A stretch of DNA of 64,000 bases from Rubrobacter taiwanensis (lineage in GTDB: Bacteria > Actinomycetota > Rubrobacteria > Rubrobacterales > Rubrobacteraceae), in NCBI RefSeq assembly GCF_004337705.1, contig NZ_SKBU01000031.1, positions 1-64,000 of the forward strand, read 5' to 3'. Under the pieces are notes generated by a model. The model was given only the letters and a program-made list of their open reading frames with translations. It was not told the DNA's origin and ran no database searches. Position numbers and translations under genes: made by a program. This document shows positions 1-64,000 of the stretch, in pieces (the stretch's first letter is position 1; the number at the start of each line of letters is the position of its first letter).

Positions 1-21
1 ATCCACCGGGTGTCGCACCAT
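1..21 (-). CDS. N-terminus of an unidentified gene running off the left edge
   Basis: Only seven codons are visible, reading M-V-R-H-P-V-D on the minus strand from an ATG at 21. A very strong ribosome binding site (aaaggagg, complement of 28-35) sits six bases upstream, so this looks like a real translation start. It is in a different frame from the truncated permease that ends at 72, so it is not simply the permease tail. Too little is visible to name a family. Its position just after an abruptly ended permease makes a mobile-element gene one possibility, but nothing in seven residues supports that directly. Confidence 0.5.
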
Positions 22-71
22 GTCCGTCCTCCTTTAGCAGGAGTGAGCATGATGCCAGAGCATACCACTAT

Positions 72-650
72 CTACAACTGTAGTACTAAGGCCGCTACGC
101 GCTCTTCCACGGCCGGAACCCCCGTGAGCCCGCCGGAAACCCCGACTATGATCGGGGTCCCGACCGCTCCGAAGCTCACCGGGGTGCTCTGGATGATGAG
201 CCCCACCATGACGGCGGCCATCGCCGGAAATCCTAGAGCCAGCAGCAAGGGAGCGGCCACCGCCGCCGGAGTGCCAAAGCCCGAGGCCCCCTCAATGAAG
301 CTCCCGAAGAGCCACCCGATTATGATGGCCTGTATGCGCCGGTCAGGGCTTATGTCGGTGAAGGCCGAGCGGATGGTCTGGATAGCCCCGCTCTCGGTGA
401 GCGTCGCCAAAAGTAGAAGCGCCCCGAAGACTATGTAGAGCAGCCCCAGAGCTATGATGAGACCCTCCACCGAAGCGGCCGCTACGTTTATGAGGTCCAT
501 CCCCCACACGAACGTGGCAATGACCACCACGATCACATACCCGACCGGCATCGCATACTTGGCCGGCCAGCGGAACCCCACCAGCAGAACCCCCACCGTC
601 AAGAGCGGCGCAAGCGCCAGAAGACTCAGTACCGCCAGATTGTCTAACAA
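72..650 (-). pseudogene. Truncated LctP-family lactate/glycolate permease (N-terminal third)
   Basis: The 192 residues match the N-terminal part of L-lactate/glycolate permeases (LctP/LldP/GlcA), which are normally about 550 residues with 12 or more membrane spans. Visible are hydrophobic helices near residues 3-25, 35-52 and 62-85 and the family stretch [20 protein letters not shown] near residues 117-136. The reading frame then ends at a TAG soon after [15 protein letters not shown], where family members continue for about 350 residues. The start is a TTG at 650 behind a GGAGGGAAGGAG sequence. GlcA of E. coli is a glycolate permease of this family, so location beside glycerate kinase and glycolate oxidase suggests glycolate or lactate uptake before truncation. 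A transporter this short is unlikely to work; a sequencing frameshift cannot be excluded. Confidence 0.75.
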
Positions 651-756
651 AGTGGCTCCTTCCCTCCTCCGCCCGAAGGCATCCTCCCCAACCCTTCAGG
701 TTCGCTTCCACCAAGCCTGCTACATGCTAGCGGCTCTGCATGCCGAAGCGCAACAT

Positions 757-2049
757 TTATTCCGCTCTGCGGAGCAGAATTACGCGCAGGTCGTTGACGT
801 TGGTCCCGGTGGGGCCGGTTTCGAGCAGGACTCCGGCGGCATCGAGCGCCGTGTGGGAGTCGTTCGCTTCGAGGGCCGCCCGGGGGTCCGCACCTCTGGA
901 GCGGATGGCTCCGGCCGTCTCCCCGTCCACCAGCCCGCCCGCCGCGCCGGTGGGGCCGTCGTTGCCGTCGGTGTCAACGGCGAGCGCGGCCCATCCCTCG
1001 ACCCCTTCCAGCTCCACGGCCAGCGCCAGGGCGAACTCCTGGTTGGGGCCTCCCCGTCCCTTGCCGCGCACCGTGATGGTCAGCTCTCCGCCGGAGAGGA
1101 TGGCGCACGGCGGGGCGGCGGGGTTGCCGCTCTCGAGCGCCTCCAGGACTATCGCCGCGTGCACGCCGGCCACCTCGCGCCCTTCACCGGTTATGCGTGT
1201 GGAGAGGATAAGCGGCGGATATCCGAGTTCTTCCGCCCGGGTCGCGGCGGCTTCCACCGCGTGCCGCCCGCCGCCGCAGACGAGGTTCTTTACCTGCTCG
1301 AAGAGCGGGTCGCCGGGCTTGGGGGTCTCTTCTGCCCGTTTCAGGTGCCCGGCGACGCTTTGTGGCGGTTCGATGCCGTACCGCTCCAGCACGCGCCGGG
1401 CCTCCTCTAGCGTGGTCGGGTCGGGGGCGGTGAGCCCGCTGGCGATGGAGGACACGTCGTCGCCGACCACGTCGGAGAGCAGGAGGGCGAGCGTCTGTGC
1501 CGGGTGGGCGAGCCTGGCGAGGCCGCCGCCCTTGAGGGTGGAGACATGCTTTCTTACGCAGTTGATCTCATCTATGGAGGCTCCGCTGCGCAGGAGAGAT
1601 GAGGTGAGCCGTTTCAGCTCGGAGAGCTCTATGCCTTCTGCGGGGTCGGCGAGCAGCGCGGACGCTCCGCCGCTGATGAGCGCCAGGAGCAGGTCGCCTT
1701 CCTCCAGTTCCTCTGCGAGCCCGGCGACCCGCCGGGCGGCCTCCACGCCCCGCTCATCCGGCTCCGGATGGGAGGCGGCCAGAACCTCCAGATACTCCAG
1801 CGGCCCCTCATGCCCCTCCTTAGTCACGGCGAGCCCGCCGGAGATCCGGTCGCCCAGCAGCTCTTCGGCGGCTTTCGCCATGGCGCAGGCGGCCTTGCCC
1901 GCTGCAACGACGAAGACGCGCTCCGGCTCGAAAGTCTCACCCCCGGCGCTCAGGCGGTCTCCGTCCACCTTGAGGCAGCGAAGAACGGCGGCTCCGGGGT
2001 CGGCCGCCGCCAGCCCTGCGTTCAGGATCTCTTTGAGATCTCGCTTCAT
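757..2049 (-). CDS. gckA: Glycerate 2-kinase, MOFRL family (type II)
   Basis: 430 residues, full length for the MOFRL/GckA family that phosphorylates D-glycerate to 2-phosphoglycerate with ATP, the entry of glyoxylate-derived glycerate into glycolysis. The N-terminal GLYCTK domain shows VVAAGKAACAMAKAAEE near residues 48-64, ISGGASALL near 125 and the family-typical NCVRKHVSTLKGGGLA near 160. The C-terminal MOFRL domain has LSGGELTITV, NQEFALALA and DTDGNDGPTGAAGG. The gene lies between the permease fragment and the allantoate amidohydrolase on the same strand, opposite glcDEF, which fits a glyoxylate-to-glycerate role. Older annotations call this family hydroxypyruvate reductase (TtuD); the MOFRL domain argues for kinase. 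A glyoxylate carboligase or tartronate semialdehyde reductase is not in the window. Confidence 0.9.
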   Translation of the reverse strand: MKRDLKEILNAGLAAADPGAAVLRCLKVDGDRLSAGGETFEPERVFVVAAGKAACAMAKAAEELLGDRISGGLAVTKEGHEGPLEYLEVLAASHPEPDERGVEAARRVAGLAEELEEGDLLLALISGGASALLADPAEGIELSELKRLTSSLLRSGASIDEINCVRKHVSTLKGGGLARLAHPAQTLALLLSDVVGDDVSSIASGLTAPDPTTLEEARRVLERYGIEPPQSVAGHLKRAEETPKPGDPLFEQVKNLVCGGGRHAVEAAATRAEELGYPPLILSTRITGEGREVAGVHAAIVLEALESGNPAAPPCAILSGGELTITVRGKGRGGPNQEFALALAVELEGVEGWAALAVDTDGNDGPTGAAGGLVDGETAGAIRSRGADPRAALEANDSHTALDAAGVLLETGPTGTNVNDLRVILLRRAE

Positions 2050-2143
2050 CCGTCAGTCCCTTCCGGAAGAGGCCGCTCTTCCCCCCATGATACCGGGGCC
2101 GGATGTGCCGGACAGCGGGTCCGGAGGCGGGATGCTCCGCGGC

Positions 2144-2258
2144 TCAGGGAGCGGCAGCGCGCAGGCTTTCGGGAAAGCTCTCCGCTATGCGCCGGATGTG
2201 GGGGATGACGCCGGCTCAAGAGCTCCAGAATGCCGAGAGCCCGCTCGACAGGGGCCGT
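2144..2258 (-). pseudogene. Relic of an IclR-family regulator
   Basis: Between glycerate kinase and allantoate amidohydrolase the minus strand encodes TAPVERALGILELLSR (2258 to about 2211), a close match to the start of the IclR winged-helix domain (consensus VERALxILELL). There is no start codon in frame: a TGA lies six codons upstream. Directly after the match the frame loses similarity, and another frame reads GVIPHIRRIAESFPESLRAA to a TGA at 2144, which could be the protein's C-terminus. The picture fits an IclR gene that lost its centre by deletion. IclR regulators such as AllR control allantoin and glyoxylate genes, so the location is meaningful. The match is short and could be chance. 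Confidence 0.4.
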
Positions 2259-2330
2259 TCGCTCTCGCTTCCCTCACGCCCTGAATCCGACCTACAAAAC
2301 TTTTCTTCCGCATGACGGAACACCGTGATT

Positions 2331-3590
2331 CTAGCACATGGTGCGGCTGCCTCCGCGGTGCGGACCTTCTCCCTCCGCGAGGAGCTGCAGGAAGCGTTCG
2401 AGGACGTCCAGTGCGGCGGCTACATCTTCTTTGGAGACGGACTCGGCGGGGTTGTGGCTGATGCCCTCCTTGCAGCGGACGAACAGCATCGCCACGGGGG
2501 CCAGCTCTGCGACCTGGGCTGCGTCGTGGCCTGCGCCGCTGGGCAGCCGGTGGGCCGAGATGCCCGCGCTCTGGACGGCCCGCTCCAGCAGCCCGCTCAG
2601 CTCCGGGTCGCAGGGGACCGTGCCGCTCTCCTGCCGCACCTGCCAGCTACCCGCGCAGCCGCGGAGATCGGCTATCTCCCGCGCCCGCCGCTTCAGGCGC
2701 TCCCGCAGGCGCTCGCGCGTTGCGTCGTCCTGGTGCCGGAGGTCCAGGGAGAGCCGGGCCTCGCCGGGGATGACGTTGCCCGCGCCGGGCAGGGCCGAGA
2801 TCTCCCCGACCGTCGCTACCGCCCCCGGCTCCGACTTCGCCGCGCTCTCCGCCTCCAGCACGAACTCGGCTGCGGCGCACAGCGCGTCTCTGCGGTCCTG
2901 CATCGGGACGGTGCCGGCGTGTCCGGCTTTGCCGGTAAACCCTACCCCGATGCGGCTGAGACCCGTGATGCCGGAGACGATACCTACCGGCGCGCCCAGC
3001 CTCTCCAGCACCGGTCCCTGCTCGATGTGCAGCTCCAGGTAGCCGATCAGATCCCCTCCCGGCCGGCCGTCTCCGGCGAGGGCGTCGGGATCCCCGCCGA
3101 AGCGGCGCACCGCTTCCGAGATCGAGACGCCCTCCGCATCCCGGTAGTCTAGAAGCTCGGGGTTGAAGGCTCCGGCGTACACGGAGCTGCCCAGGTAGGT
3201 GGTGCCGAACCTCAGCCCCTCCTCGTCGGCGAAGGCGACGACCTCGATGGCGAACGGCAGGCGCTCCCCGCATTCGTGCAGCCGCTGGACGCAGGCGAGG
3301 GCGGCGAGCACGCCCAGCTGGCCGTCATACTTTCCGGCGTCGCGCACGGTGTCCAGGTGGGAGCCAAGAACGAGGGTCCGGTCCCCCGCGCCCTCGTAGC
3401 GGCCGATGAGGTTGCCGGCCGCGTCCCGGCGAGTGCTCATCCCGGTAGCCCTCATCCAGCCGGCGACACGGTCGCCGGCCTCCCGCAGAGACCGCGAGCC
3501 GTAGGGCCGGGTGAGCCTCCCGGACTCCTCGCTGATGCTGCCCAGCAGCTCGCAGCGCTCCATGACGGTGATTGCAGCGTCTTCTAGCAT
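2331..3590 (-). CDS. allC: Allantoate amidohydrolase-like Zn-dependent M20 hydrolase
   Basis: 419 residues, full length for the hydantoinase/carbamoylase subgroup of M20 peptidases, which includes AllC (allantoate to ureidoglycine, CO2 and ammonia) and N-carbamoyl-amino-acid hydrolases. Metal-ligand motifs are in family order: GSHLDTV near residue 97, the bridging aspartate in KYDGQLG near 108, FADEEG near 145, LHIEQGP near 212 and a terminal ISHNPAE near 384. GAGHDAAQVA near 357 is also typical. Substrate cannot be fixed from sequence alone; N-carbamoyl-L-amino acid hydrolase or ureidoglycolate hydrolase are alternatives. Neighbouring glyoxylate and glycerate genes favour allantoate, whose breakdown yields glyoxylate. 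Divergent from glcD. Confidence 0.75.
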   Translation of the reverse strand: MLEDAAITVMERCELLGSISEESGRLTRPYGSRSLREAGDRVAGWMRATGMSTRRDAAGNLIGRYEGAGDRTLVLGSHLDTVRDAGKYDGQLGVLAALACVQRLHECGERLPFAIEVVAFADEEGLRFGTTYLGSSVYAGAFNPELLDYRDAEGVSISEAVRRFGGDPDALAGDGRPGGDLIGYLELHIEQGPVLERLGAPVGIVSGITGLSRIGVGFTGKAGHAGTVPMQDRRDALCAAAEFVLEAESAAKSEPGAVATVGEISALPGAGNVIPGEARLSLDLRHQDDATRERLRERLKRRAREIADLRGCAGSWQVRQESGTVPCDPELSGLLERAVQSAGISAHRLPSGAGHDAAQVAELAPVAMLFVRCKEGISHNPAESVSKEDVAAALDVLERFLQLLAEGEGPHRGGSRTMC

Positions 3591-3691
3591 CAGGGCTCCT
3601 CCCCTAAACCCGCGTATCAGACCTTCCCTCTAAGGATAGCTCCGGTCGAGCCGCTTCCGGACGAGAGGATCCCGAAATCCCGGCCGCTTCC

Positions 3692-3719
3692 TTGCCATAT
3701 TGCCTATATTCCGTAAAAT
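3692..3719 (+). promoter_or_regulatory. Candidate promoter for glcDEF
   Basis: TTGCCA (3692-3697) and TAAAAT (3714-3719) are separated by 16 bases in an AT-rich island (about 3690-3740) that stands out from the GC-rich surroundings. The region between allC and glcD is otherwise empty, 283 bases in all. A second possible -10 (TACAAT, 3824-3829) lies closer to the start but lacks a matching -35. Assignment rests on consensus only. Confidence 0.45.
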
Positions 3720-3736
3720 GAACAAATAATTTCATT
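3717..3736. promoter_or_regulatory. Inverted repeat, possible operator
   Basis: AATGAA and TTCATT form a perfect 6-base inverted repeat with an 8-base AT-rich spacer. It overlaps the end of the candidate -10 element, where a repressor dimer would block transcription. Possible binders are GntR (GlcC-like) or IclR regulators, but no intact regulator gene is adjacent. Confidence 0.4.
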
Positions 3737-3873
3737 AAACGGAGCGCAGGGGAGATTGGCTGCGTTACCGGGAGCTGCCGGGGGGCGAGGGGAGAAATCT
3801 CGTAGCGCCTTCCGGCACCTCGGATACAATGGGGCTGTATCGGGGGAGTAGTCGGGCGGCGCTGGGAGGCGGC

Positions 3874-5334
3874 ATGTTAGACAGAGAGCGGGTAATCCGG
3901 CGGATGGAGGCGGTGCTTGGGCCGGAGGGTGTTATCTCTGAGCGGGAGAAGCTCCGCACCTACGAGTGCGACGGGCTGGCGAGCTACCGCGTGATCCCGA
4001 GCCTCGTCGTGCTGCCGGAGACGGCCGAGCAGGTACAGCGGGTGGTCCGGATCTGCAACGAGGAGGGGGTGCCCTTCGTGGCGCGCGGGTCCGGGACCGG
4101 GCTCTCCGGCGGGGCGCTGCCGGTGGAGGAGGGTGTGCTCATCGTGATGAGCCGGATGCGCCGGATTCTGGAGGTGGACATCCCCAACCAGCGGGTCGTG
4201 GTGGAGCCGGGCGTCATCAATCTCTGGGTAACGGAGGAGGTGGCGGATGCCGGCTACTACTATGCGCCGGACCCCTCCAGCCAGCTGGTGTGCTCGATCG
4301 GCGGGAACGTGGCCGAGAACTCCGGCGGTGCGCACTGCCTGAAATACGGGTTCACCACCAACCACGTGACCGGGCTGGAGGTCGTGCTGCCGGACGGGCA
4401 GATGGTGCATCTCGGCGGCAAGGCTCCGGACACTCCCGGCTACGATCTGGTAGGGGCGTTCGTGGGCTCCGAGGGGACGCTCGGGATCGCGACCAAGATA
4501 ACGCTCAGGATCGTGCGCAAGCCCGAGGCGGTACGGACCCTGCTGGCGGCGTTCAACAGCCCGGACGAGGCCGGCGGAGCGGTCTCCGGAATCATCGCCG
4601 CCGGGATAGTCCCGGCGGCGGTGGAGATGATGGATTCGCTCTCCATCGAGGCGGTCGAGCGCGGGGTGAGGCCCGGCTACCCCAAGGGAGCGGGGGCGAT
4701 CCTCATCGTGGAGCTGGACGGGCCGGAGGCCGAGGTTGAGCACCAGTTCGAGCAGGTCGAGCGCATCTGCCGGGAGAACGACTCGTTCGAGATCCGGATA
4801 GCCCAGAACGACGAGGAGCGGGCGCTGATGTGGAAGGGGCGCAAGGCGGCGTTCGCGGCGATGGGGCACATGAGCCCGGACTACTACGTGCAGGACTCCG
4901 TCATCCCGCGCACCGCGCTGCCGGAGGTGCTCCGGCGCATGGCCGAGCTCTCCGCCGAGTACGGCCTGCGCGTAGCCAACGTCTTCCACGCCGGGGACGG
5001 CAACCTGCACCCGCTCGTCCTCTACGACGAGGAGAAGGAGGGCGAGGCCGAGCGGGCCGAGGAGCTGGCCGGCGAGATCCTGACCCTCTGCCTGGAGCAC
5101 GGGGGCTCCATAACCGGCGAGCACGGCGTCGGCGAGGACAAGAAGAAGCACATGCCCAAGATGTTCACCGAGGACGACCTGAACGTGATGCAGCTGTTGC
5201 GCTGCGCCTTCGACCCGCACTACCTCTGCAACCCCGGCAAGGTCTTCCCGACCCCGCGCCTCTGCGGCGAGGTCCCGGGGCCGCGCCGGGAGCTGCACCC
5301 CGTCCAGAAGGCCGGACTCGCGGAGATATTCTGA
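3874..5334 (+). CDS. glcD: Glycolate oxidase subunit GlcD (FAD-binding)
   Basis: 486 residues from the ATG at 3874, which has a GGGAGG ribosome site; an upstream ATG at 3829 in frame lacks one. GlcD is the FAD-containing catalytic subunit of glycolate dehydrogenase, oxidising glycolate (and often D-lactate) to glyoxylate and passing electrons via GlcF to quinone. The PCMH-type FAD domain shows VVLPETAEQVQ near residue 46 and the pyrophosphate-binding RGSGTGLSGG at 71-80; the C-terminal FAD-oxidase domain has HAGDGNLHP near 371 and GEHGVGEDKK near 415. First gene of glcDEF; its TGA overlaps the ATG of glcE by one base (TGATG), implying translational coupling. Confidence 0.93.
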   Translation: MLDRERVIRRMEAVLGPEGVISEREKLRTYECDGLASYRVIPSLVVLPETAEQVQRVVRICNEEGVPFVARGSGTGLSGGALPVEEGVLIVMSRMRRILEVDIPNQRVVVEPGVINLWVTEEVADAGYYYAPDPSSQLVCSIGGNVAENSGGAHCLKYGFTTNHVTGLEVVLPDGQMVHLGGKAPDTPGYDLVGAFVGSEGTLGIATKITLRIVRKPEAVRTLLAAFNSPDEAGGAVSGIIAAGIVPAAVEMMDSLSIEAVERGVRPGYPKGAGAILIVELDGPEAEVEHQFEQVERICRENDSFEIRIAQNDEERALMWKGRKAAFAAMGHMSPDYYVQDSVIPRTALPEVLRRMAELSAEYGLRVANVFHAGDGNLHPLVLYDEEKEGEAERAEELAGEILTLCLEHGGSITGEHGVGEDKKKHMPKMFTEDDLNVMQLLRCAFDPHYLCNPGKVFPTPRLCGEVPGPRRELHPVQKAGLAEIF

Positions 5335-6605
5335 TGCAGCGCACGCTCTCGCCGGAGGACTTCCGGCAGGTGGTCGGAGGGGAGCACGTCCGCGAGGCCG
5401 TCCCGGACGACGCGGTGGACGGCGTTGTCCCCAGCATCGTGGTCGAGCCGGGTTCGGTCGAGGAGGTTAGTGAGGTCCTAAAGCTGGCGAGCGGGGCCGG
5501 GCTGAAGGTGGCGCCGCGCGGGAGCGGGACCAAGATGGAGCTCGGGAATCCGCCCGCCGGGCTCGACGTCATCCTCAGCACCCGGCGCTTGAACCGGATC
5601 ATAGAGCACGCTGCGGGGGATCTGGTCGCCGGCGTGCAGGCCGGGGTGCGGCTGGAGGATCTGCAGGAGGAGCTTTCCGGGGCGAACCAGATGCTCGCTC
5701 TGGATCCGCCGGAGGCGGAGGGCACGGTCGGCGGCATCGTGGCGGCCGACGCCTCCGGCCCGCGGCGGCTGCGCTACGGGACGGCGCGGGACCTCCTGAT
5801 CGGGATAACCGTCGTGCTGGCCGACGGGACGGTGGCGCGCGCGGGCGGCAAGGTCGTCAAGAACGTGGCCGGCTACGATTTGAGCAAGCTCTTCACCCGC
5901 TCCCTGGGGACTCTGGGCGTCATCGTGGAGACGATCTGGCGGCTGCACCCGGTGCCGTTCGCGAGCGGCACGGTCGCGGCCGAGCTGGAGGACGCGGCCT
6001 CTGCCGGAGCCGCGGTGCAGAGCATCCTGCACTCTTCCCTGGTACCCGGCGCGCTGGAGCTGAGGTGGCGGGGCGGCCGCGGCCGCCTCGCGGTCCTGAT
6101 CGAGGGCGTAAAGCCCGGCGTGGAGGCGCAGTCCAGAGCGGCCCGCGAGCTGCTGGGGGAGCACGGAGAGGCCCGCATCCTGGACGAGAGCGAGGAAGAC
6201 GAGCTCTGGAGCGAGCTGCTGCCCATGCCGTGGGAGAGCGGCGGGATCGGGCTCAAGATAGCGGGCGTTCCCGCCGGGCTGCCGGACGTGCTGGAGTCCG
6301 TGGAGCGTATCACCGGCAGATACGGATTCGAACCGGAGATCTCGGGCCACGCCGGGACCGGGGTCACCTTCGTCGGGCTCTCCGGCGGAGATGAAGATTC
6401 CCGGGCCGCCGCCATCGGCGAGTTGCGCCGCGGCGTGGAGGAGCGGGGCGGGAGCCTCGTCCTCGTGCAGGCTCCGGCCGAGCTCAAGCGGCGGGTCGAG
6501 GTGTGGGGCTCTACCGGGGATGCCCTGCAGCTCATGCGCCGGGTGAAGGAACGTTTCGATCCGGGGTACATCCTCAACCCCGGCAGATTTGTGGGAGGTA
6601 TCTAG
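5334..6605 (+). CDS. glcE: Glycolate oxidase subunit GlcE (FAD-binding)
   Basis: 423 residues, second FAD-binding subunit of the glycolate dehydrogenase complex. A PCMH domain spans the first half: IVVEPGSVEEVSEVL near 37-51, APRGSGTKME near 62, DPPEAEGTVGGIVA near 122, and the GlcE-typical GGKVVKNVAGYDLSKLF near 176. The short C-terminal domain ends in RFDPGYILNPGRFVGG, a common ending in this flavoprotein superfamily. It overlaps glcD upstream by one base and shares its TAG with the GTG start of glcF, so the three subunits are probably made from one mRNA in matched amounts. At 423 residues it is longer than E. coli GlcE (about 350) because of the larger C-terminal half. Confidence 0.9.
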   Translation: MQRTLSPEDFRQVVGGEHVREAVPDDAVDGVVPSIVVEPGSVEEVSEVLKLASGAGLKVAPRGSGTKMELGNPPAGLDVILSTRRLNRIIEHAAGDLVAGVQAGVRLEDLQEELSGANQMLALDPPEAEGTVGGIVAADASGPRRLRYGTARDLLIGITVVLADGTVARAGGKVVKNVAGYDLSKLFTRSLGTLGVIVETIWRLHPVPFASGTVAAELEDAASAGAAVQSILHSSLVPGALELRWRGGRGRLAVLIEGVKPGVEAQSRAARELLGEHGEARILDESEEDELWSELLPMPWESGGIGLKIAGVPAGLPDVLESVERITGRYGFEPEISGHAGTGVTFVGLSGGDEDSRAAAIGELRRGVEERGGSLVLVQAPAELKRRVEVWGSTGDALQLMRRVKERFDPGYILNPGRFVGGI

Positions 6606-8113
6606 TGGCAGAGAGACCCGACGGCTCGCCGGACCGGGCCGGGTACGCCCAGGAGAACGAAGCCGGCCGGGTGGATACCCCGGCCCAGGAAGAAGCCGCG
6701 GCACACGCCGTGGGAGCAAAGCGGCCCGAGGACATCGGGCACAAAGTGGTGCCCGCGAGCCGGGTGGCGGAGAAGGCGGCGGTCGAGGCCGGGAAGCGCC
6801 GGGCGGGCAAGCAGGTCTTCCCCGCCTTCGACGACCACAACCCGCCGGAGCAGGAGCTCATAGACGACTGCGTGCACTGCGGCTTCTGCCTGCCCACCTG
6901 CCCGACCTACGTGCTCTTCGGGGAGGAGATGGACTCCCCGCGCGGGCGCATCTACCTCATGGAGCAGGGGCGGCAGGGCGAGCCGCTGAGCGACAGCATG
7001 GTGCGACACTTCGACCTGTGCCTGGGCTGCATGGCGTGCGTCACCGCCTGCCCCTCAGGGGTGCAGTACGACAAGCTCATCGAGTCCACCCGCCAGCAGG
7101 TCGAGCGCCGCTACGAGCGCTCGCCCGAGGACAGGTGGTTCCGGGAGATGATCTTCGCCCTCTTCCCGTATCCCGAGCGCCTGCGCGTGGCGACCGCCCC
7201 GCTCAAGCTCTACCAGAGGTTCAATATCGGGGAGGTGCTCAGGAAGAGCGGCGCGCTGAACCTGCTGCCGCGGCGCCTGCGGGCGATGGAGGCACTGATG
7301 CCCGAGCTGCCGGACGGCGGGGAGGAGGTTCCGGGGTTCACCCCGGCGCGCGGGCAAATCCGGCGCCGGGTCGGGGTGCTCACCGGCTGCGTGCAGCGGG
7401 TCTTCTTCCCGCACGTCAACGCCGCTACCGTGCGGGTGCTCGCCGCCGACGGGTGCGAGGTGCTTGCGCCCGAGCAGGGCTGCTGCGGCGCTCTCAGCAT
7501 GCACGCGGGCCGGGAGGAAGAGGCCCGGCGGTTCGCCCGCAGGACCATAGACGCCTTCGAGGCCGCCGGGGTGGAGAACGTGGTCGTAAACGCGGCCGGG
7601 TGCGGCTCCACGATGAAGGAGTACGGCTACCTGCTGCGCGACGACCCCGAGTACGCGGAGCGGGCAAAAGAATTCTCCGCGCGGGTGCGGGACGCCTCGG
7701 AGTTCCTGAACGAGCTCGGACCGGCCGCCGAGCGGCACCCGCTGCCGGTGGTCGCGGCCTACCACGACGCGTGTCATCTTGCGCACGCGCAGGGCATCCG
7801 GCGGCAGCCGCGCGAGGAGCTGAGGCGGATACCGGGCCTGAAGATCCGGGAGATCCGGGAGGCCGAGATCTGCTGCGGTTCGGCCGGCATCTACAACATG
7901 GTCGAACCGGCGGCCGCCGAGGAGCTGGGCCGGCGCAAGGCGGAGCACGTGCTCGAGACGGGGGCGCAGATGCTGGTCACCGCCAACCCCGGCTGCCTGT
8001 TGCAGATCCGGGCCAGCCTGCAGCGCATGGGTGAGAAGATGCCGATGGCGCACCCGATGCAGGTGCTGGACGCCTCCATCCGGGGCGAGCCGGTAACGGC
8101 CCTGCTCGGCTGA
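6605..8113 (+). CDS. glcF: Glycolate oxidase iron-sulfur subunit GlcF, with N-terminal extension
   Basis: 502 residues from GTG 6605, which follows GGGAGGTATCTA and overlaps the glcE stop by one base. Two [4Fe-4S] ferredoxin motifs are intact: C89-C92-C95-C99P and C139-C142-C145-C149P. Two CCG domains follow (GCCGALSMHAG near 296 and CCGSAGIYN near 422), the usual arrangement of GlcF/LldE-type proteins that relay electrons from flavin subunits to quinone. GlcF proteins are usually 400-450 residues with the first cluster near residue 20; here about 80 residues rich in Glu, Ala and Arg come first. That segment resembles no domain I recognise. Confidence 0.9.
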   Translation: MAERPDGSPDRAGYAQENEAGRVDTPAQEEAAAHAVGAKRPEDIGHKVVPASRVAEKAAVEAGKRRAGKQVFPAFDDHNPPEQELIDDCVHCGFCLPTCPTYVLFGEEMDSPRGRIYLMEQGRQGEPLSDSMVRHFDLCLGCMACVTACPSGVQYDKLIESTRQQVERRYERSPEDRWFREMIFALFPYPERLRVATAPLKLYQRFNIGEVLRKSGALNLLPRRLRAMEALMPELPDGGEEVPGFTPARGQIRRRVGVLTGCVQRVFFPHVNAATVRVLAADGCEVLAPEQGCCGALSMHAGREEEARRFARRTIDAFEAAGVENVVVNAAGCGSTMKEYGYLLRDDPEYAERAKEFSARVRDASEFLNELGPAAERHPLPVVAAYHDACHLAHAQGIRRQPREELRRIPGLKIREIREAEICCGSAGIYNMVEPAAAEELGRRKAEHVLETGAQMLVTANPGCLLQIRASLQRMGEKMPMAHPMQVLDASIRGEPVTALLG

Positions 8114-8143
8114 GGCGCAGATGACGGGATGGGAGGGGAGAGC

Positions 8144-9058
8144 GTGAGGGTGGAGAGATCCGAACTCTCGGTCCCGGCCTCCAGGCCGGACATGATCGGA
8201 AAGGCCCTCGCCACCGGAGCGGACGTGGTCTTCCTGGATCTGGAGGACTCGGTCGCGCCGGACGAGAAGGAGGAGGCCCGCGCGAACGTGATCCGGGCGA
8301 TGCGGGAGCTGGACTGGGGCGGGCGGCCCGCCGCCTACCGCATCAACGCGCTCGACACGCCGTTCTTCTACCGGGACCTCATAGAGGTCGCCGAGGGGGC
8401 GGGTGAGAGGCTGGGGCTGATCCTCATCCCCAAGGTGGACCGGCCGGAAGACCTGTACGCCGTGGACGTGCTGCTCGCCGGCGTGGAGCGCCGCCTGGGG
8501 CTGGAGGTGGGGAAGATAAGGCTGGAGGCCCAGATAGAGACCGCGCGGGGTCTGGCGAACGCGGATGCGATAGCCCGCGCCACATCCCGGCTGGAGACGC
8601 TCATCTTCGGTCCCGGGGACTACGCAGCCAGCGTGCGCATGCCGCTAGAGAACATCGGAATGGCCGGCGAGTGGGACGAGCTCTACCCCGGACACCGCTT
8701 CCACTACGCGATGCACCGCATCGTGGTCGCCGCCCGCGCCGCGGGCGTCAAAGCGGTGGACGGTCCCTACGCGGACTACCGGGACCCCGACGGGCTCAGG
8801 AGATCCTGCCAGATCGCGCGCTCTTTAGGCTTCGACGGCAAGTGGTGCATTCACCCGGCCCAGATCGGGGTCGTCAACGAGGTCTTCTCACCCACGCGGC
8901 GGGAGCTGGAGTGGGCCCGGAAGGTGGTCGCCGCCTACGAGGAGGCGAAGGCCGCCGGGAGCGGGGCGGTGAGCGTGGACGGCCGGATGGTGGACGCCGC
9001 TAACATCCGCATGGCGCAGAACGCCCTGGATTTGGCCCGCGCGGCCGGGATGCTGTAG
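8144..9058 (+). CDS. HpcH/HpaI aldolase, CitE / malyl-CoA lyase-like
   Basis: 304 residues from GTG 8144 (GGGAGGGGAGAGC upstream; an ATG at 8129 is possible but has a poor site). The family cleaves or condenses CoA esters such as citryl-, malyl- or citramalyl-CoA in a TIM barrel. Family motifs are present: SRPDMIGKALATGADVVFLD near 13-32, LEDSVAPDEK near 33-42, the metal-ligand glutamate in QIETARG near 133 and the aspartate in FGPGDYAAS near 157, plus KWCIHPAQI near 235. Following glcDEF at 30 bases suggests a part in glyoxylate metabolism: malyl-CoA lyase joins glyoxylate and acetyl-CoA or the reverse. The exact CoA substrate cannot be read from sequence. Confidence 0.78.
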   Translation: MRVERSELSVPASRPDMIGKALATGADVVFLDLEDSVAPDEKEEARANVIRAMRELDWGGRPAAYRINALDTPFFYRDLIEVAEGAGERLGLILIPKVDRPEDLYAVDVLLAGVERRLGLEVGKIRLEAQIETARGLANADAIARATSRLETLIFGPGDYAASVRMPLENIGMAGEWDELYPGHRFHYAMHRIVVAARAAGVKAVDGPYADYRDPDGLRRSCQIARSLGFDGKWCIHPAQIGVVNEVFSPTRRELEWARKVVAAYEEAKAAGSGAVSVDGRMVDAANIRMAQNALDLARAAGML

Positions 9059-9106
9059 GCCACCTTACCCTCGACGCGCCTCCCTGATACACTCCCGGAT
9101 GCGGAA

Positions 9107-9147
9107 AAGGGGATGCGGGGACGGCCCCGCGGAGCTCTCATCCCCTT
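9107..9147. other. Nested inverted repeat (stem within a stem)
   Basis: An outer 9-base stem (AAGGGGATG at 9107-9115, CATCCCCTT at 9139-9147) encloses an inner 6-base stem (GCGGGG 9115-9120, CCCCGC 9125-9130) with loop ACGG. It lies 49 bases after the aldolase gene. It may terminate that operon, though no T-run follows, or form leader structure for the next gene. Confidence 0.5.
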
Positions 9148-9157
9148 CGCCGAATGG

Positions 9158-9163
9158 GATAAT
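9158..9163 (+). promoter_or_regulatory. Possible -10 element for the VTT-domain gene
   Basis: GATAAT lies 29 bases before the preferred TTG start at 9192. No convincing -35 sequence is seen at the expected distance. It supports the downstream start over the ATG at 9099, which would place the start inside the preceding hairpin. Confidence 0.3.
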
Positions 9164-9191
9164 CTTTCACGCAGGATGGAAGCGAGCGCAG

Positions 9192-9944
9192 TTGGCCCGC
9201 AGTAAGAACTCCCTGACCCCGCCTGGTCCGGTGAAGCTCCCGGCGCGCACGGTGCGCTGGATCCGGTTCGCGCTGCTGGTGGCGGTCGCCGCGTTCTTCG
9301 GGCTCGTCTACCTCATCTCCGACGGTTTCCGGGAGGAGTTCAACCGGGCGCTCGTGATCCTGGGCCGGGGCGACATAGACGGCCTGCGGGACTACATCCT
9401 CTCCTACGGCCTCTGGGCCCCGGTGGCCTCCAGCTTCCTGATGGTGCTGCAGGCCATCGCGGCTCCGGTGCCGTCGTTTATCATAACCTTCGCCAACGGG
9501 CTGGCGTTCGGGACGTTCTGGGGCTGGATGCTGAGCCTCTTCGGCCACACGCTGGCCGCCGCGGTCTGCTTCTGGATCTCGCGCGCCCTGGGCCGGGTGC
9601 CGGTGGAGATCCTGGTCGGCAAGGCCGGACTTCAGTCCGCCGACCGCTGGTTCGCCCGGTGGGGCACCTACGCCGTGTTCGCCGGGCGGCTCATCCCCGG
9701 TATCTCGTTTGATGTCATCTCCTACGCGGCGGGCCTCACCCGCATGCGCTTCTCCAGCTTCCTCCTCGCCACGGCGCTCGGGATCGCGCCCCAGACGCTC
9801 TTCTACTCCTTCCTGGGGCGCCAGGCCCCGGAGTACGTGGGGCTGTTTATGGTCTTCTCGGTGGTCGTGGTGGCCGGGGTCGTGGGGACGGCGGTCTACC
9901 GGCGCCGGAAACGGCGCCGGAAGCCCAGGTACGACCTGCTCTAG
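9192..9944 (+). CDS. TVP38/TMEM64 (VTT/DedA-like) membrane protein
   Basis: 250 residues from a TTG at 9192; an in-frame ATG at 9099 would add 31 residues that overlap a hairpin and look non-coding. Five or so hydrophobic helices are visible, with the VTT (SNARE-associated) domain core in the middle: FANGLAFGTFWGWMLSLFGH followed by a membrane helix, then FAGRLIPGISFDVISYAAGL, matching the family F..R..P.....S..AG pattern. The C-terminus is a basic RRRKRRRK tail, probably cytoplasmic. Related proteins are lipid scramblases or carrier-lipid flippases; no specific substrate can be given. The stop codon overlaps the stop of the convergent DNA glycosylase gene within CTAG. Confidence 0.8.
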   Translation: MARSKNSLTPPGPVKLPARTVRWIRFALLVAVAAFFGLVYLISDGFREEFNRALVILGRGDIDGLRDYILSYGLWAPVASSFLMVLQAIAAPVPSFIITFANGLAFGTFWGWMLSLFGHTLAAAVCFWISRALGRVPVEILVGKAGLQSADRWFARWGTYAVFAGRLIPGISFDVISYAAGLTRMRFSSFLLATALGIAPQTLFYSFLGRQAPEYVGLFMVFSVVVVAGVVGTAVYRRRKRRRKPRYDLL

Positions 9945-10879
9945 GGCTCCCGGAGCCAGTCCCGCGTCAGATACAGCCAGAAGGCCAGCCCCGCGTACCT
10001 GCCGTAGCGGCGGAACTTCTCCTCGATCTCCTGGTCTTCTGCGGCCTCCACCCCCGCCAGCCGGGCGTAGGTGGGGCGGGTCCAGGAGTCCAGGATGAGC
10101 CGGGAGTAGCGCCCGAGCTGCATCATTATGTGCGCCGCGGCGTACGGGCCGACCCCCGGCAGGGCGAGCAGCCGCCGCGCGACCTCCTCATCGGGCAGCT
10201 CCTCCGGGCCCGCCCGGCCGAGCGCCTCCAGGTCCAGCCCACCCGCGGCGACCGAGCGCGCCAGGCTCATCAGGTAGCGGCCCCGGTACCCGGCGCGCGC
10301 TACGTCCCGGTAGAAGCCCTCCCCGGCCTCCGCCATCGCCGCGGGCGTCGGGAACGCCCGGCCCGCGGGACCGCTCTCCGGCGCTCCGGGGGCCCGCGCT
10401 CCCAGGTGCTCGACCAGCGCGCCGACCATCCTCTCCGTCGCCGACCAGGCGCAGTTGGTGGTGCAGACGGTCTTGACGACCTCCTCGAAGACGGTGGGGC
10501 TCCGGACAATGCGCCCCGCGCCCGTTGCTGCCCACGATAGCTCCGGATCTCCGGCGATGAACCCATAGAACTCCGAGAGGTCCTCGTCCAGCCGCAGCAC
10601 GTGCCGGACGGTCCCCAGGACCTCCGCCCGCTCCCCGGGGCCGGGCGGATCTCCGGCGATGCCGGCGACACCGTAGCCGGGCCTCCCCTCGGAGAGGCGC
10701 ACCGTGCGCGCGCGGCCGCCGGTCACCGGGACCGTGACCTCGAACGTCCAGGACTCCTCGTCCACGCTCATCGGTGGGAGCAGCGTAATGCCGTTGGAGA
10801 TGAACGTCCTCCTCAGGTCTACCGGCTCCCCGCCCGGCCCGGCGAGCGGGAACTCTGCGGTGTCGGATATCTCTACCAA
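9941..10879 (-). CDS. HhH-GPD DNA glycosylase (AlkA/OGG-like)
   Basis: 312 residues from a TTG at 10879; the same frame stays open upstream, but that part overlaps a better small ORF and is not protein-like. The C-terminal half is an HhH-GPD base-excision domain: hairpin LALPGVGPYAA at about 238-248 and the catalytic aspartate at about 264 in LILDSWTRP. TVCTTNCAWSATERMV near 150 matches helix regions of 8-oxoguanine and 3-methyladenine glycosylases. There is no C-terminal [4Fe-4S] cysteine loop, so it is not an EndoIII/MutY type. The TTG start overlaps the stop of the upstream small ORF (TTGGTAG), suggesting translational coupling. Which damaged base it removes is not decided by the sequence. 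Confidence 0.85.
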   Translation of the reverse strand: MVEISDTAEFPLAGPGGEPVDLRRTFISNGITLLPPMSVDEESWTFEVTVPVTGGRARTVRLSEGRPGYGVAGIAGDPPGPGERAEVLGTVRHVLRLDEDLSEFYGFIAGDPELSWAATGAGRIVRSPTVFEEVVKTVCTTNCAWSATERMVGALVEHLGARAPGAPESGPAGRAFPTPAAMAEAGEGFYRDVARAGYRGRYLMSLARSVAAGGLDLEALGRAGPEELPDEEVARRLLALPGVGPYAAAHIMMQLGRYSRLILDSWTRPTYARLAGVEAAEDQEIEEKFRRYGRYAGLAFWLYLTRDWLREP

Positions 10880-11073
10880 AGGCTGGCACTCTGCTGCCGG
10901 CGGCTTACGGCCCCCGCGCACCGGGGAGCCCGCTGCAGGCTCAGTATCCAGCCTCCGAAGCTTATGCGCCAGCCGCTGCGCACCTGGCGGGCGAGGCGCC
11001 GGTTCTCCGCTTCCCGCAGGAGGTCGCGCTGCCGCTGCTGCCAGATCTCGAACTCCCCCCGATGGTCCTGCAC
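10873..11073 (-). CDS. Small basic protein of unknown function upstream of the glycosylase
   Basis: 66 codons from a GTG at 11073 preceded by AGAGGAGGAAGCG, a strong ribosome site. The first 30 residues (QRQRDLLREAENRRLARQVR) form a charged amphipathic helix like those in short uncharacterised actinobacterial proteins; the rest is basic and ends SLW. Its TAG overlaps the TTG start of the glycosylase by a few bases, so it could be a leader that couples translation. No function is assigned. It competes with a frame giving a longer glycosylase, whose extra residues are low-complexity Pro/Ala/Gly. Confidence 0.55.
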   Translation of the reverse strand: MQDHRGEFEIWQQRQRDLLREAENRRLARQVRSGWRISFGGWILSLQRAPRCAGAVSRRQQSASLW

Positions 11074-11179
11074 CGCTTCCTCCTCTTCCGACGCTTCCGC
11101 AGATGCTTCGATGATACGGGACCGGGCGGATTTCTAAACGGTGTTTTTGCAAGATTTGCGGGGATTTTGCACCCCTCCT

Positions 11180-12337
11180 CTACGGCCGGGCCGCGAGCAC
11201 CGGAACGAGCATCTCCTCCGCCGTCCACCCCCCGTGCCCGCCGCGGTGGACGTCCTTGCGCTGCCCGGGGTAGAAGGCCCAGTTGAGCTGCCAGCCGGGA
11301 CGGGTTACGGCGAGGAGGTCTCCGGTGCGCCGGTAGAAGTCCTCCCGGGCCGGCGGACCGCCGAAGAGCCCCGAACTCCAGGCTTCCGCGGCGGGCATTA
11401 TCTCCGCCGCTTTCTGCAGATGGCGGGCGATCCCGGCTTCCGCACCGTCGAGGACGTACAGGTAACGGGCGGTGCGCTCGCCGGCGGGCGGGGCGGTGAT
11501 CTGGCGCGTGAAGTACGGGTCGCCGTTGAGCAGCACGGCCTTCCGGGGAGAGAGCTCCCGCTGGCCGTGGTCGGCGGTGATCACGAGCGCCGTGTTCTGG
11601 GGGAGGCTCCTGAAGAGCTCTCCGATGGCCCGGTCCACGGCCCGGATCTCATCCCTCGCCCGGCTGCCGCGGGGGCCGTGGAGGTGGCAGGTCCTGTCGT
11701 ACTCCGGCCAGTAGGCTACGGTATAGCCGGGCTCCGCCGCGCACCGCGCGGTCAGGGGCGGGATCTCCCTCAAGCTCCCGTAGGGGATGTACTCCGCCCC
11801 GGCGAAGTGCCAGCGGGTCAGGGCGGTGTTCCGGAACCCGGCGGCGTTGACCGCCCGGCACCGGATTCCGGCCTCCGAGAGGCGGCCGTAGAGGGACGGG
11901 ACGCGCATCAGGCACCCGGTGAGCGGGAGCGGTTCGCCGCGCTCCAGGTTGCGGAAGGAGATCATGTCCGAGACCGCGCCGGCCTCCGGCAGCCACAGGT
12001 TGTACCCCAGCATCCCGGTCTCGGAGGGCGGGGCGGCGGTGTGCAGGGTGGTGAGCGCCGCCGCCGTCGTGGAGGGGAAGACGGAGGTGGCCTCAGCAAG
12101 CCGCATCTCGCCCCGTTCCAGCATCCGGCCGAGCTCCGGCATGTCTCCGGCCTCCAGGTGCCACATGAGCTGGCGGTAGCCCAGGCCGTCCACGATGAAC
12201 AGCACGACCGAGGCCGCGCCGTCCAGCGGCAGGTTGCGGGCGGGCGGGTGTCCGGTCGGAACCCCGAAGTGCTCCGAGATCTCCGAGACCACGTTCAGGA
12301 TGCTGCCACCGCCGTAGTGCGGGCGTACTCTCTCCAC
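11180..12337 (-). CDS. Alkaline-phosphatase superfamily protein (type I phosphodiesterase/nucleotide pyrophosphatase)
   Basis: 385 residues from GTG 12337 (GGGAGAGG upstream). It has the metal and nucleophile landmarks of the phosphodiesterase/nucleotide pyrophosphatase fold: FIVDGLGYRQL with the first metal aspartate near residue 50, nucleophile Thr in FPSTTAAALTTL near 88-99, DEIRAVDRAIGELF in the middle, ITADHGQ with two metal ligands, and HGGWTAEEMLVPVL near the C-terminus. No signal peptide is evident, so it is probably cytoplasmic. Substrate is unknown; phosphonoacetate, nucleotide or sugar-phosphate esters are all used in this family. It is divergent from a DeoR regulator across a 96-base gap that holds an inverted repeat. 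Confidence 0.82.
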   Translation of the reverse strand: MERVRPHYGGGSILNVVSEISEHFGVPTGHPPARNLPLDGAASVVLFIVDGLGYRQLMWHLEAGDMPELGRMLERGEMRLAEATSVFPSTTAAALTTLHTAAPPSETGMLGYNLWLPEAGAVSDMISFRNLERGEPLPLTGCLMRVPSLYGRLSEAGIRCRAVNAAGFRNTALTRWHFAGAEYIPYGSLREIPPLTARCAAEPGYTVAYWPEYDRTCHLHGPRGSRARDEIRAVDRAIGELFRSLPQNTALVITADHGQRELSPRKAVLLNGDPYFTRQITAPPAGERTARYLYVLDGAEAGIARHLQKAAEIMPAAEAWSSGLFGGPPAREDFYRRTGDLLAVTRPGWQLNWAFYPGQRKDVHRGGHGGWTAEEMLVPVLAARP

Positions 12338-12379
12338 CGGAACCTCTCCCGTCTTCGGTCCGGGGGTCAGGATAGCACG

Positions 12380-12411
12380 GCCGCCGGTTATGCTATTTTA
12401 AATCCGGCGGC
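12380..12411. promoter_or_regulatory. Inverted repeat around the deoR promoter region
   Basis: GCCGCCGG and CCGGCGGC form a perfect 8-base inverted repeat separated by 16 AT-rich bases (12388-12403) that include TGCTATTTTAA, a possible -10 for the DeoR gene. A regulator dimer bound here would flank the RNA polymerase site. Autoregulation by the adjacent DeoR protein is the simplest guess. Confidence 0.45.
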
Positions 12412-12433
12412 GAGTGCGGAGGTCTCTGAGAGG

Positions 12434-13204
12434 TTGCTGGCCGAGGAGCGCAGACAGAGGATTCTGGAGGAGTTGGAGCGCAACGGGAGCGTTGCGGTGA
12501 TGGACCTGGCCGGGAGGCTGGGTGTCTCGGACATGACGATCCGGCGGGACCTTGAGGCGCTCGCCGCCCGGCGGCTCTTGCAGAAGGTACACGGCGGGGC
12601 CGTGCCGGTGCGCAAGGCCGCCACCGAGCCGCACTTCACCCACAAGCGCCGCCTAAAGCAGGCCGAGAAGCAGGCCATCGCCCGCGAGGCGCTCAAGCTC
12701 ATAGAGGACGGAGATACGGTGGCCTTTTCGGCCGGGACGACGACCTGGCACATAGCCGCGGCGCTCAAGCGGGCCGGCCGGGACCTCACCTTCATCACCA
12801 ACTCCACCAACATCGCGCTGACGCTGCAGGAGAACGGGTGGGACCAGATCGTGCTCTCCGGCGGCATCTTCCGCACGCCGTCGGACGCGCTCGTGGGGGC
12901 TTACGCCGACCGCACGCTCCGGTCGCTGAACGCTGACATCCTCTTCCTAGGGGTGCACGGCATACATCCCGAGGCCGGGCTCACCACACCGAACATAGCC
13001 GAGGCCGAGACGGACCGGACGATGGTGGAAGCCTCGCGCCGGGTGGTCGTGGTGGGGGACCACTCAAAGCTCGGGGTGGTGGCGCTGGCGAAGATAGCCT
13101 CTCTCAGCGAGGTGGACGCGCTCATAACAGACGAGCGGGCGCCCCGGGACATGCTGCGGAAGATAGGGGATGCCGGGGTGGAGGTGATCGTGGCCCGGCT
13201 GTAG
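12434..13204 (+). CDS. DeoR/GlpR-family transcriptional regulator
   Basis: 256 residues from a TTG at 12434 with GGAGG nine bases upstream, the usual DeoR length. The N-terminal winged helix reads AEERRQRILEELERNG, then LGVSDMTIRRDLEALAARRLL and VHGGAVPV, the standard DeoR signature. The C-terminal DeoR sensor domain binds phosphorylated sugars: IEDGDTVAFSAGTTTWHIA near residue 95, FITNSTNIA, LSGGIFR and VVVVGDHSKLG. The much longer open frame upstream is antisense to the phosphodiesterase and is not part of it. Targets are unknown; the divergent phosphodiesterase and its own gene are candidates because of the inverted repeat. Confidence 0.88.
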   Translation: MLAEERRQRILEELERNGSVAVMDLAGRLGVSDMTIRRDLEALAARRLLQKVHGGAVPVRKAATEPHFTHKRRLKQAEKQAIAREALKLIEDGDTVAFSAGTTTWHIAAALKRAGRDLTFITNSTNIALTLQENGWDQIVLSGGIFRTPSDALVGAYADRTLRSLNADILFLGVHGIHPEAGLTTPNIAEAETDRTMVEASRRVVVVGDHSKLGVVALAKIASLSEVDALITDERAPRDMLRKIGDAGVEVIVARL

Positions 13205-13214
13205 GTGCTCTGGC

Positions 13215-14114
13215 CTACCCGAGCCCCAGAACCCCCTTGGCGACGTAGGTGGCTATCTTCGGGTTCTCCTGCAGGCGGCGGGTGGAGTACTCGTACCACT
13301 GCCGGCCGTAGGGGACGTAGACCCGCATCCGCTGGCCGGACTCGACCAGGATGGTGCGCAGCTCCTCGTCCACCCCGAGCAGCATCTGGAACTCGTACTC
13401 ATCCGGGGACAGCCCCAGGCGGTGGATGATCCTCAGCGCGTGCCACACCAGGTACTCGTCGTGGGTCGCTATGCCGACGTAGCAGCCCTCTTCCATCAGG
13501 CGCTCCAGCAGCAGGATGTAGTTCTGCCGCACGACGTCGAAGTCTTTGTACGCTAGGCGGCGCGGCTCGTCGTAGATGCCCTTGCAGAGCCTGACCGAGA
13601 CCTTGTGCTCCGCCAGCCGTTCGACGTCTTCGAGGCTCCGCCTGAGGTACGCCTGGATGACCGCCCCCACGTTCCCGTAGCGCCGGTGCATCTCCAGCAC
13701 CAGGTCCAGGGTTGCGGAGGTGTAGGGGGAGTCCTCCATGTCCACGCGCACGAAGCGGCCGTGGGCTGCGGCGGAGATGAGGATCTCCTCCAGGTTCGCC
13801 CGGCACAGCTCCTCGTCCAGCGCCAGCCCCAGCGCCGTGAGCTTGACCGAGATGCCGGACTCAAGGCCGTGCTCGTCCAGCGCTTCGAGCACCCGCTTGT
13901 ACTCGTTCAGGGTCTCGATGGCCTGGCTCTTGTGCCGGATCCCCTCACCGAGTACGTCCACCGTGGCCTTGCATCCCCGCTCGTTCAGCTCCCGGATTGT
14001 GGCCAGGGCGTCCTCCAGAGTGGACCCGGCGATGTAGCGGCTGGAGATCTTCCGCACGATGGGGCGCGGGATCACCCTGACAGACTCGGCCAGCGCTCTG
14101 TCTATGATGCCCAC
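13215..14114 (-). CDS. Proline dehydrogenase (monofunctional, FAD)
   Basis: 299 residues from GTG 14114, typical of single-domain PRODH enzymes, which oxidise L-proline to pyrroline-5-carboxylate and reduce FAD then quinone. Barrel motifs are in place: GISVKLTALGLALD near 88, VDMEDSPYT near 122 (FAD site), QAYLRR near 158, RLCKGIYDE near 177, GIATHDEYLV near 218, and the substrate-binding tail YVPYGRQWYEYSTRRLQENP, where the paired arginines bind proline carboxylate. No P5C dehydrogenase is adjacent; the aldehyde dehydrogenases elsewhere in the window look like aminoaldehyde enzymes. It follows pckA on the same strand by 41 bases and converges with deoR, 10 bases apart. Confidence 0.9.
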   Translation of the reverse strand: MGIIDRALAESVRVIPRPIVRKISSRYIAGSTLEDALATIRELNERGCKATVDVLGEGIRHKSQAIETLNEYKRVLEALDEHGLESGISVKLTALGLALDEELCRANLEEILISAAAHGRFVRVDMEDSPYTSATLDLVLEMHRRYGNVGAVIQAYLRRSLEDVERLAEHKVSVRLCKGIYDEPRRLAYKDFDVVRQNYILLLERLMEEGCYVGIATHDEYLVWHALRIIHRLGLSPDEYEFQMLLGVDEELRTILVESGQRMRVYVPYGRQWYEYSTRRLQENPKIATYVAKGVLGLG

Positions 14115-14155
14115 GGCTGGATTCTACCACCGGAGGGGACCACGCCCACCGGGGC

Positions 14156-15754
14156 TCAGTCCTTCGGACCGGCCTTCCTCACCTCTTCGCTCACCTCTTC
14201 CTCAAACCTCCGGAAGTTCTCCCGGAAGCGGGCGGCCAGCCGCTTCGCCTGCTCGTCGTAGGCCTCCCTGTCCGGCCAGGTCTCCCGCGGGTTCAGAACC
14301 TCTTCCGGCACCCCGGGTACCCGCAGCGGGACCTTGAGCCCGAAGTGCGGGTCGGTGCGCGTCTCGGCCTCCGCCAGCTCGCCGGAGATGGCCGCCCGCA
14401 CCATCGCTCGCGTATGGGCTATGTCTATGCGCTCCCCCACGCCGTACGGACCGCCCGACCAGCCGGTGTTCACCAGATAGCACCGGACGTTGTGCTCACG
14501 CATCTTCCGCTGCAGCATGCCGGAGTAGGTGGTCGGCGGCAGCGGCAGGAACGGCGCGCCGAAACAGGTGGAGAAGGTGGCCTGCGGCTCGTCCCCGAGC
14601 CCCGCCTCCGTCCCGGCCAGCTTGGCCGTGTAGCCGGAGAGGAAGTAGTAGGCGGCCTGCTCGGGGGAGAGGCGGCTTATGGGCGGCAGCACCCCGAAGG
14701 CGTCGGCGGTGAGGAACAGGATCGCCTTCGGGTGCCCGGCCATGCCCTCGAGCACCGCGCCCTCGATAAACTCCAGCGGGTAGGCCGCGCGCGTGTTCTC
14801 GGTCCTGGAGGCGTCCGTGAAGTCTACCTCGCGCGTACGCTCGTCCACGACGACGTTCTCGACCACGGCCCCGAAGCGGATGGCGTTGTATATCTGAGGC
14901 TCTTTCTCGGGGGAGAGGTCTATGCACTTGGCGTAGCAGCCGCCCTCGAAATTGAAGATGCCACGGTCCGTCCAGCCGTGCTCGTCGTCTCCGATGAGCC
15001 GGCGCTCGGGATCGGCCGAGAGAGAGGTCTTGCCGGTCCCGGAGAGCCCGAAGAAGAGCGCCACATCACCCTCCCGGCCCACGTTGGCCGAGCAGTGCAT
15101 CGGGAAGACGCCGTGCTCGACGGGCAAGACGAAGTTCAGCACGGTGAAGATGCTCTTCTTTATCTCCCCGGCGTACTCCGTACCGCAGATCAAGACCACC
15201 CGCTTCTCGAAGTCCACCCCCACGAAGACGTCGGAGTTGGTGCCGTCCCTATCCGGGTCGGTGCGGAAGCCCGGGGCCGAGACGACCGTCCAGTCCGGCT
15301 CGAAGCTCTCCAGCTCCTCCGGGGTGGGCCTGCGGAAGAGCTGGCGGGCGAAGAGCGCGTGCCAGGCCCGCTCGGCGACTATCTGCACGTTCAGGGTGTA
15401 GGCGGGATCGGCCCCGGCGTGAGCGTCCAGCACGAAGATCTCGTCCCGGCTCTCCAGATAGGCCGCCGCCTTCCGCAGAAGGCCGTTGAAGACCTCCTGG
15501 GCTACGGGCCGGTTGACGCTGCCCCAGTCCACCCGATCCCGCGTGGCCCCGTTCTCCACGATGAACTTGTCGTCCGGCGAGCGGCCGGTCCGCTCACCGG
15601 TCTCGGATACCAGCGCGCCGTTCGCAGCCAGAATGCCCTCGCGGCGCCGGATAGCCTCCTCTACCAGCCGGGCGGCGGGCAAGTTCTCATGCACCCGGCC
15701 CGGAGACAGAATCCCCAGCGTCTCCAGCGATCGTTTTCGGGTCAGCGTGTCCAT
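14156..15754 (-). CDS. pckA: Phosphoenolpyruvate carboxykinase (ATP)
   Basis: 532 residues from ATG 15754 (AGGAGAG five bases upstream; a GTG two codons earlier is possible). It converts oxaloacetate and ATP to PEP and CO2, the gluconeogenic step for cells living on acids, amino acids or fats. Landmarks: RSPDDKF near 58, [20 protein letters not shown] with the P-loop [11 protein letters not shown] near 237-247, the kinase-2 aspartates in [10 protein letters not shown], and [12 protein letters not shown] near 321. Length and motifs fit the ATP-dependent class rather than the GTP-dependent enzyme common in many actinobacteria. Surrounding proline and alanine dehydrogenases fit amino-acid-fed gluconeogenesis. 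Confidence 0.96.
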
Positions 15755-15873
15755 TCTCACCTCTCCTGTGCCGATCCGAAGGACAATCTATACCCCGCCC
15801 GCAACGCAGGGAAAACTCAACACCGCAGACGAGGCGGCCTCCAGTCTAGCACGCCCGAGGATGGTAGGTTGTG

Positions 15874-16992
15874 TTACAAGACTTGATGGAGCGGCGTGTG
15901 GGGCAGTTTGTGGGCTTCGGCGACCGGTTCTGAGGTCAGGTTTCCATGCAGGGTGGCGATACCTTTGGCCAGCGCCTCGTCCTCTCTTGCCGCGCCCTCT
16001 ATGCCTTTGTCCGCCAGTTTTATCAGGTAGGGCAGCGTGGCACTGGTGAGCGCCAGCGTGGAGGTGCGGGCCACCGCACCGGGGATGTTGGCCACGCAGT
16101 AGTGGATGACCCCCTCCTCCACGTAGGTGGGATCGGAGTGGGTGGTAGGCCTTGCGGTCTCCACACATCCTCCTTGATCTATGGCCACGTCCACGATCAC
16201 CGAGCCGTCCCGCATGCTCTTCACCATCTCTCTGGTGACGAGCTTGGGGGCTCTGGCTCCCGGTACCAGAACCGCCCCTATGACCACATCGGACTCTTTT
16301 ACGTATGAGGCCAGCCGGGCCCGGTTCGGGATCACCAGGTCCACCCGCCCCCCGAAGATGTCCGAGAGGTAGGCAAGCCGCTTGGGGTTTATGTCTAAAA
16401 CCCTCACGATGGCCCGCATCCCAACCGCTATCTTTGCCGCCTCGGTGCCGACCACCCCGCCCCCGATGATGGTCACCTTCGCGGCAGGCGTTCCCGGAAC
16501 GCCTCCCAGCAGAAGTCCCGCCCCTCCCTGAGGGCTCTCCAAGCAGTGGGCCGCGGCCTGCACGCTCATCCTGCCCGCAACCTCGCTCATGGGCGTCAAG
16601 AGCGGCAGGGTGCCGTCCTCAAGCTCCACCGTCTCATAGGCCACCGCGTCTATCTTGCGCTCGATCAGAAACTCGGTGAGCCTCCTGTCGGCGGCAAGGT
16701 GCAGGTAGGTGAAGAGCCGCTGCCCCTCCCTGAAGAGCCCGTACTCTTCTTCAATGGGCTCCTTGACCTTCACGATCAGGTCGGCCCGCTCAAAGACCTC
16801 CTCCGCCGCCTTCGCCACCCGGGCCCCGGCCCGCGCATACTCCTCATCGGAGAATCCGGACCCCGCACCGGCACCCCGCTGCACGACCACCTCGTGACCG
16901 TGATGGATGAGCTCCTCCACACCGTCGGGCTGCAGGGCCACGCGGCCCTCCTGGTCCTTGATCTCTCTGGGTACTCCGACCACCGTAGCCAT
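15874..16992 (-). CDS. ald: Alanine dehydrogenase
   Basis: 372 residues from ATG 16992, chosen because GGAGAGGGTGAT precedes it; the open frame upstream adds 23 implausible residues. NAD-dependent L-alanine dehydrogenase deaminates alanine to pyruvate and ammonia. Visible are VGVPREIKDQEGRVALQPDG near 4-23, VKVKEPIEEEYGLF with the catalytic lysine near 73, FTYLHLAADRRLTE near 92 with the catalytic histidine, the NAD-binding GGGVVGTEAAKIA near 173, and DVAIDQGGCVETARPTTHSD near 268. Divergent from the MerR-XRE-cupin regulator. A possible -10 (TATATT) lies on the minus strand near 17052. Transhydrogenase alpha subunits are related but have a different C-terminus. Confidence 0.95.
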   Translation of the reverse strand: MATVVGVPREIKDQEGRVALQPDGVEELIHHGHEVVVQRGAGAGSGFSDEEYARAGARVAKAAEEVFERADLIVKVKEPIEEEYGLFREGQRLFTYLHLAADRRLTEFLIERKIDAVAYETVELEDGTLPLLTPMSEVAGRMSVQAAAHCLESPQGGAGLLLGGVPGTPAAKVTIIGGGVVGTEAAKIAVGMRAIVRVLDINPKRLAYLSDIFGGRVDLVIPNRARLASYVKESDVVIGAVLVPGARAPKLVTREMVKSMRDGSVIVDVAIDQGGCVETARPTTHSDPTYVEEGVIHYCVANIPGAVARTSTLALTSATLPYLIKLADKGIEGAAREDEALAKGIATLHGNLTSEPVAEAHKLPHTPLHQVL

Positions 16993-17120
16993 ATCACCCT
17001 CTCCCTCTCTCGTCCTGAAAGCGCCGGAGAAGCTCGCCCCGACCCCGTAAATATACCCCATTGCCCCGCGCCGGGACCCGCACCGCCCTTTCGCGCCACA
17101 TCCGGCGGACTGGTAGAATC

Positions 17121-17134
17121 ACTTTACAATAACG
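17121..17134 (-). promoter_or_regulatory. Copy 1 of a shared 14-base motif upstream of the regulator
   Basis: On the minus strand this reads CGTTATTGTAAAGT, matching CGTTACAGTAAAGT at 17992-18005 in 12 of 14 positions. It lies 37-50 bases before the regulator start, and its plus strand contains TACAAT, a possible -10. A candidate autoregulatory operator. Confidence 0.4.
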
Positions 17135-17170
17135 AGACAAGCCTACTGTGATGATAGCGCGCCTGGTGAG

Positions 17171-17983
17171 GTGGAGAGTTTGGCGGAGAGCTGCCCGGCA
17201 GGGTTCTCGATCGGGGAGGTAGCGGAGGCGATCGGGGTCGCCGCACAGACCCTGCGCCTGTGGGAACGGGAGCGCCTGATCTCCCCCCAGCGCACCGGCC
17301 GCGGATACCGGGTCTACACCGAACGGGATATCGAGCGGCTCAGACAGATAAAACGCCTGCGCGTCGTGGAAGGACTGAACTTCGCCGCCATCCGGCAGCG
17401 GCTCGGCCCGGCCGAGCCGAACGGCGCCGGACCCGGAGATAAGCGGCCCAACGCCCTCGGGGATCAACTCCGCAGAATGCGCGTCAAGTCCCGTAAGACC
17501 CTCCGGGAAGTCTCCGAGGCCACGGGCCTCTCCATCTCCTTCATCTCAGCGCTGGAGCGGGGCGAGAGCGGAGCCTCCGTGGCCTCCCTGCGGCGGCTGG
17601 CCGGCGTCTACAACGTCACCCTGCGCGAGATCTTCGGCGCCGACCTCAAACGTAACGTCCCCCTCGTGCGCCCGCACGAACGGCCGGTCATGCAGTGGGA
17701 GAACGGCGTCCGCTTCGAAGAGATGATCGTGGGCGAAAGCGTGATGGACCCCTCCTTCCTCCACGTCCCCCCCCGCTCCGGTAGCGAAGGCTTCTACTCC
17801 CACCACGGCGAAGAGTTTATCTACCTCCTCTCCGGTACCCTCTACGTGGAACTCAAAGAACGCGGTACTTACCAGCTCAAACCCGGCGATACCCTCCACT
17901 TCCCCTCTACCACCCCCCACCGCTGGTGGACCGAAGACGAAACCGCCGAAGCCATCTACGTCAATACCCCACCCACCTTCTAA
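17171..17983 (+). CDS. MerR-XRE-cupin three-domain transcriptional regulator
   Basis: 270 residues from GTG 17171; a TTG at 17180 is an alternative. Three domains follow one another: a MerR helix-turn-helix at about 11-80 (FSIGEVAEAIGVAAQTLRLW, GYRVYTERDIERL), an XRE helix-turn-helix at about 97-155 (TLREVSEATGLSISFISALE), and a cupin_2 sensor at about 190-268 (HHGEEFIYLLSGTLYVEL, KPGDTLHFPSTTPHRWW). The cupin keeps His/Glu residues that normally bind metal or ligand. XRE-cupin regulators include PuuR, the putrescine-utilisation repressor of E. coli, and the gene sits just before a polyamine operon, so polyamine or alanine control is the best guess. Having two different DNA-binding domains is uncommon. 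Confidence 0.85.
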   Translation: MESLAESCPAGFSIGEVAEAIGVAAQTLRLWERERLISPQRTGRGYRVYTERDIERLRQIKRLRVVEGLNFAAIRQRLGPAEPNGAGPGDKRPNALGDQLRRMRVKSRKTLREVSEATGLSISFISALERGESGASVASLRRLAGVYNVTLREIFGADLKRNVPLVRPHERPVMQWENGVRFEEMIVGESVMDPSFLHVPPRSGSEGFYSHHGEEFIYLLSGTLYVELKERGTYQLKPGDTLHFPSTTPHRWWTEDETAEAIYVNTPPTF

Positions 17984-17984
17984 C

Positions 17985-18013
17985 TTGACTGCGTTACAGT
18001 AAAGTTGTAAATT
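17985..18013 (+). promoter_or_regulatory. Promoter of the polyamine operon
   Basis: TTGACT (17985-17990) and TAAATT (18008-18013) with an ideal 17-base spacer, directly after the regulator stop codon and 60 bases before the aminotransferase start. It is among the best sigma-70 type matches in the window. The spacer carries the motif described separately. Confidence 0.65.
17992..18010. promoter_or_regulatory. Copy 2 of the shared motif, with an inverted repeat, between -35 and -10
   Basis: CGTTACAGTAAAGT (17992-18005) matches the site upstream of the regulator gene in 12 of 14 positions. It overlaps a perfect 5-base inverted repeat TTACA-7-TGTAA (17994-18010). Lying between -35 and -10 is typical of MerR activator sites and would also suit a repressor. 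Binding by the adjacent regulator is inference. Confidence 0.45.
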
Positions 18014-18072
18014 TCTTGGAAAGCGGGTGGGGAGAAAGCGGGGAACGGATTAGCTCCGGGAGGTCGGCGGTT

Positions 18073-19437
18073 ATGGACGTTATGCGGGGTCTTGGGGAGC
18101 GGGGGGAGGGTACGGGGCTGCCGGGGGTCGAGAACCTTCTGTTGCACTTCACGCCTTTCTCGGAGGACTGGTCGAAGCTGCCGGTGATCGTCGGCGGCGA
18201 GGGCTGTTACGTGAGGGATGCTGAGGGCCGGGAGTATGTGGACGGTCTTGCCGGCCTCTTTACGACGCAGGTCGGTCACGGGAGGAGTGAGCTGGCCGAG
18301 GCGGCGGCCGCGCAGATGAGGGAGCTGGGGTTCTTCCCCAACTGGAGTTTCCAGCATCCGAGGAGTCTGGAGCTGGCGGCACGGCTGGCGGGGCTGGCTC
18401 CGGGCGATCTCTCAACGACCTTCTTCGTCTCCTCTGGGTCTGAGGCGGTGGAGACGGTCATCAAGCTCGCGCGGCAGTACCACGCGGCCAATGGGGAGCC
18501 GGAGCGCTACAAGATCATTTCGCGCAAGATCGCCTACCACGGCACCACGCTGGGGGCGCTCTCGGTCACGGGGCTGCCCACCTTCAAGGCGCCGTTCGAG
18601 CCGCTGCTGCAGGGGTTTATGCACGTGCCCAACACCCAGCAGGACCCGGATGGCGCGGCGGACGCAATCGAGGAGGCGATAGAGTTCGGGCCGCCGGAGA
18701 GGGTTGCGGCGGTCATCCTGGAGCCGGTACAGAACGCCGGGGGGTGTCTGGTGCCGCCCGAGGGCTACTGGCGGCGGGTGCGTGAGATCTGCGACCGGCA
18801 CGGGGTGCTTCTGGTCTCGGACGCCGTGATCTGCGCGTTCGGGCGGCTGGGCGAGTGGTTCGGCATCGAGCGCTTCGGCGTGGTGCCGGACATGACCAGC
18901 TTCGCCAAGGGCGTGACCAGCGGGTACCTGCCGATGGGCGGGGTGGTGGTGAGCGAGAGGGTCCGGGACACCTTGAGGGCTGGCGCCCCGATGTTCGCCC
19001 ACGGCTCCACCTTCGGCGGCCATCCGGTCTCCGCGGCGGTGGCCTTGAAGAACATCGAGATTATCGAGCGCGAGAAGCTCCTTGAGAACGTGCGTGAGCT
19101 GGAGGGGCACTTCGAGAGCGAGCTGAAGCGGATGGCCGAAGGCCACCCCATTGTCGAGGAGGTGCGGGGGATGGGCTTCTTCTGGGCCGTCGAGGTCCGG
19201 CCCGAGCGGGCCGACGGTACGCCGCTTCAGGAGGAGGAGTACCAGAAGTACTTCAAGGGGGTGCTCTCCAGGAAGCTGCTGGAGGGCGGTCTCATCTGCC
19301 GCTTCGACGACAAGGACGAGCCCGTCATCCAGTACTCGCCGGCGCTTATTGCGGACCGGGAGGTCCTCTCGAAGATCGCCGAGATAACCGATGGGGCCCT
19401 CACCGAGCTGGAGCGCCAGCTCGGGTACCGGAGCTAG
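18073..19437 (+). CDS. Class III aminotransferase, probable putrescine/polyamine:pyruvate aminotransferase
   Basis: 454 residues from ATG 18073 (GGGAGGT upstream); an in-frame upstream start at 18016 is less likely. PLP-dependent class III omega-aminotransferase. Landmarks: YVDGLAGLFTTQVGHGR near 60, FFVSSGSEAVETVIKLARQY near 117, YHGTTLGALSVTG near 156, EPVQNAGGCLVPP near 220, SDAVICAFGRLGEWFG with the PLP-ring aspartate near 254, and TSFAKGVTSGYLPMGG with the PLP lysine near 280. It resembles SpuC/beta-alanine:pyruvate-type enzymes that move a terminal amine to pyruvate, giving alanine and an aminoaldehyde. First gene of the polyamine operon; alanine formed could feed the nearby alanine dehydrogenase. 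Confidence 0.85.
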   Translation: MDVMRGLGERGEGTGLPGVENLLLHFTPFSEDWSKLPVIVGGEGCYVRDAEGREYVDGLAGLFTTQVGHGRSELAEAAAAQMRELGFFPNWSFQHPRSLELAARLAGLAPGDLSTTFFVSSGSEAVETVIKLARQYHAANGEPERYKIISRKIAYHGTTLGALSVTGLPTFKAPFEPLLQGFMHVPNTQQDPDGAADAIEEAIEFGPPERVAAVILEPVQNAGGCLVPPEGYWRRVREICDRHGVLLVSDAVICAFGRLGEWFGIERFGVVPDMTSFAKGVTSGYLPMGGVVVSERVRDTLRAGAPMFAHGSTFGGHPVSAAVALKNIEIIEREKLLENVRELEGHFESELKRMAEGHPIVEEVRGMGFFWAVEVRPERADGTPLQEEEYQKYFKGVLSRKLLEGGLICRFDDKDEPVIQYSPALIADREVLSKIAEITDGALTELERQLGYRS

Positions 19438-19441
19438 AGCG

Positions 19442-20779
19442 ATGACCGCCCCCGACGTGGCCGTTGTCGGGGCGGGACTCTCCGGACTTGCTGCCGCCCG
19501 GGAGCTTGTGCGGGAGGGGCTGGATGTCCTCGTCCTCGAAGCCCGCGACCGGCCCGGCGGCCGCACCGGGGTTATGGAGGTCGGCGGCGTCACGGTAGAT
19601 ATAGGGGGCGAGTGGGTGGACGCGGCGCACTCGGAGCTGCGGGGTCTCATCTCCGAACTCGGCCTGAAGCTCGTTCCGGCCGGGGACGGGAAGGGGCGGG
19701 CCCGCTGGCACGTCGGCGGCGAGTTCAGCCCGGAGATGCCGCTGGACGGTGGGGACGCGGCCGCATACGACCGGATGCAGGAGGCGCTGGCAGATGCGGC
19801 GGAGGGTGTGGACCCGGAGGCCTGCTGGAGGTTTGCGCCCGGCGAAGACCTCAGCGTCGAGCAGTGGTTGCGGCGCGAGGGGATGAGCGAGCGCGGGATA
19901 CACGCGGTCGAGACCATAGTCTCCACCTGCGGCTCCACCGTCCCGCTGCGGCGCATGTCCTTCTACGCCTACGCGGTCAAGGTCGCGGGCCGGGGCGGTC
20001 CGGGCCGGGGGAACGAGTACCGGGTGCGGGGCGGGGCCGGGGGCGTGGCCCGCGCGCTGGCCGGCGAGCTCGGGGAGCGCGTGCGCTACCGCTCGCCGGT
20101 GGTGGAGGTCCGGCAGGACGGAGGGGGGGTGGCGCTGCGCTACGTCTCTCCGGACGGTCCCGGCGAGGTGCGGGCGCGGAGGGCTGTTCTGGCGCTGCCG
20201 TTCACCTGCTACCGGGGTGTAAGCTTCCATCCCCCGCCGCCCCCCGTCTTCCGGCGCATGTTCGCGCGGGCCACCTATGGCGTGGTGCGCAAGGTCCACT
20301 TCATCTTCGGCCGGCCGGTGGGCGGGGCGCCCTTCACCATCACGGACACGCCTCTGGGGTACTGCTGCCCCTCGCAGGCGAGCGGCGGGGCGGGCGGCAT
20401 CGTCGCGTTCGCCGGGGGGGAGGTGCTCCTGCCCGAGCTAGGTCTGCCTGCGGCGGAGCGCGAGCGGCGGGCCGTGCGGCAGCTGCGGCGCCTCTACGAC
20501 GTGCCGGAGCCCGAGGTGGTGGTGGAGAAGGTCTGGCCCCACGACTATTGGACCCGGGGGAGCTACATGATCCTGGCTCCCGGGGATCTGCGGGGCTTCG
20601 GGGAGGCGATGGGCGGCCGCTTCGGGTGCGTGTACCTGGCCGGTGCGGAGGGGATCGCCGCGGCTCCCAGCTTCATGAACAGTGCGGTGAGGAGCGGACT
20701 GCGGGCCGCCGGTAAGATATTAGAGGAGATAAGCGTGCCGCGGCGGTCCCGGGCCGGGACGGGGACCGGCGAGGTGTGA
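19442..20779 (+). CDS. Flavin amine oxidase (putrescine/polyamine oxidase-like)
   Basis: 445 residues from ATG 19442, four bases after the aminotransferase stop. Monoamine-oxidase-type flavoprotein: the FAD Rossmann motif VVGAGLSGLAAARELVREG begins near residue 8, followed by LEARDRPGGRTG near 32 and GGEWVDAAHSEL near 55; the C-terminal FAD loop reads YLAGAEGIAAAPSFMNSAVRSG. No signal peptide is present, so it works in the cytoplasm on imported amines. Context with PotADBC and aminoaldehyde dehydrogenases suggests putrescine or another polyamine as substrate, giving aminoaldehyde, ammonia and hydrogen peroxide. Tyramine or other monoamines cannot be excluded from sequence. Confidence 0.82.
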   Translation: MTAPDVAVVGAGLSGLAAARELVREGLDVLVLEARDRPGGRTGVMEVGGVTVDIGGEWVDAAHSELRGLISELGLKLVPAGDGKGRARWHVGGEFSPEMPLDGGDAAAYDRMQEALADAAEGVDPEACWRFAPGEDLSVEQWLRREGMSERGIHAVETIVSTCGSTVPLRRMSFYAYAVKVAGRGGPGRGNEYRVRGGAGGVARALAGELGERVRYRSPVVEVRQDGGGVALRYVSPDGPGEVRARRAVLALPFTCYRGVSFHPPPPPVFRRMFARATYGVVRKVHFIFGRPVGGAPFTITDTPLGYCCPSQASGGAGGIVAFAGGEVLLPELGLPAAERERRAVRQLRRLYDVPEPEVVVEKVWPHDYWTRGSYMILAPGDLRGFGEAMGGRFGCVYLAGAEGIAAAPSFMNSAVRSGLRAAGKILEEISVPRRSRAGTGTGEV

Positions 20780-20798
20780 GAACGGGAGGAGTCCGGGG

Positions 20799-21926
20799 GT
20801 GAGAGAGAGACAGACGCAGGAGCGGCCGCCGGAGGCGGCGCGCGGGGCCGCCCGGCCGGCGGCCGTGGAGCTGGCAGGGGTCACGAAGCGCTTTGAGGAC
20901 TTCGTGGCCGTAGACGACCTGACGCTGAGCATCTACGAGGGGGAGTTCTTCTCGCTGCTCGGGCCGTCGGGGTGCGGCAAGACCACGACCCTGCGCATGA
21001 TAGCCGGGTTCGAGGATCCCACCGAGGGTGAGCTGCGGGTGGCCGGGCGCCCGATGCGGGGCGTGCCGCCCTACAGGAGGCCCGTCAACACCGTGTTCCA
21101 GAGCTACGCGCTCTTCCCGCATCTGGACGTCTTTGAGAACATCGCGTTCGGGCTCCGGAGGGCCAAGGTGCCGAAGGACGAGATCCGGCGCCGGGTATCC
21201 GAGGCGTGTGCGCTGGTGCAGCTCACCGGGTTCGAGAGGCGGAAGCCCGCCAGGCTCTCCGGCGGGCAGCAGCAGCGGGTGGCGCTCGCGCGCGCCCTCG
21301 TCAACCGCCCGAAGGTCCTGCTGCTGGACGAGCCGCTGGGCGCTCTGGATCTCAAGCTGCGCAAGGAGATGCAGATAGAGCTCAAGAACCTCCAGCACGA
21401 GCTCGGCATCACCTTCGTCTACGTTACCCACGATCAGGAAGAGGCGCTCACCATGAGCGACCGCATAGCGGTGATGAAGGACGGAAAGGTGCAGCAGCTC
21501 GACACGCCTGCGAACCTCTACGAGCTTCCGGCCAACCGCTTCGTGGCCGGGTTCATCGGGCAGACCAACACCTTCTCCGGCGAGGTGGAGTCGGTCCGGG
21601 GGGAGCGGGTGACCCTGAGGACTGCCGGCGGGCTGGAGCTGGAGGCGTTCGCGCCCGCGGGGCGCGAGGTGGTCAAGGGCTCGGAGGCGCACGTGGCCGT
21701 CCGGCCCGAGAAGGTTCGGTTCGGGGAGGCGGGGGACAACGCCTTCGCCGGGGAGGTGCGCGACGTGGTCTACCTGGGGTCGAGCACCCAGTACGTCGTG
21801 GAGCTCAAGGGCGGCGAGCGGCTCGTGGTCTACCGGCAGAACGCCCGCGAGGCCGCCGACTCCGGCGCGGGCGACGAGGTGTGGGTCGCGTGGGACGCTG
21901 CAAACTGTCTGGTGCTGGGAGAGTAG
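20799..21926 (+). CDS. potA: Spermidine/putrescine ABC transporter ATP-binding protein PotA
   Basis: 375 residues from GTG 20799 (GGGAGGAG upstream). ATPase of a type I importer: Walker A GPSGCGKTTTLR near residue 52, Q-loop FQSYALFPHL, signature LSGGQQQRVALARAL near 151-165, Walker B VLLLDEPLGALD near 171, H-loop VTHDQEEA near 205. A TOBE domain fills the last 100 residues (VAVRPEKVRF), usual for PotA/CUT1-type ATPases. The first 25 residues are an Arg/Ala-rich lead of no clear function. Gene order potA-potD-potB-potC directly after amine catabolism genes supports polyamine specificity, though the ATPase alone does not show it. Confidence 0.92.
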   Translation: MRERQTQERPPEAARGAARPAAVELAGVTKRFEDFVAVDDLTLSIYEGEFFSLLGPSGCGKTTTLRMIAGFEDPTEGELRVAGRPMRGVPPYRRPVNTVFQSYALFPHLDVFENIAFGLRRAKVPKDEIRRRVSEACALVQLTGFERRKPARLSGGQQQRVALARALVNRPKVLLLDEPLGALDLKLRKEMQIELKNLQHELGITFVYVTHDQEEALTMSDRIAVMKDGKVQQLDTPANLYELPANRFVAGFIGQTNTFSGEVESVRGERVTLRTAGGLELEAFAPAGREVVKGSEAHVAVRPEKVRFGEAGDNAFAGEVRDVVYLGSSTQYVVELKGGERLVVYRQNAREAADSGAGDEVWVAWDAANCLVLGE

Positions 21927-21928
21927 CT

Positions 21929-23032
21929 ATGAAGGGAAGAAGGATAAGCCGGCGGGATTTCCTCAAGCGGCTGGGCGCGGGGGCCGTGGCGGGCTCGACG
22001 CTCACGGTGCTCTCCGCCTGCACGGTCGACACCGCGCCCCGGCAGGGCGGAGACGGTGGGAGCGAGGGCGGCGGCACGCTCAACCTCTACAACTGGTCGG
22101 ACTACGTGGCGGAGACTACCATCCCCGGTTTCGAGGAGGAGTTCGGGGTACGGGTCGTGCAGGACTTCTACGCCTCCAACGAGGAGCTTCTGGCCAAGCT
22201 GCAGGCGGGGGGAACCGGGTACGACGTGATCGTGCCGAGCGACTACATGGTCGAGATCATGGCCAAGAGCGGGGTCATCCAGGAGCTGGACATGGCGAAG
22301 ATCCCGAACTTCGAGAACGTCGGGGAGAACTTCCGGGGGCTCCCCTACGATCCGGAGAACCGCTACAGCGTGCCCTACCAGTGGGGCACCACCGGCATAC
22401 TCTACGACCGGGAGGAGGTCGGGGAGGTTGAGAGCTGGGACGCTATGTGGGACGAGCGGTACGCCGGCCGGATCGCCATGATAGACGATGTGCGGGAGAC
22501 CATCGGGGCGGCGCTGATGCGCCTGGGTTACTCCATAAACTCCACCGACGAGGGAGAGCTCGGGGAGGCCCGGGAGCTCTTGCTGGAGCAGAAGCCGCTG
22601 TTGCGCGGGTACTTCGCCTCGACCGAGATCGTGCCGCTCGTGGAGAGCGGGGACGTCTTGCTCGGGCACGTGTTCTCCGGCGAGGGCATACTCGCGACGG
22701 TGGAGAACGAGAACCTGGCCTACGCCATTCCGAAGCCGGCGGCCACCCGCTGGACCGACAACATGTGCATCCCGGCGGGCGCTCCGAACCCGGATTTGGC
22801 CCACGAGTTCATAAACTACATCCTGGATGCGCAGGTGGGGGCCGATCTGACCAACTACACCTACTACGGGACGCCGAACGAGGCCGCGCTGCCGCTGATA
22901 GACGAGGAGCTGACCAGTATCCCGGAGTGGAACCCTCCGGATGAGGTCTTCGACCGGCTGCAGGTCATAGAGGACGTGGGCGAGGCGACCCGCGACTACG
23001 AGCGCATCTTCACCGAAGTAAAGAGCGCGTGA
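21929..23032 (+). CDS. potD: Polyamine-binding lipoprotein PotD/PotF-like, Tat-exported
   Basis: 367 residues from ATG 21929, two bases after potA. The N-terminus has a twin-arginine motif (SRRDFLKRLG, residues 8-17) and then a hydrophobic segment ending in the lipobox LSAC, so the mature protein is probably folded before Tat export and lipid-anchored at the new N-terminal cysteine. The body is a periplasmic-binding fold of the PotD/PotF group: LNLYNWSDYVAETTIPGFEE near 51, YDVIVPSDYMVEIM near 96, VPYQWGTTGILYD near 144 and GAPNPDLAHEFINYIL near 287. The aromatic and acidic residues expected to bind polyamines (NWSDY, SDYMVE) are present. It delivers substrate to PotB and PotC. Confidence 0.92.
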   Translation: MKGRRISRRDFLKRLGAGAVAGSTLTVLSACTVDTAPRQGGDGGSEGGGTLNLYNWSDYVAETTIPGFEEEFGVRVVQDFYASNEELLAKLQAGGTGYDVIVPSDYMVEIMAKSGVIQELDMAKIPNFENVGENFRGLPYDPENRYSVPYQWGTTGILYDREEVGEVESWDAMWDERYAGRIAMIDDVRETIGAALMRLGYSINSTDEGELGEARELLLEQKPLLRGYFASTEIVPLVESGDVLLGHVFSGEGILATVENENLAYAIPKPAATRWTDNMCIPAGAPNPDLAHEFINYILDAQVGADLTNYTYYGTPNEAALPLIDEELTSIPEWNPPDEVFDRLQVIEDVGEATRDYERIFTEVKSA

Positions 23033-23033
23033 G

Positions 23034-23912
23034 ATGGCGGCGCAGAAAGGAGTGGATAAAGGGCGTGGCTGGAGCCTGGGGCTGGCCGGGCTGCTGGCGC
23101 CGGCGGCGTTCTGGCTCGGGGTCTTCTTTCTGGTGCCGCTGCTCCTCATCCTGGCCTACTCCTTCGGGACCAGCGGCGTCTACGGCGGCATAACGCTCGG
23201 CTTCAACCCCGAGAACTACCTGAAGGTCTTCGACCCGCTCTATCTGCAGATCATAGTCCGCTCCACGGTCATCGCGCTGCTGAACACCTTGATCTGCCTG
23301 GCCATCGGGTACCCGCTGGCATACTTCATCGCGTTCAGGGGCGGCTCCTGGAAGACGGCGCTCATCCTGCTGGTCATGATCCCGTTCTGGACCAGTCTCT
23401 TGGTGCGGGCTTACGCCTGGGTCGTCATCCTGGGCGGCAACGGCCTCGCCAACCGCACGCTCCAGTTCCTCGGGATAACCGACGGCCCCATAACCCTCAT
23501 CTTCACCCCGCAGGCGGTGATGATGGGGCTGGTCTACTCCTACCTGCCGTTCATGGTGCTGCCGCTCTACGCCTCGCTGGAGAAGTTCGACGCGCGGCTC
23601 AAGGAGGCGGCGCAGGATCTCGGGGCGAGCCGCTGGCAGACCTTCTGGCGGGTGACGTTCCCCTTGAGCCTGCCGGGGGTCATAGCCGGGAGCATCCTGG
23701 TCTTCATCCCGTCGGCCGGGGAGTTCGTGATCCCGGATCTTCTGGGCGGCTCGCAGACGGTGATGACCGGCAACCTCATCCAGCAGCAGTTCCTCAACGC
23801 CCGCGACTGGGCGTTCGGCAGCGCCTTGGCGGTCATGCTCGCGGTGCTGATGCTGGGAGCGATCCTGATCTACGTCCGCCGGATAGGCACCGACAGGCTG
23901 GAGGGGGTGTGA
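23034..23912 (+). CDS. potB: Polyamine ABC transporter permease PotB
   Basis: 292 residues starting one base after the potD stop. Inner-membrane permease with six predicted helices; the first reads GLLAPAAFWLGVFFLVPLLL. The coupling-helix EAA loop is ASLEKFDARLKEAAQDLGAS-RWQTFWRVTFPLSLPG near residues 182-215, in the position that contacts PotA. Partner of PotC in the heterodimeric membrane domain. Confidence 0.93.
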   Translation: MAAQKGVDKGRGWSLGLAGLLAPAAFWLGVFFLVPLLLILAYSFGTSGVYGGITLGFNPENYLKVFDPLYLQIIVRSTVIALLNTLICLAIGYPLAYFIAFRGGSWKTALILLVMIPFWTSLLVRAYAWVVILGGNGLANRTLQFLGITDGPITLIFTPQAVMMGLVYSYLPFMVLPLYASLEKFDARLKEAAQDLGASRWQTFWRVTFPLSLPGVIAGSILVFIPSAGEFVIPDLLGGSQTVMTGNLIQQQFLNARDWAFGSALAVMLAVLMLGAILIYVRRIGTDRLEGV

Positions 23913-23913
23913 G

Positions 23914-24723
23914 ATGGTGCGGGGTGCCCCGATCCTGAAGCGGGTGGGCAGCCTGCCGGACTGGGCTCTGCTCTTGTTTGCGGGCCTGGTCTACCTCTTC
24001 CTCTACGCCCCGATCTTCGTGCTGATGTTCTTCTCGTTCAACTCGGCGCGCAGCACGCAGGTCTGGGAGGGATTCTCGCTGCGGTGGTACGCCGAGCTGT
24101 TCCGCGATCAGTCGGTGCTGGACGCTTTCTACACCTCGATGGTGGTAGGCGTTACGGCTACCGCGATCTCCACCGTCATCGGGACGCTCGCGGCGCTGGC
24201 GCTGGCGCGCCACAGCTTCCGGGGCAAGACGCTGGCGGACTCCACGATCTACGCTGCGACCGTGATGCCGGAGATCGTGGTCGGGGTGAGCCTGCTGGCG
24301 TTCTTCGTGGCCGTGCAGTTCCAGCTCGGCATAACCACGATCATCATCGCGCACGTGGCGTTCTGCATCTCGTTCGTGACCATCGTGGTGCGGGCGCGTC
24401 TCTCGGGCATGGACCGCTCGCTGGAGGAGGCGGCGATGGACCTCGGTGCCGACCCGCCCACCACGTTCATGAAGATAACGCTGCCCCTGATCCTGCCCGG
24501 CGTGATGGCCGGAGCACTTCTGGCGTTTACGCTCTCGTTCGACGACTTCGTGATCACGTTCTTCGTGGCCGGTGCGGGGGCGAGCACGCTGCCGCTGAAG
24601 ATCTACTCCATGATCAAGTTCGGCGTCAGCCCGGTCATCAACGCGCTCTCGACCGTGCTCCTGGTCGCCACGCTCGTCTGCATCCTGGGCGGCAGCAGGT
24701 TCTTCTCGCGCAAGGAGGAGTGA
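23914..24723 (+). CDS. potC: Polyamine ABC transporter permease PotC
   Basis: 269 residues starting one base after potB. Six hydrophobic segments, beginning with LLLFAGLVYLFLYAPIFVLMFFSFN, a segment closely conserved in PotC/PotI. The EAA loop SGMDRSLEEAAMDLGADPPT near residues 166-185 is followed by FMKITLPLILPGVMAG. It completes the importer with PotA, PotD and PotB. Its TGA is directly followed by the ATG of the aldehyde dehydrogenase (TGAATG), so transport and catabolism share one transcript. Confidence 0.93.
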   Translation: MVRGAPILKRVGSLPDWALLLFAGLVYLFLYAPIFVLMFFSFNSARSTQVWEGFSLRWYAELFRDQSVLDAFYTSMVVGVTATAISTVIGTLAALALARHSFRGKTLADSTIYAATVMPEIVVGVSLLAFFVAVQFQLGITTIIIAHVAFCISFVTIVVRARLSGMDRSLEEAAMDLGADPPTTFMKITLPLILPGVMAGALLAFTLSFDDFVITFFVAGAGASTLPLKIYSMIKFGVSPVINALSTVLLVATLVCILGGSRFFSRKEE

Positions 24724-26133
24724 ATGACGGAGACCCTGAAGGTTATCAACCCCGCGACCGGCGAGGTTATGGAGGAGGTCCCGGTCACCACCCGGGAGGA
24801 GCTGGACGCGGCCGTGGCCCGGGCCCGCTCCGGCTTCCGGGAGTGGCGGCGGGTACCGGGCCTGGAGCGGGCGGAGCTCTTTCATGAGATCTCCCGCCGC
24901 TTCCGGGAGCACGGCGACGAGCTGGCGGAGATCATGACGCGCGAGGGCGGCAAGCCGTTCATCGAGAACCGGGACGAGGTGGACTGGACGGCGGCCTGCT
25001 TCGACTACTACGCCGAGATCGCCCGCGACAACGTCGGATACTTGCCCGCTCCGATCGAGGCGCAGCAGCTCGCGCTCGTGATCCGGGAGCCGCTGGGCGT
25101 CGTCGCCTGCATCGTGCCCTGGAACTACCCGCTGCTGCTGGCGGCCTGGAAGCTGGCCCCGGCGCTCGCCGCGGGCAACGCCGCTCTCCTGAAGCCCTCC
25201 GAGGAGACGCCGCTCGCCACCCGCCGGATGGTGGAGCTGATGGAGGGCCTGCCGGAGGGAGCGGTGGAGATAGTGTTCGGGGCCGGGGAGGTGGGGGAGG
25301 CGATGGTGCGCCACCCCGGCGTGGACATGGTCGCCTTCACCGGGAGCCAGGAGACGGGCCGGAGGGTGGGCGCGATCGCCGCCGAGCGCCTGATGCGCTC
25401 CAACCTGGAGCTGGGCGGCAAGGACCCGTTCATCATCTGCGACGACGTAGATGTGGAGGTTGCCGCCCGCGGGGCCGTGTGGGCTGCCTGCCTGAACGCC
25501 GGGCAGGTGTGCACTTCGGCCGAGCGCTTCTACGTGCTGCCGCAGATAGCCGGCGACTTCATCGAGGCGGCGAAGGCGCACGCCGAGTCGCTCGTCATCG
25601 GCGACCCGATGGACCGCAGAACCGACCTCGGGCCGCTCATCAACGAGCCGGGGCGGGAGAAGGTGGAGCGGCACGTGGAGAGCGCGGTACGCTCGGGCGC
25701 GCAGCTCGTCACCGGCGGCGGGCGGTGGGGCGAGCGGGGATACTTCTACCGGCCCACCATACTCACCGGGGTCACGCCCGACATGCCGGTGATGCGTGAC
25801 GAGACCTTCGGACCGGTCCTGCCGGTTACGGAGGTGCGCGATCTGGACGAGGCCATAGAGCTCGCTAACTCCACACCGTACGGGCTCGGGGCGAACGTAT
25901 ACACGCTGGACTTCGAGAAGATGCTCAAATGCATGCGCGAGATAAGGGCCGGGACGGTCTGGATCAACGACCCCCTCACGGACAACGACGCGGCCCCGTT
26001 CGGCGGGCAGAAGGGGAGCGGCATCGGCCGCGAGCTGGGCCGCGACGGGCTTCAGGCCTTCCAGGAGACCAAACACGTGCACATAGATTCCCGCATAGAG
26101 GTTAAGGAGTGGTGGTACCCGTACGGGGAGTGA
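24724..26133 (+). CDS. Aldehyde dehydrogenase (first of two), probable aminoaldehyde/semialdehyde oxidation
   Basis: 469 residues, NAD(P)-dependent ALDH superfamily. Catalytic glutamate lies in NLELGGKDPF near residue 229 and nucleophilic cysteine in NAGQVCTSAERF near 262; VPWNYPLLLAAWKLAPALAA near 125 is the coenzyme-binding stretch. Immediately after potC with no spacer. In the polyamine setting it could oxidise 4-aminobutanal to GABA or succinate semialdehyde to succinate; the sequence alone does not separate these. The two ALDH genes of this operon differ widely, so a two-step division of labour is more likely than redundancy. Confidence 0.8.
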   Translation: MTETLKVINPATGEVMEEVPVTTREELDAAVARARSGFREWRRVPGLERAELFHEISRRFREHGDELAEIMTREGGKPFIENRDEVDWTAACFDYYAEIARDNVGYLPAPIEAQQLALVIREPLGVVACIVPWNYPLLLAAWKLAPALAAGNAALLKPSEETPLATRRMVELMEGLPEGAVEIVFGAGEVGEAMVRHPGVDMVAFTGSQETGRRVGAIAAERLMRSNLELGGKDPFIICDDVDVEVAARGAVWAACLNAGQVCTSAERFYVLPQIAGDFIEAAKAHAESLVIGDPMDRRTDLGPLINEPGREKVERHVESAVRSGAQLVTGGGRWGERGYFYRPTILTGVTPDMPVMRDETFGPVLPVTEVRDLDEAIELANSTPYGLGANVYTLDFEKMLKCMREIRAGTVWINDPLTDNDAAPFGGQKGSGIGRELGRDGLQAFQETKHVHIDSRIEVKEWWYPYGE

Positions 26134-26163
26134 ACGGCCCGGAGATATGAGGAGGAGAAGGAT

Positions 26164-27600
26164 ATGCAGACAGAAGTTAGGCACCTGAGGAACTTCATCG
26201 GGGGGCGGTTCGTGGAGGCCGCTGCCGGCCGCCTCTACGACGTGGTTAATCCGGCCACCGGCGAGGTCTTCGCCCGGGCTCCGCTATCGGGTCGGGAGGA
26301 CGTGGAGCGGGCCTTTGAGGCGGCTGAGCGGGCGTTCGAGACGTGGCGGGACTCCACACCTTCGGAGCGGCAGCGGGCGCTGCTGCGCATAGCTGATGCG
26401 GTCGAGGAGCGCGCCGGCGAGCTGGTGCGGGCCGAGTCAGAGAACACCGGCAAGCCCTATGCGCTCACGATGGAGGAGGAAGTTCCGGCGATGGCCGATC
26501 AGATCCGGTTCTTCGCCGGAGCGGCCCGGTGCCTCGAAGGCAAGTCCGCCGGGGAGTATCTGCGGGGGATGACCTCCTACATCCGGCGGGAGCCGATCGG
26601 GGTCTGCGCCCAGATCACGCCCTGGAACTACCCGATGCTGATGGCCGTCTGGAAGTTCGCTCCGGCCATAGCCGCCGGCAATACGGTGGTGCTCAAGCCC
26701 AGCGAGACGACGCCGGTAACCACCCTGCTGCTCGCGGAGATGGCCGCGGAGTTCCTCCCCGAGGGCGTCTTCAACGTGGTCTGCGGCGACCGGGACACCG
26801 GGAGGCTGCTCGTGGATCACCCGACGCCGCAGATGGTCGCGATTACCGGCTCGGTGCGCGCCGGGATGGAGGTGGCGGAGGCGGCCGCAAGGGACCTGAA
26901 GCGGGTGCACCTGGAGCTGGGCGGCAAGGCGCCGGTGATCGTCTTCGACGACGCCGACCCTGAGGCCGCCGCCGAAGCCATAGCCGGGGCCGGGTACTTC
27001 AATGCCGGGCAGGACTGCACCGCGGCCACCCGGGTTCTGGCCTCCCCTGCCATCCACGACGAGTTCGTCGCCGCCCTCACCGAGCGGGCTAAAAACACCC
27101 GCACGGGACCGCCGGACGACGAGGAGGCCTACTACGGGCCCCTGAACAACGAGAACCAGCTGGCGCGCGTCAGCGGCATAGTGGAACGCCTCCCTGACCA
27201 CGCGGAGATAATGACCGGCGGGGAGCGGGTCGGAGAGCGGGGGTTCTTCTTCGCCCCCACCGTGGTCTCGGGTCTGAGGCAGGAGGACGAGGCTTCGCAG
27301 ACCGAGATCTTCGGCCCCGTCATCACCGTACAGCCCTTCTCCGACGAGGACGAGGCCGTCCGCTGGGCCAACGGGGTGAAGTACGGGCTGGCATCGAGCG
27401 TCTTTACCCGCGACCACGGCCGGGCGATGAGGGTGAGCCGGCGGCTGGACTTCGGGTGCGTCTGGATCAACACCCACATCCCGCTGGTGGCCGAGATGCC
27501 GCACGGCGGCTTCAAGCACTCGGGCTACGGCAAGGATCTCTCGATGTACGGCCTGGAGGACTACACCCGCATAAAGCACGTGATGAGCAGCCTGGACTAG
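26164..27600 (+). CDS. Aldehyde dehydrogenase (second of two), gamma-aminobutyraldehyde dehydrogenase-like
   Basis: 478 residues from ATG 26164 after GAGGAGAAGGAT. Motifs: TPWNYPMLMAVWKFAPAIAAGNTVVLKPSE near 155, catalytic glutamate in HLELGGKAPV near 252, cysteine in NAGQDCTAATRV near 285. The cysteine context GQDCTAATR and the tail PHGGFKHSGYGKDLSMYGLEDY are those of PatD/YdcW-type 4-aminobutyraldehyde dehydrogenases, which make GABA from putrescine-derived aldehyde. Last gene of the operon. Its TAG shares CTAG (27597-27600) with the stop of the convergent LOV phosphatase gene, leaving no room for a terminator between them. Confidence 0.85.
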   Translation: MQTEVRHLRNFIGGRFVEAAAGRLYDVVNPATGEVFARAPLSGREDVERAFEAAERAFETWRDSTPSERQRALLRIADAVEERAGELVRAESENTGKPYALTMEEEVPAMADQIRFFAGAARCLEGKSAGEYLRGMTSYIRREPIGVCAQITPWNYPMLMAVWKFAPAIAAGNTVVLKPSETTPVTTLLLAEMAAEFLPEGVFNVVCGDRDTGRLLVDHPTPQMVAITGSVRAGMEVAEAAARDLKRVHLELGGKAPVIVFDDADPEAAAEAIAGAGYFNAGQDCTAATRVLASPAIHDEFVAALTERAKNTRTGPPDDEEAYYGPLNNENQLARVSGIVERLPDHAEIMTGGERVGERGFFFAPTVVSGLRQEDEASQTEIFGPVITVQPFSDEDEAVRWANGVKYGLASSVFTRDHGRAMRVSRRLDFGCVWINTHIPLVAEMPHGGFKHSGYGKDLSMYGLEDYTRIKHVMSSLD

Positions 27601-29351
27601 GACCGCTCCGGTATGCGCAGTACGAGCACTGCCAGGTCGTCCCGGGGGTTGCCCCCGCTGTGCTTCAGGGCGGCCTCTCTGAGGCGGCCCGCGATCTCGC
27701 GGGCCGGAAGCCCCCGGCAGGAGCGCACGAGCTTGAGCAGCCGTTCCTCCCCGAACACGCTTCCGTCCGTGGTGCGGGCTTCGGCGAGGCCGTCGGTGTA
27801 GAAGACCGCCGCGTCTCCGGGGAGCAGGCGGACGGTCTCCTCCTCCAGCGCGACCCGCGGCATCACCCCGAGGAGCTTCCCCGGAGGCGAGAGGCTCTCG
27901 ACCGCCCCGCCGGAGCGCAGCAGGAGCGGTGCGGGGTGTCCGCCGCGCGCCACGGCCAGTTCGGCTCCGGACCGGGTGAGCTTCAGGCTCGCGCAGGCCA
28001 CGGTGCAGAACCGGTGGTCGGCGAGCTGGCCGAGCATGGCCTCGTTGAGGGCCGCGAGTATCCTGGAGGGTGAGCGCTCGTACAGGGCCACGGCCCGGAT
28101 GGTGTAGCGGGCAAGGGCCGTCACCGCTGCGGCGGCGGCCCCCTTGCCGACCACGTCCCCGATCACGGCCAGCCAGCTACTCCCGGTGTCTATCAGGTCG
28201 TAGAAGTCCCCGCCGACCTCGTTCTCCTCGCCGAGCGGCAGGTACTGGACGCCGACCTCCACCCCGGCGGGTTCGGGGATGTTCGGCAGCAGGCTGCGCT
28301 GCAGGGTGCGGGCGATCTCGCTCCGCTCAGAGTAGAGCCGGGCGTTGTCCAGCGCGAGCGCGCACCGGTAGGCCACGCCCTGCAGGATCGAGAGGTCCTC
28401 CTGACCGTAACGGTGCCCCGGATCGGAGCTTCCCACCGTCAGGGCTCCGAGCGTCCGGCCGCGCGCCCGCAGCGGCACGCTGATGTAAGAGCTGACGTCG
28501 AGCTCCCGGAGCAGGCGAAGGTGCTCAGGCCCGGTGGCCCGCTCCTCCAGCGGCGGATCGTGCGTCTCGGAGACCAGCGCCGGCCGGCCGGTGCGCAGCA
28601 CCTTGGCCACCGTGCCCGGAGAACTCCGGCCGAACCGGCGGTGCTTGGCAAGCCGCTCCAGCAGCCGCTCGCCCGCCGGGTCTGCGTGGGCCGCGGCGGC
28701 TTGATGTACGGAGCCGTCCTGCTCCAGCGTGTCGACCAGGCACCAGTCGGCCAGCTCGGGGACGACGAGACGCGCTATCTGCTCCAGCGTGTCCGAGTAG
28801 TCGAGAGAGGCCGAAAACCGGGAGCCGGCCTCGGCCAGCAGGGCGAGGCGCCGGCGGGCCTGTCCGGCCTCCATGCGCGCCAGCTGCTCCCGCGCCAGCA
28901 GCGTGTCTCGCTCCTCCTCGGCCTCCTTGCGCCCGGTTATGTCGTTCTGCACCCCGATGAAGTTGATCAGGCGGCCGGCGTCGTCGTAGACGGGGGAGAT
29001 GTAGAGCTCGTTCCAGAACCGCTCGCCGCTCTTGCGATAGTTGCGCAGAACCACCCGGCATTCCCGGCCCTCCTCGACGGCCGCCTGCACCTCGGCGAGC
29101 CGGGGCTGGTCCCGGTCTTCTCCCTGCAGGAAGCGGCAGTTGCGCCCGAGAACCTCGTCCACCGCGTATCCGGTGATGCGTTCGAAGGCCGGGTTGGCGT
29201 AGATTATGGGGTTGTCCGGCAGAGCGGGGTCCGTGATGACGATCCCGCTCGCGCTAGCCGCAACCGCCCGTTCCAGCAGGTGGCGCAGCACTCCGGCGTC
29301 CCGGTCCTCCAGCCGTCCGGCGCCCGTCCGGTCCTCCCGAAAACGCGTCAT
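27597..29351 (-). CDS. LOV-GAF-PP2C blue-light-sensing serine phosphatase
   Basis: 584 residues. Residues about 28-150 form a PAS domain of LOV type: GRNCRFLQG at 69-77 holds the photoactive cysteine C72, and the flavin-contacting NYRKSGERFWNEL and FIGVQND segments, with their Asn and Gln residues, are intact. A short linker and coiled coil (RKEAEEERDTLLAREQLARM) leads to a GAF domain near 170-340. The C-terminal PP2C/SpoIIE domain (about 365-580) keeps the metal aspartates in GGDFYDLI and VIGDVVGKG. Such phosphatases dephosphorylate anti-anti-sigma factors, like RsbP and RsbU, controlling a stress sigma factor by light. No STAS or anti-sigma gene is next to it. No membrane segment. Confidence 0.9.
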   Translation of the reverse strand: MTRFREDRTGAGRLEDRDAGVLRHLLERAVAASASGIVITDPALPDNPIIYANPAFERITGYAVDEVLGRNCRFLQGEDRDQPRLAEVQAAVEEGRECRVVLRNYRKSGERFWNELYISPVYDDAGRLINFIGVQNDITGRKEAEEERDTLLAREQLARMEAGQARRRLALLAEAGSRFSASLDYSDTLEQIARLVVPELADWCLVDTLEQDGSVHQAAAAHADPAGERLLERLAKHRRFGRSSPGTVAKVLRTGRPALVSETHDPPLEERATGPEHLRLLRELDVSSYISVPLRARGRTLGALTVGSSDPGHRYGQEDLSILQGVAYRCALALDNARLYSERSEIARTLQRSLLPNIPEPAGVEVGVQYLPLGEENEVGGDFYDLIDTGSSWLAVIGDVVGKGAAAAAVTALARYTIRAVALYERSPSRILAALNEAMLGQLADHRFCTVACASLKLTRSGAELAVARGGHPAPLLLRSGGAVESLSPPGKLLGVMPRVALEEETVRLLPGDAAVFYTDGLAEARTTDGSVFGEERLLKLVRSCRGLPAREIAGRLREAALKHSGGNPRDDLAVLVLRIPERS

Positions 29352-29424
29352 GGCAGGTATTCTACAGGGGCGCTCCGGCTTGCGGGACGGCCAGCTCTTG
29401 CCGAAGCTCCGGCGGTTCGCGTCC

Positions 29425-29967
29425 TCAGGCCTTCAGCCGGTCGAGGTGCTGACGGCGGAACTTGGCGACCTTGGGTGCGACGACGAGCCGGCAGTACGGC
29501 TGGTCGGGGTTGTTCCTGAAGTAGTCCTGGTGGTAGGCTTCGGCCCGGTAGAACGCCTCGAACGGTGCCAGCTCGGTCACGATGGGATCTTCCCAGATGC
29601 CCCGCGCTTCCAGGTCGGAGATCACCTCTTCGGCGACCCGCTTTTGCTCCTCATCGTGGTGGAAGATCACGGACCGGTACTGCGGCCCGACGTCCGGTCC
29701 CTGGCGGTCCTTGGTCGTGGGGTCGTGCACCGAGAAGAAGACCTCCAGGATCTCCCGATAGGAGACCTCCTCCGGGTCGAAGGTCACCTGCACGACCTCC
29801 GCATGGCCTGTCATGCCGGTGCAGACCTGCTCGTAGGTCGGGTTCTCGATGCGCCCGCCGGAGTAGCCGCTCTCCACCTTCTCCACCCCCCGCAACTCAT
29901 CGAACACGGCCTCGATACACCAGAAGCAACCGCCTCCGAGCGTCGCCACTTCTCTGCTCTCTGTCAT
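29425..29967 (-). CDS. msrA: Peptide methionine sulfoxide reductase MsrA
   Basis: 180 residues from ATG 29967; the longer open frame upstream is ignored because family members begin here. Reduces methionine-S-sulfoxide in proteins. The active-site motif GGGCFWCIEA has catalytic C14; YSGGRIENPTYEQVCTG and GHAEVVQVTFDP near 36-65 and DVGPQYRS near 92 are standard. A second cysteine near the C-terminus (PYCRLVV) may resolve the sulfenic acid. Cytoplasmic, no signal peptide. Divergent from agmatinase; minus-strand TATATAA near 30005-30011 may be its -10 element. Hydrogen peroxide made by the nearby amine oxidase is one possible reason to have it here. Confidence 0.95.
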   Translation of the reverse strand: MTESREVATLGGGCFWCIEAVFDELRGVEKVESGYSGGRIENPTYEQVCTGMTGHAEVVQVTFDPEEVSYREILEVFFSVHDPTTKDRQGPDVGPQYRSVIFHHDEEQKRVAEEVISDLEARGIWEDPIVTELAPFEAFYRAEAYHQDYFRNNPDQPYCRLVVAPKVAKFRRQHLDRLKA

Positions 29968-30019
29968 GCCGGACCCCTTGACCTCAGCGATAGTTCCTCG
30001 CACTTATATACCGCATTGC

Positions 30020-30040
30020 GCCGGGCACCGCACGCCCGGC
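30020..30040. other. Hairpin in the msrA/speB divergent region
   Basis: GCCGGGC (30020-30026) and GCCCGGC (30034-30040) form a perfect 7-base stem with a 7-base loop. It lies midway between the divergent starts, downstream-facing to neither gene end, so it may be an operator or leader structure rather than a terminator. Confidence 0.35.
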
Positions 30041-30098
30041 AGAGAAGCACAGGGTGTAATATGTCGCGGCGAGACCCGAGCTTACAGAAGGGAGTGGT

Positions 30099-31052
30099 AT
30101 GACCCGCTACGCGCCGGCCGACTCGTTCGAGACCCCGCGTTTCTCGGGGGTGCGCACGTTCATGCGCCTGCCGCACACCCGGGATTTGGAGAACAGCGAC
30201 GTGGCCATCGTGGGCGCGCCGTTCGACACGGGGGCGACCTTCCGCGCCGGAGCCCGGTTCGGGCCGGAGGGCATCCGCAGCGCCTCGCACCTGCTGCGGC
30301 CGTACAACCCCTCGCTGGATGTGAACATCTTCGACCACCTCTCGATCGTAGACTACGGCGACGTGCCGGTGGTGCCGGGCTATATAGAGTCGAGCTACGA
30401 GCGCATCGCGGCCGGACTGGAGCCCATCCACCGGGCCGGGGTCGTGCCGGTGGTGCTCGGCGGCGACCACTCCATCGCCCAGCCCGAGCTGCGGGCGGCC
30501 GCCGCGGTGCACGGCCCTGTAGCCATCGTTCAGTTCGACGCCCACGCCGACACCTGGGACAACTACTTCGGCGAGCGCCTCACCCACGGTACGTCCTTCC
30601 GCCGGGCGGTCGAGGAGGGGCTGGTACGCCCCGAGCGCTCCATCCAGGTCGGGATGCGGGGCTCCCTCTACGGTCCGGAAGACCTGCAGGACTCGAGGGA
30701 TCTGGGCTACGCGCTGCTCACTACCGACGATGTGCGCGAGATCGGGATACCGGAGACGGTCTCCCGCATCCGCGAGCGGGTGGGGGACGCGAAGGTCTAC
30801 GTCTCCTTCGACATAGACTTCGTGGACCCGGCGTTCGCTCCCGGTACGGGTACGCCGGAGATCGGCGGGTTCACCGGCCGGGAGGCGCAGGAGTTCGTGC
30901 GGGGGCTCGCGGGACTCGACATCGTCGGCTGTGATGTGGTCGAGGTTTACCCGGCTTACGATCCGGCGCAGGTCACGGCGTTCGTGGCGGCCAACGTAGC
31001 GTACGAGCTGCTGAGCGTGCTCGCGCTGAACCGGAAGCGCGGGGGAAGCTGA
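30099..31052 (+). CDS. speB: Agmatinase
   Basis: 317 residues from ATG 30099 (GAAGGGAGTGGT upstream). Ureohydrolase family, hydrolysing agmatine to putrescine and urea with a dinuclear Mn centre. All metal motifs are seen: GGDHSIAQ near 124, DAHADTWDNYFGE near 147 and SFDIDFVDPAFAPGTGTPE near 238. The active-site WDNY and length match agmatinases better than arginases (shorter insertion, family-typical FAPGTGTPE); guanidinobutyrase and proclavaminate amidino hydrolase are relatives that cannot be fully excluded. It would supply putrescine from arginine to the catabolic genes 3 kb upstream, although it is a separate transcription unit. Confidence 0.88.
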   Translation: MTRYAPADSFETPRFSGVRTFMRLPHTRDLENSDVAIVGAPFDTGATFRAGARFGPEGIRSASHLLRPYNPSLDVNIFDHLSIVDYGDVPVVPGYIESSYERIAAGLEPIHRAGVVPVVLGGDHSIAQPELRAAAAVHGPVAIVQFDAHADTWDNYFGERLTHGTSFRRAVEEGLVRPERSIQVGMRGSLYGPEDLQDSRDLGYALLTTDDVREIGIPETVSRIRERVGDAKVYVSFDIDFVDPAFAPGTGTPEIGGFTGREAQEFVRGLAGLDIVGCDVVEVYPAYDPAQVTAFVAANVAYELLSVLALNRKRGGS

Positions 31053-31068
31053 CACCCCCGCGCTTCCG
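31032..31068. terminator. Bidirectional terminator between speB and fadA
   Basis: A perfect 14-base stem, CGGAAGCGCGGGGG (31032-31045) with CCCCCGCGCTTCCG (31055-31068), closes a 9-base loop AAGCTGACA that contains the speB stop codon (TGA 31050-31052). It lies between convergent genes, 12 bases from the end of fadA. There is no long T-run, common in GC-rich actinobacteria. Confidence 0.8.
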
Positions 31069-31079
31069 CGGATGCCTGG

Positions 31080-32267
31080 TTAGTTCTGCAGGTTCTCGAA
31101 GATGCCGGTCGCGCCCATGCCGCCGCCGATGCACATGGTGACCATGCCGTAGCGGGCCTCACGGCGCTTCAGCTCGTGCATGATCTGCACGGTGAGCTTG
31201 GTGCCCGTAGCGCCCATCGGGTGGCCGAGCGCTATGGCACCGCCGTTCACGTTCAGCCTCTCGATATCTATGCCGAGCTCCCGGACTATGGCGAGCGTCT
31301 GCGCGGCGAACGCTTCGTTGAGCTCGATCAGGTCTATATCATCGAGGCTAAGCCCGGTCATCTCCAGCGCCTTCGGGATGGAGACCAGCGGCCCGATGCC
31401 CATCACCTCCGGCCGCACCCCGCCGATGGTGAAGCCCACAAACCGCAGGAGCGGCTCGAGGCCCAGCTGCTCGGCCCGCTCGCGCTCCATCACCACGACC
31501 GCCGCCGCCCCATCGCTGCGCTGCGAGGAGTTCCCGGCCGTCACGGTTCCGTCCTGTTGGAAGACCGGCTTCAGCTTCGCCAGCGCCTCGGGGGAGGTGT
31601 CGCGGCGCGGGCCCTCGTCGCGCCGGAAGGTGGTCCGCCGGTGCCGGACCTCGCCTTCCTCGTCCACGTACTCGATGTCTACCTCCAGCGGCACGATCTC
31701 CGCGTCGAACCGGCCGGAGTCCACCGCCTCGGCGGCGCGCCGGTGGCTGCGCAGGGCGAACTCGTCCTGCTCGTCGCGCGAGATCTTGAACTCCCTGGCC
31801 ACCTGCTCGGCGGTCAGACCCATGCCCATATAGACGGCCGGGTTGGTCTTCACCAGCTCGGGGTTCGGGGAGAAGGTCGGGGAGTTCATCCCGTCCGCGG
31901 TGGACATGGACTCGGTGCCCCCGGCGACGATGCAGCTCGCCGAGCCGGTCATGATCCTCTCGGCCGCCGTGGCTATCGTCTGCAGGCCCGAGGAACAGAA
32001 CCGGTTGACGGTCTGGCCCGGGACGGTCTCCGGCAGCCCGGCGCGCAGAGCGGCGACGCGGGCCACGTTCATGCCCTGCGTGCCCTCCGGAAAGGCGCAC
32101 CCGATGATGACGTCCTCGATCTCGGCCGGGTCCAGCCCCCCGGCCCGGTTGACGGCCTCTCGGATGGCTGCGGCGGCCATGTCGTCCGGACGGGTGGTGC
32201 GGAGCGTCCCCTTCGGGGCGCGCCCGACTGCGGTACGGGCTCCGGACACGATGACTGCTTCTTTCAC
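31080..32267 (-). CDS. fadA: Acetyl-CoA acyltransferase (thiolase)
   Basis: 395 residues, full-length thiolase II. Nucleophilic C91 sits in [37 protein letters not shown] with the catalytic histidine, and [13 protein letters not shown] with the second catalytic cysteine complete the active site. It removes acetyl-CoA from 3-ketoacyl-CoA in beta-oxidation. It lies 28 bases downstream of fadN, the same order as fadN-fadA in Bacillus subtilis, which supports a degradative rather than biosynthetic role. The start ATG 32267 has AAAGGAG nearby. Confidence 0.93.
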
Positions 32268-32295
32268 TGTCGCTCCTTTCAGAGATGCCTGAAGC

Positions 32296-34680
32296 CTAAT
32301 TCCTCAGCGGCTTGCCCGTCTCCAGCATCGCTCTTATCCGCTCCTGGGTCTTCTCGTTCTGCAAGAGCTCCACGAACGCCTCGCGTTCCAGCCCCAGGAT
32401 GTAGTCCTCTGTGACCCACTGGCCTGCGGAGAGATCCCCGCCGCACAGGACGTGCGCCAGGCGCTCGGCGATCACGCCGTCGTACTCGGTGGCGAAGTGG
32501 CCCCACTGCATCTGGCGCACCCCGATGATCATGGCGGCCTTGATGGCGGCCCCGGCGGCGTACACGCTCTTCTCGCTCCGGTCCGGCGGCCGGTAGCCGT
32601 CGGCGAGATCGATGACCTCCCGCTTGGCGACGGCGAGCTGATGGTCTACGCTCATCACCACCCGGTCGTCTTCGTCCAAATATCCGAGGTCGCGGGACTC
32701 CAGCGCACTGGTGCCCACCCTGGCGAGCGCGATGTTCTCGAACGCCTTCTGCACGAACGGCAGCGGCGGCGCCAGCGGCGATTCGGCCAGCGGCGGGGAG
32801 ACGAGACGCCGGGCCATCTCCTTGGTGCCGCCGCCCGCGGGGATCACGCCGACTCCGACCTCGACCAGGCCCATGTAAGTCTCGCCTGCGGCCACGATCC
32901 TGTCGGCGTGCAGGCAGATCTCGACCCCGCCGCCGAGCGTCTGGCCGTGCGGTGCGGCGACGACCGGCTTGTCGGCGAACCGGAAGCCCATGAGCAGCTC
33001 CTGGAGCTGCGCCACGCGCTCCCGGATCTGGTCGAAGGCCCCCATCTGGACGCCCATCATGACCTCAAAGAGGTTGGCCCCGACGCAGAAGTTGTCGGCC
33101 TCGTTGGCGATCACGAGCCCGGCCCAGCGGTCGTTCCGCAGCTCCTCCAGCGCCCGGAAGCCCATCTCCACCACGCCGGAATCTATGGCACTGGCGCGCG
33201 AGTGGATCTCGAACGCCAGCACCCCGTCGCCGAGATCCACCAGGCTCGCGGAGTCGTTGCTCGCCACGACGCTGTCCTTATCTGCGGCCTTGATGCGCTC
33301 CAGCGAGACGATCTCGGGGTCTACCCGCACGGGCACGTAGTCTGCGGCCTTAAGGTCGTAGACCAGCTCCCGGCCCTCCTCGTCCCGCTTATAGAAGGAA
33401 TCTATTCCCTTCTGCCGCATCTCGCTCACCCAGTCCGGCAGCTCCAGATCGAGCTTCTGCATCTGCTCGATGCCGTACTCGAAGCCGATCATGTCCCAGG
33501 TGCGGAACGGCCCGGCCTGGTGCGCGAAACCCCACTCCATGGCGTGGTCCACGTCGGCGAAGGAGTCGGAGATCTCCGGCACCCGCCGGGCGGCGTACGC
33601 GATGTAGGGCAGCAGCGTGTCCCTTATGTAACGGGCGTGCCGGTCCTCCCCGGCCTTATCTATTATGAAGCGGAGCCGCTCGCCTAGATCCTTGCGCCTG
33701 TTCGCCTCCTTGACGAGCGGGATCTCCGGCTTCTCGGCGGGCCGGTGCTCGAAGGTCTTGAGGTCCAGCACGTCGAAGACGGTCTTGCCGTCGCGCCGGG
33801 TCCGCTTGTAGAAGCCCGCACCCGTCTTGTTGCCGAGCAGGTTCTTCTCGATCATCCGCTTGAGGATGGGGTGGGGCTTGAGCTCCTCGCGCGATTCGTC
33901 CTCGGGTACCAGCTCATAGAGGTTCTCCGCCACGCCGACGGCTATGTCCAGCCCCACGGTATCGTTGAGGCGGAAGGTGGCGGTCTTGGGGTGGCCGATC
34001 AAGGGCCCGGTGATGGCATCTACCTCTTCTATGGAGTACCCGTTGTCGAAAGCATAGCGGACCGCCTGCATCCCGGCGAAGCTCCCGAGCCGGTTGCCGA
34101 TGAAGTTCGGAGTGTCCTTGGCGAGCACGGTCCCCTTGCCGAGCGTCCGCTCCCCGAAGCGGCGCATGCGCTCCAGAACTTCCGGGTCGGTGTCGGCGGT
34201 CGGGATGAGCTCCAGCAGCTTCAGATACCGCGGCGGGTTGAAGAAGTGGGTGCCCAGAAAGCGCCGCCGGAAGCTCTCGCTACGGCCCTCGGCGATGCTG
34301 GAGAGCGGTATGCCGGAGGTGTTGGAGGAGATGATGGCATCCTCTTTAGCCACCTGCTCCACACGCTCCATCAGCTCTCTTTTAGGCTCCAGCTTCTCGA
34401 TTATGGCCTCCACCACCCAGTCGGCGCCGGATACGCGCTCGAAGTCTTCCTCGAAGTTGCCGAGCCTTATCTTCCCGGCCAGCTCCTTCTTCATCAGTGC
34501 GGCGGGCCGGGCCTTGAGCATCCGCTGGAAGCCGGCCCGGACGATCTCGTCCTTGTCCTCGCCCTCCCCGGCTATGTCTAGCAGCTCCACCTCCAGCCCG
34601 GCGTTTGCGCAGTGGGCCGCGATGGCGGCTCCCATCGTGCCCGCTCCCAGAACGGCGACCTTGCGTATCTTCTCGCTCAT
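32296..34680 (-). CDS. fadN: 3-hydroxyacyl-CoA dehydrogenase / enoyl-CoA hydratase fusion (FadN type)
   Basis: 794 residues in FadN order, dehydrogenase first. An NAD-binding domain opens with [21 protein letters not shown] near 8-28, then [14 protein letters not shown] near 118 and [17 protein letters not shown] near 143; two 3HCDH C-terminal domains follow. The last third is an enoyl-CoA hydratase/isomerase (crotonase) fold: [14 protein letters not shown] near 526 (oxyanion hole) and [22 protein letters not shown] near 572. It carries out hydration and NAD-dependent oxidation of enoyl-CoA. Its ATG overlaps the stop of the upstream thioesterase gene (ATGA), and fadA follows, so three genes and probably the PadR gene form one operon. 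Confidence 0.93.
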
Positions 34681-35177
34681 CCCACCTCCCGTTCTCTCTG
34701 CGGCGCCTTGCGCCTGACGTAGACAACCTTCTCAACCACGGCGCACACCTCGCCCGCCGCGGTCCTCAGGTTCACCGTGTAGCGGCGGTCGGAGGGACCG
34801 CCGCCGGCCGTGGCCGCACGTATCTCCTCTATCTCCTCTTCCCCGAGCGCGAACCGGGCATAAAGCGTCTCCCTCCCCGGCCGCCGGAAGCGGATGCTCG
34901 CGGCCTTGTCCCACACCACGTACTCTTCCTCCCCGAGGTTCTTCATGAGCATGAGGGCGTAGAAAGGGTCCACCGCAGCGTAGATGCTCCCCCCGAAGAT
35001 GGTGCCCATGTAGTTGCGGGTCCGCCACCCGAGCGGTAGCTTCACCAGCACCTCACGCCAGTCGGCGGAGATGCGCACCACCCGTCCACCAGTGCCGCGG
35101 TAGGCCGGATACAGGTTCATCGCCGCCCGGAACAGACGCGTCCGGAGGGACTCCCCGACACCCGGCGCCTCACCCAT
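34677..35177 (-). CDS. DUF4442 hotdog-fold thioesterase-like protein
   Basis: 166 residues. The central part, GWRTRNYMGTIFGGSIYAAVDPFYALML, is the DUF4442 hotdog core, related to PaaI/YiiD thioesterases; AASIRFRRPGRETLYARFAL follows. Acyl-CoA thioesterase activity is likely from the fold and from sitting directly in front of fadN, with which it overlaps by four bases (ATGA). It may release CoA from stalled beta-oxidation intermediates. No catalytic residue can be assigned with confidence. Its start overlaps the 3' end of the PadR gene by eight bases. Confidence 0.75.
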   Translation of the reverse strand: MGEAPGVGESLRTRLFRAAMNLYPAYRGTGGRVVRISADWREVLVKLPLGWRTRNYMGTIFGGSIYAAVDPFYALMLMKNLGEEEYVVWDKAASIRFRRPGRETLYARFALGEEEIEEIRAATAGGGPSDRRYTVNLRTAAGEVCAVVEKVVYVRRKAPQREREVG

Positions 35178-35556
35178 AGAGCTCCTTCTGCAGAGCCTCG
35201 ATGGCCTCCTTTACCCGCAGCAGATGCTCCCCGAAACGCTCCTTCATCTCCCGGTACTTCTCCTCCCCGGCCGGCGTCAGCTCGTAGAACCGGCGGCTGC
35301 GGGTGTCGGGCTTCTCCCACTCCCCCTTCACATACCCCTTCTCCTCCAGACGCCGCAGGATGGGATAGATCGTGTTCGGCGAGACGCTCATCACCCCGGC
35401 GGTCATCTCCCGGATCTGGTGTATGATGCTGTTGCCGTACTCCGGACGCTTGCGGATCAGATGCAGTATCAGGAGCGGAAATACGCTCTTGGACTTCACC
35501 TCACCGAGGAAGATCTCCTTCGGCGTCGCCCTCGTCTCCCGGTCCAGATCCAACAC
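35170..35556 (-). CDS. PadR-family transcriptional regulator
   Basis: 128 residues from GTG 35556, just after AAAGAGGGGGAA; a TTG one codon later has better spacing, and the frame stays open to 35619. PadR winged helix: PLLILHLIRKRPEYGNSIIHQI, then GVMSVSPNTIYPILRRLEEKGYVKGEW and RRFYELTPAGEEKYREM, with a C-terminal dimerisation helix. PadR proteins are mostly repressors with small-molecule or drug ligands. It heads the thioesterase-fadN-fadA operon and overlaps the next gene, so control of fatty acid degradation is the natural inference. An 8-base palindrome TTGTACAA (35612-35619) upstream may be part of its operator. Confidence 0.88.
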   Translation of the reverse strand: MLDLDRETRATPKEIFLGEVKSKSVFPLLILHLIRKRPEYGNSIIHQIREMTAGVMSVSPNTIYPILRRLEEKGYVKGEWEKPDTRSRRFYELTPAGEEKYREMKERFGEHLLRVKEAIEALQKELYG

Positions 35557-35678
35557 TTCCCCCTCTTTGAAAGCCGGCTTTGCAGTAATGACTTTATCAG
35601 TATTGAGGATTTTGTACAAGTCTGTCCGCGGTCGGGTTAGACTCTCGGCGGTTGGTTCTCTCTGGTCGGAGGAGGTGT

Positions 35679-36344
35679 ATGGCCCGCAGAAAACTCGGCA
35701 GGATGAAGGTGCGCCGGCCGGGGGCGGGTGTGGCCGCGAGGTACCTGCGCGTCTTTCCTGGGCGGCGTCTCTACTATGAGCCGGAGTCGCTGCCGCGCAT
35801 CACTTCGGAGGAGCTGTTCGGGGATGGGAAGCCGCTGGAGCTGGAGGCCGGGTGCGGGACGGGAGATTTCCTGAACGCGCTGGCGGAGCGCGACCCGGGG
35901 GCGAACTTCGTTGGGGTGGATCTGCACATGAAGTCTCTCTACAGAGCGGTGAACCGGGCGGCCGAGAGGGAGCTTGAGAACGTGCTGTACATAAGCGCAG
36001 ACTTCAACATCATCTACCCGCTGCTGGAGGACGTCTCTTTGCGCGCGGTCTACCTGCACTTCCCGGACCCCGGGATGAAGCCCCGGCAGGAGAAGAACCG
36101 GATCTTCCGCCGGAGGTTTCTGGACGAGTTGCACCGGGCGCTCGTTCCGGGCGGCCGCATCAGCGTCATGACCGACCACGACGGCTACTACGAGCAGATG
36201 CTCTCCCTGCTCTCCGGCGACGAGCGCTGGGAGAAGTGCTTCGGCGAGCTCTCGGTAGATCCCGGCGTCAAGTCCCGCTTCCACCGGCTCTGGGAGGACG
36301 AGTACGGCCGCACCACCCACCGCTTCGAGCTGGTGAAGATTTAG
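35679..36344 (+). CDS. trmB: tRNA (guanine-N7-)-methyltransferase TrmB
   Basis: 221 residues from ATG 35679 (GGAGGAGGTGT upstream). SAM-dependent methylation of G46 in tRNA. The SAM site LEAGCGTGDFLNALAERDPG near 53-72 and GVDLHMKSLYRAV near 77 are standard. The family catalytic loop normally reads FPDPWPKxxHxKRRL; here it is FPDPGMKPRQEKNRIFRRRF near 134, with the usual tryptophan replaced, a variation worth noting. VPGGRISVMTDHDGYYEQM and the closing THRFELVKI fit TrmB. Divergent from the PadR gene across 122 bases. Confidence 0.88.
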   Translation: MARRKLGRMKVRRPGAGVAARYLRVFPGRRLYYEPESLPRITSEELFGDGKPLELEAGCGTGDFLNALAERDPGANFVGVDLHMKSLYRAVNRAAERELENVLYISADFNIIYPLLEDVSLRAVYLHFPDPGMKPRQEKNRIFRRRFLDELHRALVPGGRISVMTDHDGYYEQMLSLLSGDERWEKCFGELSVDPGVKSRFHRLWEDEYGRTTHRFELVKI

Positions 36345-36362
36345 CCGGCCTCCGGCGGCCGG
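36345..36362. terminator. Possible terminator after trmB
   Basis: CCGGCC (36345-36350) and GGCCGG (36357-36362) pair around the loop TCCGGC, directly after the trmB stop codon. No T-run follows, so termination strength is uncertain. Confidence 0.4.
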
Positions 36363-36431
36363 GCTCCCGCTCTGCGCGGGGTTCGGGGGACGGAGGTATA
36401 GCTGCGGTCGAGTTTAGATCCGGGCCGAGAA

Positions 36432-36463
36432 CCCCGGTACGGGAGGTGCCGGGGTAGTACAAT
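36432..36463 (+). promoter_or_regulatory. Hairpin next to a possible -10 element before the SPFH operon
   Basis: CCCCGGTAC (36432-36440) and GTGCCGGGG (36446-36454) pair over nine positions with one G-U in RNA, loop GGGAG. Four bases on is TACAAT (36458-36463), a possible -10, 47 bases before the start of the first SPFH gene. The repeat would occupy the -35 region, so it may be an operator. Confidence 0.35.
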
Positions 36464-36509
36464 CGGGCTGCGTGAGGAATCGTCTTCCAATCAGCGGGGG
36501 CAGAGGCCG

Positions 36510-38117
36510 ATGGATGAGATTCGGCGGCAGGTTCAGAACCGGGTGCGGGATGCGGTCGAGGGCGGGGAGCTGGGAGAGTTCCAGGTAGACGCCCGGGACT
36601 TCCTCTCGGCGCGGGAGCTGGGAGAGGCGGTCAGCACCCGCATCGAGCAGACCGAGGCCCCGCTGGGCGAGGCGGCGGAGGTCCTCAACCGCAGCTTTCC
36701 CGAGCAGGACTCCTCGGGCCGCTACACCAACGTCATCTCGCCGGTCGTGATCCCGACCCACCGCTTCACGCTCTGGCCGTTTATCGTCGGGTTCGTTGCG
36801 GTCCTGGGGCTGCTCGGGAGTTTGGTAGCGCTCCTGGGCGGCGGGTTCAACCCGGCGCTGGCGCTGCTCGGGCCGCACTTCTGGCTGCTGCTTTTGGCGT
36901 TCGCCGCCTTCGGGTGGGTGCGGCGCAGCGTGGTGATGGTCCCGGACGGCTGCCGGGCGCTCGTCACCAAGTTCGGGAAGCTGGAGGAGATCGCCGGTCC
37001 GGGGCGCAAGCTGCTCTTCAACCCCTGGCGGCGCGTGAGCTACATCGTCAACACCGCCCGCGAGTACCCGTACAACGCCCCGATCCGGGAGGCTCCCACA
37101 TCGGGGCGGGTCAACGCCTCGGTGGACCTCTTCCTGCAGTTCAGGATAGAGGATCCGGCCGAGTTCATCTTCGCGCTCGGCGGGGTCAAGGGCTTCGAGG
37201 ACAAGCTGCAGAACGCCGTCAGCGAGGTCACGCGGACCATGATCTACGAGCAGCGGGCCGAGGCTATATATGACCTGGTAGGCGAGAGCACGCAGGTCTT
37301 CCTCGAAGCGCTCAACCGCCAGTTTCTGCCCGCGGTGCGCTTCATGAGCGCGAACATCACGCATGCTGAGCCCTCCAGCCAGGAGTACCGGATGGACCTG
37401 GCCGCGCCGGAGATGGTGCGGGTGGCTAAGGAGGCATACACCTACCAGTACGAGCTCCAGCTCAGGAAGGAGCAGGACGAGGGCGAGCTGAACAAGGAGC
37501 TCGCCTCGCTCAAAGAGACGCTCTCGGCCATCCGGGCCGAGATCGCGACCTACCAGGCGCAGATGGACACCGCGCGCGAGCGGGAGACCAACCGGGCCAA
37601 CGCCTACGCCCGCCAGCGGATGGTGGAGGCGGAGAGCACGGCGAAGGCTAACGCGGCGCTGCTGGAAGCCCAGGCTCTGGACATCCGGGCGGTCAACAGC
37701 GCGGCGGCCCCGGAGATCCTGGAGTACCGTTTCCAGCGCGAGGTGCTCGACCGGCTGGAGGAGGTTTCGGGCCGGCTGCCGCAGGTCGTGCAGCTCGGCG
37801 GCGACGGAGACGGCCGGCCGGTGGACTTCCTGGCCATCGCCCGGCGCATGGTCGGCACCGGCGAAGAGCCGCTCTTCACCCCGGAGGACATGCAGAAGAT
37901 CCGGGAGCGGATGCAGGAGATACAGGCCCGCATAGAGGAGCGCTCGCGGCAGATAGAGGAGCTCAAGACCCCGGAGAAGGAGCTGCCGGACGACGTGAAA
38001 CCCGAGGGCAAGGCCGAGGCGGCCACCGAGGACCGGGTGGAGGAGATCCGGCAGTCCGTCACCGACGAGAGCATCCAGGAGCGCATCGAGGCGACCGGGG
38101 AGGATGAAGAGCGATGA
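36510..38117 (+). CDS. SPFH/Band-7 membrane protein, large subunit
   Basis: 535 residues. After about 85 soluble residues there are two membrane helices (about 87-130, LWPFIVGFVAVLGLLGSLVA and FWLLLLAFAAFGWV). The SPFH domain starts with VVMVPDGCRALVTKFGK near 135 and runs to about 310, followed by a long coiled coil (about 315-400, rich in Glu, Arg, Ala) typical of flotillin/HflK oligomers, and an acidic C-terminal tail of about 100 residues. Such proteins assemble ring-like scaffolds that organise membranes or regulate proteases. Its last bases overlap the next gene as ATGA. It matches neither HflK nor classic flotillin well. Confidence 0.8.
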   Translation: MDEIRRQVQNRVRDAVEGGELGEFQVDARDFLSARELGEAVSTRIEQTEAPLGEAAEVLNRSFPEQDSSGRYTNVISPVVIPTHRFTLWPFIVGFVAVLGLLGSLVALLGGGFNPALALLGPHFWLLLLAFAAFGWVRRSVVMVPDGCRALVTKFGKLEEIAGPGRKLLFNPWRRVSYIVNTAREYPYNAPIREAPTSGRVNASVDLFLQFRIEDPAEFIFALGGVKGFEDKLQNAVSEVTRTMIYEQRAEAIYDLVGESTQVFLEALNRQFLPAVRFMSANITHAEPSSQEYRMDLAAPEMVRVAKEAYTYQYELQLRKEQDEGELNKELASLKETLSAIRAEIATYQAQMDTARERETNRANAYARQRMVEAESTAKANAALLEAQALDIRAVNSAAAPEILEYRFQREVLDRLEEVSGRLPQVVQLGGDGDGRPVDFLAIARRMVGTGEEPLFTPEDMQKIRERMQEIQARIEERSRQIEELKTPEKELPDDVKPEGKAEAATEDRVEEIRQSVTDESIQERIEATGEDEER

Positions 38118-39439
38118 CGGTAGCGCCGCAGGCCCGCCAGTTCTCGAAGATAAAGGAGGTCGTCTCCGGCTGGTCCGGTATCCGCCAGTACCTGCGCGGC
38201 GGCGACGAGGGGCAGTTGGTCCCGGTCGTCATCCCGAAGGACCGGCGGCGGTACGGTTGGATCTTCCTCCTCGGAGTAGCTTTCTACGTCCTGTTCTTCG
38301 GCGTCTTCTCCGGCAGCGCCGAGCTTCTCACCCTCTCGTTCCCGGTCGTGCTGATTATCGTGGCGCTCGCCGGGCTCTGGCTGTGGCGCGGCTCCATCGT
38401 GGAGATCGAGCAGGGTACGACCGGCATCCTCTCCCGCTACGGCAAGATCACGGGCACCCTCTCGCCCGGCCGCCACTACCTCTGGCGGCCGTGGGAGAAG
38501 GTGGAGGCGGTCGTGGACACGACGACCGAGATCCCGTACCTCGCCCCCGTGATGGCGAGCCCCACCCGGGAGAACGTCCCCCTCAAGTCGATAGAGTTCT
38601 TCCTCAAGTTCAAGATAGACGACCCCATAGCCTTCGTGCGCACGCTTGGGGCCTCGAACTTCGACCTGGTGCTCTCCAGCGCGGTCCAGGACGCCATCCG
38701 GCAGCGCAGCCGCCGGGTGCGCACCGAGCAGGCCTATGACCTGCGCGGCAGCGACGTGGAGGACATGCGCGAGAACCTCAACCGCCAGCTCGAACGCTAC
38801 GGAGTGCGCATCCTGGGCGCGAACATCCCGGACGTGCAGCTCCCGGACCAGTACCAGCAGCACCTCGCCACCCGCGAGCGGGTCTCCAAGGAGCTGGTGG
38901 CCTACGAGCGGGAGTGGGAGCTGATCCGCAAGCGGCGCATAGACGCGCTGCTCATGGAGATAGAGAAGGCCAAGAAGGAGCGGGACGCGCGCCTCGTGGA
39001 GGTCAACGCCGCCCGCAACAAGGCCCGCCAGGACGTGGCGAGGATGCTGGAAGAAAGGGAGACCGAGGCCCAGCGGGTGCGCATGGAGATCGAGACCCGC
39101 GGCCGCTCCACCCTCATCGAAGCCGAGAACGAGGCCAAAGCCCTCCGGCACCTCGGGCAGACCTACCGGGACAACCGGGCCGTGCTGCAGTACGAGCTGG
39201 CCCGCCGCCGGGTCGAGGTGGGTGAGAAGCTGATGCAGCGCGCCCCGCGGCCGCTGCTGGTTCAGGGCGGCGCCGGCGAGCAGTCCGCCCTCTCCACGCT
39301 GGTGCTGGCCCGGCTCCTGCCGCAGCTCGCCGCCGCGGACGAGCATGAGGCGGGTCCGGCCGCCCGGGAGGCGGCCCGCGAGGTGCGCGGCCTGCTGGAG
39401 CGGGGCCAGGACCTCCCCGGCCTAAAGGAAGAGGGTTAG
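38114..39439 (+). CDS. SPFH/Band-7 membrane protein, small subunit
   Basis: 441 residues, overlapping the previous gene by four bases. Two membrane helices near residues 50-95 (WIFLLGVAFYVLFFGVF and FPVVLIIVALAGLWLW) precede an SPFH domain beginning IVEIEQGTTGILSRYGK near 96. A coiled coil about 250-370 (KAKKERDARLVEVNAARNK) follows. The architecture mirrors the upstream protein, so the pair may form a hetero-oligomer as HflK and HflC do; no FtsH gene is in the window. The C-terminal 60 residues are Leu/Ala/Arg-rich without a known domain. Confidence 0.8.
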   Translation: MTVAPQARQFSKIKEVVSGWSGIRQYLRGGDEGQLVPVVIPKDRRRYGWIFLLGVAFYVLFFGVFSGSAELLTLSFPVVLIIVALAGLWLWRGSIVEIEQGTTGILSRYGKITGTLSPGRHYLWRPWEKVEAVVDTTTEIPYLAPVMASPTRENVPLKSIEFFLKFKIDDPIAFVRTLGASNFDLVLSSAVQDAIRQRSRRVRTEQAYDLRGSDVEDMRENLNRQLERYGVRILGANIPDVQLPDQYQQHLATRERVSKELVAYEREWELIRKRRIDALLMEIEKAKKERDARLVEVNAARNKARQDVARMLEERETEAQRVRMEIETRGRSTLIEAENEAKALRHLGQTYRDNRAVLQYELARRRVEVGEKLMQRAPRPLLVQGGAGEQSALSTLVLARLLPQLAAADEHEAGPAAREAAREVRGLLERGQDLPGLKEEG

Positions 39440-39459
39440 CTCTTGTTGCCTCTGCCGGT

Positions 39460-40713
39460 CTACCAGCTGCCCCGGGCGGCGTAGGAACCCGGCGTGGCCC
39501 AACCTCTCGGGTGGATCAGGTAGACGGCCCCGCCCGAGGAGTAGGGGTTGCGCAGCCAGGCTCTCTCGAACTCCGCGCGGTCGTAGACGCGCCTTACCTT
39601 AGAGTCGTCCGCGCCGGCCGGATCGTTGACGATCACGTCCCCGCTCCTGGTGAAGCCCCGGATCACGAGCAGGTGGCCGTAGCTCACCCTGAGGGGTGCC
39701 CCCGAGAGCCGCTGGCCGCTGTGGTTGTTGTTCCAGGCTACGCTGGCGATGACGGGTATGCCGGCGTCTATCCACCGCTCTACCTGCTCTATTTGGGCGA
39801 AACGGCTCACCGTGCCCTCGAGCCCGTACGCGGAGGCGTAGGCCGTGTTGAAGGGCCAGTTGCCCCAGCCGTAGCTGAAGTCTCTCACGCCCCTCGCCAC
39901 CGCGGGCACGCTCTGGTCGAGGTTCTTCTGGCCCGTTCTCGCCGCCCAGTACTGCATCACCATCGCGAGCGAGGTGGGGCTGCACCAGACCTCGCCGCCG
40001 TCCGGGTAGACCATCTGCGAGCGGGCGGGGACGTTGAGGTTCTTGCCCCAGGCGCGCTCGAGCGCCGGCACCCCGATCGGCCGCCCGTGCTTCCAGGACT
40101 GCGAGGTTGCGAAGGCCAGCTTGCGGACTACGGGGCTCCTGTCTCTGGTAGCGCTCATCAGCCGGAGCCGGTACTGGTAGGCTCCGGCCTGCGCTCCGTT
40201 CCGGCCGCGCAGCGTGTCCACGTCGACCTCCCAGCGGGGATTCTGCTTGCTCACGCTCCGCCGCTTGATATCCGGGGTGCCACTCGCCCAGATGCCCACC
40301 GTAAACCAGGCGCTCCACTTGCCGCCGGAGCGCACCCGCACATCCAGCTTGAGCCAGGTTCCCTTCGGCGTACGGGCGTTCCAGGAAGGGACGAGCACGT
40401 CGAAGGCGCGCCGGGGCTCGTAGACCCTGGAGACCAGGGTGCCGTAGTAGTAGCGGCCGCCGTTGTAGGTGTTGCTGGAGTCGGTGGCCGCACGCGGGTT
40501 GGTGCCCAGGCGCACCAGCCCGCCGCCGTCTTGCGCCTGCTGCACGGCGACCCCATCCTTTACGCGCGCTTCCGAGAACCTCTTGTAGGTCTCGTGCCGG
40601 TCCAGGTGCACGTAGGGCGTCGTTGTCTGGGCCGCGGCCGGCGCGGTCAGGAACGCGCCGAGCGCCAGCACGAGCGCCGTCCCCAGGATGCCGGCCGTTC
40701 GCTGTGAGATCAC
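39460..40713 (-). CDS. Secreted C39-like cysteine peptidase
   Basis: 417 residues from GTG 40713 (GGAGGAGGGGGA upstream). A Sec signal peptide (GILGTALVLALGAFLTAPAAAQ, residues 8-29) implies export. Residues about 30-205 look like a beta-rich binding module with repeated aromatic residues. The C-terminal half is a peptidase C39-like fold: catalytic Cys in GEVWCSPTSLAMVMQYW near 242-258, His in VSYGHLLVIRGF near 344, Asp/Asn in VIVNDPAGA near 362. This C39-like group of extracellular proteins is common in Gram-positives; physiological substrate is unknown, with cell-wall peptides or secreted proteins as possibilities. Convergent with the SPFH operon, 20 bases apart. Confidence 0.82.
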   Translation of the reverse strand: MISQRTAGILGTALVLALGAFLTAPAAAQTTTPYVHLDRHETYKRFSEARVKDGVAVQQAQDGGGLVRLGTNPRAATDSSNTYNGGRYYYGTLVSRVYEPRRAFDVLVPSWNARTPKGTWLKLDVRVRSGGKWSAWFTVGIWASGTPDIKRRSVSKQNPRWEVDVDTLRGRNGAQAGAYQYRLRLMSATRDRSPVVRKLAFATSQSWKHGRPIGVPALERAWGKNLNVPARSQMVYPDGGEVWCSPTSLAMVMQYWAARTGQKNLDQSVPAVARGVRDFSYGWGNWPFNTAYASAYGLEGTVSRFAQIEQVERWIDAGIPVIASVAWNNNHSGQRLSGAPLRVSYGHLLVIRGFTRSGDVIVNDPAGADDSKVRRVYDRAEFERAWLRNPYSSGGAVYLIHPRGWATPGSYAARGSW

Positions 40714-40753
40714 TCCCCCTCCTCCATGAGCTGTATATTATCCCGGTGCGATC

Positions 40754-40780
40754 CCCGGTGTCCGGTTATCGGACGCCGGG
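40754..40780. other. Strong hairpin in a divergent intergenic region
   Basis: CCCGGTGTCCG (40754-40764) and CGGACGCCGGG (40770-40780) pair over 11 positions (one G-U) around loop GTTAT. It lies between the divergent starts at 40713 and 40867. On the minus strand GATAAT follows about 17 bases further on as a possible -10 for the peptidase; on the plus strand TAGACT (near 40825) may serve the next gene. Operator or transcription insulator are both possible. Confidence 0.45.
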
Positions 40781-40866
40781 CCCGCCGGCTTTAATCCTCC
40801 GTGGCCTCCGGGCCGGCGAGCGGATAGACTCTATCCCGCTTGCAGCAGTCAGAGAAGGGAGATTGC

Positions 40867-41514
40867 ATGAGGGTGCTCGTAGCGGGAGCGGCGGGGAACA
40901 CGGGTAAGCGGATCGTCCGGAGGCTGCTGGAGCGCGGCCACGAGGTACGGGCCCTGGCGCGCAAGGCAGAGCAGCTCCCGGAGCTGGAGGACCTGGGGGC
41001 CGAGGGGTGCCGCGTGGACCTGGAGCGGGACGAGGACGCCAGGATCGCCGGAGCCGTGCGGGGCTGTGAGGCGACCATCTTCGCCGCCGGAGCCGGGCCG
41101 GGGAGCGGTCCCGCCCGCAAGGAGACGATGGACTACGGCGGAGCGGTCAAGCTCATGCAGGCCGCCGGAGCCGAAGGCGCCGGGCGCTACGTGCTGCTGA
41201 GCTCGATGGGGGTCGTGGACCCCGGTGGCGCGGTCGAGGAGATGCAGCCGTACCTGATCGCCAAGGCCAAAGCCGACGTGCAGCTGCAGGCCAGCGGTCT
41301 CTCCTACACCATCGTCCGGCCCGGACGGCTCACCGACGGTGCGGGGACCGGCAGGATCTCCGCAGCACCGGAGCTGGCGCGGCGGGGTGAGATCTCCCGC
41401 GAGGACGTGGCCGAAACCCTCGTCGAGTGCCTGGAGGTGGAGAACACCCGCCGCCGGACGTTCGAGATCCTGGCCGGCAGCACCCCGATCCGGGAAGCCC
41501 TGGAGGGCGTCTAG
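40867..41514 (+). CDS. NAD(P)-binding SDR-family protein (NmrA/YhfK-like)
   Basis: 215 residues from ATG 40867 (GAAGGGAGATTGC). Atypical short-chain dehydrogenase of the NAD(P)-binding group: the dinucleotide motif VLVAGAAGNTGKRIVRRLLERG spans residues 3-24, YVLLSSMGVVDP near 112 and SYTIVRPGRLTD near 149. The usual YxxxK catalytic pair is represented by YLIAKAKADV near 131-140, so catalysis is possible. Relatives include YhfK and NmrA-like redox-sensing or epimerase-like proteins; no specific substrate is indicated. It is followed after 10 bases by the acylase gene. Confidence 0.8.
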   Translation: MRVLVAGAAGNTGKRIVRRLLERGHEVRALARKAEQLPELEDLGAEGCRVDLERDEDARIAGAVRGCEATIFAAGAGPGSGPARKETMDYGGAVKLMQAAGAEGAGRYVLLSSMGVVDPGGAVEEMQPYLIAKAKADVQLQASGLSYTIVRPGRLTDGAGTGRISAAPELARRGEISREDVAETLVECLEVENTRRRTFEILAGSTPIREALEGV

Positions 41515-41524
41515 CAATAGCGGG

Positions 41525-43834
41525 ATGCGAGTTCTGCGCTGGACGGGTCTGGCCCTGCTCGCGCTCCTGCTGCTGGGCTCCCTGGCGGCTTGCGGCGGCT
41601 ACCTCTACCTGCGGGGAGCCACCCTGCCGCAGCACGAAGGCGAGTTGCGGCTTCCCGGGCTGGAGAGTGCGGTCGAGGTAGAACGGGAGCCATCCGGGGT
41701 GGCGCACATCCGGGCAGCGAGCGAGCGCGACCTCTTCTTCGCCCTCGGCGCGGTCCACGCCCAGGACCGGCTCTGGCAGATGGAGTTCCAGCGCCGGGCG
41801 GGGGCGGGCCGGCTCTCCGAGGTGCTGGGCGAGGCTACGGTGGAAGAAGACCGGTTCTTGCGCACCTGGGGCTTCTACCGGGCCGCCGAAAGCGCCTACG
41901 AGAGCCTGGGCCCGGACGGGAAGCTGGCGGTGGACTCCTACGTGGCGGGGGTGAACGCCTACCTGGACTCGGACCCGCCGCTGCCGGTGGAGTTCACCCT
42001 GCTCGGCTACGAGCCCGAGCCGTGGCGGCCGGCGGACGTGCTGGTCTGGGCCAAGATGATGAGCTTCGACCTCTCGACCAACTGGGACTCCGAGCTGCAA
42101 CGCTACCGGCTGCTGGCCGAAGGCTTAAGCGAGGAGCGCATCGCGGAGCTGATCCCACCCTACCCCGAGGACGCGACGACCGTCCTTGGAGACGAGGAGC
42201 TTCAGGAGGTAGCGGCATCAGACGGGGAGCTGGCCGGGGCGCTGCTCGCCGCCGGGGACTCCTTCCCCTCCGGGATCGAGGCCTCCAACAACTGGGTCGT
42301 CTCCGGCGGGCGCACCGCGAGCGGGGAGCCGCTGCTCGCAAACGACCCGCACCTGGGGCTCGGCGCGCCCTCGCTCTGGTACCTGGCACACCTGGAGTCC
42401 CCGACGCTGGAGGCCGTCGGGGCGACGCTACCGGGCCTGCCGGCGGTAGTGATCGGGCACAACCGGGAGATAGCCTGGGGCGTTACCAACGTCGGAGCGG
42501 ACGTGCAGGACCTCTACGTTCTGGAGGAGAGGGGGGAGGGCTATCGTCACGACGGTGAGGTGCGGCCGTACGGGGTGCGCGAGGAGGTCATCGAGGTCGC
42601 CGGCGGCGAGCCCGTGAGGCTGGAGGTGCGCGAGACGGTGTACGGGCCCGTGATCTCAGATATTGAGGAGGACGTTCCGGGGGCGCGGCCGCTGGCGCTG
42701 CGCTGGACGAGCCTGGAGCCCGAGGACCGCACGCTGGAAGCCTTCCTCGGCATCAACCGGGCACAGAACTGGGAGGAGTTCAACCGGGCGCTGGAGAACT
42801 ACGTGGCCCCGAGCCAGAACTTCGTCTACGCCGACCGGGCGGGGAACATCGGGTACGTGGCCTCCGGGCTGCTCCCTATCCGGGCCGAAGGGCACACCGG
42901 GCTCGTCCCGGTCCCGGGCACCGGCGAGTTCGACTGGGAGGGGTACATCCCGGAGGACGAGCGGCCCCGCGCCTTCAACCCCGAGGCGGGCTACATAGTC
43001 ACCGCCAACAACAAGGTCACGCCGGAGGGCTACCCCTACGACATCTCCTTCGAGTGGGCCGAGCCGTACCGCGCCGACCGGATAACGGAGATGATCGAGG
43101 CCCGCGACGGGCTGACCGTCGAGGACATGGTGGAGATCCAGCAGGACCAGACCTCCCTCCTCTTCCGGGACTTCCGGCCCGTCCTGGAGCGCCTCGAACC
43201 GGGCTCGGAGGAGGCCGCCCGCTGGCGCGAGGAGCTCCTGGCGTGGGACGGGGTCGCCGCGCCGGACTCGCGGGAGGCGGCTGCGTTCGCCGCCTTCTAC
43301 GCCGAGCTGGCCCGCCTCCCCGCCGCGGAGGTGGGTGAGGAGTACTGGGACGAACCGCGCTACCTGCTGAACGCCCTAGAGGAGGGCGACCCGAACTGCG
43401 AACCTGCGACGGCTGCGGGCTGCCTCCGGTTCGCCTCCAGGGCTCTGGACCGCGCTCTGGAGCGTTTCGGGGGAGATGTGCCGGAGTGGGGCGAGGTACA
43501 CCGGGCGACCTTCCCGCACTCAGTTCTCACGAACACGCCGCTGGCCCGGCTCTCCGACCGGGAGGCCGCCTTCGGCGGAGACCGTTCCACCCCCAACGTC
43601 GGGCCCTACGACTTCGAGGACTTCTCGATGGGCAACGGCCCCGGCTACCGGCAGGTGGTGGACCTCGCCGACCTGGACGCCTCGCTCTACATCCACGCGC
43701 CGGGACAGTCCGGGAACCTGCTCTCCGGCAACTACGCCGACCTGCTGGAGATGTGGCGATCGGGAGAGTACCTGCCGATGCGGCGCTCCGGCTACGAGGT
43801 AGACTCAGAGCTCGTACTGGTGCCCGGTGGGTAG
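41525..43834 (+). CDS. Penicillin acylase family Ntn-hydrolase
   Basis: 769 residues from ATG 41525. N-terminus MRVLRWTGLALLALLLLGSLAACGG gives a signal peptide with a lipobox (LAAC), so it may be a lipoprotein outside the membrane. The precursor layout is that of penicillin/AHL acylases: alpha chain (VEREPSGVAHIRA near 51, VHAQDRLWQMEFQRR near 76), spacer, then the autocatalytic nucleophile S254 in EASNNWVVSGG, with LLANDPHLGL and IGHNREIAWGVTNVGADVQD behind it. Cleavage before S254 would give the mature beta chain. Likely substrates are N-acyl amines such as acyl-homoserine lactones, phenylacetylated amines or acyl peptides; penicillin itself is only one option. Confidence 0.88.
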   Translation: MRVLRWTGLALLALLLLGSLAACGGYLYLRGATLPQHEGELRLPGLESAVEVEREPSGVAHIRAASERDLFFALGAVHAQDRLWQMEFQRRAGAGRLSEVLGEATVEEDRFLRTWGFYRAAESAYESLGPDGKLAVDSYVAGVNAYLDSDPPLPVEFTLLGYEPEPWRPADVLVWAKMMSFDLSTNWDSELQRYRLLAEGLSEERIAELIPPYPEDATTVLGDEELQEVAASDGELAGALLAAGDSFPSGIEASNNWVVSGGRTASGEPLLANDPHLGLGAPSLWYLAHLESPTLEAVGATLPGLPAVVIGHNREIAWGVTNVGADVQDLYVLEERGEGYRHDGEVRPYGVREEVIEVAGGEPVRLEVRETVYGPVISDIEEDVPGARPLALRWTSLEPEDRTLEAFLGINRAQNWEEFNRALENYVAPSQNFVYADRAGNIGYVASGLLPIRAEGHTGLVPVPGTGEFDWEGYIPEDERPRAFNPEAGYIVTANNKVTPEGYPYDISFEWAEPYRADRITEMIEARDGLTVEDMVEIQQDQTSLLFRDFRPVLERLEPGSEEAARWREELLAWDGVAAPDSREAAAFAAFYAELARLPAAEVGEEYWDEPRYLLNALEEGDPNCEPATAAGCLRFASRALDRALERFGGDVPEWGEVHRATFPHSVLTNTPLARLSDREAAFGGDRSTPNVGPYDFEDFSMGNGPGYRQVVDLADLDASLYIHAPGQSGNLLSGNYADLLEMWRSGEYLPMRRSGYEVDSELVLVPGG

Positions 43835-43844
43835 GGGAGGGCCG

Positions 43845-44588
43845 GTGGAGACGACCCGCCTGGAGCTGGAGCTGCCGCGGCTGGCGCCGGAGTTCGACGG
43901 CTACCGGGTGGTCCAGATCAGCGACCTCCACGCTCGCGGCCGGACGGTCCCGGAGCGCCTCGCGGGCCTGCTGCGGCCGGTGAACGAGCAGCGTCCGGAT
44001 CTCATCGCCATCACCGGAGACCTCGCCGACCGGCACGCGAACTTCGACCGGGTAGCACCCGGTCTCGTCCGCGCCCTGCGCTCGCTGCGGGCGCGCGACG
44101 GCGTCTTCGCCGTACTGGGCAACCACGACCACCGGATCGGCTCCCATAGAGTCCGGCGGGTGCTCCGCGCGAGCGGCATCATAGAGCTGCCTAATACCCA
44201 CCACACCCTGCGGAGAGAGGGCGCAGCGCTGCACCTCGCCGGAGTAGACGACCACATGGAGTTCTACGACCGCCTGGACGTGGTCCTGGAGCGCCTGCCC
44301 GACTCCGGCTCCGCCATCCTGCTCGCCCACGAACCGGACTTCGCGGACATCAGCGCCCCCGCCGGACGCTTCGACCTCCAGCTCTCCGGCCACTCGCACG
44401 GCGGCCAGATCCGGCTCCCAACCCCCCTCATCCTGCCGCCCTACGGCGAGAAATACCCCGCCGGCCTCTACCAAGTGAAGGGAATGCTCCTTTACACCAA
44501 CCGCGGCCTCGGCGCGGTAAGACCCCGCATCCGGCTCAACTGCCCACCCGAGATCACTGCCCTCACCCTCCACTCCCCCGCCCGATGA
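43845..44588 (+). CDS. Calcineurin-like metallophosphoesterase (YaeI type)
   Basis: 247 residues from GTG 43845 (GGGGAGG five bases upstream); an in-frame GTG at 43827 would overlap the acylase gene. Motifs of the two-metal phosphoesterase fold occur in order: QISDLHARG, IAITGDLADRHANF, VLGNHDHRIGSH, LLAHEPDF and LSGHSHGGQIRLP, with PPYGEKYPAGLY as in YaeI/YkuE proteins that act on lipid phosphodiesters or UDP-sugars. No membrane anchor is seen, unlike YaeI. Same strand as the acylase and possibly co-transcribed. Substrate unknown. Confidence 0.85.
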   Translation: METTRLELELPRLAPEFDGYRVVQISDLHARGRTVPERLAGLLRPVNEQRPDLIAITGDLADRHANFDRVAPGLVRALRSLRARDGVFAVLGNHDHRIGSHRVRRVLRASGIIELPNTHHTLRREGAALHLAGVDDHMEFYDRLDVVLERLPDSGSAILLAHEPDFADISAPAGRFDLQLSGHSHGGQIRLPTPLILPPYGEKYPAGLYQVKGMLLYTNRGLGAVRPRIRLNCPPEITALTLHSPAR

Positions 44589-44610
44589 GAGAACTCATGT
44601 TGCGTTCTCT
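44588..44610. promoter_or_regulatory. Inverted repeat over the -35 of the PTS operon
   Basis: AGAGAAC (44588-44594) and GTTCTCT (44604-44610) are perfect 7-base inverted arms with a 9-base spacer. The right arm overlaps the -35 hexamer, where a bound repressor would block polymerase. No regulator gene is adjacent to identify the binder. Confidence 0.5.
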
Positions 44611-44627
44611 GGTATAGACAATATAAT
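44600..44627 (+). promoter_or_regulatory. Promoter of the PTS operon
   Basis: TTGCGT (44600-44605), 16-base spacer, perfect TATAAT (44622-44627), 33 bases before the EIIC start. The sequence is clearly AT-richer than its surroundings. Confidence 0.7.
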
Positions 44628-44659
44628 GAGTAAGACAGGCGTATCGGGTACGGAGAGGA

Positions 44660-46138
44660 GTGTGGCCGGAGGTGGAGGTTTTCGCGGACGTACTGCGGTT
44701 CATCGCGACCAACATCTTCAACGAGGTTGCGATTCTGATCGGGATCATCACGCTCATCGGGCTGCTTCTGCAGCGCAAGCCGGTAGAGGATGTTGTAGCC
44801 GGGGCTCTGCGGGCGACGATCGGGGTCATCATTCTGTTCATTGGGGTGGATGTCTTCGTGCAGGGGCTGGTCGCCTTCCAGACGATAGTGGCCAGCGCGG
44901 TCGGGCTGGAGCCGCCGGAGGCCACGAACACGCTCGGGGACTTTCTCGGCACGCATGGGGGTACGGTAGCGCTCATCATCACGGTGGGGTTCTTCCTGCA
45001 CCTTCTGGCGGTGCGGCTGTTGGACACCCGGTACGTGTATCTGACCGGGCATCTGATGTTCTGGATCTCGGTCATCACCACGGCGGCGCTCGTACAGGTC
45101 TTCGGGGATGTAGATCAGCTCACGCTGGTTCTGGTGGGATCTGTCGTGGTGGCCGCCTACTGGACCATCCAGCCGCTCTACATTGCGCCGCTCATGCGCC
45201 GGGTTACGGGCGGTGACGAGTGGGGCTACGGGCACACCAGCTCGGCGGCTTGCTGGATGGCGGGTAAGATCGGGCCGCTCGTGGGCTCCAGAGAGCGGCA
45301 CGACACCGAGCGGCTCAGGCTCCCCAAGCAACTCTCCTTCTTCAAGGACGTGAACGTCTCGACGGCGTTGGTGATCGGGGTGATCCTGATCGGGGCCATG
45401 ATCTTCGCCGACCGGGGCGTGATCGCGGAGCAGGCCGCCGCCTACGACGAGGAGATCAACCCTTGGGTCTGGGGGATCATCGCGGCGCTGCGGTTTGCTG
45501 CGGGAATCGCGATCCTGCTCTTCGGCGTCAGGATGTTCCTGGCGGAGATCGTGCCGGCCTTCAAGGGCGTGAGCGAGAAGCTCATCCCCGGTTCCCGGCC
45601 CGCGCTGGACGCTCCCACCGTCTTCCCGTTCGCTCCTACCGCCGTGATGATCGGGTTCGTGGCCGGGACGGCGGTCTTTCTGGCGTTCATGGGGCTCTTC
45701 GCCGCCCTCGGGCTCTTCGTGCTCGTGCCGCCCATGATCATGCTCTTCTTCCCCGGGGCGGCCGCGGCCGTCTTCGGCAACGCCTTCGGCGGCTGGCGCG
45801 GGGCGGTTATAGGGGGGGTGATCAACGGCACCTTCCTGGCCGTTGGGCAGGCCGTCACCTGGGGGATGCTCTCCGACACGGCTCCCGAGCTGGCGACGCT
45901 CGCCGATCCCGACTGGTATATCTTGATCTGGGCCATCATGCTCATAGCTGCGCCGCTCGGGGCGCTGGGGGAGGCCGCGATCTGGGGCGTCCCGGCGGTC
46001 GTGCTGGCGATCTTCGCCGGGTGGTTATACTTCATCAAGCGGCGCCATCCGGAGCCCGAGGCCGAGATTCGGGGCGAGGCTCCGTTCGAGCGGCCGGACA
46101 CGACCGGAGAAAGCGAGGAAGACGATGGCAGGAAGTGA
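44660..46138 (+). CDS. ulaA: PTS EIIC component, ascorbate/UlaA-SgaT family
   Basis: 492 residues with a GTG start at 44660 (a GTG at 44672 also has a site; the exact start is uncertain). About ten to twelve hydrophobic helices, starting with IFNEVAILIGIITLIGLLLQRKP. Family-typical segments include AALRATIGVIILFIGVD-like LRATIGVIILFIGVDVFVQG near 50, GHTSSAACWMAGKIG near 193 and LFFPGAAAAVFGNAFGGWRG near 360. It is the sugar channel of an L-ascorbate-type PTS; SgaT proteins also carry other sugars, and no ascorbate catabolic genes are here. Overlaps the EIIB gene by 14 bases. The last 35 residues are hydrophilic and acidic. Confidence 0.85.
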   Translation: MWPEVEVFADVLRFIATNIFNEVAILIGIITLIGLLLQRKPVEDVVAGALRATIGVIILFIGVDVFVQGLVAFQTIVASAVGLEPPEATNTLGDFLGTHGGTVALIITVGFFLHLLAVRLLDTRYVYLTGHLMFWISVITTAALVQVFGDVDQLTLVLVGSVVVAAYWTIQPLYIAPLMRRVTGGDEWGYGHTSSAACWMAGKIGPLVGSRERHDTERLRLPKQLSFFKDVNVSTALVIGVILIGAMIFADRGVIAEQAAAYDEEINPWVWGIIAALRFAAGIAILLFGVRMFLAEIVPAFKGVSEKLIPGSRPALDAPTVFPFAPTAVMIGFVAGTAVFLAFMGLFAALGLFVLVPPMIMLFFPGAAAAVFGNAFGGWRGAVIGGVINGTFLAVGQAVTWGMLSDTAPELATLADPDWYILIWAIMLIAAPLGALGEAAIWGVPAVVLAIFAGWLYFIKRRHPEPEAEIRGEAPFERPDTTGESEEDDGRK

Positions 46139-46424
46139 GCCACTCAGGGTATTGACCGTCTGCGGCGTCGGGATGGGGAGCAGCCTCATGCTACGCATGA
46201 CCGCCGAGTCCGCGCTGCAGGACCTCGGCGTGAGCGCGAAGGTGGAGGCCACCGATGCGTCCTCGGCCCGCAGCATGCAGGCGGACGTGATCATCGGCCA
46301 GGGCATGCACACCGAGATGTTCGAGGGAGCCGCCCCCGTGGTGCTGACCGTCTCCAACTTCATGGACAAGGAAGCGCTCAAGAGCCAGCTTGCTGCGGCC
46401 CTGAAGGAGCAGGGATGGCTGTGA
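46125..46424 (+). CDS. ulaB: PTS EIIB component (UlaB/lactose-ascorbate type)
   Basis: 99 residues, usual for a free-standing IIB. The phosphorylated cysteine is C13 in VLTVCGVGMGSSLML, the classic IIB P-loop. It takes phosphate from the IIA protein encoded next and passes it to sugar bound in EIIC. The gene overlaps EIIC by 14 bases and EIIA by 10, so expression is probably coupled. Confidence 0.92.
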   Translation: MAGSEPLRVLTVCGVGMGSSLMLRMTAESALQDLGVSAKVEATDASSARSMQADVIIGQGMHTEMFEGAAPVVLTVSNFMDKEALKSQLAAALKEQGWL

Positions 46425-46855
46425 CCGGAGCCCGCGTCCGGGTTGCGGCGGAGGACTGGCGGGCTGCCGTGCGCGCCGCCTGCGAGCCGCTGGTGGAGGG
46501 CGGCGCGGTCGAGCCCCGCTACCCGGAGCGCTGTGTGGAGGTGGTCGAGGAGAACGGCCCGTACATGGTGCTCGCTCCGGGGCTCGCCCTGGCCCACGCC
46601 CGACCCGAAGACGGCGTGCTGGAGGTCGGGCTCTCCGCCGCCACGCTCGCCGAGCCGGTCGAATTCGGCCACCCGGAGAACGACCCGGTGGATCTCGTCT
46701 TCGCTTTCGGATCGCCGGACAAGGAACAGCACGTGGGCCTGCTCGCCGCCCTGGCCGACCGGCTCACCGAGGGCCTGGACGACGAGCTGCGCGCCGCGGA
46801 GAGCGAGGAGCGGGCGGAAGAGCTGCTGGAGGAGGTCGCGCGTGGCGTCGAGTAA
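46415..46855 (+). CDS. ulaC: PTS EIIA component (mannitol/fructose-ascorbate type)
   Basis: 146 residues of the PTS_EIIA type-2 family. The phosphorylated histidine is H61 in LAPGLALAHARPEDGV, and DPVDLVFAFGSPDKEQHVGLLAALA near 89-113 is the conserved second half. It accepts phosphate from HPr. No ptsH or ptsI gene is in the window. Overlaps ulaB upstream by 10 and the SIS gene downstream by 14 bases. Confidence 0.92.
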   Translation: MAVTGARVRVAAEDWRAAVRAACEPLVEGGAVEPRYPERCVEVVEENGPYMVLAPGLALAHARPEDGVLEVGLSAATLAEPVEFGHPENDPVDLVFAFGSPDKEQHVGLLAALADRLTEGLDDELRAAESEERAEELLEEVARGVE

Positions 46856-47567
46856 CGGGTTCGGGGCCCGGATGCGCGGGCAACTGCAGGAGCTGGAAGG
46901 GCACAACGCCGCTGAGCTCGACGCCGCAGCGGATCTCGTGCACCGGGTTCTGGAGCGCGACGGGCTGGTGTATGCGGCGGGCTCCGGGCACTCGCTCGCG
47001 CTCGTACTGGAGACCTTCTACCGGGCCGGGGGACTGGCGTGCGTCTACCCGGTCTTCCACCCGGCGTTGCTCCCGCTCGCCGGCGGGCAGGCCAGCACGC
47101 TGCTGGAGCGCGCCGGGGGGCTGGCGGATACACTGCTCGCGCAGGCGTCGCCGGGTGAGGGCGACGCGGCCTTCATCTTCTCCAACTCCGGGGTCAACCC
47201 GTTCCCCGTGGAGCTGGCCAAGGGCTTCCGCCGCGCCGGGACGCCGGTCGTGGCGGTCGTCTCCGTCCCCCACATGCGGCAGGCTCCCGCGCGGGCGGGA
47301 GTCAGGCTCGGCGAGCTCGCCGACCACGTGATAGACACCCGGGTCCCCTACGGGGACGCTGCATACCCGGCCGGAGGGTCGGACACCGGCGCGCTCTCCT
47401 CGCTAGCTTCGGTCTACGCCTGGAACCTGTTGCTCGCCCGGCTCGCCGACCGCGCGAAGGAGTCCGGGATCGAACTGCCGCTCTGGACGAGCGCGAACGT
47501 GGAGGGCGGCGAGCGGCGCAACGCAGACCTCTTCGCCCGCTACCGCTCCCGCATCCCGGTGCTGTAA
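46842..47567 (+). CDS. SIS-domain phosphosugar-binding protein
   Basis: 241 residues from GTG 46842 (GGAGGTCGCGC upstream). SIS fold of the UPF0309/COG4821 kind: GLVYAAGSGHSLALVLETFYRAGG near 40-63, DAAFIFSNSGVNPFPVELAKGF near 110, VAVVSVPHMRQ near 139, and a C-terminal SLASVYAWNLLLARLADRA. Such proteins bind or isomerise phosphosugars or, with HTH domains, sense them; this one has no DNA-binding domain, so an isomerase or lyase acting on the PTS product is likely. That product would be a keto/aldose or amino-sugar phosphate rather than ascorbate-6-phosphate. Last gene of the PTS operon. Confidence 0.82.
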   Translation: MASSNGFGARMRGQLQELEGHNAAELDAAADLVHRVLERDGLVYAAGSGHSLALVLETFYRAGGLACVYPVFHPALLPLAGGQASTLLERAGGLADTLLAQASPGEGDAAFIFSNSGVNPFPVELAKGFRRAGTPVVAVVSVPHMRQAPARAGVRLGELADHVIDTRVPYGDAAYPAGGSDTGALSSLASVYAWNLLLARLADRAKESGIELPLWTSANVEGGERRNADLFARYRSRIPVL

Positions 47568-47668
47568 ACGCACGCTCTCTCAAGAGCATGCCGGCGGGTC
47601 CGGCTGCCGTTCGCTCGCACGTTAGAGGAGGCTCCGGATGAGCTTCCCGAAGAGCAGCGGGTTTGGTG

Positions 47669-49213
47669 CTACGCCTTCGTCTCCTCGCGGTTCGGGACCA
47701 GCTCGCGCTTGAGAATCTTGCCGGTCGCGGTCTTGGGCAGCTCGTCCATGAAGACGACCGAACGCGGGTACTTGTAGGCGGCTACCCTGTCTTTCACGAA
47801 GGAGATGATCTCCTCCTCGGTCGCGCTCTCTCCCGGCTTGAGCGCGACGACGGCCCGCACCTCCTCGCCGAGCTCTTCGTGCGGCACCCCGATCACGGCA
47901 CATTCGGCGACGGCCGGGTGCTGGTAGAGGACTTCCTCGACCTCGCGCGGGTAGATGTTGTAGCCGCCGCGCAGGATCATGTCCTTCACCCGGTCTACGA
48001 TGTACAGGAAGCCGTCCTCGTCCTGCGTGGCCACGTCTCCGGTGTGGAACCAGCCGTTTCTCATCGCCTCGGCGGTCGCCTCAGGCCGTTTGTAGTAGCC
48101 CTTCATCACGTTGTGGCCGCGGATGACCAGCTCGCCCCGCTCGCCGCGCGGGACTTCCCGGTCGTTACCGTCCACGACCCTCACCTCGGTGCCCCAGATC
48201 GGCAGCCCGATGGAGCCGGCCTTGCGGACCTCCGCCGACCGGTTGAAGCTGGCCACGGGCGAGGTCTCCGAGAGGCCGTAGCCCTCCAGGATCGTGACCC
48301 CGAACTTCTCCTCGAACGCCCGCAGCACCTCCACCGGCATCGCCGAGCCGCCGGAGATCCCGAGCCTGAGGCTGGAGGTGTCGAAGCTCTCCAGCTCGGG
48401 GTGGCGCATGAGGTACTGGTACATCGTCGGCACGCCCATGAAGATGGTCACCCGGGCGTCCTGGATGGTCTTGAGCGCCGCGTCAGGCTCGAAGCGGGGG
48501 ATGAGAGCTATCGTGCCGCCCTTGTAGAGCATGGTGTTCATAACGCACGTCTGGCCGAAGACGTGGAAGAGCGGCAGGGCCCCGATCACCACGTCGTCCT
48601 CGGTTACGTCCATCAGCCGGTCGGCCGAGTAGGAGGCGTTGTAGAACAGGTTGAAGTGCGTGAGCTCCGCGCCTTTCGGACGGCCCGTGGTGCCGCTGGT
48701 GTAGAGGATGACGGCCGTGTCGTCCGGCATGGGCTGGTACAGCTCGTACTCCGGCGGGTGCTCGGATAGCAGTGCGGCAAACCCGCGCATCCCGTCCCGA
48801 GCCCCGTTTCCGCCCGGAGCCTCGACTACTATGAGCTCCCGGCAGCCGGCCGCTTTCTCGAAGCCCTTGTGGGCCTCCTCCAGGAAGCCCTCCCATACTA
48901 CGAGCGCCCTGGCGTCGGAATCTTCGAGGTGGTAGGCGATCTCGTCCTCTTTGAGCAGCACGTTCAGCGGGACCACCACCGCGCCCCGGTTGAGGATGCC
49001 GTAGTAGGCCACGGCGAACTGCGGGACGTTGGGCACCATCATCGCCACCTTCTCGCCGGGCTCCACGCCCAGAGCCTCTAGAGCCCCGGCGAACTTCTTA
49101 GCCGCTCCGCGCAGCTCGGCGTAGGCCATCCTGTGCTCGCCCAGGAGCAGCGCCGGCTTGTCCGCGTGAGCCTTGGCGCTCTCCTCCAGCAGCACGGCGA
49201 GGTTCAGCGTCAT
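47669..49213 (-). CDS. fadD: Long-chain fatty acid-CoA ligase
   Basis: 514 residues from ATG 49213. Adenylate-forming enzyme: P-loop LYTSGTTGRPKGAELTH near 170, LEGYGLSETSPVASFNR near 305, hinge and substrate motif GWFHTGDVATQDEDG near 386, and the catalytic lysine in PKTATGKILKREL near 494. Activates fatty acids as acyl-AMP then acyl-CoA, feeding beta-oxidation genes around it. Chain-length preference cannot be deduced. Followed downstream by about 100 bases with no obvious feature; upstream 54 bases separate it from the next ligase gene on the same strand, with a weak GCCCG-CTATA-CGGGC hairpin at 49236-49250. Confidence 0.9.
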   Translation of the reverse strand: MTLNLAVLLEESAKAHADKPALLLGEHRMAYAELRGAAKKFAGALEALGVEPGEKVAMMVPNVPQFAVAYYGILNRGAVVVPLNVLLKEDEIAYHLEDSDARALVVWEGFLEEAHKGFEKAAGCRELIVVEAPGGNGARDGMRGFAALLSEHPPEYELYQPMPDDTAVILYTSGTTGRPKGAELTHFNLFYNASYSADRLMDVTEDDVVIGALPLFHVFGQTCVMNTMLYKGGTIALIPRFEPDAALKTIQDARVTIFMGVPTMYQYLMRHPELESFDTSSLRLGISGGSAMPVEVLRAFEEKFGVTILEGYGLSETSPVASFNRSAEVRKAGSIGLPIWGTEVRVVDGNDREVPRGERGELVIRGHNVMKGYYKRPEATAEAMRNGWFHTGDVATQDEDGFLYIVDRVKDMILRGGYNIYPREVEEVLYQHPAVAECAVIGVPHEELGEEVRAVVALKPGESATEEEIISFVKDRVAAYKYPRSVVFMDELPKTATGKILKRELVPNREETKA

Positions 49214-49267
49214 GCCCTTCTCCTTCCCCTTCGGAGCCCGCTATACGGGCCTAATGTACCATGTATG

Positions 49268-51073
49268 CTAGCTGCCGGCGTAGAGGCGCTCTATCTGGCC
49301 CGCGTAGCGCTCCTGCACGACGCGCATCTTGACCTTGAGCGTCGGGGTGAGCTCGCCCTCCTCCTGGGAGAACTCGCGCGCGAGCAGTGCGAACTTCTTG
49401 GGCCGCTCGTAGTCGGCGAACTCGGCGCAGGCGGTGTCTATGTCTTTCTGGATGAGCTCGCGGACCCGCTCATCCTCCGCCAGTTCTGCGGGCGCGGCGT
49501 CCGTTGCCAGCCTGTTTCGGACGGCCTCGTAGTCCGGCACGATAAGCGCCGAGACGTACTTGCGCCCGTCGCCGAGCAACACGGCCTGCGAGATGTGCGG
49601 CATGGTGACGAGCTTCGTCTCGATCGGCTGGGGGGCGACGTTCTTGCCGGTACTGAGCACGATAAGGTTCTTCAACCGGTCCGTGATCTTGAGGTAGCCC
49701 TCATCGTCTATCTCGCCGATGTCCCCGGTCTTAAACCAGCCGTCCTCGGTGAAGGCTGCCTCGGTCTCCTCCGGGAGGTTGAAGTAGCCCCGCATGACGT
49801 GCGGGCCGCGGGTCTGGATCTCCCCGTGCTCCCCGATCCTGACCTCCACGTTGAAGAGCGGCAGCCCGACCGTGCCGAACTTCTCCCGCCCGAGCCGGTT
49901 GCAGGAGATCACGGGCGAGGTCTCGGTGAGCCCGTAGCCCTCCAGGATAGGCACCCCGGCGGCGTAGAAGAACTCTCCGATCTCAGCCTCCAGCTTGGCG
50001 CCGCCGGAGACGAAGAACCGCAGCCTCCCTCCCGTGGCTTCCCGGATCTTGTTGAAGACCAGCCTCTCGAAGAGCCCGAGCTTGAACCTGAGCCACGCGC
50101 CGGGCTCCCGCCCCCGCAGTCGCAGCCGGTACTTCTCGCGCCCGGCCGCGATGGCGGCGGCGGCCAGCTTCCGGCGCAGCGCAGGCCCCTGCGAGAGCCG
50201 CTGCTGCACCCGGTCGTACATCTTCTCGTACAGGCGCGGCACGCTCGGGACCACGGTCGGCCTCACCTCGCGCAGGTTCTCCGGAACCTTCTCGATCGAC
50301 TCGGCGTAGTAGATGGAGCATCCCAGCGTGAGCGCCACGAACTGACCCGCCGTCCGCTCGAAGATGTGCGAGAGCGGCAGCAGGGAGAGGAAGACGTCTT
50401 CGGGCCGCAGCGGAACGGCCTCCACTATGCCCTCGATGTTCGAGAGGATGTTGTCGTGCGTCAGGATGACGCCCTTCGGAGCCCCGGTGGTCCCGCTGGT
50501 GTAGAGGATGGTGGCCACCTCGTCCCGGCCGATGCCCCCCCAGACCTCGCGCCAGTCCTCCTTCGGGCGCTCCTCTCCGGAGCGGTAGACGCTCTCGAAG
50601 CGCAGCGTCTTCTCGTTCTCGCCGGTGAACGCGTCGTCCATCACGACGACGGGGAAGTCCTCCTGGACCTCCCGGACCCGGCGCAGCAGCTCCTCATTCT
50701 CCACGATGACCGCCCGGGCCTCGGAGTCCTCAAGAATGTGCTCTATCTGATGCGGCTCCAGAGTGGGGTAGATGGGAACCGTCGCCGCTCCCAGGCTCTG
50801 AATGGCGTAGTCCGAGATGGCCCACTCCGGACGGTTGGCGGACATGAGCGCCATCCGGTCCCCGCGCTCCACCCCCAGAGCCGCCATCCCGGCGGCGAAC
50901 CGCTCTACCCGCTCCCCAAGCTCGCGGTAGGAGATCTCCCGCCAGCCACCGCCGGCCTTGTATGCAAGAGCGGTCTTCTCCGGTCGCCGCTCGACGTTGC
51001 GGAAGAGCGCCTGCACGAGATTGGGGATATCCTTGACGCTATCGCTGAGACGGATGCCGGCTTCTTGCTGCAT
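49268..51073 (-). CDS. Long-chain acyl-CoA synthetase (FAA1 type)
   Basis: 601 residues from ATG 51073, which has GGGAAAGGACTG upstream. FAA1/COG1022 class: ILYTSGTTGAPKGVILTHDN near 186, LLPLSHIFERTAG near 227, RFFVSGGAKLEAEIGEFFYA near 328, GYGLTETSP near 356, FKTGDIGEIDDEG near 423, LKNLIVLSTGKNVAPQPIE near 444. This class has a longer C-terminal region than FadD and often loads very-long-chain or branched acids; the extra 80 residues here contain helices but no separate domain. With fadD it gives the locus two ligases of different type. Divergent from the acyl-CoA dehydrogenase gene across 146 bases. Confidence 0.88.
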   Translation of the reverse strand: MQQEAGIRLSDSVKDIPNLVQALFRNVERRPEKTALAYKAGGGWREISYRELGERVERFAAGMAALGVERGDRMALMSANRPEWAISDYAIQSLGAATVPIYPTLEPHQIEHILEDSEARAVIVENEELLRRVREVQEDFPVVVMDDAFTGENEKTLRFESVYRSGEERPKEDWREVWGGIGRDEVATILYTSGTTGAPKGVILTHDNILSNIEGIVEAVPLRPEDVFLSLLPLSHIFERTAGQFVALTLGCSIYYAESIEKVPENLREVRPTVVPSVPRLYEKMYDRVQQRLSQGPALRRKLAAAAIAAGREKYRLRLRGREPGAWLRFKLGLFERLVFNKIREATGGRLRFFVSGGAKLEAEIGEFFYAAGVPILEGYGLTETSPVISCNRLGREKFGTVGLPLFNVEVRIGEHGEIQTRGPHVMRGYFNLPEETEAAFTEDGWFKTGDIGEIDDEGYLKITDRLKNLIVLSTGKNVAPQPIETKLVTMPHISQAVLLGDGRKYVSALIVPDYEAVRNRLATDAAPAELAEDERVRELIQKDIDTACAEFADYERPKKFALLAREFSQEEGELTPTLKVKMRVVQERYAGQIERLYAGS

Positions 51074-51099
51074 GATGACAGTCCTTTCCCTTCGCGATG

Positions 51100-51129
51100 T
51101 TGTCAATTTTGATATTCTAAACCTATAAT
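51100..51129 (+). promoter_or_regulatory. Promoter for the acyl-CoA dehydrogenase gene
   Basis: TTGTCA (51100-51105), 18-base AT-rich spacer, perfect TATAAT (51124-51129). The spacer start holds TCAATTTTGA (51103-51112), an interrupted palindrome that could be an operator. The transcript would have a leader of about 85 bases. Confidence 0.6.
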
Positions 51130-51219
51130 AGCACGGCCTCCGGCCGGGCAGGAAGAATCCGTGCTTGCGGGACCGGTCTCGGGGGCCGTATTTCCGGGAG
51201 AGCGAAGAGAGGGAGAGGC

Positions 51220-52410
51220 ATGATCACCGAGGAGCTCAGGCGGTCTCAGGGCACTGACTTCTACCTTATGGACGAGCTGCTCACCGACGAGGAGCGGGCG
51301 GTACGGGACAAGGTCCGGCGCTTCTGCGACGAGGAGCTCATTCCGGTCGCGAACGAGTACTGGGAGAGGGGGGAGTTTCCGTTCGATCTGGTACCGAAGG
51401 TCGCCGGGCTGGGCATCGCGGGCGGCACCATAAGGGGTTACGGGTGTCCGGGGCTCTCGCCGGTGGCGGAGGGCCTGATCGGGATGGAGATGGCCCGGGG
51501 CGACGGCAGCTTCAACACCTTCTTCGGGGTGCACTCGGGGCTCGCGATGCAGTCCATCGCTCTTCTGGGGAGCGAGGAGCAGAAGGAGAAGTGGCTGCCG
51601 GTCATGGCGAGGATGGAGAAGATCGGAGCCTTCGGTCTCACCGAGCCTAACCACGGCTCCGACGTGGTCATGCTGGAGACCAGCGCCCGCAGGGACGGAG
51701 ATGAGTACGTCCTCAACGGGGAGAAGCGCTGGATCGGGAACGCCTCGTTTGCGGACGTGGTCATAATCTGGGCCCGGGACGAGGAGGGCGAGGTCGGCGG
51801 CTTTCTGGTCGAGAAGGGCGCGCCCGGCTACACCGCCGAGGTGATGAAGGGCAAGATCTCCAAGCGCGCCGTCTGGCAGGCCGAGATCAAGCTGGAGAAC
51901 GTGCGCGTGCCCGCCGAGAACCGGCTGGCGAAGGCCAACTCGTTCAAGGACACGGCTAAGGTGCTCACCGCCACGCGCTACGGCGTGGCCTGGGAGGCGA
52001 TCGGGCACGCCATAGCGGCCTACGAGGCGGCGCTCGCCTACGCCCAGCAGCGGTCGCAGTTCTTCAAGCCGCTGGTGAACTACCAGCTCATCCAGAGCAA
52101 GCTGGCCGGGATGCTGGCCGAGATCACCTCCATGCAGCTTCTTTGCTACCGGCTCTCCCAGCTCGCCGCCGAGGGCAAGATGACGCCGGGGATGGCCTCG
52201 CTGGCGAAGATGAACAACGCCCGCAAGGCCCGCAAGGTGGTCGCCGAGGCCCGGGACATGCTCGGCGGCAACGGCATCCTGCTGGATTACCACGTGGCCC
52301 GGCACTTCGCCGACATGGAGGCCGTCTACACCTACGAGGGGACCGACACCGTGCAGTCGCTCATCGTGGGGCGCGAGATCACGGGCGTGCAGGCCTTCTC
52401 CCAGAGGTAG
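51220..52410 (+). CDS. Acyl-CoA dehydrogenase (glutaryl-CoA dehydrogenase-like)
   Basis: 396 residues, FAD-dependent acyl-CoA dehydrogenase. FAD-binding FGLTEPNHGSD near 144 and RDMLGGNGI near 344 are typical; the catalytic base is the glutamate in AVYTYEGTDTVQ near 378. The C-terminal third (RKVVAEARDMLGGNGI, then LIVGREITGVQAF) is closest in style to glutaryl-CoA dehydrogenases and plant short-chain acyl-CoA oxidase ACX4. The segment GDGSFNTFFGVHSGL, however, lacks the arginine that binds the glutaryl carboxylate in known glutaryl-CoA dehydrogenases, so a simple short- or medium-chain substrate is more likely. Stands alone with its own promoter. Confidence 0.85.
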   Translation: MITEELRRSQGTDFYLMDELLTDEERAVRDKVRRFCDEELIPVANEYWERGEFPFDLVPKVAGLGIAGGTIRGYGCPGLSPVAEGLIGMEMARGDGSFNTFFGVHSGLAMQSIALLGSEEQKEKWLPVMARMEKIGAFGLTEPNHGSDVVMLETSARRDGDEYVLNGEKRWIGNASFADVVIIWARDEEGEVGGFLVEKGAPGYTAEVMKGKISKRAVWQAEIKLENVRVPAENRLAKANSFKDTAKVLTATRYGVAWEAIGHAIAAYEAALAYAQQRSQFFKPLVNYQLIQSKLAGMLAEITSMQLLCYRLSQLAAEGKMTPGMASLAKMNNARKARKVVAEARDMLGGNGILLDYHVARHFADMEAVYTYEGTDTVQSLIVGREITGVQAFSQR

Positions 52411-52468
52411 GCGCGGCCCGGCCGGGAGAGTGGCATGCCTCCGGCCGGAGCGGGTAGACTCTCAGGGA

Positions 52469-53962
52469 ATGAGACTGCGCGGGCGCACCCTGGCTGAAGC
52501 TGCGAGCTCCGACCGGCCGGACGAGCGGCTGGACCGGATCCTGGCCCGGATCACCGACTCGCCGCTGCGCGGGGGCAACCGGCTTACGCTGCTGCGCGAC
52601 GGGCCCGTCACCTTCGACGACTGGCTTAAGGCCATCGGGCGCGCCGAACGCTGGGTGCACCTGGAGAACTACATCTTCCGCGCGGACAACACGGGCCGGC
52701 GCTTCGCCGAGGCCCTCTGCCAGAAAGCCTCGGAAGGCGTGCGCGTGCGGGTGCTCGTGGACTGGTTCGGCTGTCTGGGCGTGCCGCGCGCGTTCTGGCA
52801 GCGGCTCCGGGATGCGGGGGCCGAGGTGCGCATGGTAAACCCGCCGGCTCCGGGGCGGCTGGCGGGCGCGGTCCGCAGAGACCACCGCAAGCTGCTGGCG
52901 GTGGACGGTGTCTACGCCTCCACCGGGGGCGTCTGCATCGGCGACGACTGGCTGCAGACTTCGCCGGAGACCGGCCTGACCTACCGGGACACGGCGGTGA
53001 GCGTGCGGGGCCCGGCGGTGGCCGACCTGGAGCGGGCCTTCGCGAGCTTGTGGGACCGGACCGGAGATCCCCTCCCCGGTGACGAGCGGCCCGCCGCCGG
53101 GAGCATCCCGGCGGCCGGGAGGGAGGCCGTGCGCGTCGTCATCCAGGAGCCGGGCAAGATGCGCATCCTGCGGGCGCTGGAGTTCCTGTGCGCAGGGGTC
53201 GAGGAGCGGCTCTGGATCTCCGACGCCTACTTCGTCTCCGTGCCGGTGCTCAACCTGGCGCTGATGTCGGCCGCGCGGGACGGAGTGGACGTGCGGCTGC
53301 TGCTGCCGGCCACCAACGACCTGCCCTGGATCGGGCTCCTCTCCCGCACCGGCTACCGGCAACTGCTTGAGGCCGGGGTGAGCATCTGGGAGTACGGCGG
53401 CCCGATGATGCATGCCAAGACCACCGTCGCCGACGGCTGGTGGTCCCGGATCGGATCTACGAACCTGAACGTCGGCAGCCTGGTGGCCAACTGGGAGCTG
53501 GATCTGGTGGCCGAGGACCGGGACTTCGGCGCGCGGATGGAGCGGATGTTCGAGGAAGATCTGGCCAACGCCCGCGAGATACAGCTCGTCCGGACCGCCC
53601 GCCGCCCGAAGCCCGAGCCGGAGCGCCCCATCAGCCGCTCCGAACGCCGGGTCCAGCGCGGCGGGCCCGGGAGCGGGTCCCAGGCGACCGCCACGCTCAG
53701 GAGGGTCGGCGGTGTTGCGCTCCAGACGAGCACGACCCCCGTGAACACACACGAACGGACCATAAACGCGGCCGTCGGCGGCGCCCTGCTGGGGATCTCC
53801 GTCCTCGGAGTTCGCTTCCCGAGGCTCCTCTCCTGGCCCCTGGCCGCCGCGGGTTCCCTCGCCGGCGCCTCTCTCCTGCTGCGCGCCGCCCGGGCCGGCG
53901 GCGAACCGGGGATGAGCGCGCGCTCTTACCGGCCCCGCGGGAAGCCGGCAGAGGATGTATGA
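52469..53962 (+). CDS. Phospholipase D family protein, cardiolipin synthase B-like
   Basis: 497 residues from ATG 52469. Two HKD motifs: HRKLLAVDGVYASTGG near residue 138 and HAKTTVADGWWSRIGSTNLN near 314, both with the full H-x-K-x4-D set. Central features (WVHLENYIFRADNTGRRFAE near 56, LLPATNDLPWIGLLS) match ClsB-type cardiolipin synthases that transfer a phosphatidyl group to glycerol compounds. Unlike ClsA there are no N-terminal membrane spans; instead the last 100 residues are basic then contain two hydrophobic helices (GALLGISVLGVRFPRLLS and LAAAGSLAGASLLLRAA), an unusual C-terminal anchor. Confidence 0.82.
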   Translation: MRLRGRTLAEAASSDRPDERLDRILARITDSPLRGGNRLTLLRDGPVTFDDWLKAIGRAERWVHLENYIFRADNTGRRFAEALCQKASEGVRVRVLVDWFGCLGVPRAFWQRLRDAGAEVRMVNPPAPGRLAGAVRRDHRKLLAVDGVYASTGGVCIGDDWLQTSPETGLTYRDTAVSVRGPAVADLERAFASLWDRTGDPLPGDERPAAGSIPAAGREAVRVVIQEPGKMRILRALEFLCAGVEERLWISDAYFVSVPVLNLALMSAARDGVDVRLLLPATNDLPWIGLLSRTGYRQLLEAGVSIWEYGGPMMHAKTTVADGWWSRIGSTNLNVGSLVANWELDLVAEDRDFGARMERMFEEDLANAREIQLVRTARRPKPEPERPISRSERRVQRGGPGSGSQATATLRRVGGVALQTSTTPVNTHERTINAAVGGALLGISVLGVRFPRLLSWPLAAAGSLAGASLLLRAARAGGEPGMSARSYRPRGKPAEDV

Positions 53963-54001
53963 TCTCCCCGTAACCTGACGCGGAGGTTGAGGAGGGTTTT
54001 G

Positions 54002-55408
54002 ATGCCGGATCTCGCCGTGGTGGGCGCCGGTACGATGGGCGCGGGGATAGCAGAGGCCGCCGCGCTGGCGGGCCTCTCGGTCGTGATGGTGGACCGGGAG
54101 GAGGCGGTGCTCGAACGGGGCCGCGCCCGCATCGAGAGAGACCTGAACCGCCGGGTGGAGAAGGGACGCATCTCCGAATCCGACCGGGACGCCGCACTGG
54201 AGCGCGTGAGATCCGGCACCGACCTCGACCTCTGCGCCGACGCGCCGTTCGTGATCGAGGCCGTCTTCGAGGATCTGGACGTGAAACGGGAGGTGTTCTC
54301 GCAGCTGGACCGGGAGGCCCCGCGCGACGTGGTGCTCGCCACGAACACATCCTCGCTCTCAGTAGCCCGCATAGCCGCCGCCACCGAACGGCCGGAGCGC
54401 GTGGTCGGGATGCACTTCTTCAACCCGGTCCCGGCCCTGAAGCTGGTAGAGGTCGTCGCCGGACCGCTCACCGCCCCGGAGGTCGTACGCAAGACCTCCT
54501 CCCTCGCGGAGAGGCTGGGCAAGGTCCCCGTCGTGACCGCCGACACACCGGGGTTCATCGTGAACCGGGTCGCCCGGCCGTTCTACCTGGAGGGGCTGCG
54601 GCTGCTGGAGGCCGGCGGCGAGCCCGCACAGATAGACGCCGCCCTCGAGGGAGCAGGCTTCCGCATGGGACCTTTCCGGCTCATGGACCTGATCGGGGTG
54701 GATATCAATCTCGCCACCTCGGAGTCCATGTACGAACGCTCCTACGGCCTGCCGCGCTACCGCCCCTCCCACCTGCAGCGCAGCATGGTCGAAGCCGGGC
54801 TGCTGGGCCGCAAGACCGGCCGCGGATTCTACGAGTACGAAGGCGGGGAAGAGACCGCCGAGGAGCCCGGGACCTTCGACCCCGGCCGGTTCTTCCTCAC
54901 CGGAGACGACGAGCTGGCCGCAGCCCTCGGCGTGAAGACCGGCCGGGGAGAGGTCGAGATCCGGGCCCTCAGAGACGAAGAGACGCTGGCCGCCACCGGA
55001 GCACCGGTCGGTATCCGGCGCTTCTCCAACGCCTCCACCGCCGTGGAGCTTGCAGGCAATGCCGATCGCGCCACCCGCCGCGAGATCCGGGCGCTCGTCC
55101 GCGCCGCAGGCCTCACCCCCGCCTGGGTCCCGGACCTGCCCGCCGGGGCCGCACTCCGCACGGTCGCCGCGCTCGCCAACGAAGCCGCCTTCGCACTCGC
55201 CGAAGGCGTCGCCTCCGCAGAGGACATAGACCGCGCCATGCAGCTCGGCGTCAACTACCCGAAGGGACCGCTCGCCTGGGCCGACGAGCTGGGAGCGGAA
55301 CGCATACTGCGCGTCCTCGACGCCTTGCGCGCCCTGCACGGAGACGCCTACGCCGCCGCCCCGCTGCTCCGCAACCGGGCGGCAGGCGGAAAACCCCTCT
55401 CCCGGTAA
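54002..55408 (+). CDS. 3-hydroxyacyl-CoA dehydrogenase
   Basis: 468 residues from ATG 54002 (GAGGAGGG upstream). NAD-binding domain: LAVVGAGTMGAGIAEAAALAG at 4-24, ATNTSSLSVARIAAAT near 118, GMHFFNPVPALKLVEVV with the catalytic histidine near 137, and NRVARPFYLEGLRL near 190. Two 3HCDH C-terminal domains follow, the second from about 340 (SAEDIDRAMQLGVNYPKGPL near 405), the layout of PaaH/FadB2-type enzymes. Oxidises 3-hydroxyacyl-CoA to 3-ketoacyl-CoA; PaaH acts in phenylacetate breakdown, but no other paa genes are visible here. A perfect 16-base palindrome follows the stop codon. Confidence 0.9.
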   Translation: MPDLAVVGAGTMGAGIAEAAALAGLSVVMVDREEAVLERGRARIERDLNRRVEKGRISESDRDAALERVRSGTDLDLCADAPFVIEAVFEDLDVKREVFSQLDREAPRDVVLATNTSSLSVARIAAATERPERVVGMHFFNPVPALKLVEVVAGPLTAPEVVRKTSSLAERLGKVPVVTADTPGFIVNRVARPFYLEGLRLLEAGGEPAQIDAALEGAGFRMGPFRLMDLIGVDINLATSESMYERSYGLPRYRPSHLQRSMVEAGLLGRKTGRGFYEYEGGEETAEEPGTFDPGRFFLTGDDELAAALGVKTGRGEVEIRALRDEETLAATGAPVGIRRFSNASTAVELAGNADRATRREIRALVRAAGLTPAWVPDLPAGAALRTVAALANEAAFALAEGVASAEDIDRAMQLGVNYPKGPLAWADELGAERILRVLDALRALHGDAYAAAPLLRNRAAGGKPLSR

Positions 55409-55417
55409 CTGGAAAAA

Positions 55418-55433
55418 AACTGACCGGTCAGTT
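55418..55433. promoter_or_regulatory. Perfect palindrome, probable TetR-family operator
   Basis: AACTGACCGGTCAGTT is a perfect 16-base palindrome. Sites containing TGACCGGTCA are common targets of TetR-family repressors. It lies 10 bases after the dehydrogenase stop and 100 bases before the aldehyde dehydrogenase start. No TetR gene is in the window, so the regulator must act from elsewhere. Confidence 0.6.
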
Positions 55434-55532
55434 AAGATGTATCCGGCCCGGGGGCCGGGAGGCGTTCTGCGGGCGTTAGAGGGAGAGGAGGCGGCCGGTG
55501 CCTCGCTCCTGGCCGGGCGAAAGGAGCATTCG

Positions 55533-56969
55533 ATGGCTGAGATGTTCATCGGCGGCAGGTATATCGAGGCTGGGGTGGAGCGGATCTCCGTTGTGAACCC
55601 TGCGACCGGGGAAGAGGTGGACACCGTTCCGGCGGCCGGGGCGGAGGAGGTAGATGCGGCGGTCGGCAGCGCGTACGAGGCGTTCGCGGGCTGGCGCGAC
55701 CTTCCGGCCTCCCGGCGGGGTGAGATTCTGCTGGAGTGTGCGCGGGCGGTGCTTGAGAGGGTTGACGAGCTCGCGCCGGTGTTGACCGCCGAGCAGGGCA
55801 AACCGCTGCGGGAGGCGCGGCTGGAGATCCGGCGCTGCTTCCACACGCTAGAGCATTACGCGGGGCTCGCCAAGAACCTGCGCGGCGGGTACGTGCCGGA
55901 TCTGGACCGGGATACCTACGGTCTCATCATCAAGCGGCCGCTGGGTGTGGTGGGGGCCATCGTGCCCTGGAACTTCCCGACCACGCTGCTCGCCAACAAG
56001 CTCGGTCCGGCGCTCGTAACCGGGAATGTGGTCGTTGCCAAGCCGGCGGAGACCACCCCGCTCGTCACGCTGCGGCTGGCCGGGATCATGCACGAGGCCG
56101 GGCTGCCCGCCGGGGTGTTCAACGTGGTCACCGGGACCGGGCCGGAGGCCGGGCAGGCGCTGGCCGGGCATCCGCGGGTACGCAAGGTAGCGTTCACCGG
56201 GTCCACGCCGGTCGGCAAGAAGCTCATGGCGCTGGCGGCGGGCGACCTCAAGCGCACCACGCTGGAGCTCGGCGGCTCGGACCCCATGATCGTCTGCGAG
56301 GATGCGGATCTAGACCGGGCCGCGAGCGCGGCCAGCGTCGGGCGCTTCTTCAACTGCGGGCAGGCGTGCCTGGCGATAAAGCGTCTCTACGTCTTCGAGA
56401 GCGTGGCGGACGAGTTTTTAGAGAAGCTGCTCGGTAAGGTGCGAAAGCTTCGCGTGGGGCCGGGGACGGAGGAGGGGGCGATCCTCGGCCCCCTGCACAC
56501 GCCGGAGGGACGCGAGCTGCTGGAGCGTCAGGTAGAGGACGCCGTGGACTCCGGCGCGGAGGTGCTGCACGGTGCTAAGCGGCCTGGGGGCGAGAAGTAC
56601 GAGCGGGGCAACTTCTACGAGCCCACGCTTCTGCTCGAGCCCTCGCACGGCTCCCGGGTGGCGAGGGAGGAGGTCTTCGGTCCGGCGCTGCCCATCTGGC
56701 GGGTGCGGGACATGGACGAAGCGCTGGAGCTGGCCAACGGCTCCATCTACGGGCTGGGGTCTTCTATATGGACGCGGGATCTCGACCGGGCCTCGGATGC
56801 GGCGGAGAAGATAGAGGCCGGCTACACCTGGATCAACTCCCCGCAGGTCGTCTACGACGAGCTGCCGTTCGGGGGCTGGAAGCAGTCCGGCTACGGCAAG
56901 GAGCACGGCATGGAGGCCCTCGACTACTACACGGAGAGCAAGTCGGTCGTCGTCCGGCGCGGCGGCTGA
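55533..56969 (+). CDS. Aldehyde dehydrogenase (third ALDH of the window)
   Basis: 478 residues from ATG 55533 (AAAGGAGCATTCG); an upstream in-frame start at 55437 would lie just beyond the palindrome. Catalytic glutamate in LELGGSDPM near 249, cysteine in NCGQACLAIKRLYV near 279, coenzyme stretch VGAIVPWNFPTTLLANKLGP near 144. Resembles succinate-semialdehyde and other NAD(P)-dependent dehydrogenases; the CGQACLA active-site context differs from both ALDHs of the polyamine operon. Substrate unknown. Candidates include aldehydes from aromatic or lipid breakdown. Its stop lies in the loop of the terminator that follows. Confidence 0.82.
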   Translation: MAEMFIGGRYIEAGVERISVVNPATGEEVDTVPAAGAEEVDAAVGSAYEAFAGWRDLPASRRGEILLECARAVLERVDELAPVLTAEQGKPLREARLEIRRCFHTLEHYAGLAKNLRGGYVPDLDRDTYGLIIKRPLGVVGAIVPWNFPTTLLANKLGPALVTGNVVVAKPAETTPLVTLRLAGIMHEAGLPAGVFNVVTGTGPEAGQALAGHPRVRKVAFTGSTPVGKKLMALAAGDLKRTTLELGGSDPMIVCEDADLDRAASAASVGRFFNCGQACLAIKRLYVFESVADEFLEKLLGKVRKLRVGPGTEEGAILGPLHTPEGRELLERQVEDAVDSGAEVLHGAKRPGGEKYERGNFYEPTLLLEPSHGSRVAREEVFGPALPIWRVRDMDEALELANGSIYGLGSSIWTRDLDRASDAAEKIEAGYTWINSPQVVYDELPFGGWKQSGYGKEHGMEALDYYTESKSVVVRRGG

Positions 56970-56982
56970 GGCACCGCCGCGC
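56957..56982 (+). terminator. Terminator after the aldehyde dehydrogenase gene
   Basis: GCGCGGCGG (56957-56965) and CCGCCGCGC (56974-56982) form a perfect 9-base stem with an 8-base loop holding the TGA stop (56967-56969). TAAAATGTTATATA follows, weakly T-rich. Confidence 0.7.
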
Positions 56983-56994
56983 TAAAATGTTATA

Positions 56995-57000
56995 TATAAT
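56995..57000 (+). promoter_or_regulatory. Possible -10 of the ammonia-lyase gene
   Basis: TATAAT within TTATATATAATGTAAAAAG, an AT-rich patch 27 bases before the ATG at 57027. No good -35 is found because the terminator stem occupies that position, so an activator may be required. Confidence 0.4.
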
Positions 57001-57026
57001 GTAAAAAGTCCGAAGGGGTGACGGGC

Positions 57027-58640
57027 ATGACCGATTCTTCCGCGGCCACCAGGGCCAAGTTCGAGCTGGACGGTCGCACGCTGACCGTCGAGGACGTGGT
57101 GAACATTGCGCGGCGGCTCAAGAATGTTGAATGCGTACTATCCGGGGAGGCGCTGGAGAGGATCGAGGCCTCCCGGGCGCTCAAGCAGGAGCTCATCTCC
57201 GAGGAACTGCCCATCTACGGTGTGACCACCGGCTTCGGGGACAGCGCGCACCGCCAGATCTCCTCCCGGAAGACGGCCGAGCTGCAGCGCAACATCCTGC
57301 GCTTCATGGGCTGCGGGACCGGCCGGATCTCGCCGCCGGAGGTGGCCCGGGCCACGATCCTGCTGCGGGTCAACTGCCTGGCCCGGGGGAACTCCGGGGT
57401 CCGGCGGGAGCTGGTGGAGCTGATGCTGGCCTTCCTACGACACGACATAGTGCCGCTCATACCGGAGCGCGGCTCATGCGGGGCGAGTGGAGATCTCGTC
57501 CCGCTCTCTTATGTGGGCTCCGCCCTCACCGGTCACGGCGAGGTGCTCTACGGGGGCGAGGTCCGGGACGTGAAGGAGGTGCTGGAGGAGCTGGGACTGG
57601 AGCCGCTGGAGCTGGAGGCCAAGGAGGGGCTGGCGATCACCAACGGCACCTCGTTCATGAGCGCATACGCCGCTTTAGCGGTCTGGGACTCGATGGAACT
57701 GGCGTTCGTCGCGGATGTGGGCACGGCGATGGCCTCCGAGGCGCTGCTCGGCAACCGGGCGCACTTCGACGCCTTCATCCACGAGAACAAGCCCCACCCC
57801 GGGCAGGTCAAGAGCGCCGGCCTCATCCGCGAGCTGCTCGCCGGTTCCGAGCTCTCAAAGGAGATAGACCAGATCCTCTCCGGCAACGGCCTCGGCGACC
57901 GGGGGTACCGGGAGCTGGAGCGGAATATCCAGGACAAGTACTCGATCCGGTGCGCGCCACACGTCACGGGCGTGCTGCGCGACACGCTCACGTGGGTAAA
58001 AAAGTGGGTCGAGACCGAGATCAACTCCTCCGACGACAACCCCCTCTTCGACGCCACCGGCCGGACCGTGCACAGCGGCGGCAACTTCTACGGCGGGCAC
58101 GTCGTGCAGGCCATGGACTCGCTCAAGATCGCGCTCGCAAACGTGGCGGACCTGCTGGACCGGCAGCTGGAGCTCCTCGTAGACGAGAAGTTCAACAACG
58201 GCCTCACACCGAACCTCATCCCGCGCCTTACCCCGGACGATCCCCGGGCCGGGCTGCACCACGGGTTCAAGGGGATGCAGCTCGCCTGTTCGTCCATGGT
58301 CGCCGAGGCGTGCAGGCTCTCAGGCCCGGTGAGCGTCCACTCGCGCTCGACCGAGGCGCACAACCAGGACAAGGTCAGCATGGGCTCCATCGCGGCCCGC
58401 GACGCCCGCACCATCGTGGAGCTGGCGCAGAACGTGGCGGCCATACACCTCATCGCCGCTTGCCAGGCTCTGGATCTGCGCGGTCCGGAGGGCATGAGCC
58501 CGAAGACCCGCGCCGCCTACGGGAAGATCCGGGAGCGCGTCCCGTTCCTGAGCGGCGACCGGCGCATGGAGCGGGATATAAAGGAGGTCGTGGAGCTCAT
58601 CAGATCTGGCCGGATCCGGGAAGCCGTGCTCTCGGCGTAG
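57027..58640 (+). CDS. MIO-type aromatic amino acid ammonia-lyase, probably phenylalanine ammonia-lyase
   Basis: 537 residues from ATG 57027 (GAAGGGGTG upstream). Superfamily of histidine, phenylalanine and tyrosine ammonia-lyases. The MIO cofactor forms from A153-S154-G155 in SCGASGDLVPLS; the catalytic tyrosine is Y64 in YGVTTGFG; SSDDNPLFD near 335 and FNNGLTPNL near 391 are conserved. At the pair that sets substrate choice (Ser-His in histidine lyases, His-Leu in tyrosine lyases, Phe-Leu in phenylalanine lyases) this protein has F93-M94, pointing to phenylalanine. No hut genes are nearby, which also argues against histidine. Beta-tyrosine-type aminomutase cannot be ruled out. Confidence 0.85.
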   Translation: MTDSSAATRAKFELDGRTLTVEDVVNIARRLKNVECVLSGEALERIEASRALKQELISEELPIYGVTTGFGDSAHRQISSRKTAELQRNILRFMGCGTGRISPPEVARATILLRVNCLARGNSGVRRELVELMLAFLRHDIVPLIPERGSCGASGDLVPLSYVGSALTGHGEVLYGGEVRDVKEVLEELGLEPLELEAKEGLAITNGTSFMSAYAALAVWDSMELAFVADVGTAMASEALLGNRAHFDAFIHENKPHPGQVKSAGLIRELLAGSELSKEIDQILSGNGLGDRGYRELERNIQDKYSIRCAPHVTGVLRDTLTWVKKWVETEINSSDDNPLFDATGRTVHSGGNFYGGHVVQAMDSLKIALANVADLLDRQLELLVDEKFNNGLTPNLIPRLTPDDPRAGLHHGFKGMQLACSSMVAEACRLSGPVSVHSRSTEAHNQDKVSMGSIAARDARTIVELAQNVAAIHLIAACQALDLRGPEGMSPKTRAAYGKIRERVPFLSGDRRMERDIKEVVELIRSGRIREAVLSA

Positions 58641-58654
58641 AGCGGCGGAGGTAC

Positions 58655-59545
58655 ATGCTGAAGCGGCTTCCCGTGGACACGGCTTCCCGCCCGTACTCCG
58701 GCGAAGAGGACTACGCCCGGATGCGGGAGCTGCTGGTCGAGGCATTCGATCCCGGCGGCCTCGTGTACGCTACCGCCGGGGAGATAGACTGGTGGCGCTT
58801 TGCCGACAACGGCGGAGGCGTCGAGGCCGCCCGGCTGTGGCGAGAGGCCGGGCGGGTTGTCGGCTTCGCCTGGCCGAGCGGGGACGAGGTGGATATCGTG
58901 GCTCACCCCCGCTACCGGCGTCTCGAAGAGGAGATGCTGGCCTGGGCCGAACGCCGGGGACGTTACGAAGGGTTCAGCGCCCTGAGCGTCTGGAGCTACG
59001 CGCGGGACGGCCGGCGGAACGGGCTGCTGGAGCGGCGCGGCTACGGGAGGACGGGGCGGTGGCTCCTCTTCTGGAAGCGGGAGCTGGACGGCGCGCTGCC
59101 GGAGCCGGAGCTGCCGCCGGGGTACGCGCTCCGGTCCGTGCGGGGAGAGGAGGTGGAGGAGCGCGCGGCGGTGCACCGGAGCGCGTTCGCGCCGTCGCAG
59201 GTGACGGTCGAGAAGTACCGGGCGGTCATGCGGTCCCCTGCCTACCGCTCCGACCTGGATCTCGTCGTCTGCGCGCCCGACGGGGCGTTCGTCGCCTTCT
59301 GCATCGCGTGGCTAGATGCGGCGAACCGGATCGGGGTCTTCGAGCCGGTCGGGGTTCACCCGGGGTACCGGCGCAGGGGGCTGGGGCGGGCGGTCGTGGC
59401 GGAGGGGCTGCGGCGGCTCCGGGACCTCGGGGCCCGGGCGGCGTACCTGAACAGCGAGGGCGCGAACGGGCCGGCCAGGCGGCTCTACGCGGCCGCTGGG
59501 TTCCGGGTGCTGGACCGCAACCACGCGTGGAGGAAGAGGCTGTAG
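58655..59545 (+). CDS. GNAT N-acetyltransferase (tandem GNAT fold)
   Basis: 296 residues from ATG 58655 (GCGGAGGTAC), 14 bases after the ammonia-lyase. The C-terminal half is a clear GNAT domain: FEPVGVHPGYRRRGLGRAVVAEGL with the acetyl-CoA pyrophosphate loop RRRGLG near 235, then AYLNSEGANGPARRLYAAAGF near 262. The N-terminal half resembles a degenerate second GNAT fold (VDIVAHPRYRRLEEEMLAWAERRG near 78). Acceptor substrate unknown. The frame is open far upstream, but that part lies inside the ammonia-lyase gene in another frame. Probably co-transcribed with it. Confidence 0.82.
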   Translation: MLKRLPVDTASRPYSGEEDYARMRELLVEAFDPGGLVYATAGEIDWWRFADNGGGVEAARLWREAGRVVGFAWPSGDEVDIVAHPRYRRLEEEMLAWAERRGRYEGFSALSVWSYARDGRRNGLLERRGYGRTGRWLLFWKRELDGALPEPELPPGYALRSVRGEEVEERAAVHRSAFAPSQVTVEKYRAVMRSPAYRSDLDLVVCAPDGAFVAFCIAWLDAANRIGVFEPVGVHPGYRRRGLGRAVVAEGLRRLRDLGARAAYLNSEGANGPARRLYAAAGFRVLDRNHAWRKRL

Positions 59546-59629
59546 AGGGGGTGATGCGGCTGCCGGGGACGTGATGGGGGGAGGAGACCGTACCGTGCAG
59601 GGGATCACAAGCGAAGGAGGAGTCAGAAT

Positions 59630-61246
59630 ATGAACGGCCTGATGATGGACTACCAGCTCACCCTGCCCGCCATCCTGCGCCGGGCGGAGACGTACTTCTG
59701 GTGGCGGGAGGTAACGACCCAGCTACCGGACTTCACCTACCACCGCTACACCTACGCGGACTTCGCGCGGCGGGCCAAGAAGCTGGCGGTGGCCCTCGGG
59801 GAGCTGGGGGTGGAGTCCGGCGACCGGGTGGCCACCCTGGCCTGGAACCACCACCGGCACTTCGAGGCCTTCTTCGGCATCCCGGCCTCAGGAGGGGTGC
59901 TGCACGCGCTCAACATGCGGCTCCGGCCGGACGACCTGGCCTACATCGTGGAGCATGCGCAGGACAAGATCGTCATCGTGGATGAGGACTTCCTGCCGCT
60001 CCTCGATCGGGTGCGCGAGCGCGTGGACGTGGAGCGGGTCATCGTCATCTCCAGAGACGGTAGCGTGCCGGAGGGGATGCTGGACTACGAGGAGCTGCTG
60101 GAGAGCGCGGACGAGGAGAGGTTCGAGTACCCGGACTTCGACGAGGGGCAGGCGGCGGCGCTCTGCTACACCTCCGGGACGACGGGCCGGCCCAAGGGCG
60201 TGCTGTATTCGCACCGCTCGCTCGTGCTGCAGGCGATGACCTGGACGATGGCGGACACGGCGGGGATCCGGCAGTCCGATGTGATCTACCCCATAGTCCC
60301 CATGTTCCACATCAACAACTGGTGCCAGCCGTTCGTGGCCGCGATGGTGGGGGCGCGCTTCCTCTTCGCCAAGCCGCATTTCGACGCGGCGAGGCTGCTT
60401 AAGACTATAGAGGAGGAGAAGGTTACGCTCTCCGGCGGCGTGCCGACCGTCTGGCTGAGCATCCTGCAGGAGCTGGAGCGCAATCCCGGGCAGTACGACC
60501 TCTCCGGCCTGCGGGGCGTGATCGTGGCCGGGGCCGCAGCGCCGAAGGGCATGATCAAGCGCCTCAAAGAGGACTACGGCGTCGAGGTCATCCATATGTG
60601 GGGCCTCACCGAGACCGCGCCGCTCGCCACCGTCGCCGCCGTCCCGGCCGACATGCAGGATGCGCCCGCCGACGAGAAGTACGCTCTGCTGTCCAGGCAG
60701 GGCTACCCCATCCCGTTCATCGAGATGCGCCTGCGCGGTGCGGAGGGGTTCGCGCCGTGGGACGGCGAGACGATGGGCGAACTGGAGCTGCGCGGCCCCT
60801 GGGTGGCGAGCGCCTACTACGAGAACCCGGAGGCCGCCGACCGCTTCACCGAGGACGGCTGGTTCCGCACCGGGGACGTGATGACCATAGACGAGCGGGG
60901 ATGCCTAGAGCTGCAGGACCGCACCAAGGATCTCGTTAAGAGCGGGGGGGAGTGGATCTCCTCGGTCGCGCTGGAGAACGCCCTGATGGGCCACCCGGCC
61001 GTGGCCGAGGCCGCCGTGATAGCCGTCCCGCACCCCAAGTGGCAGGAGCGCCCCTTAGGGATCGTGGTGCTCAAGGAAGGCCAGAGCGCCACGCCCGAGG
61101 AGCTTATAGACTTCATCCGGCCGGAGTTCCCCAAGTGGTGGCTGCCGGACGCGATAGAGTTCGTGGACGAGATCCCGCGCACCCCGGCCGGCAAGTTCCT
61201 CAAGCGGGCGCTGCGCGAACGGTTCAAGGACTACCAGCTCGCCTGA
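59630..61246 (+). CDS. Medium-chain/aromatic acyl-CoA ligase (AMP-binding)
   Basis: 538 residues from ATG 59630 (GAAGGAGGAGTCAGAAT). Adenylate-forming ligase of the AlkK/medium-chain type: CYTSGTTGRPKGVLYSHRS near 182, FHINNWCQPFVAAMVGAR near 225, HMWGLTETAPL near 323, WFRTGDVMTIDERG near 415, and the catalytic lysine in PRTPAGKFLKRAL near 523. The DRTKDLVKSGGEWISS stretch is usual in AlkK relatives, which accept medium-chain and aryl-propenoic acids. Position after the ammonia-lyase makes trans-cinnamate a plausible substrate, but fatty acids are equally compatible with the sequence. Confidence 0.85.
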   Translation: MNGLMMDYQLTLPAILRRAETYFWWREVTTQLPDFTYHRYTYADFARRAKKLAVALGELGVESGDRVATLAWNHHRHFEAFFGIPASGGVLHALNMRLRPDDLAYIVEHAQDKIVIVDEDFLPLLDRVRERVDVERVIVISRDGSVPEGMLDYEELLESADEERFEYPDFDEGQAAALCYTSGTTGRPKGVLYSHRSLVLQAMTWTMADTAGIRQSDVIYPIVPMFHINNWCQPFVAAMVGARFLFAKPHFDAARLLKTIEEEKVTLSGGVPTVWLSILQELERNPGQYDLSGLRGVIVAGAAAPKGMIKRLKEDYGVEVIHMWGLTETAPLATVAAVPADMQDAPADEKYALLSRQGYPIPFIEMRLRGAEGFAPWDGETMGELELRGPWVASAYYENPEAADRFTEDGWFRTGDVMTIDERGCLELQDRTKDLVKSGGEWISSVALENALMGHPAVAEAAVIAVPHPKWQERPLGIVVLKEGQSATPEELIDFIRPEFPKWWLPDAIEFVDEIPRTPAGKFLKRALRERFKDYQLA

Positions 61247-61270
61247 AAACCCACGACCGGAAGGAGGGGG

Positions 61271-63004
61271 ATGGAGGTCACGGTCCAGTACAACGTCCCG
61301 GCGAGGATGCGCGACGGCGTAACCCTCATGTCCAACGTCTTTCGCCCGGCTTCGGGCGGTCCGTACCCGGTGCTCCTGACGCGCCTGCCCTACGGCAAGG
61401 ATCTCCCGCGCGATACCACGTACTTTGACCCCCTCCGGGCCGCCTCGCGCGGCTACATCGTGGTGGTCCAGGACGTGCGCGGCCGCTTCGCCTCCGGGGG
61501 CGAGTTCGGCTCCTTCCCGCAGGAGACGGAGGACGGGTACGACACCGTGGAGTGGGCGGCGAAGCTCCCCGGCTCCGACGGACGGGTGGGGATGTGGGGG
61601 CTCTCGTACTTCGGGAAGACGCAGTGGCACGCGGCAACCGCCCGGCCGCCCTCCCTCGTGAGCCTGGCGCCGGGGCAGACCTGGGGCAACCACTTGAACG
61701 GCGCGAGCCTGCGCGGCGGGGTGCAGGAGCTCGGGCTCATCCAGTACTGGGCACAGGGGGCCATCGCCCCGCACACACTCTTCCGCCGGTACGCCGGGGA
61801 TGAGGAGCAGATCGGCAAGAGGCTCCCGGAGCTCATCCGGACCATAGACGAGCTCCTCGCCGGAGGCGGCTACGAGGCGCTCCCGCTCTCGAAGCTCCCG
61901 GACCCCGAAGGCCTCCTCCCGGCCCTCGGCCTGGGACGCGGCGTGGAGGATGGGGTCTGGGAGGCCGTGAACATAGACGGCAAGTACGGCCGCATCCAGG
62001 TCCCCGCTTACCACATCGGCGGCTGGTACGACTGCTTCATCGGGGAGACGCTGCGGCAGTACGAGGCGATGAAGGAGCGCTCCGCCGAATCCGGGATGCG
62101 CCCGCCGCGCCTCCTCGTCGGGCCGTGGACCCATGCGGACTTCGGCAGCACCCAGGGGGACCTGGACTTCGGGTTCGCCAGCTCCGGCCTCTTCATAGAC
62201 GCCCGCGGCGACCTCACCGACCGCCAGCTCCGCTGGTTCGACGCGACGCTCAAGGGGGAGGAGCGGGCTCTCGAAGGGACGCCCCCCGTCGAGGTCTTCG
62301 TGATGGGCGAGAATCGCTGGCGCGGCTACGGGGAGTGGCCCGTCCCCGGTGCGAGGGAGGAGAGCTGGCATCTGCAGCCGGGCGGCGGCCTCTCCCGCCG
62401 CGCTCCGCAGAAGGGCGAGCCCGGCGAGTACTACTACGACCCCGAAGACCCCGTCCCGACCCTCGGCGGGGCGACGCTGCTGCCGCCGATACACGGCTCC
62501 GGCGCGCTGGACCAGCGCGGGATAGAGGCCCGGGACGACGTCCTCACCTACACGAGCGAGCCGCTGGAGTCGGACTACACCGTGCTCGGCAGGGTGTGGG
62601 CCACGCTGTACACCGCCTCCTCCGCGCCGGACACCGACTTCGTCGTCCGGCTCGTGGACGTGCACCCCGACGGCAAGGCGATAGTCCTCGCCGACGGCAT
62701 CATCCGGGCGAGCGCGCGCGAGAGCTACCCCGCGCCCGGCGTAATCCGGGCGTCGAGACCGGAACCCATAGAGCCGGGGCGCGTCTACGAGTACTGCGTG
62801 GATCTGTGGGCGACCGGGAACACCTTCAAGAGGGGGCACCGCGTGCGGGTAGATGTAACGTCCAGCTCGCACCCGCGCTGGGAGCGGAACCCGAACACCG
62901 GCGAGAGCGCCGGGCGCTCGGGCCGGACGGCGGTGGCCCGCCAGCGCATCTTCCACGGCCCGGAGCATCCGAGCCGGGTTACACTGACGGTCGTGGACGG
63001 CTGA
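61271..63004 (+). CDS. CocE/NonD-family alpha/beta hydrolase (S15 X-Pro dipeptidyl-peptidase fold)
   Basis: 577 residues from ATG 61271 (GGAAGGAGGGGG). Alpha/beta hydrolase with nucleophile S112 in GMWGLSYFGKTQ, aspartate in HIGGWYDCFIGE near 258 and histidine in VGPWTHADFG near 286. The C-terminal beta-jelly-roll of cocaine esterase-like proteins starts near 345, with RVRVDVTSSSHPRWERNPNTG near 520. No signal peptide, so cytoplasmic. Family members hydrolyse aromatic esters, acyl amides or beta-lactam acid esters. Between a CoA ligase and a thiolase it may release an acid from an ester or amide for activation. Confidence 0.87.
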   Translation: MEVTVQYNVPARMRDGVTLMSNVFRPASGGPYPVLLTRLPYGKDLPRDTTYFDPLRAASRGYIVVVQDVRGRFASGGEFGSFPQETEDGYDTVEWAAKLPGSDGRVGMWGLSYFGKTQWHAATARPPSLVSLAPGQTWGNHLNGASLRGGVQELGLIQYWAQGAIAPHTLFRRYAGDEEQIGKRLPELIRTIDELLAGGGYEALPLSKLPDPEGLLPALGLGRGVEDGVWEAVNIDGKYGRIQVPAYHIGGWYDCFIGETLRQYEAMKERSAESGMRPPRLLVGPWTHADFGSTQGDLDFGFASSGLFIDARGDLTDRQLRWFDATLKGEERALEGTPPVEVFVMGENRWRGYGEWPVPGAREESWHLQPGGGLSRRAPQKGEPGEYYYDPEDPVPTLGGATLLPPIHGSGALDQRGIEARDDVLTYTSEPLESDYTVLGRVWATLYTASSAPDTDFVVRLVDVHPDGKAIVLADGIIRASARESYPAPGVIRASRPEPIEPGRVYEYCVDLWATGNTFKRGHRVRVDVTSSSHPRWERNPNTGESAGRSGRTAVARQRIFHGPEHPSRVTLTVVDG

Positions 63005-63025
63005 GACCGGAGAACAGGAGGAAAC

Positions 63026-64000
63026 ATGGCCGAACCCGTGATAATAGATGCGGTCCGGACGCCGTTCGGGCGGCGCGGGGGCGCGTTCCGCGAGGTGCAC
63101 CCGGACGCTCTCCTGGCCCGCGCGCTGGACGGGCTCATCGAGCGCGCCGGGATAGAGGCCGGCAAGATAGAGGACGTGGTCACCGGCTGCGTAACGCAGG
63201 CCGGAGAGCAGGGCGCCAACATCGGGCGGCTCGGCGTGCTGATGGCGGGCTTCCCGGTCGAGGTGCCCGCCGTCTCCATCAACCGCATGTGCGGCTCCAG
63301 CCAGCAGGCGGCGCACTTCGCGGCGCAGGCGGTGGCGGCCGGGGACGTGAAGTACGCCATCGGCTGCGGGGTGGAGAACATGACCCGCGCCCCGATGTTC
63401 AGTGACATCGGCGAGCGGGGTTTTGAGAATCTGGACCCCGAGCTTCTGAAGAAGCACGAGCTCATCCACCAGGGCGAGAGCGCTGAGCGGATCGCCGAGA
63501 AGTGGGGCATCTCGCGCGAGGAGCTGGACGCGTACTCCGCCGAGAGCCACCGCCGGGCCGCCCGGGCCGCCGCCGAGGGCCGGCACGCTGAGATACTCCC
63601 GACGTGGGGGCTGGATGCGGAGGGCGAGCGCGTGCGGTGGGTGCGGGACGAGGGCATCCGGGAGAGCGTAGACCTCGCCAAGATGGCATCTCTCAAGCCC
63701 GTCTTCCGGGAGGACGGGGTGATCACCGCCGGCAACTCGTCCCAGATCTCCGACGGCGCTTCCGCCGTGCTGGTGGCCGACCGCGAGGTCGCCGAGGCCG
63801 AGGGATTCCGCCCGAAGTTCCGCTTCCGGGCGCGGGTCGCCGTCGGCGACGACCCCACCATGCAGCTCACCGGTGTCATACCGGCTACCAGGAAGGCGCT
63901 GGAGCGCGCCGGCCTCACGATAGACGATTTGGATTGGATCGAGATAAACGAGGCGTTCGCCTCGGTGGTGCTCGCCTGGGCGCGGGAGCTGAAGCCGGAC
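63026..64000 (+). CDS. Acetyl-CoA acyltransferase (thiolase), 3' end outside the window
   Basis: First 325 codons of a thiolase starting ATG 63026 (CAGGAGGAAAC). Nucleophilic C89 in [11 protein letters not shown], then [13 protein letters not shown] near 118, [16 protein letters not shown] near 232 and [14 protein letters not shown] near 312. The histidine and second-cysteine motifs lie beyond the right edge, so about 65 residues are missing by family length. MCGSSQQA rather than FCSSGLQ separates it from fadA at 31080. Follows the hydrolase by 21 bases, giving a probable operon ligase-hydrolase-thiolase. Confidence 0.9.

Follow-up and report, generated by a model that had tools for sequence, protein, structure and literature searches.

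A MerR-XRE-cupin regulator beside ald and a polyamine gene cluster in Rubrobacter taiwanensis, and its predicted operator

The regulator gene and its neighbourhood

The window, the whole 64-kb stretch of Rubrobacter taiwanensis DNA that was analysed, contains at 17171-17983 on the forward strand a gene for a regulator of 270 residues, open throughout from a GTG start to a TAA stop and assigned by its Pfam domains and orthologues. Upstream of it, in divergent orientation, lies ald, encoding alanine dehydrogenase (15874-16992, reverse strand; TIGR00518, E = 3.2e-154, above cut-off). Downstream, on the forward strand, follow a class-III aminotransferase (18073-19437; NF005102, E = 1.8e-192, above cut-off), a flavin amine oxidase (19391-20779; PF01593, E = 4.1e-58), PotA-, PotD-, PotB- and PotC-like genes of a polyamine ABC transporter (20799-24723; NCBIfam matches, of which only TIGR01187, potA, passes its cut-off), and two aldehyde dehydrogenases (24724-27600), the second of which (26164-27600) is an aminobutyraldehyde dehydrogenase (NF010000, E = 8.4e-219, above cut-off). 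The genes from the aminotransferase to the aldehyde dehydrogenases are nearly contiguous, and an agmatinase gene is found at 30099-31052. A sequence-only reading of this DNA had placed the regulator between ald and a polyamine operon; the TIGR00518 match and the amine and polyamine genes downstream bear this out.

Domains and predicted structure

Three colinear domains were found in the regulator, all of them exceeding the Pfam gathering scores that served as cut-offs. The MerR winged-helix domain comprises residues 12-77 (17204-17401, forward strand; PF13411, MerR_1, E = 2.6e-22, 79.1 bits, cut-off 21.6). It is followed by a variable linker (residues 79-94; 17405-17452, forward strand), which is poorly conserved in the alignment and modelled with low confidence (pLDDT below 50 at 84-93), by an XRE/Cro helix-turn-helix domain (residues 95-155; 17453-17635, forward strand; PF01381, HTH_3, at 100-154, E = 1.4e-14, 54.3 bits, cut-off 23), and by a cupin sensor domain (residues 172-270; 17684-17980, forward strand; PF07883, Cupin_2, at 197-263, E = 1e-14, 54.4 bits, cut-off 27.2). 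The earlier reading of one 270-residue protein with MerR, XRE and cupin domains was thus confirmed, with profile support for both of its helix-turn-helix domains. In the alignment of members, Ser123, Ser126, Glu129 and Arg130 of the XRE domain are invariant, as are His211, Glu214, His250 and the C-terminal NTPPTF of the cupin domain.

An AlphaFold2 model, built with 14 sequences, revealed three confident domains (mean pLDDT 79), whose relative placement is uncertain because the pTM is 0.45. The MerR domain was modelled with helices at 14-21, 25-33, 51-66 and 71-78 and a wing at 47-49; an unstructured linker around 84-93 leads into a five-helix XRE bundle (95-154), which is followed by a beta-rich cupin. 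The N-terminal winged helix (PF13411) is that of the classical MerR family, but the long coiled-coil dimerisation helix that follows it in classical MerR proteins is absent from the model, where a disordered linker and the XRE domain come next. The best fold match in the PDB was 1y9q, an HTH_3 family regulator. With PF01381 followed by PF07883, the protein belongs to the XRE-cupin domain class, and it resembles the PuuR/PauR-type repressors in this domain order, in an alignment with PuuR over residues 94-270, and in its adjoining amine catabolism genes. It differs from them in the extra N-terminal MerR domain, and it scores far below the cut-off of the PuuR equivalog NF007408 (43.5 versus 211 bits). 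By its profile matches, the regulator is a MerR winged helix fused to a PuuR-like XRE-cupin regulator.

Spread of the three-domain architecture

The regulator's own genome has a single full-length copy of the gene. Of 40 genomes of the order, 24 have a full-length orthologue, with 53-73% identity outside the own genome, and a phylum-wide sample added one further, distant genome (36% identity). An order-wide survey centred on another actinobacterial relative, that of genome G038, found the protein restricted to G038's own genus. When genome contigs were searched by alignment, close relatives matched over their full length and the remaining matches covered mainly the MerR domain. Relatives with at least 80% query coverage and E of at most 1e-20 were present in 121 plasmid records, from Sinorhizobium, Shinella, Ensifer, Agrobacterium, Arthrobacter, Embleya and others; where annotated, they bear only the name "MerR family transcriptional regulator". 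Relatives in Rhizobiaceae, Arthrobacter and others are 35-39% identical to the window's regulator. A survey of the architecture across genomes, proposed with the sequence-only reading, therefore found it not to be rare, on the plasmid records alone. All six diverse members that were rescanned carry all three domains above cut-off.

The MerR domain is the best conserved between clades (44-52% versus 30-38% identity). For pairs of members, the identity of the MerR domains correlates with that of the XRE domains (Spearman 0.69), and almost every member has an NTPPTF-like motif at its C terminus; together, these two features fit one old fusion. A sequencing or joining artefact of two genes, which would have undone the earlier reading, was rejected, since the reading frame is intact and full-length orthologues occur in the order and in distant taxa. 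Judged from these sequence comparisons, the architecture is genuine as well as old and common, and no curiosity of one genome. No published description of any member was found in a literature search that had most subscription journals outside its reach, and the group, though widespread, is apparently uncharacterised.

Predicted operators and promoter in the window

A motif, CTTACAGTAANNATGTAAG, was first spotted by eye around the regulator gene. A search of the window with the pattern YTTACARTAANNNTGYAAG, allowing up to three mismatches and with dinucleotide shuffles as the background, gave two matches in 64 kb compared to 0.08 expected, and both flank the regulator gene. Predicted operator 1, TTTACAATAACGAGACAAG (17123-17141, forward strand), lies in the ald-regulator intergenic region and has a weak right half-site; it corresponds to the ald-promoter sites of relatives. 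Predicted operator 2, GTTACAGTAAAGTTGTAAA (17993-18011, forward strand), lies in the aminotransferase promoter and was identified by the pattern match and by the position weight matrix (PWM) and dyad comparisons given below. Its core, TTACA-N7-TGTAA at 17994-18010, satisfies the operator deduced here for the regulator, a 17-bp dyad YTRCA-N7-TGYAR that is new to this work. The sequence-only reading had imagined two different half-sites or the bridging of two promoters; what was found is a single symmetric 17-bp dyad at each promoter separately, which lends no support to that part of it.

A sigma-70-like promoter predicted for the aminotransferase operon, TTGACT-17-TAAATT (17985-18013, forward strand), is the only promoter-like match in 16980-18120, where 0.1 is expected, and its 17-bp spacer between -35 and -10 is filled by predicted operator 2. 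A site in this position is also where MerR proteins bind, and the regulator might then activate by untwisting the DNA, as classical MerR proteins do. We consider this very unlikely, because the MerR heavy-metal regulators untwist promoters with spacers of 19-20 bp (PMC5045206), whereas the spacer here is of normal length, and because the model lacks the coiled-coil dimerisation helix. Repression by occlusion is favoured over untwisting, since operator 2 lies inside a normally spaced promoter.

In the order-wide pattern search, the own genome gave matches only at the regulator locus and inside the 23S rRNA gene. The latter (G000:C6:140397), considered as an additional target, was rejected as a chance match within 23S rRNA. 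Near this position (L131; 1688-2104, reverse strand), an open reading frame for a LAGLIDADG endonuclease lies inside the 23S rRNA gene, a location pointing to an intron or a homing element inserted in the rRNA. The same genome also encodes an XRE-cupin paralogue that is PuuR-like and lacks a MerR domain (L002; 1495-2148, reverse strand; G000:C6 about 120779-121429). An operator-like sequence, ATTTACCGTAAAGTTTTGTGCAAG, lies just upstream of this paralogue and was not seen near its one orthologue. Nor was the inner palindrome TTACNGTAA, considered as an XRE site, seen near that single orthologue.

The operator in genomes with and without the regulator

Two PWMs were trained on one target and applied to the other, with mononucleotide shuffles, which were also used in the dyad-spacing count. 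PWM A, trained only on aminotransferase promoters, scored a mean of 14.2 at the ald upstream regions of regulator-bearing genomes (n = 19) and 5.2 at those of regulator-lacking genomes (n = 7; p = 0.002). PWM B, trained only on ald sites, scored 10.3 at non-adjacent aminotransferase promoters of regulator-bearing genomes (n = 15) versus 4.5 where the regulator is lacking (n = 10; p = 0.03); both p-values are optimistic because the genomes are related, and many of the compared genomes are metagenome-assembled (MAGs). By this measure, genomes without the regulator mostly lack the predicted operator too. The exceptions are the MAGs G196 and G304, which have sites and no detected regulator. PWM B found no site at the aminotransferase promoters of G077, G099 and G054 or at the distant aminotransferase copy of G041, and PWM A found none at ald of G142 or at the second ald copy of G260. 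The earlier proposal that both neighbours of the regulator are targets is well supported, by a predicted operator common to both promoters and by PWM tests in both directions.

At one locus (L151, G196:C9), the operator is kept at ald, the regulator gene does not adjoin it, and another MerR-type open reading frame lies upstream, suggesting loss or rearrangement. In G041, the aminotransferase copy beside the regulator (G041:C4:366290-367441) is interrupted by a stop codon; a second, intact copy (G041:C2:5229-6590) lies elsewhere without an operator.

The dyad at rhizobial loci and how it may be read

In Sinorhizobium meliloti, S. medicae, Shinella and Agrobacterium, the relative is divergent from an adjoining 4-aminobutyrate transaminase gene, and most of these rhizobial loci also carry a succinate-semialdehyde dehydrogenase gene beside it. 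A third group of relatives adjoins electron-transfer flavoprotein, folD and purU genes. The rhizobial regulators beside gabT-gabD (e.g., WQP25603.1 of S. meliloti pSymB) share with the window's regulator the three domains, NTPPTF and an upstream YTRCA-N7-TGYAR, but are 35-39% identical to it and adjoin genes for GABA transaminase and succinate-semialdehyde dehydrogenase rather than ald and a polyamine cluster. Their gabT-regulator intergenic regions contain TTGCA-TTTTTTC-TGCAA and CTACA-TTTTTTC-TGCAA.

As a spacing control, YTRCA-Nk-TGYAR was counted for k from 2 to 21, the dyad having been defined on data before this control. At k = 7, 13 of 15 rhizobial upstream regions, which are partly near-copies, matched, where shuffles gave an expectation of 0.06; k = 15 (seven regions) and k = 4 (five regions) ranked next. 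All five Rubrobacter-type aminotransferase promoters adjoining the regulator matched at k = 7, as did 5 of 24 upstream regions exactly and most of the others with one mismatch. The spacing count gave no clear dyad at the two actinobacterial relatives in G038 and G389. In Shinella and Neorhizobium (L190, L199, L200, L202 and L203), two tandem dyads lie upstream of the regulator, 33 bp apart (29 bp in L199) and followed by a further TGCAA.

The MerR winged helices are the most likely readers of the dyad, given the precedent of GlnR and TnrA and the stronger conservation of the MerR domain between clades. In those MerR-type proteins, a MerR winged helix that lacks the coiled coil reads 17-bp inverted repeats, whose halves stand 7 bp apart, at promoters of normal spacing (PMC6191146). 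The window's regulator is alike in its winged helix, in the length and spacing of its predicted operator and in the promoter spacing; it differs in its half-sites, predicted as YTRCA...TGYAR versus TGTNA...TNACA, and in having XRE and cupin domains. GlnR and TnrA carry a short glutamine-synthetase-sensing tail. Alternatively, the dyad could be recognised by the XRE domain, just as ordinary XRE-cupin repressors recognise their sites, with the MerR domain an accessory module. The Pseudomonas XRE-cupin proteins are local inhibitors of metabolic gene transcription that bind palindromes as dimers (PMC7901475), and residues 94-270 align with PuuR; however, it is the MerR domain that is better conserved between clades having the dyad in common, and a 17-bp repeat with a 7-bp spacer has a MerR-type precedent, so that we regard reading by the XRE domain as unlikely.

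Somewhat less improbable, though still doubtful, is that both domains read DNA, the MerR domain on the N7 dyad and the XRE domain on the inner TTAC-N-GTAA or the flanking TGCAA/TACT, which would lengthen the site and make it more specific. The XRE domain scores above cut-off in all tested members and keeps its four invariant residues, and the inner and flanking sequence is conserved within each clade. Between clades, however, the flanks differ, as does the dyad centre (GTAA versus a T-tract), and the N7 dyad is what they have in common.

Proposed mechanism

With reading by the MerR domain preferred, the regulator probably represses amine and polyamine catabolism locally and under the control of a ligand: it would bind the dyad, block the ald and aminotransferase promoters and be released by an amine-derived effector. 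A local repressor that couples amine transamination to alanine recycling is supported by the predicted operators at both promoters, by their absence pattern across genomes, by the recurrence of the 7-bp spacing at rhizobial gabT loci, and by the fact that the only two sites in the window flank the gene. Dimers would be joined through the XRE/cupin part, and the MerR winged helices would, from the geometry and the domain conservation, bind YTRCA-N7-TGYAR. By occupying the ald promoter and, at the aminotransferase promoter, the spacer between -35 and -10, the regulator would block RNA polymerase until an amine-derived effector of the cupin, e.g., putrescine, GABA or an aminoaldehyde, released it from the DNA.

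Pyruvate-linked transamination yields alanine, which Ald turns back into pyruvate. If the transaminase uses pyruvate as acceptor, alanine would be formed and pyruvate regenerated by alanine dehydrogenase; ald and the aminotransferase would then belong together metabolically, because Ald would recycle the alanine.

Significance

What is new here is the predicted operator; the domain architecture itself is already widespread in sequence records. For these uninformatively named regulators, in more than 100 plasmid records and including those of rhizobial gabT loci, an operator and targets can now be predicted, along with a mechanism that can be put to the test. For the relatives of Rubrobacter, joint control of alanine recycling and amine transamination is predicted. 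It is conceivable, albeit with low confidence, that the group is a distinct widespread family whose members recognise a single composite operator with both the MerR and the XRE domain of the same chain, the N7 dyad having been kept between Actinomycetota and Alphaproteobacteria while the targets changed. If this is true, specificity would arise from two classes of fold together, governed by a single cupin sensor. The group invites the question of why two folds for DNA binding were retained side by side in a single chain.
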